Source: Thiotrichaceae bacterium (GTDB taxonomy: Bacteria > Pseudomonadota > Gammaproteobacteria > Thiotrichales > Thiotrichaceae). Taken from it: a stretch of DNA of 34,847 nucleotides. This document shows, one piece after another, positions 1 through 34,847 of this stretch. Numbering within the stretch: position 1 is the stretch's first letter; the number at the start of each line of letters is the position of its first letter. The notes under the pieces are model-generated. The model saw only the letters and a program-made list of their open reading frames with translations. It had not been told where the DNA came from and made no database searches. The translations under genes were made by a program, and so were the position numbers. The stretch spans positions 1-34,847 of the forward strand of contig JALSLM010000108.1 in the NCBI GenBank assembly GCA_026988295.1. The letters are read 5' to 3'.

Positions 1-93
1 AAAACAAGCTAAAAACACGCCATTTTGTGATTAAAAAATAATCATTTGTTTTTTAAGAAAATAAAGGGCTTTTGATGATTGCAGAAGTGATTG

Positions 94-127
94 TTCTCAG
101 ACAGCCTCCTAGGAGGCTGTCCGAGAA
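94..127. repeat. Family A palindrome (TTCTCAGACAGCCTCCTAGGAGGCTGTCCGAGAA)
   Basis: Near-perfect inverted repeat centred on CCTAGG; the right half is also the left TIR of the adjacent MITE. Confidence 0.85.
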
Positions 128-274
128 TAGAAGTCGTAGCGAGGGAAAGCTTATTTGAGCTAGATTTTTCACCAACTGAGGGGAATAGTTGTTCTATTCT
201 CCGAAAATCGGGGGATAATATAGCCAAATTCAGCTTTTCTGCAGTAGACTCTCTATTCTCAGACAGCCTCCTAG
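109..274. mobile_element. Family A MITE-like element (~166 bp, CTAG-bounded TIRs)
   Basis: CTAGGAGGCTGTCCGAGAATAGA at the left, reverse complement TCTATTCTCAGACAGCCTCCTAG at the right; no coding capacity. Confidence 0.75.
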
Positions 275-283
275 GTATTTTAA

Positions 284-3200
284 ATGCTTTACCTTCATAC
301 CAGTAACCAGCTAGAACAACTATCAATAGCTTTTGCACAAACAGTCAATACGCCTCTAAAAGATGTTTTTACCAAAGAAATGGTTATCGTACAAAATGCA
401 GGAATGGCACGTTGGCTATCTATGCAGCTTGCCGATATTGCTGGCATCAGTGCTAATCTTGAATATTTATTCCCCGCTGAATTCATGTGGAAGTTGTTGC
501 GTATGGTTTCTTCTGATATATCAGAAGAAAGCCAATGTACGCCAGAAACATTGCGTTATCACATTATGGAGGAGTTGACACTTAACCATGCGGATTACCC
601 TGAGCTGGCACATTATATTCTCTATGAAAACCAGCAAACAAATTTAAACGACACTGCCACATGGGATTTAGCTTGCCAACTGGCGGATATTTTTGATCAG
701 TATTTATTCTTTCGTAGTGACTGGATTGAGCAATGGGAAGAATCCCCAGAGAAATATATAAAGGGTGATTGGCAGGCTAGGCTTTGGATTCGTTGCGTTA
801 AAGAAAAACAGTTGGTTCATTGGCAATTCTTGCAGGATCAGTTTAAAGATTCCTTACACTCAACGGATAAAACTACCTTATTAAACAATTTACCTGAGCG
901 GGTCATCTTTTTCTCAATGCCTGCTCTTTCGCCTGGTTATCTGGATTTATTGGGTGAATTAGCTCAGCTAACAGATATTCATTTATATTTAATCAACCCC
1001 TGTGAAGATATTTATTGGGGAGATATTATTTCAAAAAAATCACAAACAAAGCTTTCTGTAGAGGAACAAGCCTATGCAGAAACAGGCAATCCATTATTAG
1101 CATCTATGGGAAAACAGGGTCGTGATTTTATTCATCAATTATTTGATGTTACAACAGCGGAGCATTTTTCTATTCCACCTGCGCCTAGCCCGAACGAGAA
1201 TGAAGAAAATCAAGATTGTATAGATCAGCAAAAGACAATATTAAAACAACTTCAAGAAGATATATATAACTTACAAGAACCTCAAAAAATGATCTTGTTT
1301 GATGATAAAAGTGATAACCACAGCGATTTTCACAAAATCTTTCACAAAGATCAATCAATTCGCTTTAATGCCTGCCACACAACTCTGCGAGAAGTTGAAG
1401 TTTTATATGATCAGATTCTTGATGCTTTAAATACAGACAAATCACTATCTCCAGCAGATATTGTCGTAATGTTGCCTGATATTGAAAGCTATGCTCCCTA
1501 TATTGAAGCTGTATTTTCAAGCACCACTTTTTCACAAACCCAAAAGCCGCTACCCTTCAGTATTGCAGACAGAAACCCAATAAATGCGCAGTTATTAGTT
1601 GAAGCTTTATTAAAAATACTCAAACTAATAGACACACGATTTGATGTTAAATCAGTTTTTGAAATACTTGATTACAAAGACATTAGTAGCCAGTTTTCAC
1701 TTGATGAAGATAAAATAAATAAATGTCGAAAACTCGCACTCACAAGCAATATCCGTTGGGGCATTGATAGCAAATACCGACAAAAAAACAAGCTCCCAAA
1801 CACCCAAGAACACACATGGAAATATGCGCTCGATAGCCTGTTACTCGGCTATGCTATGGGTGAAAGCCCGCATAGCAATCAGCTTTTTTCTGTAGATAAC
1901 TCTTTAGATAGTACTGTAAATAATAATAACAATGATCTAGCACTATTAGCCCATAACATCATCGAAGGTAGCGATGCACTTATTCTGGCAAATTTTAAAT
2001 CTTTCACCGATATTATTTTCTCCATTGCCGACTGGCATGATCAACTTTATTCAATAGATGATTGGATAACAAAAATAAAAACACTAATTAGCCAAATTTT
2101 TATCGAGACAACTGATGTTAGCCAGATTTTAAACGCCATTGATAAAATCAAACAAACAACAAAACTAACTGATTTTCAGCAAGAAATTTCTTTTGCCGTA
2201 TTTTTTAAAATACTGCAATCAGCACTTTCCAGCATCAGTGGTAGTGAGAATTTCTTAGGGCATGGCATAACCTTCTGTGCAATGGTTCCCATGCGTAGCA
2301 TCCCGTTTAAAGTCGTCGCCTTAATGGGAATGAATGATGGCGAATACCCGCGCCAAAACAAGCGTCAAAGTTTTGATCGCTTAGCAGAAAAACCACGCAA
2401 AGGAGACCGCTCACGCCGAGATGAAGATCGTTATCTATTTTTAGAATCAATACTCGCCGCTCGTAGCCGTTTAATAATTAGTTATATTGGGCAAAGCGTA
2501 AAAGATAATACAGAAATACCCCCATCAGTACTTGTTAGTGAACTACTGGATTCACTAGCCATTTATTCTGATATGGCTTCTGATATGGCTTCTGATATGG
2601 CTTCTGATATGGCTTCTGATATGGCTTCTGATATAGCCGCTGAAAAATGGGTAATAAAACATCCACTACAGGCATTTAGCTCACGTTATTTTGATCAGAG
2701 CAGTGATTTATTCTCCTATGCAGCGCAATACACCCAACTAGAAAAGTCTAACGATGCCCCCTCGCAAATTTTTATTAGCGAACGCTTAGAAGAACTTGAT
2801 AGTGATTTTAAAAAAATCAGCTTAAATGAGTTAATCAAATTTTATCAAAGCCCCGCTAGGACATTTTTAAAACATCGTTTTGCCATTCAAACTTTTGACG
2901 AAGATATAAGCCTACCTATTCGTGAACCCTTCGAGCTTGAATCCTTTAAAGATAGAGAAATTAGAAAAATACTCATTGAATCAAATGAGAACGAACAGCT
3001 CTTAATCGCTAGAGCAAAAGGCTTGCTACCCTACGGTGAAATAGGTGAAGGATTTTTTAATAATGAAGAACAAATCATTGAAATTTTCAAAAATAAATTA
3101 CCTGAGGTTAACAATATTGATAACCTACCCTTTTTCTTGTCACTTGACGACTTTCAACTTTATGGAGAAATAAATTCTCTAGGTATTATTGACAACGAAA

Positions 3201-3667
3201 GTAAAAAAACAGAAGCATCAGGACGAATATTAATCCACGTTGCACAGCCCTATTTCCATGATTACATTAGTATTTGGCTACATCACCTAGTTTTGAATAC
3301 AATTTCAAGTACAGAGACAAGACTCTATTCACCCGAATATTCTTTTCTATTATCGCCCGTAGAAAATGCAAAAGAGCAACTCATACAGCTACTTAACTAC
3401 TATTGGGAAGGCCTACATTACCCATCAAAATTCTTTCCAAAATCAGCATTAGCTCTCTATCAAAACAGCGCTGACAACACTGAAAACATAAAACAAGCAA
3501 TCACAACATGGCATGGAAGCAACCAACGCGCAGGTGAAAAAGATAAATTTGAGCATTATTTGCTATATCGCAGCATTGAAATGAGCGAGCAAACAACTCC
3601 ACAAGAATTTTTAGAAACCGCAAAACTATTTTTTGGCAATTTCTTTGCTCATCTAAAAGAAATATAG
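284..3667 (+). CDS. recC: Exodeoxyribonuclease V gamma subunit (RecC)
   Basis: 1127 aa; N-terminus MLYLHTSNQLEQL, internal VPMRSIPFKVVALMGMNDGEYPRQ typical of RecC. Confidence 0.93.
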   Translation: MLYLHTSNQLEQLSIAFAQTVNTPLKDVFTKEMVIVQNAGMARWLSMQLADIAGISANLEYLFPAEFMWKLLRMVSSDISEESQCTPETLRYHIMEELTLNHADYPELAHYILYENQQTNLNDTATWDLACQLADIFDQYLFFRSDWIEQWEESPEKYIKGDWQARLWIRCVKEKQLVHWQFLQDQFKDSLHSTDKTTLLNNLPERVIFFSMPALSPGYLDLLGELAQLTDIHLYLINPCEDIYWGDIISKKSQTKLSVEEQAYAETGNPLLASMGKQGRDFIHQLFDVTTAEHFSIPPAPSPNENEENQDCIDQQKTILKQLQEDIYNLQEPQKMILFDDKSDNHSDFHKIFHKDQSIRFNACHTTLREVEVLYDQILDALNTDKSLSPADIVVMLPDIESYAPYIEAVFSSTTFSQTQKPLPFSIADRNPINAQLLVEALLKILKLIDTRFDVKSVFEILDYKDISSQFSLDEDKINKCRKLALTSNIRWGIDSKYRQKNKLPNTQEHTWKYALDSLLLGYAMGESPHSNQLFSVDNSLDSTVNNNNNDLALLAHNIIEGSDALILANFKSFTDIIFSIADWHDQLYSIDDWITKIKTLISQIFIETTDVSQILNAIDKIKQTTKLTDFQQEISFAVFFKILQSALSSISGSENFLGHGITFCAMVPMRSIPFKVVALMGMNDGEYPRQNKRQSFDRLAEKPRKGDRSRRDEDRYLFLESILAARSRLIISYIGQSVKDNTEIPPSVLVSELLDSLAIYSDMASDMASDMASDMASDMASDIAAEKWVIKHPLQAFSSRYFDQSSDLFSYAAQYTQLEKSNDAPSQIFISERLEELDSDFKKISLNELIKFYQSPARTFLKHRFAIQTFDEDISLPIREPFELESFKDREIRKILIESNENEQLLIARAKGLLPYGEIGEGFFNNEEQIIEIFKNKLPEVNNIDNLPFFLSLDDFQLYGEINSLGIIDNESKKTEASGRILIHVAQPYFHDYISIWLHHLVLNTISSTETRLYSPEYSFLLSPVENAKEQLIQLLNYYWEGLHYPSKFFPKSALALYQNSADNTENIKQAITTWHGSNQRAGEKDKFEHYLLYRSIEMSEQTTPQEFLETAKLFFGNFFAHLKEI
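2567..2638 (+). repeat. In-frame 12-bp tandem repeat (TCTGATATGGCT, 5 exact copies plus 1 degenerate; SDMA repeats) within recC
   Basis: Read directly from the sequence; unit length is a multiple of 3. Confidence 0.97.
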
Positions 3668-3690
3668 GTAGCGGATAGCGGATAAATAGA

Positions 3691-3696
3691 TATAAT
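3691..3696 (+). promoter_or_regulatory. Putative -10 box (TATAAT) of the yhhQ leader
   Basis: Exact TATAAT about 12 nt before the riboswitch aptamer; -35 not clear. Confidence 0.4.
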
Positions 3697-3707
3697 CCCT
3701 TGCTTTA

Positions 3708-3740
3708 TTGGGTTCCCTCAACCCCATTCAACAAAAAGGA
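3708..3740 (+). promoter_or_regulatory. preQ1-I-type riboswitch aptamer overlapping the ribosome binding site
   Basis: TTGGGTTCCCTCAACCCCATTCAACAAAAAGGA aligns position by position with the preQ1-I aptamer form (GGG-loop-AACCCCA-AACAAAA-AGG). Followed 6 nt later by the ATG of a queuosine precursor transporter. Confidence 0.88.
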
Positions 3741-3746
3741 TTAAAA

Positions 3747-4391
3747 ATGATTACTTCAAACACCTCAAAACTTCACGACAATACCTTATTTTATCTGGTT
3801 CTCTTTCATCTCGCCGTTATTGCAGCCAGCAACTATTTAGTACAAATCCCGGTTACTGTAGCAGGCTTTCAAACGACTTGGGGAGCATTCACTTTTCCCC
3901 TAATTTTTCTTGCGACTGATTTAACAAACCGTCTTTATGGCTCATCTCAAGCACGAAAAATCATCTTCACCGCAATGATTCCTGGGATTTTAATTTCTTA
4001 TACACTCTCTGTTTTATTCTTTAATGCAGAATTTCAAGGTTTTTCACAGCTTCTTAATATAAACTTATTTGTTGCACGCATAGCCATTGCTAGCTTTTTT
4101 GCCTATGTCTTCGGGCAACTGCTCGATATTTTTGTATTCAGCAAACTAAGGCAACAAAAATACTGGTGGATTGCCCCAGCGTTTTCATCAATTGTAGGAA
4201 CATTAATAGACACACTTATCTTTTTCAGCATAGCTTTTTACAAAAGTAGCGATGAATTTATGGCAACAAACTGGCCAGAAATAGCAACAGTAGATTACTT
4301 CTTTAAACTACTAATCAGTATTGCCGTTTTCGTTCCATCTTATGGCGTTTTCATGAATATATTTGCAAAAAAATTAGTCCCTGCACACTAG
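3747..4391 (+). CDS. yhhQ: Queuosine precursor transporter (YhhQ family)
   Basis: Multi-TM; WGAFTFPLIFLATDLTNRLYG motif. ORF-track start at 3708 (TTG) lies inside the riboswitch; ATG at 3747 preferred. Confidence 0.92.
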   Translation: MITSNTSKLHDNTLFYLVLFHLAVIAASNYLVQIPVTVAGFQTTWGAFTFPLIFLATDLTNRLYGSSQARKIIFTAMIPGILISYTLSVLFFNAEFQGFSQLLNINLFVARIAIASFFAYVFGQLLDIFVFSKLRQQKYWWIAPAFSSIVGTLIDTLIFFSIAFYKSSDEFMATNWPEIATVDYFFKLLISIAVFVPSYGVFMNIFAKKLVPAH

Positions 4392-4407
4392 CAGGCTGCC
4401 TGAGAAC
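4388..4407. repeat. Family A half-element (CTAGCAGGCTGCCTGAGAAC) overlapping the yhhQ stop
   Basis: Matches family A end CTAGGAGGCTGTCCGAGAAC with 3 substitutions. Confidence 0.65.
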
Positions 4408-4436
4408 TTGGACACTGTGTATTAATTAAAACAATG

Positions 4437-4465
4437 CAGTAGAGACGCAAGCATTGCGTCTCTAC
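4437..4465. repeat. Family D palindrome (GTAGAGACGCAAGCATTGCGTCTCTAC)
   Basis: Near-perfect inverted repeat; second copy at 7571-7594. Confidence 0.85.
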
Positions 4466-4491
4466 GAAAACACTGTAGTGCTCTGCATTAC

Positions 4492-4567
4492 AAAAAGTGC
4501 AAAAAACAGGGGGGATGGGTATCTATCTTATATGCTACCCATCCTCCCCCTTTTTTACACTTTTTAT
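4492..4567. repeat. Two family C repeats in inverted orientation (long hairpin; possible bidirectional terminator)
   Basis: AAAAAGTGCAAAAAACAGGGGGGATGGGTA ... TACCCATCCTCCCCCTTTTTTACACTTTTT between convergent yhhQ and selO. Confidence 0.85.
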
Positions 4568-4609
4568 CATAGGCTACTACACTATTCGTGATGCAAAAAT
4601 ATATTACAC

Positions 4610-4797
4610 CATCATCCCTGTAAGTAACACCTACACCGTCATCCCCGCATGTATCAACTACACCGTCATCCCCGCATGTTTTAAGCGGAGATCTATTTGA
4701 ACTTTAAGTATAAATTGCGTGTATGTATTGTGAGATTCCCGCTAAAAACATGCGGGAATGACGATATGGCTAATACATGCGGGAATGACAATACAGT
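4610..4797. repeat. CGTCATCCCCGCATGT-type repeats, two direct copies followed by two inverted copies
   Basis: CACCGTCATCCCCGCATGT (x2) and ACATGCGGGAATGACGATA / ACATGCGGGAATGACAATA. Confidence 0.75.
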
Positions 4798-4814
4798 AGC
4801 AAGCTAACAGACTC

Positions 4815-6317
4815 TTATGTCCCACAAAAAGTTTGATGCACAATTTCATCTTTTTTAGGTGGTAATAAATACTTTTCCTTACCTTTTTGTAAGCTAAAAG
4901 GGTTTTCCAGAACTTCATGCAAGGCATGAAAAACACTGAAATCATTATGATCTTCTGCCGCACGAATCGCGGCTTCTATTTGATGATTACGCGGAATATA
5001 AATAGGGTTTACCTTTTGCATAATGGCGCGTGATTCTGCAACTGTGCATGTTTCGCTTGCTCTACGGCTTTGCCATTTATCAGCCCAAGCATCAAACTCT
5101 TCGGGCTTAGAAAATAAAGTGCGTGCTTGTGATAACGCATCATTTTGAGAAAAATAATAAAATGTTAGCGTAAAATCAGCCTTATTACTTTCCATCAAAT
5201 CAAGCAATTCATTGACTAACTCAGCATCAGCCTCATTCTTTTCAGATAAGCCCAATTTTTTGCGCATATTCTCCAGCCAATATTGGTGATAAATACGACT
5301 GAAATTTGTTAAAATATCCTCAGCAACTTTCACAACAGCCTTAGCTTCTACATCAGATACTTCACTATTTTCATCTTCTTTATTGCTATTATTAACAAAT
5401 AAAGGCAACAAAGTTTCTGCCAAACGTATCAAATTCCACTGCCCTATTTTCGGTTGATTATCATAAGCATAACGTGCATTTTGATCTATCGAACTATAAA
5501 CGCGATTATGTGAAAACTCATCCATAAACGCACAGGGGCCATAGTCGATTGTCTCCCCTGCTATCGACATATTATCCGTATTCATCACACCATGAATAAA
5601 ACCAAAAGACATCCATTTTGCAATCAGCTTGGCTTGGGCATCAACAACAGCTTCAAAAAATGCCACATACTTATTTTTAGCCTTTTTTGACTCTGGATAA
5701 TGACGCGCAATTTCATAATCAGCCAACTGCTTAAGCCCTTCTAAATCACCTTGCGATGAGAAATATTGAAACGTCCCCACGCGCACAAAACCCGTAGAAA
5801 TACGCGTAAGAATACCACCTGCTACCAATGTATTGCGTGCCAGCTCCTCACCCGTCGTAACCGCAGCTAATGCACGAGTCGTTGGCACACCCAATTTTGC
5901 CATCGACTCACTCACCAAATACTCACGCAACACAGGACCAAGAGCAGAACGACCATCACCACCCCGCGACCAAGGTGTCGGTCCTGATCCTTTTAACTGA
6001 AAATCATAGCGAACACCCTTAGGACTAAGAAACTCACCCAATAGAAGCGCGCGACCATCACCTAAACGTGGCGAAAATCCACCAAATTGATGCCCAGCAT
6101 AAGCCATAGCAATAGGCTCAGAACCCTCTGTGATTTCATTACCTGAAAAAACACCTAAAGCAGTCAAACACTCAGAATCAATACCCGTTAAGCCCAACTC
6201 ATCAGCCAACTTATCATTAAAAACAATTAATTCAGGATTTTTAACAGGCGTAGGATTCGTTTCAGTATAAAAATTTTTAGGTAGTTTTATATAGCTATTA
6301 TCAAAATGGATTTTCAT
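4815..6317 (-). CDS. selO: Protein adenylyltransferase SelO (YdiU/UPF0061 family)
   Basis: YAGHQFGGFSPRLGDGRALLLGE, FQLKGSGPTPWSRGGDGRSALGPVLREYLVSE. Confidence 0.95.
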   Translation of the reverse strand: MKIHFDNSYIKLPKNFYTETNPTPVKNPELIVFNDKLADELGLTGIDSECLTALGVFSGNEITEGSEPIAMAYAGHQFGGFSPRLGDGRALLLGEFLSPKGVRYDFQLKGSGPTPWSRGGDGRSALGPVLREYLVSESMAKLGVPTTRALAAVTTGEELARNTLVAGGILTRISTGFVRVGTFQYFSSQGDLEGLKQLADYEIARHYPESKKAKNKYVAFFEAVVDAQAKLIAKWMSFGFIHGVMNTDNMSIAGETIDYGPCAFMDEFSHNRVYSSIDQNARYAYDNQPKIGQWNLIRLAETLLPLFVNNSNKEDENSEVSDVEAKAVVKVAEDILTNFSRIYHQYWLENMRKKLGLSEKNEADAELVNELLDLMESNKADFTLTFYYFSQNDALSQARTLFSKPEEFDAWADKWQSRRASETCTVAESRAIMQKVNPIYIPRNHQIEAAIRAAEDHNDFSVFHALHEVLENPFSLQKGKEKYLLPPKKDEIVHQTFCGT

Positions 6318-6408
6318 AGGTATCATCAATATCTTAAAAAAACATAGTATGCACCAGTTTATAAATACAAGTAAGAATGAAAGGATTATTATTGTGCCAT
6401 CTCTTATT

Positions 6409-6886
6409 AAGGAAACCCTGATTAATGATTAGAATTTAGCGCAGAAAAATCTGTCGCTATTTTTCATGAAATGAAACGTAATAGTTATTCTATTGCGGTG
6501 AGCTTCATGGAAAATATCGGCAGATTTGGCAAGCTAAAAATAATTGGACTTGATCAGGGTTTCCTTAAGGAAAGCCTGATTAAGTCGATTAGAATTTAGC
6601 GCAGAAAAATCTGTCGCTATTTTTCATGAAGTGAAACGTAATAGTTATTCTATTGCGGTGAGCTTCATGGAAAATATCGGCAGATTTGGCAAGCTAAAAA
6701 TAATTGGACTTGATCAGGGTTTCCTTAAGGAAAGCCTGATTAAGTCGATTAGAATTTAGCGCAGAAAAATCTGTCGCTATTTTTCATGAAGTGAAACGTA
6801 ATAGTTATTCTATTGCGGTGAGCTTCATGGAAAATATCGGCAGATTTGGCAAGCTAAAAATAATTGGACTTGATCAGGGTTTCCTT
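6409..6886. repeat. Family B: three tandem ~158-160-bp palindromic MITE-like units
   Basis: Units start at 6409, 6567 and 6727; each starts AAGGAAA(C/G)CCTGATTAA and ends GGACTTGATCAGGGTTTCCTT, with arms complementary almost throughout. Confidence 0.9.
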
Positions 6887-6907
6887 CAGCACACACAGGA
6901 ATCCACA

Positions 6908-7519
6908 ATGAAAATAGCAATAATTAGCGGTAGTCACCGACAACAATCACAAAGTATAAAAGTTGCCAAACACATTAATCAAACCCTTCTCAATAATAAA
7001 ATAGCAGATGATGTATGGTTGTTTAGCCTTGCAGGAAACCCGCTACCACTATGGGATGAAGGTATTTGGGAAGGTGACGAAAAATGGAAGAAAATCCTTG
7101 AACCGCTTTCAAAAGAGCTAAACAGTTGCGATGGCTTCGTGATAATCGCGCCTGAATATCACGGACAAGTTCCCGCTGCATTAAAAAACTTTTTTCTCAT
7201 GTGGAAGCACGAACTTTCACATAAACCCGCACTAATCGTAGGCGTATCATCCGCAGATGGTGGCTCATACCCCGTTGCAGAATTACGCATGAGCAGCTAC
7301 AAAAATAACAAACTATGTTATATGCCCGAACATTTAATCATCCGCCACGTTGAAAGCGTACTAAATGAAAACCCCGCTGACAACAATAGCGATGCTGATG
7401 CCTACTTTAAAGAACGCATTAATTGGACCTTAGCCCAATTACGAGAATATGCTATTGCTCTAAAACAAGTTAGAGACAGCGGTGTAACACAAACTGAAAA
7501 ATTTGGAAATGGCATGTAA
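6908..7519 (+). CDS. NADPH-dependent FMN reductase-family flavoprotein
   Basis: MKIAIISGSHRQQSQSIKVA, APEYHGQVPAALKNFFLMW. The track ORF from 6791 includes repeat-derived N-terminal sequence; native ATG likely 6908. Confidence 0.88.
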   Translation: MKIAIISGSHRQQSQSIKVAKHINQTLLNNKIADDVWLFSLAGNPLPLWDEGIWEGDEKWKKILEPLSKELNSCDGFVIIAPEYHGQVPAALKNFFLMWKHELSHKPALIVGVSSADGGSYPVAELRMSSYKNNKLCYMPEHLIIRHVESVLNENPADNNSDADAYFKERINWTLAQLREYAIALKQVRDSGVTQTEKFGNGM

Positions 7520-7568
7520 TTATAAAAATATTGTTTTCACTTTATAAGTTTATGAACGGGACAAAATG

Positions 7569-7594
7569 GTAGAGATGCAATGCATTGCGTCTCT
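7569..7594. repeat. Family D palindrome, second copy
   Basis: GGTAGAGATGCAATGCATTGCGTCTCTC. Confidence 0.75.
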
Positions 7595-7595
7595 C

Positions 7596-7613
7596 GAGTT
7601 CTCTTCTCGGACA
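7596..7613. repeat. Family A half-element
   Basis: CTTCTCGGACAGCCTAG. Confidence 0.55.
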
Positions 7614-7732
7614 GCCTAGTAAACAATTTTTCCATATATCTGAAAGTATGGTGACGTTTGTTTTTTTGTGTGAGAAAATGATCTATATATAATCATTACC
7701 CAAAATTAAAAGACTACAAGGTATTAATTTTT

Positions 7733-8635
7733 ATGAAGGTTTCTCACGAAATACGTAAGGCTGTTATCCCTGTTGCTGGGCTTGGAACACGCATGTTGCC
7801 AGCGACTAAGGCAATTCCTAAAGAAATGCTCCCGATTGTTGATAAGCCGATGATTCAATATATTGTTAATGAATGTATTGCTGCAGGAATTACTGAGATT
7901 GTGTTGGTGACTCATTCAAGTAAAAATGCAATAGAAAATCATTTTGATACTAGTTATGAGCTTGAATCTACGCTAGAAAAACGGGTTAAGCGTTCACTTC
8001 TTGATGAGGTGAGATCTATCTGTCCGCAGCATGTTACGATTATGCACGTGCGTCAGGGGGTTGCTAAAGGGCTTGGACATGCAGTTTTATGTGCTAAACC
8101 TTTAGTGGGTAATGAGCCTTTTGCTGTGATTTTGCCTGATGTGTTGATTGATGATGTTGAGTGTGATCTTGAAACTGAAAATATGGCAGAGATGTTACGA
8201 CTGTTCGATGAAAATGGTGAGAGTCAAATCATGGTGGAGCCTGTTCCTATGGAACAGGTAAGTAATTATGGTGTGGCTGATGTAAATGGTCATACACTTA
8301 ATGCAGGGGCTTGTGCTCCAATGGTACAGGTGGTTGAAAAACCTCCCATTGATGAAGCACCATCAAATATGGCTGTTGTTGGTCGTTATGTGTTGTCAGC
8401 TGCAATTTGGGATTTATTAGAGCAAACGCCAGCAGGTGCTGGTGATGAAATTCAGCTAACGGATGCTATCGCTATGTTAATGGATAAAGAAACAGTCAAT
8501 GCATTCCATATGAGAGGAAAAAGTCATGATTGTGGCTCTAAACTGGGTTATATGATTGCTAATGTAGAATACGCTATGCGCCACGATGAACTTGGAGATA
8601 GGTTTAAGGCTTATCTGAAGAGTATTTCTGCCTGA
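7733..8635 (+). CDS. galU: UTP--glucose-1-phosphate uridylyltransferase
   Basis: [41 protein letters not shown]. Confidence 0.95.
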
Positions 8636-8640
8636 GAGCA

Positions 8641-8674
8641 GGGGGGTGAAATAAAAACTTCAGTTATTTCCCCC
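8641..8674 (+). terminator. G/C-rich hairpin 3' of galU, putative terminator
   Basis: GGGGGGTGAAATAA-AAACTTCAG-TTATTTCCCCCCC inverted repeat 6 nt after the stop. Confidence 0.5.
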
Positions 8675-8694
8675 CCTTCCCGGCCTCTCCCTTA

Positions 8695-9123
8695 TCAGGA
8701 GGAGGAACTATTCATTTTACAAATCGGTGAATCATCGGGGTTTTCGACACTGCTCACAATGGTTTCTACGAACTCATTAAACTCATCCATCGTTATTACG
8801 TCCAACATACGATTCATAATACTAGGGTTTATTTGTGCAATGGTTTGTTTACCATTGGCAAGTTGGATGTAGATTCCTGCGGCATTGGTTTCTTCTTCGA
8901 TATCTTGCAATGTGTCTTCAAGTAGTTTCTGATCTTCCGCACCTAATGATTCATGATAATCATCTAATTCATCCCAAAGTTTATCTTCAATGTCTTCAGG
9001 TGTTCTAACAACAATGCTATCAAGCATAGGGTCGCGATGAAGCTCCCATGTTAGATTCTTTGATTTTAAAAAATCAATAAATTTATCTGCAATTATTTGA
9101 TTAAAAAATAAATATTCAAGCAT
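8695..9123 (-). CDS. Conserved acidic hypothetical protein
   Basis: ORF of 154 aa (9159); ATG at 9123 (MLEYLFFNQ) plausible; no recognised domain. Confidence 0.6.
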   Translation of the reverse strand: MLEYLFFNQIIADKFIDFLKSKNLTWELHRDPMLDSIVVRTPEDIEDKLWDELDDYHESLGAEDQKLLEDTLQDIEEETNAAGIYIQLANGKQTIAQINPSIMNRMLDVITMDEFNEFVETIVSSVENPDDSPICKMNSSSS

Positions 9124-9185
9124 GTGTTTATCTATTCTTAGAAGGCACTCCTTTCTCAAGGAAAACCTGCTAGAACAATCTCCTC

Positions 9186-10031
9186 CTAGTCGTTTAATTC
9201 TTGTCCTGCTACTTTTAGTATAAATTTATCCATTAATATTGTGGGAAGCAGACGTTTTAAGGTTCCCATTACATAGGTGGGAATGGTGACATAATAACGT
9301 GGTTTAGGCTTATTACTTTCAAATGCATGAATGACTTTTTTAAGCACGGCTTCAGGGGAGAGCGTATAGGGGTCTACATCACCTTCTTTTGCTAAACGCT
9401 TTAGTGTTTTATTGTAGCGATCTCGATGGACACTTTCTTGCATATTGACATTATCTTTAAGTGCCTGCAATGCATTAGGACGAAAGCGACTTTTAATCGG
9501 ACCAGGTTCGATAAGTGATACTTTTACATTGGTATCTGATAATTCTAAACGCAAGGTATCTGCAAAGCCTTCAATGGCGTATTTGCTGGCATTATAAGCA
9601 CCACGAAAGGGTAGAGAAACTAAGCCGAGTACGGAACTGTTAAATACTATGCGCCCACGATTATTATGACGCATTAAAACAATCAGACGGTTATTTAACT
9701 CCATCCAGCCAAAGACATTTGTGGCAAATTGCTTTTCCATTGTTTCACGCGTCAAGTCTTCAACGGCTCCTGGCTGCCCATAAGCTCCATTGTGAAAAAC
9801 ACCATATAGATTTGTACCGACCAATAACATTAACTCATTGGCTAGATCTTGCACACTTTCTGAGCTTGTATAATCAAGTTTTAAGCATTTAAAGCCTTCT
9901 GCTATGAGCTTTTTTACGTCTTCATCCTTACGTGCGGTTGCATAAACATTATAGCCACGCTCTTTTAAACCCTTGGCAACGTGATAACCTATACCGCTTG
10001 AGCAGCCTGTTATTAATACTGTTTCTTTCAT
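9186..10031 (-). CDS. Short-chain dehydrogenase/reductase
   Basis: VLITGCSSGIGYHVAKGL, YNASKYAIEGFADTLRLEL. Confidence 0.9.
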   Translation of the reverse strand: MKETVLITGCSSGIGYHVAKGLKERGYNVYATARKDEDVKKLIAEGFKCLKLDYTSSESVQDLANELMLLVGTNLYGVFHNGAYGQPGAVEDLTRETMEKQFATNVFGWMELNNRLIVLMRHNNRGRIVFNSSVLGLVSLPFRGAYNASKYAIEGFADTLRLELSDTNVKVSLIEPGPIKSRFRPNALQALKDNVNMQESVHRDRYNKTLKRLAKEGDVDPYTLSPEAVLKKVIHAFESNKPKPRYYVTIPTYVMGTLKRLLPTILMDKFILKVAGQELND

Positions 10032-10073
10032 TACTTCATCCTAGTTGTAATGCTAATGGTCAAGTTCTCTTAT

Positions 10074-10108
10074 AACCCATCCCCCCCTTTTTTTACATAT
10101 TTTTTCTT
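10074..10108 (-). repeat. Family C repeat (G strand is minus)
   Basis: TAACCCATCCCCCCCTTTTTTTACATATTTTTT. Confidence 0.85.
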
Positions 10109-10216
10109 CAATAAATAAAGCAAACTTGTTGGTATAGCTATTTTGCTACTCGTTTAGTACTAATAATTCCGTTAAAATGGTATAGACATCTTCCTAACCC
10201 ATAGCATAATTCAATA

Positions 10217-10897
10217 ATGAACCGTGATATTAAACTAGACGATAGCTGGCTTGAACAAATTGGCAATGAATTTGATCAGCCTTATATGCAGTCTTTAAAA
10301 CAGTTCTTGCTGGAGCAAAAACAACAGAACAAAACAATCTTGCCGCCTGCATCACTTTGGTTTAATGCGCTTAACAGTATGCCTTTTGATAAACTCAAAG
10401 TGGTTATTCTAGGGCAAGACCCCTACCCTACACAAGGACATGCTCATGGGCTCTGCTTTTCAGTGATGCCTGATGTTAAACCCCTGCCCAAATCTCTGCT
10501 AAATATTAATAAAGAATTAATGGATGATCTAGGTATTGATAATAGCCACAGCGGTTATCTACAAAGCTGGGCTGATCAGGGAGTTCTTTTACTCAATGCT
10601 GTTCTGACCGTTGAGCGAGGCAATGCCAATTCACATCAAGGTAAAGGCTGGGAGATTTTTACAGATGCCATTATTCAAGCAATTAACCAGCAAAAAGAAC
10701 AAATTGTCTTTATCCTTTGGGGGGCTTATGCACAAAAAAAAGGTGTACATATTGATACTTCAAAACACCACATAATCAAATCAGCACACCCTTCACCACT
10801 TTCGGCTTATCGTGGCTTCTTTGGTAGCAAGCCATTTTCAAAAACAAACCAGTATCTGCAAGCGGCAGGGCTAGAGCCTATTAACTGGCAACTTTAA
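10217..10897 (+). CDS. ung: Uracil-DNA glycosylase
   Basis: KVVILGQDPYPTQGHAHGLCFSV, SAHPSPLSAYRGFFGSKPFSKTN. Confidence 0.96.
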   Translation: MNRDIKLDDSWLEQIGNEFDQPYMQSLKQFLLEQKQQNKTILPPASLWFNALNSMPFDKLKVVILGQDPYPTQGHAHGLCFSVMPDVKPLPKSLLNINKELMDDLGIDNSHSGYLQSWADQGVLLLNAVLTVERGNANSHQGKGWEIFTDAIIQAINQQKEQIVFILWGAYAQKKGVHIDTSKHHIIKSAHPSPLSAYRGFFGSKPFSKTNQYLQAAGLEPINWQL

Positions 10898-10941
10898 TGG
10901 GTATTACAGTAGCAATAACAAACTTAAATAATGAGAGAAAT

Positions 10942-11478
10942 ATGAAAGCTTTTTACACCTTTATTATTTTTATAACTTTATCAAGCATTACTTCAGCTGA
11001 GGAAATCCTCACATCTTTACCCAATAAACCTGAAGCACCTGAATTTTTGCTAAGAGATATGAATGAGAAAATAAAAGAACTTGATGATTACAGAGGAAAA
11101 CCAATTATTATTAACTTCTGGGCAACATGGTGTCCACCCTGTCGCGAGGAACTACCCTCCATGAATCGTGCTTGGGGAAAAATCAAAGATGAAGGTATTC
11201 AAATGCTTGCCATTAATATCGGTGAAGATGAGGAAGCAATTTCTTCTTTCACCAAAAATTACCCTATTGATTTCACAATCTTACTCGATGAAAGCAGCGA
11301 AGAAATAAGTAACTGGTCAATTCGTGGTTTACCCACAACTTTTGTCCTTGACCCACAAGGTCACGTTATTTACCGAGCAGTAGGTGGACGTGAATGGGAT
11401 AATAAAAAAATCCTAGATATGGTTCGAGCTTTAAAAACTAAAACTATGCCTGTAAATTCACGGCAGAAAGGAAAATAG
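10942..11478 (+). CDS. TlpA/ResA-type periplasmic thiol-disulfide oxidoreductase
   Basis: Signal peptide; IINFWATWCPPCREELPSM. Start 10942 preferred over 10897. Confidence 0.9.
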   Translation: MKAFYTFIIFITLSSITSAEEILTSLPNKPEAPEFLLRDMNEKIKELDDYRGKPIIINFWATWCPPCREELPSMNRAWGKIKDEGIQMLAINIGEDEEAISSFTKNYPIDFTILLDESSEEISNWSIRGLPTTFVLDPQGHVIYRAVGGREWDNKKILDMVRALKTKTMPVNSRQKGK

Positions 11479-11549
11479 GTTTGTATGTCATTAATAATCA
11501 ATATAGTACATCGTTTATATTTTGGTTATTAAAGTCCAAAACTTGACTT

Positions 11550-11616
11550 TAAGGAAAACCTGATTAAGCCGATTGGAATTTGGCACTAAAAATAATTGGA
11601 CTTGATCAGGGTTTCC
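11550..11616. repeat. Family B internally deleted copy
   Basis: AAGGAAAACCTGATTAAGCCGATTGGAATTTGGC...AAAAATAATTGGACTTGATCAGGGTTTCC. Confidence 0.8.
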
Positions 11617-11676
11617 ATAAGTGCATAGTTTAGTTACTTCAAAAAAAAATTATCATGATTCAGTATAAGGTTAATA

Positions 11677-11818
11677 TTATAAATATGGATCACCTTTTTC
11701 TAAAATGTATTTATGTCTTTCTCTTACATTGAGATTTTCTAAAGCAAAACGTTTTTGCTTTTCTGATGTATCTGCAAATCCACGAGATATTGATTCTTGA
11801 TGAAAGGCTGCACAATAT
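11677..11818 (-). pseudogene. Possible gene remnant (C-terminal fragment without start codon)
   Basis: Minus-strand open stretch CAAFHQESISRGFADTSEKQKRFALENLNVRERHKYILEKGDPYL*. Confidence 0.25.
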
Positions 11819-11851
11819 CAGGTTTTACATATAGACTTTTAAATAACAAAT

Positions 11852-13384
11852 TTAAAAATCATACTCAAACTGTAAAGTTGCTGTTATGTCGTTATCTAAA
11901 CTACCATATTGGCTTTTTTTATCACCTTTAAATTTAGCTAGTCTCAAAGCTAAGGATGATTTGGGATTTAATTCATAGGCGACTTCGGCTTGGGCTAAAT
12001 AACTATGATCATTGATATCTGCCATTAACAAACCTGTTAGATCGAGGTTATCAATTCCAATATCATTCATCTTTGAGCGTAGAAATAAGCTATGCTGTCC
12101 AAGAGGTTCACCGCGAGATTGAGCTAATCCCCGTATGGAAAGAAGTTGTCCTGTTGCTACATATTCCTTATTTGTACTTGCTAACTCTGCCGTATTAAAA
12201 AACTGCCTAGCGGTAGTTTTTGATAGACCTGCTTGATTGTAGTGATATTCAAGGCTGGTGGTAATATTTGAATTTGAGGTGAAGGATGCTCCTACTGCAA
12301 ATTGTTGTTGATATTTTTCTCCTTTATCTTTTGTAAATGTGCTTGCGACAAGTGGATGTAGCTGTCCTGATCTTCTGTATTTGTATAAAGCTTCATCAAT
12401 TAAACGACGGCGTTTACCAATATTCCATTCCATATAGCCTATCCAGTGATCATTAAATGATTTGCTGATATTCAAGCCAAAGTTGTGTTTCTCTGATTCA
12501 GAGTAATAAATCAGTTCAGGGTTTAAATCATCGCTGATTTTCTGGTTGAGTTTTAACATGACTCTTGAACGATCATTGCTCTTGTGCAGATTAAGCCCCA
12601 AAATATCTTTATCTGTTGTCCAATGATTTTGTTTATGACTCATCTTTGGTGATACTACGAGTGTTAATGAGCCATTATTCCAAAGCTTTTGACCTCGTAA
12701 AACTAAAGCACCTAGTCGCGCATCACGTAGCTGGCTAATATCTTCAGTGTTGCGGTCAAGCACAGCGCCTACTTTAAAATAATCTGTGGGATTAAACCCA
12801 GTGGCTACACCACTTTTAATATTTATTCGTCCAATATCAATAAAGCTTGTGTCGGATTGTTGCCAACTTAGATAAGCTTCTTTGATATCCAAACGCAAAT
12901 CATCACTGGCTTTAAATTGGTCATTTTTGCGTGAGTAGGCATTGAATAATAAATCAGTTTTTACACTAAGATTTGGTCTGAGTGATGTATCGCCACGCAC
13001 ACCTAAGCGCATTAGATTGCTCCAGCCTGATTTGGTTTTATTCGCAATATTAAAAAAAGAATCAGATAGTTTTTTCTTGTCTGAATATTGAAATGTATTA
13101 TCAAAGCTAAATTTATAGTTTTGATCGGCTTCATCGGTTGATTTTATTGCTTTATTTGCCTCCTTATTTGTACCTTTGTTTGTATGTTTGCTTGCACCTT
13201 TATTAACGCTAGTTACTGCTGGTTCTTCAGTAAGGGATGATAAAAAACGAAGATCTGCATCCTCGTTCATATTTTTCTTTATTACCACACCGTCATTTTC
13301 TGCTTCAGCGGCATTGGCTTTATTTGCATAGCCAAACCACAGGAAAAGCATGAGACTAAACGAAATAATTGTCGAAATTCTCAT
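11852..13384 (-). CDS. Outer-membrane beta-barrel protein, probable partner of the LolA-like/ABC system
   Basis: Signal peptide, alternating beta-strand pattern, terminal aromatic (…TLQFEYDF). Confidence 0.75.
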   Translation of the reverse strand: MRISTIISFSLMLFLWFGYANKANAAEAENDGVVIKKNMNEDADLRFLSSLTEEPAVTSVNKGASKHTNKGTNKEANKAIKSTDEADQNYKFSFDNTFQYSDKKKLSDSFFNIANKTKSGWSNLMRLGVRGDTSLRPNLSVKTDLLFNAYSRKNDQFKASDDLRLDIKEAYLSWQQSDTSFIDIGRINIKSGVATGFNPTDYFKVGAVLDRNTEDISQLRDARLGALVLRGQKLWNNGSLTLVVSPKMSHKQNHWTTDKDILGLNLHKSNDRSRVMLKLNQKISDDLNPELIYYSESEKHNFGLNISKSFNDHWIGYMEWNIGKRRRLIDEALYKYRRSGQLHPLVASTFTKDKGEKYQQQFAVGASFTSNSNITTSLEYHYNQAGLSKTTARQFFNTAELASTNKEYVATGQLLSIRGLAQSRGEPLGQHSLFLRSKMNDIGIDNLDLTGLLMADINDHSYLAQAEVAYELNPKSSLALRLAKFKGDKKSQYGSLDNDITATLQFEYDF

Positions 13385-13386
13385 CT

Positions 13387-14196
13387 TTATTTCCCCTTAA
13401 AGCGTGGCAAATAACTACGTTGAAACCATGCTTCAGGAATCTTAATGGCGCGGTAGTTGCTTAATTGCATTCTGGTCACTTTATTGGTATCCATGCCATC
13501 AATAATAAGAACCTCTGTTGGACGCATCCCCCCTAAATACTGTCGATAGCCGCGATAATAGACAATTTTTATCAAACGTTTTGAAATTGAATAGAATTTC
13601 GCTTTCACTGGTTGATAGTTTTGTTTATCCACCCAAAAATCTGCCGCAGCGTAAGTAACGCTTCTATTCTTTGCTTTCATTTTTAAATGATAAGTTTGGC
13701 GAGGTTTTTTATTAGCATCTTTAATAGTCTCCTGACCTTGCAAACTCACTTGATAATCTAATGCAAAATTTGCTGTCATCACATCACCATTAGAGGATTG
13801 ACCGAGTAGCCGTTGTTGAGGTGAAAGACGAATGCTGTTTTTTGCCGCAGGATCATAAAACCAGATTTCATTGCCATTTCTTAGCATCAGTTTGTCACGA
13901 TCTTTTGCAGGCTGAACAAATCTTACTAAGGTACGAAATTGTCCATTATTTGGATGAGCTTTGGAATGTACTTTAACCACCAATTTATCAACTTGTTTCG
14001 CTTTGTTAAATTCAGTCATTGTTACCAATGTAGAGAATGGTGTATTTGGATTTCTAACTTTGTCAGATTGCTTTAGAATTTCTAGCGCACTTAGCGCAGA
14101 AACTGTATTCATCAGCAATACTTGAAACATTACAAGTAATAAAAATAAGATTTTGTATGTGCTTTTTGTACTTTTTACTTTCTGCATAGTTTTCAT
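13387..14196 (-). CDS. Outer membrane lipoprotein-sorting protein (LolA-like fold)
   Basis: Signal peptide; NEIWFYDPAAKNSIRLSPQQRLLGQSSNGDVMTANFALDY. Confidence 0.85.
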   Translation of the reverse strand: MKTMQKVKSTKSTYKILFLLLVMFQVLLMNTVSALSALEILKQSDKVRNPNTPFSTLVTMTEFNKAKQVDKLVVKVHSKAHPNNGQFRTLVRFVQPAKDRDKLMLRNGNEIWFYDPAAKNSIRLSPQQRLLGQSSNGDVMTANFALDYQVSLQGQETIKDANKKPRQTYHLKMKAKNRSVTYAAADFWVDKQNYQPVKAKFYSISKRLIKIVYYRGYRQYLGGMRPTEVLIIDGMDTNKVTRMQLSNYRAIKIPEAWFQRSYLPRFKGK

Positions 14197-14224
14197 AATT
14201 AACTCCTGTTTGGGGATTCAGGTT

Positions 14225-14256
14225 ATACCCATCCCCCCCTTTTTTTCACTATTTTT
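14225..14256 (-). repeat. Family C repeat (G strand is minus), 5' leader of the LolA-like gene
   Basis: TACCCATCCCCCCCTTTTTTTCACTATTTTT. Confidence 0.85.
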
Positions 14257-14285
14257 AAATGAGAGATTGTTTTTTTATTGCAATG

Positions 14286-14452
14286 CTAGGAGGCTGTCCG
14301 AGAACTAAGAATTGACTGCAAACCCCATAAACATCATAATCTGAGCTTATCAAATTCGTTAAATAGAGCGACTATTCGCCTCTTTTGATAAGCCCACCTT
14401 ATAATATTTCTGGCATTTTCGTTTCAATCCTAGTTCTCGGACAACCTCCTAG
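14286..14452. mobile_element. Family A MITE-like element (~167 bp)
   Basis: CTAGGAGGCTGTCCGAGAACTA ... TAGTTCTCGGACAACCTCCTAG; interior differs from the copy at 109-274. Confidence 0.75.
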
Positions 14453-14484
14453 GAGGCTATCCGAGAACTCGGACAGCCTCCTAG
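14449..14484. repeat. Family A minimal palindrome (36 bp), supplies the stop codon of the permease gene
   Basis: CTAGGAGGCTATCCGAGAACTCGGACAGCCTCCTAG. Confidence 0.85.
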
Positions 14485-15890
14485 CCATGCCTGATTGCAT
14501 CGACAATATTCATCCTAGCAGCAAGACGTGCTGGAATCAGTGATGAAATACTCGCAACAAATACCATTAGTAACCATGTTCCAATCAGTAGAAATGGGTT
14601 TGCATATAGAAGAATTCGTAATGAGGTACTACTGGCATTACTAGGAGGTGTCCACTCCAAGCCAGCTCTATTGAAAGAGAAGGCAACAACAATGCTGGTA
14701 ATAATGCCAAGTGTGGCACCTGTAACGCCAATGACAGCACCTTCTGTAAAAAACTGTTTAAGAATGCCACTGCGTCGAACGCCCATTGCTCTAAGTGAAC
14801 CGATCTCTGTAATACGCTCCATCACACTCATGGTTAAGGTATTGATAGTGGTAAAAAGAACAACGAGGCTGATGACAACAACCATAAAGAGAAATAACAT
14901 CGAAAACATATTAATCACTTTAAAAAACTGTGGATTAAACTCAGTAAAGTTTTTAACCTCGAACTTCTGCCCTTTTAGATCTACCTTATTCAAAAGTGCT
15001 TGAATCGTATTTTGAATATCTTTCATCTTATCGGTATTTTTAAGCTGTAGCACAATGGCACTAGCACGAGATTTATCGGCATAAACAAGATTCTGTGCAT
15101 GATTAAAGTGCATACTAATAAAGCCATCATCGAGAAACTTATTCCCTTGTTGCTGGGCTTCTATCACTGTGAGAGATAAAGCATTGGGTGCGCCACTGCC
15201 TGTAGATGCCAGTAGATCTATTTGGACTCCTTTTTGTGGGCTTTTCTGTTGTGAATCTTGTGTGGCAACTTTTTCAGATTCAACCATATCTTGAAAAGAT
15301 AAAATATCATTATCTACAGGTGAGTTGTTAGTAGATAAGGCTTGATCTTTGCAACCTGCTACTTTTAATGGTTTACACAAATTTAGCATTTTAGCCATAC
15401 CAAACCCAACCACCCCTTGATCAGTTTTATGATCAGTCAGTGCTATTTTTTGTGGTTTTAAATTAAGCTGATAATAATCCCAATTTTGCATTTTATTATA
15501 ATGTGAAGGAATAATACCGTTGCCAATAAAAGTTTTAGAAGTATCAGCTGCATAGTTACCTGCTATTCCACTTAAACGAACAACAGGCGTAATGACTTCT
15601 ATTTCTTGCTTAATAGTCTTGTTGTTTTCTATAAGTTTTATAACATCCTTATAATCATCAATAAAATATTCTGTCGGACGGCTTGAGCCATACTCAAGAT
15701 AACCTATAGGATAAATATGAAGATGCCCCTGAGCTCGCACAATTCCTGTCTGCAAGCCATAATAAATACTGGAAATAAAACCACCAAAAAGTAGCAAGGC
15801 AAGTACCCCGATAATCATGGCGAATATTGTCATTAAAGAGCGACGACCATTGCGAAAAAGATTTCTAATCGCAAGTTGTAAATTACTCAT
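14481..15890 (-). CDS. ABC transporter permease, FtsX/LolCE/MacB-like
   Basis: NLFRNGRRSLMTIFAMIIGVLALLLFGG; VMERITEIGSLRAMGVRRSGILKQFFTEGAVIG; SLIPARLAARMNIVDAIRHG. Confidence 0.92.
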   Translation of the reverse strand: MSNLQLAIRNLFRNGRRSLMTIFAMIIGVLALLLFGGFISSIYYGLQTGIVRAQGHLHIYPIGYLEYGSSRPTEYFIDDYKDVIKLIENNKTIKQEIEVITPVVRLSGIAGNYAADTSKTFIGNGIIPSHYNKMQNWDYYQLNLKPQKIALTDHKTDQGVVGFGMAKMLNLCKPLKVAGCKDQALSTNNSPVDNDILSFQDMVESEKVATQDSQQKSPQKGVQIDLLASTGSGAPNALSLTVIEAQQQGNKFLDDGFISMHFNHAQNLVYADKSRASAIVLQLKNTDKMKDIQNTIQALLNKVDLKGQKFEVKNFTEFNPQFFKVINMFSMLFLFMVVVISLVVLFTTINTLTMSVMERITEIGSLRAMGVRRSGILKQFFTEGAVIGVTGATLGIITSIVVAFSFNRAGLEWTPPSNASSTSLRILLYANPFLLIGTWLLMVFVASISSLIPARLAARMNIVDAIRHG

Positions 15891-16653
15891 GATTCACTCC
15901 TACATTCGTATTGTTCAACGTTGCTATTTTTTCAATACGACCATCCTTGATTTCAATCACCTCACTGGCATAACGCATCACTTCAGAATCATGTGTTGAA
16001 AAAATAAAACTGGTTTTATAACGTGACTGCATCTCTAACATAAGCTTGATGATTTCCGCACCAGTTTTAGAATCAAGATTAGCCGTTGGCTCATCAGCCA
16101 AAACAAGTTCAGGACGTTTAGCGAGAGCTCTAGCTATTGCAACACGTTGTTGCTCCCCACCACTTAAATGTGCGGGTCGATGATGCTGACGTTTTTCCAA
16201 GCCAACCGCAGATAAAATATCTGCCACACGTTCGCGGCGCTCCTTACGCGGAATATTCTGTAAAATAAGCGGATACTCAACATTCTCAAAAGCAGAAAGT
16301 ACTGCCATTAAGTTAAAATTTTGAAAAATATACCCGATATGATGATTACGAAAATCAGCAAGTTGATTATCACTAAGAGAAGCAATATCTTTGCCTAATA
16401 ACCTAAACTGACCACTCGTAGGAACATCAATACAACCCAACAAATTAAGCAGAGTAGTTTTACCACTGCCAGAAGACCCTACAATAAAACTAAACTGCTG
16501 AGGTTTTAGCTGAAGATCAATTCCACGTAATGCCTTAACCTCGACATCACCTAATTGATAGGTTTTAGTAATATTTTCAAGCTTGGCAAGTATTTTAGTC
16601 TTGCCTGTATTGGTTGTTATTTCCTTAGTTATTTTTTTGCGGTCTGCTATCAT
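15883..16653 (-). CDS. ABC transporter ATP-binding protein, LolD/MacB-like
   Basis: Walker [46 protein letters not shown]. Confidence 0.95.
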
Positions 16654-16796
16654 CTTCTGATTCTCCTGTTCTGATAGACAGTTTATTCTTTAAGCAAATT
16701 CACTTATCAACAACCCTGTGATTAATTGTGATAAATTTGTAACAAAGTATGGCATTGCCTTTCAGCTTGGCTTGTGATTCTGTATTCTATTCTCTT

Positions 16797-17525
16797 ATGA
16801 ATGAAAATATGAATAGCAATCAAATACTATTGATAGATGACGATGAGGAATTGTGCGAAGCCGTTAGCACCTATCTTGGTCGTCATGGTTATCAAGTTAA
16901 AACAGCTCTTGCACCTTCGATTGCTTATAAACTGATACTTAAAAACCAGCCTGATTTAATTTTGCTGGATGTCATGCTTCCTGAGCAGGATGGTTTTGAG
17001 GTTTGTAAAAAGCTGGTTGCTGAAACCAATATTTTTGGCATTATCCCAATTATAATACTGACAGCACGTGGTGATGTATTTGATCGTATTGTAGGTTTAG
17101 AAATGGGTGCCAGTGATTACTTGCCAAAACCTTTTGAGCCACGTGAATTATTGGCTCGAATTCGTAGCACATTGCGTCAGACTACTTTGGCAACTAAAAA
17201 TCAACATAAACAACTAAAAAAAACTCCGCCTAGCAAAGGGTTGTATCTTCATCAGCAAACACAACAAGTATGGCTAGATGGTGGCTTGCTTGAATTAACC
17301 GCCATGGAATATGCGTTGCTGGCACTTTTTTACAAACAGCCAAATAGCATTATAAGTCGTGATCAAATTATGGATCATTTACGTGGAACGGATGCCTGCA
17401 TATATTCTCGTGCCATTGATGCACTGGTAAAACGTTTACGCAAAAAATTAGGCGATGAGAGACAAAATCCACGTTTTATTAAAACAGTATGGGGTCGCGG
17501 TTATGAGTTTATAGGTCATGTATAA
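16797..17525 (+). CDS. OmpR-family response regulator (CpxR-like)
   Basis: ILLIDDDEELCEAV, LLDVMLPEQDGFEVC, winged-helix C-terminus. Start 16797 or 16809 preferred over 16749. Confidence 0.92.
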   Translation: MNENMNSNQILLIDDDEELCEAVSTYLGRHGYQVKTALAPSIAYKLILKNQPDLILLDVMLPEQDGFEVCKKLVAETNIFGIIPIIILTARGDVFDRIVGLEMGASDYLPKPFEPRELLARIRSTLRQTTLATKNQHKQLKKTPPSKGLYLHQQTQQVWLDGGLLELTAMEYALLALFYKQPNSIISRDQIMDHLRGTDACIYSRAIDALVKRLRKKLGDERQNPRFIKTVWGRGYEFIGHV

Positions 17526-18786
17526 ATCACTTTTCTCACGTTTGTCTTTTAGCCTTTTTAGCACATTGCTACTTATCACTATTATCATAGTAACCACTTT
17601 GAGTATTATTGTCGCTGAAGAACCCAAACGACTACTTTCAGAAAGATTATTACGTTATAACATTGAAAAAATAGGCATCCCACCAAGCAATAAAAATCTC
17701 AAACAGTTTTCTGAGCAACTTCAGATTTCACTCACTGTTACAGGAGAAAATAATTTTCTATGGAACTCTAGAAAAGGTTTGCCTCAACCGAATCTTTTGG
17801 AGTCATTAACAAGCCCAGACACACAGTTTGATTTTTTGCGACTTCGCACTTTCAAACAAGTAGTCTTACTACGACACAAAAACTTTAGCTACTATATTTC
17901 AGATTACGAAGGTCAGCTCTCAAGCAAAGCAAAACTAACGCTTGTTTTAGCTATTATTTCAATATTGCTGGTACTTTTTATAAATCGTCGCTTTATTCAT
18001 TGGCTCTTTCACCCTCTTAAACAACTCAAAGCTGATGCTATTAAAATCAGCGAAGGTGATATAGAGCACCATCTAATAACAAATCGTAAAGATGAGCTAG
18101 GAGAACTCACTCAAAGCGTTAATGCTATGGCCGAGAAACTACAAAATAATATCCGTAGCAAACGACAATTATTACTTGCCATAAGTCATGAATTACGTAC
18201 CCCCTTGGCACGCGCAAAAATGTATTTATCACTTATGCCTAAAAATGAGTACCAAGAAAAGCTGGATAATAATCTAAATACACTAAATAGCTTAATTGAA
18301 GCATTACTCCAATCTGAAACTCTCGGAGATTCACGGGAAGAGCTGAATATCACAGAAGTTAATATGAACTTACTCATACAAGAAATTATGAATGAGTACG
18401 AAACAGACAGAATTCACTTCAAAGCATCCCAACAAAGCTACAAACTTCAAGCTGATAAGTTACGCATAAAACTATTAATCAGTAATTTGCTCAATAACGC
18501 TTTGCAATATACCGATGATATTGTAGAGATAGAGCTTTACTACCAAAATAAAAACATCCAATGTATTATAAAAGATCACGGCAAGGGTATTGCTAAAGAT
18601 GAAGTCCCACACCTAACTGAAGCATTTTATCGCCCAGATAAATCGCGCCAACGTAAAACGGGAAATTATGGTTTAGGTTTATATCTTTGCCAGAAAATTA
18701 TTGATGCTCACAGTGGCAAACTAGAAATTAAAAGTAAGTTAGGACAAGGAACAAGTATCATTCTTAGCTTTAAGACTCAAGATTAA
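17518..18786 (+). CDS. Sensor histidine kinase (CpxA-like architecture)
   Basis: TM, HAMP, LLLAISHELRTPLARAKMYL, N box LLNNALQYT, GNYGLGLYLCQKIIDAHSG. Confidence 0.93.
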   Translation: MYKSLFSRLSFSLFSTLLLITIIIVTTLSIIVAEEPKRLLSERLLRYNIEKIGIPPSNKNLKQFSEQLQISLTVTGENNFLWNSRKGLPQPNLLESLTSPDTQFDFLRLRTFKQVVLLRHKNFSYYISDYEGQLSSKAKLTLVLAIISILLVLFINRRFIHWLFHPLKQLKADAIKISEGDIEHHLITNRKDELGELTQSVNAMAEKLQNNIRSKRQLLLAISHELRTPLARAKMYLSLMPKNEYQEKLDNNLNTLNSLIEALLQSETLGDSREELNITEVNMNLLIQEIMNEYETDRIHFKASQQSYKLQADKLRIKLLISNLLNNALQYTDDIVEIELYYQNKNIQCIIKDHGKGIAKDEVPHLTEAFYRPDKSRQRKTGNYGLGLYLCQKIIDAHSGKLEIKSKLGQGTSIILSFKTQD

Positions 18787-18848
18787 ATAAGCCACAGAAC
18801 ATAAGGCGGAATTTCTAAGGTTATCATTCAACCATCTGTTTATATCCC

Positions 18849-18873
18849 GAATCCGTAAGGTCACTACGGATTC
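18849..18873. repeat. Family F hairpin
   Basis: GAATCCGTA-AGGTCAC-TACGGATTC. Confidence 0.8.
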
Positions 18874-18953
18874 AGAATTATATTGCAAATTAACACAGAC
18901 AAAACTTACAAATTAAAAAATATTAAAAAGGAATATCAAATAAGATGCTTTAT

Positions 18954-19283
18954 ATGAAAAATATCATTTCAATTTTAGTTTTAATAACTGCTCTAACTGT
19001 TATCACATCCTGTGATCAAATATATGATTCTGTAATTTCTTTTGCAGACATGAGTGTTGAAGAATCATTGCAAAATGTCACTGATGAAGATTTAACCGAA
19101 GTTTGCTCCAGTAAAGAATATTTAGCCGCATTAAAAGTGACTAAAGAAAAATGTTCTAAAGCAATACTTTCAAGGAAAAAAGTTTGCTTAAAAAGCTCCC
19201 AAGAGAAATGGGAAAATAAGATTTCAAGTAAAAAAGACCTTGAGCAAATGGCAACTGAGTATGTCAAATGCTTGATAGATTAA
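18954..19283 (+). CDS. Small putative lipoprotein, Cys-rich
   Basis: MKNIISILVLITALTVITSC lipobox-like; five Cys in total. Confidence 0.6.
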   Translation: MKNIISILVLITALTVITSCDQIYDSVISFADMSVEESLQNVTDEDLTEVCSSKEYLAALKVTKEKCSKAILSRKKVCLKSSQEKWENKISSKKDLEQMATEYVKCLID

Positions 19284-19286
19284 AGC

Positions 19287-19422
19287 ATCAAAGGGGTCAG
19301 ACTCGATTGATTTTACCACAGCGATAATATGTTGAAGACGAAGCAAAAGGGAAGCTTTGAGTTAAAAAGGCAGGTATAAACTGTTTATGCAGTCATTTCA
19401 ATCAAGTCTAACCCCTTTGATT
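19287..19422. mobile_element. Family E MITE-like element, copy 1
   Basis: CATCAAAGGGGTCAGACTCGATTGATT ... TCAATCAAGTCTAACCCCTTTGAT terminal inverted repeats. Confidence 0.8.
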
Positions 19423-19441
19423 CTGTTAGGCTTTTATAAAT

Positions 19442-19723
19442 TTATGCAACTAACTCTTGCTCAACATCCCAGCCAGGGAAAACGATTACAGCAGGATGGC
19501 ATTTCAATGCTCTTGCCAAAACCTTTGCTCTTTCTACCCCCAATTTTACTTTATCATGTTCAATAGCCGATAAGGTTGATTGAGGAATACCACTAATTAA
19601 TGCCAATTCATTTTGGCTTAATTCTTGAAGTTCTCGAAGAATGCGAACTGAGTTACCAATAGAAACTTCGACTGTTTTTTTAGCTTTTTTAAATTCATTC
19701 ATCTTAATTTCTCCGATAGTCAT
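19442..19723 (-). CDS. XRE-family antitoxin of a type II TA system
   Basis: SVRILRELQELSQNELALISGIPQSTLSAIEHDKVKLGVERAKVLARAL; overlaps the toxin gene. Confidence 0.88.
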   Translation of the reverse strand: MTIGEIKMNEFKKAKKTVEVSIGNSVRILRELQELSQNELALISGIPQSTLSAIEHDKVKLGVERAKVLARALKCHPAVIVFPGWDVEQELVA

Positions 19724-19985
19724 GAGGTGTTACCCTAAATACTTTTACATAAAGCTCTTCATTTTCTATTTTATAAACAACCCTATACTGAATATTGAGG
19801 CGAGATGAGCGGTGACCTTCCCATTCACCCGAAAGAGATTCATCGTTAAATCCCTTTATTAGCTTTAATCCTTCTGGTCCTGAAATAGCTACAATGTCCT
19901 TCCATTTTTCATACCTCATTAGTATTTCATTTGGAATTTTCTTTAGCTGTTTCGTTACTTTTTTATGTTCATAAATGTCCCACAT
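19704..19985 (-). CDS. RelE/HigB-like toxin
   Basis: KKVTKQLKKIP…GEWEGHRSSRLNIQYRVVYKIENEELYVKVFRVTPHDY. Confidence 0.88.
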   Translation of the reverse strand: MWDIYEHKKVTKQLKKIPNEILMRYEKWKDIVAISGPEGLKLIKGFNDESLSGEWEGHRSSRLNIQYRVVYKIENEELYVKVFRVTPHDYRRN

Positions 19986-20018
19986 ACTAAATACAGTATA
20001 TATATTATATTTAGTATG
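19983..20018. promoter_or_regulatory. Palindromic operator/promoter of the TA module
   Basis: CATACTAAATA…TATTTAGTATG inverted repeat abutting the toxin start codon; AT-rich spacer. Confidence 0.6.
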
Positions 20019-20130
20019 TCAATGTTACATTTTAGCCTAACGCTCAATTGAGGGGGGGGGGACAGACAGTGATGAACGTAATCATATGAAATACTTTATA
20101 GAATCCACTAAACTTAAATCAACTGCTTAG

Positions 20131-20267
20131 CATCAAAGGGGTCGGACACGATTGATTTTACCACAAGCGATAATATGTTGAAGACGAAGCAAAAGGGAAG
20201 CTTTGAGTTAAAAAGGCAGGTATAAACTGTTTATGCAGTCATTTCAATCAAGTCTAACCTCTTTGAT
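20131..20267. mobile_element. Family E MITE-like element, copy 2 (direct orientation)
   Basis: Nearly identical to 19287-19422. Confidence 0.8.
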
Positions 20268-20340
20268 CTGAAGATAAATACTATACGAATCAACAGTTTG
20301 CATCCTGTTCCGTAGTAACCTATCGGGTTTAGATTATAGA

Positions 20341-20370
20341 TACCCATCCCCCCCCTTTTTTTATACTTTG
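20341..20370 (-). repeat. Family C repeat
   Basis: TACCCATCCCCCCCCTTTTTTTATACTTTG. Confidence 0.85.
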
Positions 20371-20474
20371 TTAATCAATATAAACACGATGGAGAATTGA
20401 AGTTGTGCTTGAAAATCTGACAAAAGGTAGTAAACCGCATATAAACTGATTTACTACCACCATGAGTTTAGAAT

Positions 20475-20533
20475 AATTAGGGTCAGAGTAAAATTTAAGG
20501 CAAGTAAAGAGAAATACTACTCTGCCCCCAATT
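20475..20533. repeat. Short inverted-repeat element
   Basis: AATTAGGGTCAGAGTA … TACTCTGCCCCCAATT. Confidence 0.6.
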
Positions 20534-20549
20534 ATTATACTTTAAACAT

Positions 20550-20837
20550 TTAGGTTTTAAATTGTTTCTCCATAAATCTACCATCCGCATATTTATGCAG
20601 GATGCTGGCTATAAATGTTTGATATGGGATACCCTCACGTAAAGCAAGTTTTTGGATAGAAGATAGGTCTCGACTAGTAAGACGTATATTTATTCTTTTA
20701 TCTTTTTTAAACGTATTGGCGGCATATTCTTTATGTTTTTCCATTTCTTTTTTTGTATTTGACATGGGGTGCATCTCTCCAGAGTCAAATGCTTCTAGGA
20801 TTTCTTGCTCCTCTTTGTCTAGTTTATATTTAGGCAT
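20550..20837 (-). CDS. CopG/BrnA-like antitoxin
   Basis: KRINIRLTSRDLSSIQKLALREGIPYQTFIASILHKYADGRF. Confidence 0.8.
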   Translation of the reverse strand: MPKYKLDKEEQEILEAFDSGEMHPMSNTKKEMEKHKEYAANTFKKDKRINIRLTSRDLSSIQKLALREGIPYQTFIASILHKYADGRFMEKQFKT

Positions 20838-20839
20838 AA

Positions 20840-21115
20840 TTATTCTCCGATATATTTTTTGGTAGCTTTACGACTGGGTATGATTGTTTTTAGAAAAATC
20901 TCATTATTAGACTTTTCTATATACGGAACCAAGTAAGCATAATTATTTATTGCCACAACTGAAATCATCTGGTTTGGGTATTTATCTTGGTTTGGATGCT
21001 GATATATATCCAATTCATCACCTTTTTCAATATGATAAACAACTTCTTCAAAAGAGATTCCTCTCTCCAGTTTAAGTATTTCATTTTTTTCTATATTCCA
21101 ATTATAGCTTTTCAT
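20840..21115 (-). CDS. BrnT-like toxin
   Basis: YNWNIEKNEILKLERGISFEEVVYHIEKGDELDIYQHPNQDKYPNQ; two nt upstream of the antitoxin. Confidence 0.72.
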   Translation of the reverse strand: MKSYNWNIEKNEILKLERGISFEEVVYHIEKGDELDIYQHPNQDKYPNQMISVVAINNYAYLVPYIEKSNNEIFLKTIIPSRKATKKYIGE

Positions 21116-21337
21116 GCGGTGTTATTATAGCACAATGTGTGCCTATTGCACTCATTTGGTTTTTGGTAGTCTAACGCTTGTATCAGCTACCGCCTAGAAG
21201 GGCGCAACTTTTAGCAGCTTTTTACAAAAGATGTGACGCTTTCAGTGGTCAGCTGGATATACTGGTTATGTGCTTTAGTCATAGACTGCTGTGCCTTGAT
21301 GAGATCTCAGCTTCCAGCTTTCTCCATATCTAGCCCA

Positions 21338-21371
21338 CATCAAAGGGGTCAGACTCGATTGATTACTTTGA
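21338..21371. repeat. Family E remnant
   Basis: CATCAAAGGGGTCAGACTCGATTGATTACTTTGAT. Confidence 0.7.
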
Positions 21372-21414
21372 TTAAACCCATGCCTATACATAAAAAATAG
21401 TTTACTATTCACTC

Positions 21415-21972
21415 ATGGATAAAACGATAGATTATTTTCAATTAGAAAATGCTCTGCAAAAAGCAGAGGCTGATTATAGTACTTCTGAGGCTCAGGCTAT
21501 TGCTTGTGGCATGTTGGCGGTTAATATTGCGGCAGATAAAGTTGCTTGGGCGCAGCTTATTTTTGGTGAGATTGATCCAAATGATCGCTTGCAGGTTGAA
21601 GCGATTAAGTTGACTGGGGAGTTGCATGATCAGTGTAAACGACAGTTACAAGATGCCAATCTTGCCTTTGAGCTATTAATGCCTGATGAGGATGAGTCTT
21701 TGCTTTTACGTGTTTCTGCACTTCAAGAATGGTGTAATGGTTTTTTATTAGGCGTTGGCTTAAGTGGTGTGAGTGATCATAAAACACTGCCAGATGATAC
21801 TCGTGAATTACTCGCAGACTTTACTGAGATAGGTACTTCAGGTAGTTTTGATCTGGAAGATGAGCTTGCCTCAGAAGAAGCTCTTGCTGAAATTAGTGAA
21901 TATGTGCGTATGGGGGTTCTTCTTATCAATGAAGAATTACAGCCGATAAAGCAATCAACACTCATACATTAG
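21415..21972 (+). CDS. UPF0149 family protein (YgfB/YecA-like)
   Basis: SEAQAIACGMLAV, LQEWCNGFLLGVGLSG, SEEALAEISEYVRMGVLLINEEL. Confidence 0.88.
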   Translation: MDKTIDYFQLENALQKAEADYSTSEAQAIACGMLAVNIAADKVAWAQLIFGEIDPNDRLQVEAIKLTGELHDQCKRQLQDANLAFELLMPDEDESLLLRVSALQEWCNGFLLGVGLSGVSDHKTLPDDTRELLADFTEIGTSGSFDLEDELASEEALAEISEYVRMGVLLINEELQPIKQSTLIH

Positions 21973-21974
21973 AT

Positions 21975-22187
21975 CCTGAATCCGTGAGGTCACTACGGCA
22001 CAGGACGCAAGCTATAGATTCATCACGGTTTTAAAAAATACCCGCTTAACCTACGGGTGAAGCTAAGATTTAGTGAGCTTCCCATCTGCGCTAGCAGATG
22101 GTTGACTCAATTATGCAGAGCTTTTTAAATCCCGTGCTAAACCAATATCTTACGCCCTGTTATCCGCATTGACCTCACAGATTCAGG
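21975..22187. mobile_element. Family F MITE-like structured element (~213 bp)
   Basis: TIRs CCTGAATCCGTGAGGTCA / TGACCTCACAGATTCAGG; nested CACGG…AAAAA / TTTTTAAATCCCGTG; internal hairpins ACCCG/CGGGT and CCATCTGC/GCAGATGG. Confidence 0.65.
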
Positions 22188-22208
22188 TAGATTGTTTCAT
22201 TCATTGTT

Positions 22209-22391
22209 TCAAAAAAACCTAAGCAAAACCAGACCTGCTAGAAAGGTATAAACACCTATTGGCATGGTAAAAAACGCCTTAAAGTCATCGGGTATAAACT
22301 TCTCACTAGCAGGAAAAAATTTTCTCACTAAGCCAAAAAGAAAAATTGGAACCGCGACTAATAATAATAAAACACCTATTGAAGTTAACAT
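22209..22391 (-). CDS. Small two-TM membrane protein
   Basis: 60-62 aa, hydrophobic; start (22397 or 22391) lies in or at the edge of a family C repeat. Confidence 0.5.
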   Translation of the reverse strand: MLTSIGVLLLLVAVPIFLFGLVRKFFPASEKFIPDDFKAFFTMPIGVYTFLAGLVLLRFF

Positions 22392-22420
22392 ACCCATCCC
22401 CCCCTTTTTTTACATATTTT
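22391..22420 (-). repeat. Family C repeat overlapping the start of the small membrane protein ORF
   Basis: TACCCATCCCCCCCTTTTTTTACATATTTT. Confidence 0.88.
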
Positions 22421-22461
22421 CTAAATCATTATGAATCATATCTTGGATCAACTAATACTCG

Positions 22462-22482
22462 AGTTCTCAGACAGCCTCCTAG
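22462..22482. repeat. Family A half-element, supplies the stop codon of the pteridine reductase gene
   Basis: AGTTCTCAGACAGCCTCCTAG. Confidence 0.8.
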
Positions 22483-23231
22483 TGATTCAATAAACGACCG
22501 CCATCAACGGGAATAATATGCCCTGTAATATAATCTGCATCGCATACTAAAAAAAGGATTGCTTTGGCAATATCTTTTGGGCTTCCTTCACGTTTCAAGC
22601 AGGTTTTGTTTAATATCTCTAACTGTTCATCTATTCCACTTATTCCGCTTTCATTCTCTGGCCAAAGAATAGCTCCTGGCGCAACTCCATTTACTCTAAC
22701 TTCTGGGCCGAGTTCTCTTGCTAAAGATTGCGTTAGCATTAATAATCCTGCCTTTGCCGAACTATAAACAGTGTGATCTTTTAAAGGACGTATACCGTGA
22801 ATATCCACCATATTAACGATACAGCCTTTATTTTTAATTAGCTCAGGTGCAGCTAGTTGTGATAAAAATAATGGGGCTTTTAAATTGCTTGCCATTAGAT
22901 TATCCCAATCTTCTTCGCTTATCTTACCTAAAGGTGTGGCAAAAAAGCTCGATGCATTATTAATAAGAATATCCAAACGACCTGCTTGATGAATTATAGC
23001 ATCAATCATCTTTGATAATTGTGTTGTATCAGATAGCTCGGCTTGATGCAAATAGCAAGAATCAGGACGTATTGCATTTAATTTTTTACTCAATTCTTCA
23101 GCATCTTTAGCAGAATTACGGTAGTGTATCACCACCGTTGCACCTGCCTGATGCAAGGCTTGTACGGTCACCGCGCCAATACGCCGTGCTGAACCTGTTA
23201 CTAAAGCAACTTTACCTTTTAGATTTTGCAT
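22479..23231 (-). CDS. Pteridine reductase (SDR family, FolM/PTR1-like)
   Basis: LKGKVALVTGSARRIGAVTVQALHQAGATVVIHYRNS; VYSSAKAGLLMLTQSLARELGPEVRVNGVAPGAILWP. Confidence 0.87.
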   Translation of the reverse strand: MQNLKGKVALVTGSARRIGAVTVQALHQAGATVVIHYRNSAKDAEELSKKLNAIRPDSCYLHQAELSDTTQLSKMIDAIIHQAGRLDILINNASSFFATPLGKISEEDWDNLMASNLKAPLFLSQLAAPELIKNKGCIVNMVDIHGIRPLKDHTVYSSAKAGLLMLTQSLARELGPEVRVNGVAPGAILWPENESGISGIDEQLEILNKTCLKREGSPKDIAKAILFLVCDADYITGHIIPVDGGRLLNH

Positions 23232-23248
23232 GTAGACTCTCATACCCA

Positions 23249-24469
23249 ATGAAACATATTCAAAGTTTACCAGAACCCTCCGCTGATGCCTTGCAACATA
23301 GTCAAAAACTTGTTGAACGCATTTGTGATGAAATTAAAAATACTGCCAATGCTAATACTCGCAATACAAATAATAACGGCAGTATTTCTTTTCGCCGCTA
23401 TATGGAAATGGCTCTATATGAGCCTGCACTAGGTTATTATGTGGCAGGCACTCATAAGATTGGTGCAGCTGGTGACTTTATTACTGCGCCAGAAATCTCT
23501 CCTTTATTTTCTCAATGTATAGCAAATCAATGTGCTGGTATTTTAAAAAAGTATAAAAAAGGGGGGGGATGGGTTTTAGAGCTAGGTGCAGGCTCTGGTA
23601 TTATGGCAAGCGATATTTTATTAGAGTTAGAACGACTGGAGCAATTACCTGAGCAATATCTAATATTAGACCTCAGCCCTGATCTAATACAACGTCAGCA
23701 ACAATTGCTAACAGAGCGTGTGCCTCATTTGCTTAATCGTGTGAAATGGATTAACCAGTTACCTGAGAATTTTGATGGTATTATTATTGGCAATGAAGTA
23801 CTGGATGCCATGCCTGTTGAGGTTTTCACCCAGCACAATGACCAGCTTTATCAACATCATGTTATTTGGGAGAATAATCAACTTTTTGAGCAACTACAGC
23901 CCGCCAATGAATCTCTGCAACAGCTCGTAGAAGCCTTAAATATCCCACAGCAAGCTACCCCTTATACCTCTGAAACCAACCCCAATCTTGATGGTTGGTT
24001 TAAAGCACTCAGCAAAAGCATAAACTCGGCTGTCATTTTATTAATTGATTATGGCTACCCACGCAAAGAATACTACTTGCCAGAGCGCAATAAAGGCACG
24101 CTTATTTGCCATTATCAACATTTGATTAATGAAGCCCCCCTATTCTACCCAGGCTTGCAGGACATTACTGCCAGTGTCGATTTCACCGCTGTTGCTGAAG
24201 CTGCCGATAATGCGGGTCTATCAATAACTGGCTTCACATCACAGGCTGCTTTTTTAGCCAATGCAGGCTTAGAAAACTACTTTATGCAAGAGCTCGATAA
24301 AAATCCCGATAATCAATATAAACTAGCGCAGCAGGTACGCACATTGAGTCTACCCTCCGAAATGGGAGAACGCTTTAAAGTCATCGCACTAACAAAAGCA
24401 ATTGATAAGGATGATAATAACAGTGATATGATTGGCTTTTCATCACTTGATCAGCGCTATCGCTTATAG
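23249..24469 (+). CDS. Class I SAM-dependent methyltransferase, MidA/NDUFAF7 family
   Basis: ISFRRYMEMALYEPALGYYVAG, GDFITAPEISPLFSQCIA, VLELGAGSG, GNEVLDAMPVEVF. Confidence 0.92.
   Translation: MKHIQSLPEPSADALQHSQKLVERICDEIKNTANANTRNTNNNGSISFRRYMEMALYEPALGYYVAGTHKIGAAGDFITAPEISPLFSQCIANQCAGILKKYKKGGGWVLELGAGSGIMASDILLELERLEQLPEQYLILDLSPDLIQRQQQLLTERVPHLLNRVKWINQLPENFDGIIIGNEVLDAMPVEVFTQHNDQLYQHHVIWENNQLFEQLQPANESLQQLVEALNIPQQATPYTSETNPNLDGWFKALSKSINSAVILLIDYGYPRKEYYLPERNKGTLICHYQHLINEAPLFYPGLQDITASVDFTAVAEAADNAGLSITGFTSQAAFLANAGLENYFMQELDKNPDNQYKLAQQVRTLSLPSEMGERFKVIALTKAIDKDDNNSDMIGFSSLDQRYRL
23546..23576 (+). repeat. Family C repeat in frame within the methyltransferase CDS (A6G8 tract)
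   Basis: AAAAAGTATAAAAAAGGGGGGGGATGGGTT translated as KKYKKGGGWV. Confidence 0.85.
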
Positions 24470-24534
24470 CACCAAGACCTGAATATCTAAATACTAAATA
24501 GCACTCCTCATCCTTTGGTAGTAGAATCCTCCGC

Positions 24535-25482
24535 ATGAAAATACAATGGTTCCCTGGTCATATGCACAAGGCCAGTAAAGAAATTCAAGAAAAACTCCCA
24601 GAAATGGACTTGCTCATCGAAGTCCTTGATGCACGCTTGCCTGGCTCTAGTGAAAATCCTATGATTGCAAGTCTTCGCAAAAATAAACCTTGCATCAAAA
24701 TTTTCAATAAAAGTGATCTTGCCGATCAACAACTCACTAAACAATGGCAAGATTATTATGAGCAAGACAAAGGCATAAAAACACTCTGCGTCACTAGAGA
24801 TCAACCCGATAAAATAAAACAAATATCTTCGCTTTGTCGCAAAATGATCCCAATTAGTGACAGCCGTGTAAAAGAAATCCAAGCCATGATTGTGGGTATC
24901 CCCAATGTAGGAAAATCCACCATTATCAATATTCTAACAGGGCGAACCATCGCCAAAACAGGCAATGAAGCCGCTGTTACGCGCCAACAGCAACGCATCA
25001 AAATCAATGATAATGTTGTCTTATTTGATACCCCAGGCTTACTTTGGGGGAATATTAATAATGAGCACAGCGGTTTTCGCCTTGCCATAAGTGGCGCAAT
25101 CAAAGACACCGCTTTTGAACATGATGATGCTGCCTTTTATTTAGCAGAACACCTAATTAAGCACTACCCTAGCCTGCTTGAAGAACGCTACCAATTCGCA
25201 AACTCTGATCAAGAATTCCCACAAACTGAGCTTGAGTTTATCGAAGCCATTGGGCGTTTGCGTGGTTGTTTACGCGCTGGAGGGCAAGTTGAATTAGATA
25301 AAGCCTGTAAAATACTCATCAATGAATTTCGCCTAGGCACTTTAGGAAAAATCACGCTAGAAAATCCTCAAGAATTTATTCAAGAAGTTGAACAGGCAAA
25401 GGTCCAAAAAGAACAAAAAGAAAAAGAGAAAAAAGCAACTAAAGCAGAACGAAAAAAACGCTGGAAAAAAAATCGTAAATAA
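24535..25482 (+). CDS. ylqF: Ribosome biogenesis GTPase YlqF/RbgA (circularly permuted GTPase)
   Basis: IQWFPGHMHKASKEI, FNKSDLAD, GIPNVGKSTIINIL, DTPGLLW. Confidence 0.93.
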   Translation: MKIQWFPGHMHKASKEIQEKLPEMDLLIEVLDARLPGSSENPMIASLRKNKPCIKIFNKSDLADQQLTKQWQDYYEQDKGIKTLCVTRDQPDKIKQISSLCRKMIPISDSRVKEIQAMIVGIPNVGKSTIINILTGRTIAKTGNEAAVTRQQQRIKINDNVVLFDTPGLLWGNINNEHSGFRLAISGAIKDTAFEHDDAAFYLAEHLIKHYPSLLEERYQFANSDQEFPQTELEFIEAIGRLRGCLRAGGQVELDKACKILINEFRLGTLGKITLENPQEFIQEVEQAKVQKEQKEKEKKATKAERKKRWKKNRK

Positions 25483-25554
25483 TATTTTTATTACACCATC
25501 ATTACACACCATCACTACATCTTTAACTTTCTAACTTCATTACATGGCTTATAA

Positions 25555-26481
25555 ATGTCTGATAAATTACATAGATTTCTACTAGAAAACCTTAATATTC
25601 GCGGAGAATGGGTTTCACTCAATAATTCTTGGCAAGAAATCCAAAATTCTGCCAAATACCCCAAAGCAGTACGCCATGTATTAGGTGAAGCATTAGCTAT
25701 TGTTAGTTTATTAGCAGAATCATTAAAATTTGATGGCTCACTAACACTACAAATTAGAGGCACTCAACCCGTTACTATGCTTGTTGTGCAAGCCACTTCT
25801 GAGGGAGATATTCGCGGCATTGCGAAGTGGCAAGGTGAGATTTTAGATAACACACCATTTAGCGAGCTTTTTGGTGCTGGCACTATGGTTATCAGTATTG
25901 AAAACAATCCAAAATCAGAAGCTAGGAAAAGTAAACAATACCAAAGTCTAGTCTCATTAGAAGGTGACTCACTTGCCGCCTGTTTAATAGAATACTTTGC
26001 ACAATCTGAACAATTAGAAACACAACTGTGGTTGGCTGTTGATGATAAATCCGTAGCAGGGCTTATGCTTCAAAGCATCCCAACTGAGGCTACAGCTAAC
26101 GATAGTTTAGATATGAATGAAAAAAATAACTGGAATCATGCAACCATACTTGCCGACTCACTCAGCAAAGATGAGCTATTAAGCCTTGATGTTAAAACCC
26201 TACTTCATCGCCTCTATCATGAAGAAGATTTACGTCTGTATAATGCCAAATCATTACGCTTTAAATGCAGTTGCTCTCAAACAAAAATTGATCGAATGAT
26301 TTATGCATTAGGTGAGGCAGATGCCAATGCTCTAATTCAAGAACAAGGAACTATTGATGTAGATTGTAAATTTTGCAACAAGCACTACGTACTCGATCAA
26401 GTTGATATTGCCAGACTTTTTAGTAAGGGATTTACACCACAGGACTCAATAGATAATAGTGATCAACCCAAGGTTCATTGA
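25555..26481 (+). CDS. hslO: Hsp33 redox-regulated chaperone
   Basis: C-terminal CSC…CKFC zinc motif. Confidence 0.95.
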   Translation: MSDKLHRFLLENLNIRGEWVSLNNSWQEIQNSAKYPKAVRHVLGEALAIVSLLAESLKFDGSLTLQIRGTQPVTMLVVQATSEGDIRGIAKWQGEILDNTPFSELFGAGTMVISIENNPKSEARKSKQYQSLVSLEGDSLAACLIEYFAQSEQLETQLWLAVDDKSVAGLMLQSIPTEATANDSLDMNEKNNWNHATILADSLSKDELLSLDVKTLLHRLYHEEDLRLYNAKSLRFKCSCSQTKIDRMIYALGEADANALIQEQGTIDVDCKFCNKHYVLDQVDIARLFSKGFTPQDSIDNSDQPKVH

Positions 26482-26640
26482 GAAAAACCTGATTAAGTCG
26501 CTAAACCCATCATCATAAAAAAGTGTAAAAAAGGGGGGGGGATGGGTAGCCTTGAAAATATTTGAGGCTTTGTGGCTATGAGACAAGAAAATTTAGATTT
26601 TTATACGGCTAAAATAATTGGACTTGATCAGGATTTCCCT
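26481..26640. mobile_element. Family B-ended 160-bp element with replaced interior containing a family C repeat
   Basis: GAGAAAAACCTGATTAAGTCG … AAAATAATTGGACTTGATCAGGATTTCC. Confidence 0.7.
26516..26548 (+). repeat. Family C repeat
   Basis: AAAAAAGTGTAAAAAAGGGGGGGGGATGGGTA. Confidence 0.88.
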
Positions 26641-26652
26641 AAAAGTGAGACC

Positions 26653-26680
26653 TGAATCCGTAAGGACACGGATTCAGGTA
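26653..26680. repeat. Family F hairpin between convergent hslO and prfB
   Basis: CCTGAATCCGT-AAGGAC-ACGGATTCAGG perfect 11-bp stem. Confidence 0.85.
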
Positions 26681-26687
26681 AGAACTA

Positions 26688-27783
26688 TTACAAGCCTGAC
26701 TTTAAACTTGCCGTAATAAATTGATCTAAAGACCCATCTAATACGGCTTGTGTATTACCGGTCTCGACACCTGTTCTTAAATCTTTTATGCGAGAAGCAT
26801 CCAGCACATAGGAGCGAATCTGACTGCCCCAGCCAATATCTGATTTACTATCTTCCAGCTCTTTATTTTCAGCATTACGCGCCTGTATCTCTAACTCATA
26901 GAGTTTTGCTTTTAACTGCTTCATGGCAGTCGCTTTATTTTGATGCTGAGAGCGACCATTTTGACACTGCACCACGGTATTAGTGGGTAAATGCGTCAAG
27001 CGCACGGCTGATTCAGTTTTATTAACATGCTGACCACCCGCACCTGATGCACGATAAACATCCACACGCACATCAGATGGATCAATTTCGATTTCAATAT
27101 CATCATCTATCTCAGGCGAGACAAATACCGCGCAGAACGAGGTATGGCGACGACCACCAGAGTCAAAAGGTGATTTTCGAACCAAGCGATGCACACCAAT
27201 TTCAGTACGCAACCAACCAAAAGCATATTCACCTACAAAACTAATTGTGGCTGATTTTATTCCTGCAACATCACCAGCAGAGGCTTCCATCAGCTCAACT
27301 TTAAAACCTTTTGCCTCACCCCAACGAAGATACATACGCAACACCATTTCAGCCCAATCTTGTGCTTCTGTTCCCCCAGAGCCTGATTGAATATCAAGAA
27401 AAGCATTGCAATGATCAGTTTCACCCGAAAACATCCGTGCAAATTCAAGCTTTTCAACACCTTTAGCAGCCTTATCAACATCAGCAATAACGGCATCAAC
27501 CGTTTCTTGATCATCCTCTGTTTCTGCCATTTCAAGCAAATCGTTAGCATCACCAAGTTGATTACTGACTTCATCAATAACCAAAACAATTTTTTCGAGC
27601 TTAGTACGCTCTTTACCTAAACGTGTTGCTTTTTCAGGATCACTCCAAACATCCGAATCCTCTAACTCACGAACCGTTTCTTCTAATAATTCTTTACTGT
27701 TTTCATAGTCAAAGATACCCCCTCAACGCTTCGGTGCGTTGCTGTAAATCTTTAATTTTTGTGTAAATGGGGTTTAATTCCAT
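26688..27783 (-). CDS. prfB: Peptide chain release factor 2 (programmed +1 frameshift)
   Basis: ATG at 27783; AGGGGG TAT CTT TGA C at 27723-27708; downstream frame has [19 protein letters not shown]. Confidence 0.96.
27708..27723 (-). promoter_or_regulatory. prfB programmed frameshift signal (AGGGGGTATCTTTGAC)
   Basis: Canonical internal SD plus CUU UGA C slippery stop. Confidence 0.96.
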
Positions 27784-27863
27784 AACTTATAACCACTTTA
27801 TATTTAAGGCTCAATGATACATTGAATGACAACAGAAAATAAACCCGTTTAGAGGCACCTAGA

Positions 27864-27895
27864 TAAAATATGTAAAAAAAGGGGGGGATGGGTAT
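27864..27895 (+). repeat. Family C repeat in fumarase leader
   Basis: ATAAAATATGTAAAAAAAGGGGGGGATGGGTATG. Confidence 0.88.
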
Positions 27896-27971
27896 GACAC
27901 TTTTAACTATACTTGCCGGTAATAAATCAAGATTAATCAGAATTAAACAAGTTACTGGAATAAAAGCATGA
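27888..27971 (+). CDS. Candidate upstream/leader ORF (27 codons) overlapping the fumarase start by ATGA
   Basis: ATG GGT ATG ACA … AAA GCA TGA = MGMTLLTILAGNKSRLIRIKQVTGIKA*. Confidence 0.35.
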   Translation: MGMTLLTILAGNKSRLIRIKQVTGIKA

Positions 27972-29488
27972 CTATGATCAAACAAAACGACTTAATTAAT
28001 AGCGTTGCTAATGCACTACAGTTTATCTCTTATTATCATGGTGAGGATTTTATTCGTGCGATGACTGCTGCGTGGGAGCGTGAAGAATCACCTGCGGCAA
28101 AGGATGCTATTACTCAAATTCTTGTTAATTCGCGTATGAGTGCAGAAGGTCATCGCCCTCTGTGCCAAGATACTGGCATAGTTGTTGTATTTCTAAAAAT
28201 TGGCATGAATGTGCAATGGCAGGATGCAAGCATGTCAGTTGAAGATATGATTAATGAAGGGGTTCGCCAAGCTTATTCTTATTCTGAGAATGTGTTGCGT
28301 GCATCGGTGATGTCTGACCCGCTGGGTGATAGAAAAAATACGCGTGATAATACGCCAGCGGTAATACACACACAAATAGTGCCAGGTGATACGGTCGAAG
28401 TACAGCTTGCTGCCAAGGGTGGTGGCTCAGAAAATAAGGCTAAAATGGTGATGCTCAACCCTAGTGATTCATTGCTTGATTGGGTGCTTAAAACTGTACC
28501 GACAATGGGTGCAGGTTGGTGTCCACCAGGGGTTTTGGGTATTGGTGTTGGTGGTACAGCTGAAAAAGCTGCATTACTTGCAAAGCAATCATTAATGCAA
28601 GAAATTGATATTCATAAGCTACGCGAAAGAGGTCCACAAAATCGTCTTGAGGAGTTGCGTCTTGAGATTATGGATAAGGTGAATGGTCTGGGTATTGGTG
28701 CACAAGGCTTAGGTGGCTTAACCACGGTTCTGGATGTAAAAATATTGGATTATCCTACTCATGCGGCTTCTTTGCCCGTCTGTATGATTCCTAATTGTGC
28801 GGCAACTCGTCATGCTCATTTTACGCTTGATGGTTCTGGTGAGGCTCATTTGACTCCGCCTGATTTGAGTGTCTGGCCAGATATTTCCTATGACGCAGGA
28901 GACCAAGCGAAGCATGTTGATTTAGATAATATTAGTGAAAAAGATATTGAAAGCTGGAAGCCTGGTGACGTACTACTACTTTCAGGAAAAATCCTCACAG
29001 GGCGCGATGCTGCACACAAACGCATGACAGCAATGCTGGACGCAGGGGAAAAACTGCCTGTCGATTTAAAAGGACGATTTATTTATTACGTTGGTCCTGT
29101 TGGTCCTGTTGGTGATGAAGTGGTGGGCCCAGCAGGACCTACAACTGCTACTCGGATGGATAAGTTTACAGAACAAATGCTCTCACAAACTGGTTTATTA
29201 GGGATGATTGGTAAGGCAGAGCGCGGTTCAGTTGCTATTGAAGCTATAAAAAAACATAAAAGTGTTTATTTAATGGCAGTTGGTGGAGCTGCTTATCTTG
29301 TTTCAAAAGCCATTGTGGGTGCAAAAGTACTGGCTTTTGAAGAGATGGGAATGGAAGCTATTTATGAATTTACCGTAAAAGATATGCCTGTGACAGTAGC
29401 GGTCGATTCTAGTGGTGAGTCAGTGCATCAAACTGGTCCTGAAAAGTGGCAAAAAATTGCATTTCTGGCAAATATAAGTGGAGATTAA
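27968..29488 (+). CDS. Fumarate hydratase, class I (Fe-S)
   Basis: EGHRPLCQDTGIVVVFLKIGMNV, GGGSENKAKMVMLNP, VGPAGPTTATRMDKFTEQML. Confidence 0.95.
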   Translation: MTMIKQNDLINSVANALQFISYYHGEDFIRAMTAAWEREESPAAKDAITQILVNSRMSAEGHRPLCQDTGIVVVFLKIGMNVQWQDASMSVEDMINEGVRQAYSYSENVLRASVMSDPLGDRKNTRDNTPAVIHTQIVPGDTVEVQLAAKGGGSENKAKMVMLNPSDSLLDWVLKTVPTMGAGWCPPGVLGIGVGGTAEKAALLAKQSLMQEIDIHKLRERGPQNRLEELRLEIMDKVNGLGIGAQGLGGLTTVLDVKILDYPTHAASLPVCMIPNCAATRHAHFTLDGSGEAHLTPPDLSVWPDISYDAGDQAKHVDLDNISEKDIESWKPGDVLLLSGKILTGRDAAHKRMTAMLDAGEKLPVDLKGRFIYYVGPVGPVGDEVVGPAGPTTATRMDKFTEQMLSQTGLLGMIGKAERGSVAIEAIKKHKSVYLMAVGGAAYLVSKAIVGAKVLAFEEMGMEAIYEFTVKDMPVTVAVDSSGESVHQTGPEKWQKIAFLANISGD

Positions 29489-29528
29489 TTATTCATAAAA
29501 AAAAGACTTAAATTGCTTTGAAATATAC

Positions 29529-29557
29529 TTGACACAATAGGTACTTTGCCTCACAAT
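29529..29557 (+). promoter_or_regulatory. Putative tRNA-Ala promoter (TTGACA-N17-CACAAT)
   Basis: Exact -35 and 17-bp spacing, upstream of the tRNA. Confidence 0.5.
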
Positions 29558-29575
29558 TCGCGTTCTTTTGGCACT

Positions 29576-29651
29576 GGGGCTATAGCTCAGCTGGGAGAGC
29601 GCTGCAATGGCATTGCAGAGGTCGGCGGTTCGATCCCGCCTAGCTCCACCA
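29576..29651 (+). tRNA. tRNA-Ala (GGC)
   Basis: Cloverleaf GGGGCTA…TAGCTCC, anticodon loop ATGGCAT, encoded CCA. Confidence 0.96.
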
Positions 29652-29691
29652 TACTATGCAATGCATATTATGGACAGCAGGTTTTTTTACA

Positions 29692-29937
29692 ATGAAAAAC
29701 ATAGCTCGATTTGGTCAAATATTGTTTATTATCGGATTGATCATGTCAGTTGTTGGCTTAATTGTTGGCTTCTGGTTGATGTTTCAAGACAATGATAAAT
29801 GGGCGATTAGATTTTTAATTGCTGTGCCAACTGGTTTCATGTTGATGTTTACTGGTTTGGCTACAACAGTTTTATTATCGCCAAATGATGATTCTGCTTT
29901 AAGTGAGCAGCGATCATTGAAAGATTCAGATGACTAA
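29692..29937 (+). CDS. Small two-TM membrane protein
   Basis: MKNIARFGQILFIIGLIMSVVGLIVGFWLMFQ…FLIAVPTGFMLMFTGLATTVLLS. Confidence 0.65.
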   Translation: MKNIARFGQILFIIGLIMSVVGLIVGFWLMFQDNDKWAIRFLIAVPTGFMLMFTGLATTVLLSPNDDSALSEQRSLKDSDD

Positions 29938-30040
29938 TGTAAGGTATACAAAATTAGTTTTTTGAATCTAAATAGTAGTTGTAATGCGTAAAATCAGCGT
30001 TTCATTCTTGCAAAAGAATAGACATTGTTTTTAGTACCGT

Positions 30041-30115
30041 GTCCCCATCGTCTAGCGGTTAGGACACCGCCCTTTCACGGCGGTAACCGGGGTTCAAGTC
30101 CCCGTGGGGACGCCA
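30041..30115 (+). tRNA. tRNA-Glu (TTC)
   Basis: GTCCCCA…TGGGGACGCCA, loop CTTTCAC. Confidence 0.96.
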
Positions 30116-30153
30116 TTTTACGCTTATAAGTTAACTATTAGAATGATCCTATG

Positions 30154-30229
30154 GTCCCCATCGTCTAGTGGCCTAGGACACCGCCCTTTCACGGCGGTAA
30201 CCGGGGTTCGAGTCCCCGTGGGGACGCCA
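30154..30229 (+). tRNA. tRNA-Glu (TTC), second copy
   Basis: Nearly identical, differing mainly in the D-loop. Confidence 0.96.
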
Positions 30230-30362
30230 TTCTTTTTCTCCTATTTCGGGAAAGCAAACTTAGAAGGTTTAGTAAAGTTTGTTATTTCTAATCTGAAATA
30301 ATCTAAGCCTGAAATACACTATCTTTGCCATAAGATTTTTAGTTTAGCTCACTTCAGTATTC

Positions 30363-30743
30363 TTATTCTTCATTTCCAAGAAAAATTCCAGCAACGACAT
30401 TCCTACCTTCTGACATAATTATATTAAAAGTACGGCAGGCGGCTTGCGTATCCATAATCTCAAAACCAATTTGCATTTTTGCTAGTTGCTTTAAGACATC
30501 ATTATTTGGAAATTGTTGTTTTTCTCCTGTCCCTAATAAAATAACTTCTGCTTTAAGCTCATAAAAAGGCTCAAGGTCTTCTGCTGTCAATAATTTAATA
30601 TTATTAGGCTTCCAGTCTGAAATAAGTGTTGTTGGTGATATAACTAATGGTTGTTGAAATAAACGCTCATTAATCATTATACCCTTGGCTTCATAGCCAG
30701 TAATCTTGTAGTTAGCCTCATTGTGATCTTCTGCAAATTTCAT
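30363..30743 (-). CDS. Mth938-like domain protein (DUF498/NDUFAF3-like)
   Basis: ITGYEAKGIMINERLFQQPLVISP; VILLGTGEKQQFPNNDVLKQL; GFEIMDTQAACRTFNIIMSEGRNVVAGIFLG. Confidence 0.88.
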   Translation of the reverse strand: MKFAEDHNEANYKITGYEAKGIMINERLFQQPLVISPTTLISDWKPNNIKLLTAEDLEPFYELKAEVILLGTGEKQQFPNNDVLKQLAKMQIGFEIMDTQAACRTFNIIMSEGRNVVAGIFLGNEE

Positions 30744-30795
30744 TTTTTGTATCGTTTATATCAGATTTTAGAACCCTCATCATAGTGAATGCCGA

Positions 30796-30824
30796 TTGAC
30801 AGTCAAGAGTTGTATAGGTAATGT
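30796..30824 (+). promoter_or_regulatory. Putative hom promoter (TTGACA-N17-TAATGT)
   Basis: -35 exact, 17-bp spacing. Confidence 0.4.
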
Positions 30825-30872
30825 TCTGCGTTTGATTTATTATTGTAAAAACATACGGGAAAGTAAGGGAAA

Positions 30873-32180
30873 ATGAAACCAGTTAAGGTCGGATTATTAG
30901 GATTAGGAACAGTTGGTGGCGGCACTGCGACTGTTCTTAAAAGAAATGCAGAAGAGATTGCTCGACGTGCAGGTCGTGGAATTGAAATTGATTTTATTGC
31001 CACGCTTGAGCCAGAACGTGCACCTGAATTAGGTGTTGAGAATATTCGCCTCACTAAAGATGCTTATGAAGTGGTTAATGATCCTGATATTGATATTATT
31101 GTTGAGCTAATTGGCGGTTATTCACCCGCTAAAGAGTTAGTTTTGCAAGCGCTTGAAAATGGTAAGCATGTAGTGACCGCCAATAAGGCTTTGATAGCTA
31201 TGCATGGTGGTGAAATTTTTGCCAAGGCACAAGAAAAAGGTTTGGTTGTTGCTTTTGAGGCTGGAGTTGCGGGTGGCATTCCGATTATTAAATCTTTGCG
31301 AGAAGGTTTGGCAGCAAATAGTGTTGAATGGTTGGCAGGTATCATCAATGGTACAGGCAATTATATTCTCTCAGAGATGCGCGAAAAAGGCAGAGACTTT
31401 GAAGATGTTTTGGCAGAGGCGCAAGAGCTTGGTTATGCAGAAGCTGATCCAACCTTTGATGTAGAAGGCATTGATGCAGCACATAAGCTTTGTATCTTGT
31501 CATCTATTGCTTTTGGTATTCCTTTGCAATTTGATAAAACATACACTGAAGGTATTTCAAAGGTGTCCCAAGAGGATGTTGCTTATGCCGAAGAGCTTGG
31601 TTATCGCATTAAACATTTAGGTATTGCACGTCGTACAGATAGCGGTATTGAGCAAAGAGTACACCCCACTTTGATTCCTAAAAGTCGTTTGATCGCTAAT
31701 GTTAATGGTGTCATGAATGCTGTTCTAGTTAATGGTGATGCGGTAGGTGCAACGCTTTATTATGGTGCTGGTGCAGGTGATGAGGCAACGGCTTCTGCGG
31801 TAATCGCTGATATAGTCGATGTGACTCGCACCCTGACTACTGATCCTGAAAATCGTGTGCCACACTTAGCGTTTCAGCCCGACGAGCTTTCTAATACGCC
31901 TGTTTTGGGTATGGATGATGTTGAAACTGCTTTCTATTTACGTCTATCTGCTAAAAATGAGGCTGGAGTATTAGCTGATGTAACGAGAATTTTGGGTGAT
32001 CAAAATATCAGTATTAAAGCATTTATACAAAAAGAGCCACGCCACAGCGAAGAAATGGTAGATATTATTTTACTTACTCATCGTGTAAATGAAGGCAATA
32101 TGAATAAAGCTTTAGCACAAATTGACACACTAGATGTGATTGATGATGTGACTCGTATTCGCGTTGAAGCATTAAGTTGA
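30873..32180 (+). CDS. hom: Homoserine dehydrogenase
   Basis: VGLLGLGTVGGGTATVL; GIINGTGNYILSEM; C-terminal ACT domain. Confidence 0.96.
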   Translation: MKPVKVGLLGLGTVGGGTATVLKRNAEEIARRAGRGIEIDFIATLEPERAPELGVENIRLTKDAYEVVNDPDIDIIVELIGGYSPAKELVLQALENGKHVVTANKALIAMHGGEIFAKAQEKGLVVAFEAGVAGGIPIIKSLREGLAANSVEWLAGIINGTGNYILSEMREKGRDFEDVLAEAQELGYAEADPTFDVEGIDAAHKLCILSSIAFGIPLQFDKTYTEGISKVSQEDVAYAEELGYRIKHLGIARRTDSGIEQRVHPTLIPKSRLIANVNGVMNAVLVNGDAVGATLYYGAGAGDEATASAVIADIVDVTRTLTTDPENRVPHLAFQPDELSNTPVLGMDDVETAFYLRLSAKNEAGVLADVTRILGDQNISIKAFIQKEPRHSEEMVDIILLTHRVNEGNMNKALAQIDTLDVIDDVTRIRVEALS

Positions 32181-32248
32181 AACAGCCGTGAGTTAAAAGA
32201 CAAGAGAATAACCCTGAGCTAAGAAATAAGAAAATAGGTGCAAGTAAA

Positions 32249-33721
32249 ATGAATTTTATAGAAACACGCGGTAATGATGGTACACGACCCGAAGCAATCA
32301 GTTTTTCACAAGCGATTCTTGCTCCAATGTCATCTTATGGTGGGATTTATTCACCAGAGTCATTACCTGATCTTGGTAGTGATTTTTTAGAACGCCATGT
32401 TGACGCTGATTATAAAACTTTGGCAAATAGTATTTTAACAGCCTTTGATGTAGATATTGATCAAGCAGTAATTGATGAAGCTCTGGCTTTATATGATCAC
32501 TTTGATGACCCTAAAAACCCAGCACCTGTTGTGAGAGTCAAAGATGATTTATTTATAAGTGAACTTTATCATGGACCTACTCGGGCTTTTAAAGATATGG
32601 CCTTGCAACCGTTTGGTGTAGTACTATCTTCATTGGCACAATCTCGTAATGAAGATTATTTAATTATGGCTGCCACTAGCGGTGACACAGGGCCTGCAGC
32701 ACTGGAAACTTTTAAAAATCGTAAAAATGTACGAGTGGTTTGTCTCTATCCTGATGGCGGTACATCAGATGTGCAGCGCTTGCAGATGGTTACAGAAAAT
32801 GCTGAAAACTTAAAAGTTATTGGTATTCATGGTGATTTTGATGATGCACAAAGTGCTCTCAAGATGTTATTAGGTTCTGATTCATTTAATAGCAAACTGA
32901 CAGAAAAAAACATCTCATTATCTGCGGCGAATTCAGTAAACTTTGGGCGTATTATTTTTCAATTAATGTACCATATTCATAGTTATCTTGAGCTTGTTAG
33001 GCAAGATGCAATCAAGCTTGGTGATAAGGTTTATCTAAATGTACCAAGTGGTAACTTTGGTAATGCACTAGGTGGCTATTACGCCATAAAAATGGGCTTA
33101 CCTGTTGAAAAAATTCTGATCGCATCCAATGAGAATAACGTCTTAACCAGCCTGATTAACGATGGTGTTTATGATATTAGTGATTCATCAGTTATTGCAA
33201 CCACATCACCTGCGATGGATATTCTAAAATCATCTAATGTTGAACGAATACTTTTTGATTTGTTTGGCAATGAGCGAACAAAAGAATTAATGCAACAACT
33301 GGATACTGATAAATGTTATAAGTTGGTCGAATCAGAACTTGCAGAATTGCAGAAAATCTTTAGTGCAGATTATTGTACTGATGATGAAGGCAAAAAATAT
33401 ATTCAAGAAGCTTTTAAAGATGGCTATTTAATGGATCCTCATACGGCAACTTGTTTTAAAACTTATGAAACTTGTCGTGATAAAGCTTTGAAAACAATAA
33501 TTTATTCAACGGCTGAGTGGACGAAATTCTCACCAACTATTGCAGAAGCACTCACCGGTGAAAAAGGCAGTGGTGATAGAGAAGCACTAAAAGCCATAGC
33601 TGAAAAAGCTGAGATAGTGATTCCTGACGTGATTAATGAATTATTCAGCAAGGAAATTATACAGAATACAATAATTGACAAGACTGAAATAGAAAAAGAA
33701 ATTATGGAGTTTTTAGCTTAA
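32249..33721 (+). CDS. thrC: Threonine synthase
   Basis: YHGPTRAFKDMALQPFG; AATSGDTGPAALE; NVPSGNFGNALGGYYA. Confidence 0.96.
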   Translation: MNFIETRGNDGTRPEAISFSQAILAPMSSYGGIYSPESLPDLGSDFLERHVDADYKTLANSILTAFDVDIDQAVIDEALALYDHFDDPKNPAPVVRVKDDLFISELYHGPTRAFKDMALQPFGVVLSSLAQSRNEDYLIMAATSGDTGPAALETFKNRKNVRVVCLYPDGGTSDVQRLQMVTENAENLKVIGIHGDFDDAQSALKMLLGSDSFNSKLTEKNISLSAANSVNFGRIIFQLMYHIHSYLELVRQDAIKLGDKVYLNVPSGNFGNALGGYYAIKMGLPVEKILIASNENNVLTSLINDGVYDISDSSVIATTSPAMDILKSSNVERILFDLFGNERTKELMQQLDTDKCYKLVESELAELQKIFSADYCTDDEGKKYIQEAFKDGYLMDPHTATCFKTYETCRDKALKTIIYSTAEWTKFSPTIAEALTGEKGSGDREALKAIAEKAEIVIPDVINELFSKEIIQNTIIDKTEIEKEIMEFLA

Positions 33722-33770
33722 ATTTTTAGCTTGGGTTATTTGGTAGCGGGTTAAATCTGCATTTTGTAGG

Positions 33771-33795
33771 TCGGATTAGCGATAGCGTAATCCGA
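33771..33795. repeat. Palindromic REP-like repeat 3' of thrC
   Basis: TCGGATTA-GCGATAGCG-TAATCCGA. Confidence 0.75.
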
Positions 33796-33819
33796 CAAAG
33801 AGCTATAGTTAGTTGGGTT

Positions 33820-33966
33820 AAGGAAAGCCTGATCAAGTCCAATTATTTTTAGCTTGCCAAATCTGCTGATATTTTCCATGAAGCTCGACGCAATAGAATG
33901 ACTATTACGTCTCACTTCATGAGAAATAGCGACAGATTTTTCTGCGCTAAATTCTAATCGAGCTAA
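33820..33966 (-). repeat. Family B copy in inverse orientation, right end truncated
   Basis: AAGGAAAGCCTGATCAAGTCCAATTATTTTTAGCTTGCCAAATCTGC…CGACAGATTTTTCTGCGCTAAATTCTAATCG. Confidence 0.85.
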
Positions 33967-33987
33967 TCATCAAACTAATGTTGTAAA

Positions 33988-34018
33988 TACCCATCCCCTC
34001 CTTTTTTATGACTTTTTT
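33988..34018 (-). repeat. Family C repeat (interrupted C tract)
   Basis: TACCCATCCCCTCCTTTTTTATGACTTTTTT. Confidence 0.75.
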
Positions 34019-34023
34019 ACAAA

Positions 34024-34847
34024 ATGATCCCTAAAATTGCAGCCATTCAAATGGCTTCCGGCCCACAAATTAAAACTAATCTGATGGAAGCGTTTCGTCT
34101 GATTCGTGAAGCAAGTACTCAGGGTGCTGATATGGTGGTTTTGCCTGAGTGCTTTGCATTAATGGCAATGGAAGATGCAGATAATATTAAGTTAGCTGAA
34201 GACTATGGTCATGGTGAAATTCAGGACGCAATTAGTCAGTGTGCAATTGACAACAATATTTGGATTGTGGCAGGCTCGCTACCAATAAAACCCGAAGTCA
34301 CTGAGTCTTATTCAAAACGAGCCAATAAAGTATTTACAGCGTCACTGATGTTCAATAACCAAGGTGAAATTGTAGCACGTTATAATAAAATTCATTTGTT
34401 TGATGTTGATTTAGAAGGTGAAGAATCTTACCGAGAAAGTGATACTTTTGAAGCGGGTGAAGATATTGTTGTTGTCGATACTCCATTTGGACGAATTGGA
34501 TTATCCATTTGTTATGATCTCCGTTTTCCACTGCTTTATCGTGAAATGGCCAAACAGGGGGCAGAAATTTTTCTTATCCCTGCCGCTTTCACTCATTCCA
34601 CAGGAGAGATTCATTGGGAATCCCTAATCAGAGCAAGAGCCATGGAAAACCAATGTTATGTTATTGCACCAGCACAGGGTGGTTATCATGTTAATGGACG
34701 ACATACCTACGGTCATAGTATGACCGTTGATTATTTAGGACACATTCATAGCTCTCACCAAACAGGAAATGCTGTTATTAGCATTAATATTAACTTAGAT
34801 GCTCAGAAAAAATTGCGTAATAGTTTTCCTGTTTTACAACACGATAA
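34024..34847 (+). CDS. Carbon-nitrogen hydrolase / nitrilase-family amidase (partial, runs off the window)
   Basis: MIPKIAAIQMASGPQIKTNL; VLPECFALM; RYNKIHLFD; GLSICYDLRFPLLYREMA. Missing from the ORF track because no stop is in the window. Confidence 0.92.
   Translation, partial: MIPKIAAIQMASGPQIKTNLMEAFRLIREASTQGADMVVLPECFALMAMEDADNIKLAEDYGHGEIQDAISQCAIDNNIWIVAGSLPIKPEVTESYSKRANKVFTASLMFNNQGEIVARYNKIHLFDVDLEGEESYRESDTFEAGEDIVVVDTPFGRIGLSICYDLRFPLLYREMAKQGAEIFLIPAAFTHSTGEIHWESLIRARAMENQCYVIAPAQGGYHVNGRHTYGHSMTVDYLGHIHSSHQTGNAVISININLDAQKKLRNSFPVLQHD

Follow-up and report, generated by a model that had tools for sequence, protein, structure and literature searches.

What is an unbroken A6G8 tract doing in the reading frame of a methyltransferase gene? 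The original prediction for this locus answered that an intergenic repeat had been exapted into the gene, directly before SAM motif I, and that slippage in the G tract might switch the enzyme ON and OFF. We examined the tract in the window (the whole stretch of 34,847 nucleotides from a Thiotrichaceae bacterium), in its source genome (G000, 2.77 Mb) and in sampled congeners (G001-G011), which makes 12 genomes of the genus. By analogy with known systems, we think that the motif most likely works as the Neisseria DUS and the Haemophilus USS do, marking the DNA of the species for uptake.

The methyltransferase gene and its motif copy

The sequence, position and frame of the tract proved to be as predicted: AAAAAAGGGGGGGGATGGGT lies in frame at window positions 23546-23576, and the in-frame ATG at 23249 opens an intact gene of 406 aa with no internal stops. 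A profile search matched Methyltransf_28 over the full length of the protein (E 7e-58), and solved relatives include 4f3n/4g67, 1zkd and the NDUFAF7 homolog 5ztz. The protein is thus a full-length family member like the MidA/NDUFAF7 methyltransferases of known structure (PDB 4f3n, 1zkd, 5ztz), but the variable segment before its motif I holds the motif-encoded residues KKYKKGGGW. Named records matching it come mostly from Gammaproteobacteria, at 50% identity or less, and none is titled Pasteurellaceae. The gene and the motif copies in the window are as follows.

23249..24469, + strand: gene for a MidA/NDUFAF7-type SAM-dependent methyltransferase (406 aa, PF02636), from the open reading frame and a profile match
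23546..23576, + strand: in-frame motif copy (AAAAAGTATAAAAAAGGGGGGGGATGGGTTT) encoding KKYKKGGGWVL directly before LELGAGSG, from the sequence, motif search and MidA alignment
4492..4522, + strand: motif copy, left half of a close inverted pair, from motif search (hairpin -36 kcal/mol, z -6.1)
4535..4565, - strand: motif copy, right half of the inverted pair with 4492..4522, from motif search and hairpin fold
10073..10103, - strand: motif copy, from motif search
14225..14255, - strand: motif copy, from motif search
20340..20370, - strand: motif copy with an identical A6G8ATGGGT core, from motif search
22390..22420, - strand: motif copy, from motif search
26518..26548, + strand: motif copy, from motif search
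27865..27895, + strand: motif copy, from motif search
33987..34018, - strand: diverged motif copy with 3 mismatches, from motif search

The string AAAAAAGGGGGGGGATGGG has exact matches in the window at 23555-23573 (+) and 20343-20361 (-). When up to three mismatches were allowed, 11 matches were obtained at 10 distinct places, and none in 100 dinucleotide-preserving shuffles.

The window contains other repeats as well. A 160-bp unit is present in three near-identical tandem copies at 6407-6906. An inverted copy at 33818-33969, 27 kb off, matches it at 94%, and shorter pieces lie at 11549-11621 and 26478-26643; the unit constitutes a second dispersed family. A third type is palindromic, built around GTTCTCAGACAGCCTCCTAGGAGGCTGTCCGAGAAC, and lies at 93-127, 256-279, 14270-14304, 14433-14489 and 22463-22497. 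Within recC, a 12-bp tandem array (TTCTGATATGGC) of 5.8 copies with 100% matches occupies 2566-2634, its unit being a multiple of three.

Abundance, anatomy and dialects

Over the whole source genome, the 18-mer AAAAAGGGGGGGATGGGT was found 337 times forward and 348 times in reverse (~685) with up to two mismatches, compared to a single match for the reversed-pattern control, and the core in the gene is indeed the cassette of the intergenic sites. The genome of G002, the nearest congener, holds 815 copies of identical anatomy. The repeat unit exceeds the A6G8ATGGG core: a consensus of 117 copies from 390 kb of G000 is ~30 nt long and non-palindromic, and runs from an A-box across about one helical turn to a second A-box, G6, A, TGGGT and an AT-rich stretch. 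Beyond ~30 nt no conserved flank was detected in the G000 copies, whose outer sequence is unrelated. The consensus carries ~40-50 bits of information. Rfam gave no match to the repeat, and no earlier report of the motif was found in a literature search that covered subscription papers thinly.

By k-mer counts, the most over-represented 10-mer was a form of the motif family in all nine motif-rich members of the genus sampled, G000 included. At least four dialects occur across the genus, at a density of about one copy per 3-6 kb. All fit one register, and the only parts common to them are G6-(A/G)-TG and a pair of A-boxes separated by roughly one turn of the helix. The dialects, with a hyphen marking the register, are these.

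G000 and G002: AAAA..(T)..AAAAAA.GGGGGGA-TGGGT
G010 (a few copies also in G001 and G005): ACAAATCATCGAAAAA.AGGGGGG-TGG
G003 and G008: AAAAA..GCCT.AAAGTAGGGGGG-TG(A/C)C
G004, G009 and G011: AAAAGTAGGGGGG-TGTC(A/T)TTT
G007: AAAA.....AAAAAG..GGGGGG-TGTACTTTT

Whole-genome counts of AAGTRGGGGGGTG were 1084 in G003, 1119 in G008, 766 in G004, 721 in G011 and 482 in G009, and AAAANRGGGGGGTGG occurred 347 times in G010. For G007, AAGTRGGGGGGTG gave a less certain 297, as the reversed control was high at 173; its dialect was therefore read from sampled stretches. Dialect totals thus range from ~300 to 1100 in G003, G004 and G007-G011, and are near zero in G006. Outside the genus there were at most 10 dialect matches per genome, similar to the reversed control. 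The grouping by dialect matches clades in a tree of pilins (G003 with G008; G004 with G009 and G011; G001 with G005), a tree in which many forks are weak.

Strand, place and competing explanations

With a simple ORF caller, 106 of the 120 copies in G000 were intergenic even though 83% of the DNA is coding, and across the species sampled the intergenic share was 76-100%. Intragenic copies fall in more than one reading frame, yielding KYVKKGGDG, KKGGGW, KVGGC and KWGG, or HPPP/TPPHF in antisense. The intergenic copies of G003 have GTA 131 times and GTG 11 times, and those within its ORFs have GTA 9 times and GTG 15 times; in the KWGG frame, GTA would give a stop.

The main rival to an uptake signal is that a factor for chromosome maintenance within the cell binds the motif (KOPS-, Chi- or nucleoid-protein-like), with the dialects arising by co-evolution of protein and site. 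We consider this unlikely, even as the strongest of the alternatives. The motif is G-rich and polar like KOPS and Chi, and in G003 (107:56) and G008 (46:7) its G-strand lies on the G-rich strand, as judged by skew over the whole stretch, with neighboring copies sharing orientation. However, the G-strand has no significant preference in G000 (62:58), G002 (16:24), G007 or G010 (13:13). After masking of the copies, the bias falls to 66% in G003 and 72% in G008, close to the value expected for nine G positions from the local GC skew by itself, although the skew model is a rough guide only, because the bias it predicts in G000 is absent. Full replichore polarity was rejected, as the sampled stretches show a bias that is partial and confined to G003 and G008; the strong leading-strand polarity of KOPS and Chi was not seen. 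KOPS and Chi sites are 8-mers, whereas the motif is ~30 bp, unbiased in G000 and mainly intergenic, and by simple arithmetic its 40-50 bits are far above the ~13 bits needed for finding 700 sites. A TG-G sub-variant in G003 looks more polar by eye, with 32 of 35 on one strand among the places listed for contig C2 and a switch near 112-136 kb. In contigs C2 (beyond 120 kb) and C3 of G003, the base after TG was A 28, G 18, T 14 and C 6 times on the minus strand, and G 5, C 10, T 4 and A 0 times on the plus strand. These strand differences keep the maintenance-site reading alive.

A second possibility, which we hold to be somewhat less probable still, is that the motif is a miniature mobile element of the REP or MITE kind, which spread intergenically and landed once, in frame, in midA. 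The strong intergenic preference, the near-identical ~30 bp copies and the close inverted pairs all resemble such elements, and REP/RAYT repeats are likewise short, abundant, intergenic and at times paired in inversion. What argues against a mobile repeat is the occupation of the same homologous codons in four to six species, in the same orientation and in differing dialects. At the MidA codons before LELGAGSG, AAAAAAGGGGGGGGATGGG occurs in G000 and in G002, whose protein is 75% identical and has the same in-frame A6G8 at the same codons, and AAAGTGGGGGGGTGY, an A3GTG7 form, occurs in G003, G007, G008 and G011. All six frames are open, and the G007 copy runs on into its own dialect tail, TGTACTTTT. 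At this site no motif was found in G001, G004 or other genera; G009 was examined apart from the main alignment. The residues are genus-specific, and other genera are mostly 2-3 residues shorter here, often with GGGD. The G008 protein has ~23 extra residues before the site compared to G000, with the frame remaining open.

A sulfatase-family gene (PF00884) repeats the pattern, holding the resident dialect in the same orientation throughout: ...AAAAAGGGGGGGGATGGGT in G002, ...GTGGGGGGGTGTACTTTT in G007, ...GTGGGGGGGTGTCTTTTT in G004 and ...GTGGGGGGGTGACTTTT in G003. A lone insertion cannot yield four dialects at one place; every lineage must have converted the site to the form that it uses. The predicted exaptation of a repeat thus holds insofar as a genome-wide motif does sit in the methyltransferase gene; as for how it came there, the MidA site looks less like one inserted repeat than like a permissive loop where every lineage maintains the motif in its own version.

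Conservation in place also speaks against mobility. Over 71 kb of alignment between G003 and G008 at 83% identity, 15 of 18 copies are shared, one is found only in G003 and two only in G008. Within the shared copies, identity is 97-100% at most core positions and 93-100% in the upstream A-box, and it drops to 53-73% in the adjacent flanks. DUS are likewise highly conserved, in more divergent and permissive places that are mostly intergenic in aligned core regions (Treangen et al., PMC2397512). In addition, single copies of the motif are not palindromic and have no conserved flank beyond ~30 nt. A RAYT/REP origin was rejected on this ground and because several motif-rich congeners lack a Y1 transposase match; no Y1/RAYT-type transposase was found in the motif-carrying G003, G004, G007, G009 and G011.

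There is little to recommend the idea that the motif serves mainly as a transcription terminator or other regulatory element. Inverted pairs do form strong predicted stems followed by U-runs, as at 4492-4565, and convergent gaps are occupied at 0.9-4.6 copies per kb in all eight species sampled. Close pairs are nearly all inverted, including 11 of 11 in G000, but these 11 stand among 120 copies, most of which are single and have no hairpin partner. Tandem and divergent gaps are also occupied, so that nearly all gaps of the three kinds are used; promoters are not preferred, and orientation relative to genes is neither fixed nor biased, which also speaks against promoter operators. In contig C3 of G003, at ~940.99-941.13 kb, four copies lie in direct tandem with 41-bp spacing.

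The least probable reading is the predicted ON/OFF switching, in which the G8 tract would make midA a phase-variable contingency gene: G8 is long enough for slippage and the purine run (A-run, G-run, A) does vary among G000 copies, being 15 nt in 41 of 69 unbroken copies and 14-18 nt in the remainder, so that tracts do change over time, but the midA copies of G000 and G002 have the modal 15, the site is in frame in six species with open ORFs (A6G8 in two, A3GTG7 in four), the G-run is accounted for by a mainly intergenic motif and thus needs no switching function, and MidA-type enzymes are, to our knowledge, no usual contingency class.

A candidate DNA-uptake sequence

We favor an uptake-like function because it explains together the abundance, the dialects, the homologous codons, the conservation in place and the inverted pairs. 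Several hallmarks of DUS and USS are found in the motif, namely high copy number, dialects with an invariant inner core, and copies conserved in place within divergent, permissive sequence. Further hallmarks are the occurrence of both orientations, of intragenic and intergenic copies, and of frequent inverted pairs with a predicted terminator-capable fold. By this account, the type IV pilus machinery would carry a receptor at the cell surface with a preference for motif-bearing DNA, and cells would take up mainly DNA of their own species. Through biased uptake and homologous recombination, copies could then multiply and be repaired at any place that tolerates them, which may be in intergenic DNA and in permissive loops of proteins, like that preceding motif I of MidA. 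One candidate receptor is a FimT-type minor pilin; a GRxR-type tail has been implicated in DNA binding by the FimT of Legionella (PMC8897410).

We also looked for competence machinery in the genus. Of the sampled congeners, only the incomplete G004 yielded no ComEC, and FimT-type pilins ending in GR[VI][KR], a GRxR-like tail, are present in the genus (the G000 entry in the pilin comparison is a neighboring pilin and not FimT itself). Both also occur in the motif-poor G001, G005 and G006. ComEC, which is nearly universal, was therefore rejected as a discriminator, and FimT/GspH pilins as a receptor marker.

Foreign DNA showed no clear depletion of the motif, and nine viral contigs among 2.9 million had one exact match each. 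Motif-free gaps comprise core genes in G000 and a region with a secretin and a pretoxin-HINT protein in G003. The latter is a 13-kb gap at 60-73 kb of contig C2 and is possibly acquired DNA. We count several observations against an uptake signal: this lack of clear depletion, the 76-100% intergenic skew, an information content of ~40-50 bits that exceeds that of DUS, the leading-strand bias in G003 and G008, and the presence of FimT-like pilins and ComEC in motif-poor species.

The motif is similar in design to the USS. The latter is discontinuous and up to ~32 nt long, and combines a core with AT-rich segments set at helical intervals; it is present in hundreds of copies, forms inverted pairs, and differs in type between subclades around a common inner core (PMC12616744; PMC1626085). 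However, the core of the present motif, G6-(A/G)-TG, is unrelated to the GCGG of the Pasteurellaceae USS (Hin-type AAGTGCGGT and Apl-type ACAAGCGGT), its A-boxes lie 5' of the core and not 3', and it is more strongly intergenic. With the DUS of Neisseriaceae it shares dialects within one family around an invariant inner core, conserved copies in divergent permissive places, and frequent inverted pairs (PMC3630211; PMC2397512). DUS differ from it in being 10-13 nt long and continuous, with a CTG core and thousands of copies per genome, and ComP, the known DUS receptor, is restricted to that family.

According to a 2025 paper, motif-based discrimination of DNA is known from two families alone, Neisseriaceae and Pasteurellaceae (PMC12616744). 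The motif may represent, and on balance we lean towards this view, a third system of DNA uptake sequences that evolved independently. Its signal, ~30 bp with a G6 core, occurs in four or more dialects of a single gammaproteobacterial genus that apparently does not belong to Pasteurellaceae; biased uptake would maintain it, and it can be seen even in proteins, at homologous codons. If so, a third tag for self-DNA, with a sequence unlike the others and more than one dialect inside a genus, would offer an independent replicate for open questions, such as how uptake specificity and hundreds to thousands of sites change jointly, what the receptor is, and how tags reshape proteins. On the last of these, sister species differ in the dialect that they carry at homologous codons, both in MidA and in a sulfatase-family protein. 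Should the motif prove not to serve uptake, the presence at ~700 sites of a ~30 bp signal that varies by species dialect would still call for a new explanation.
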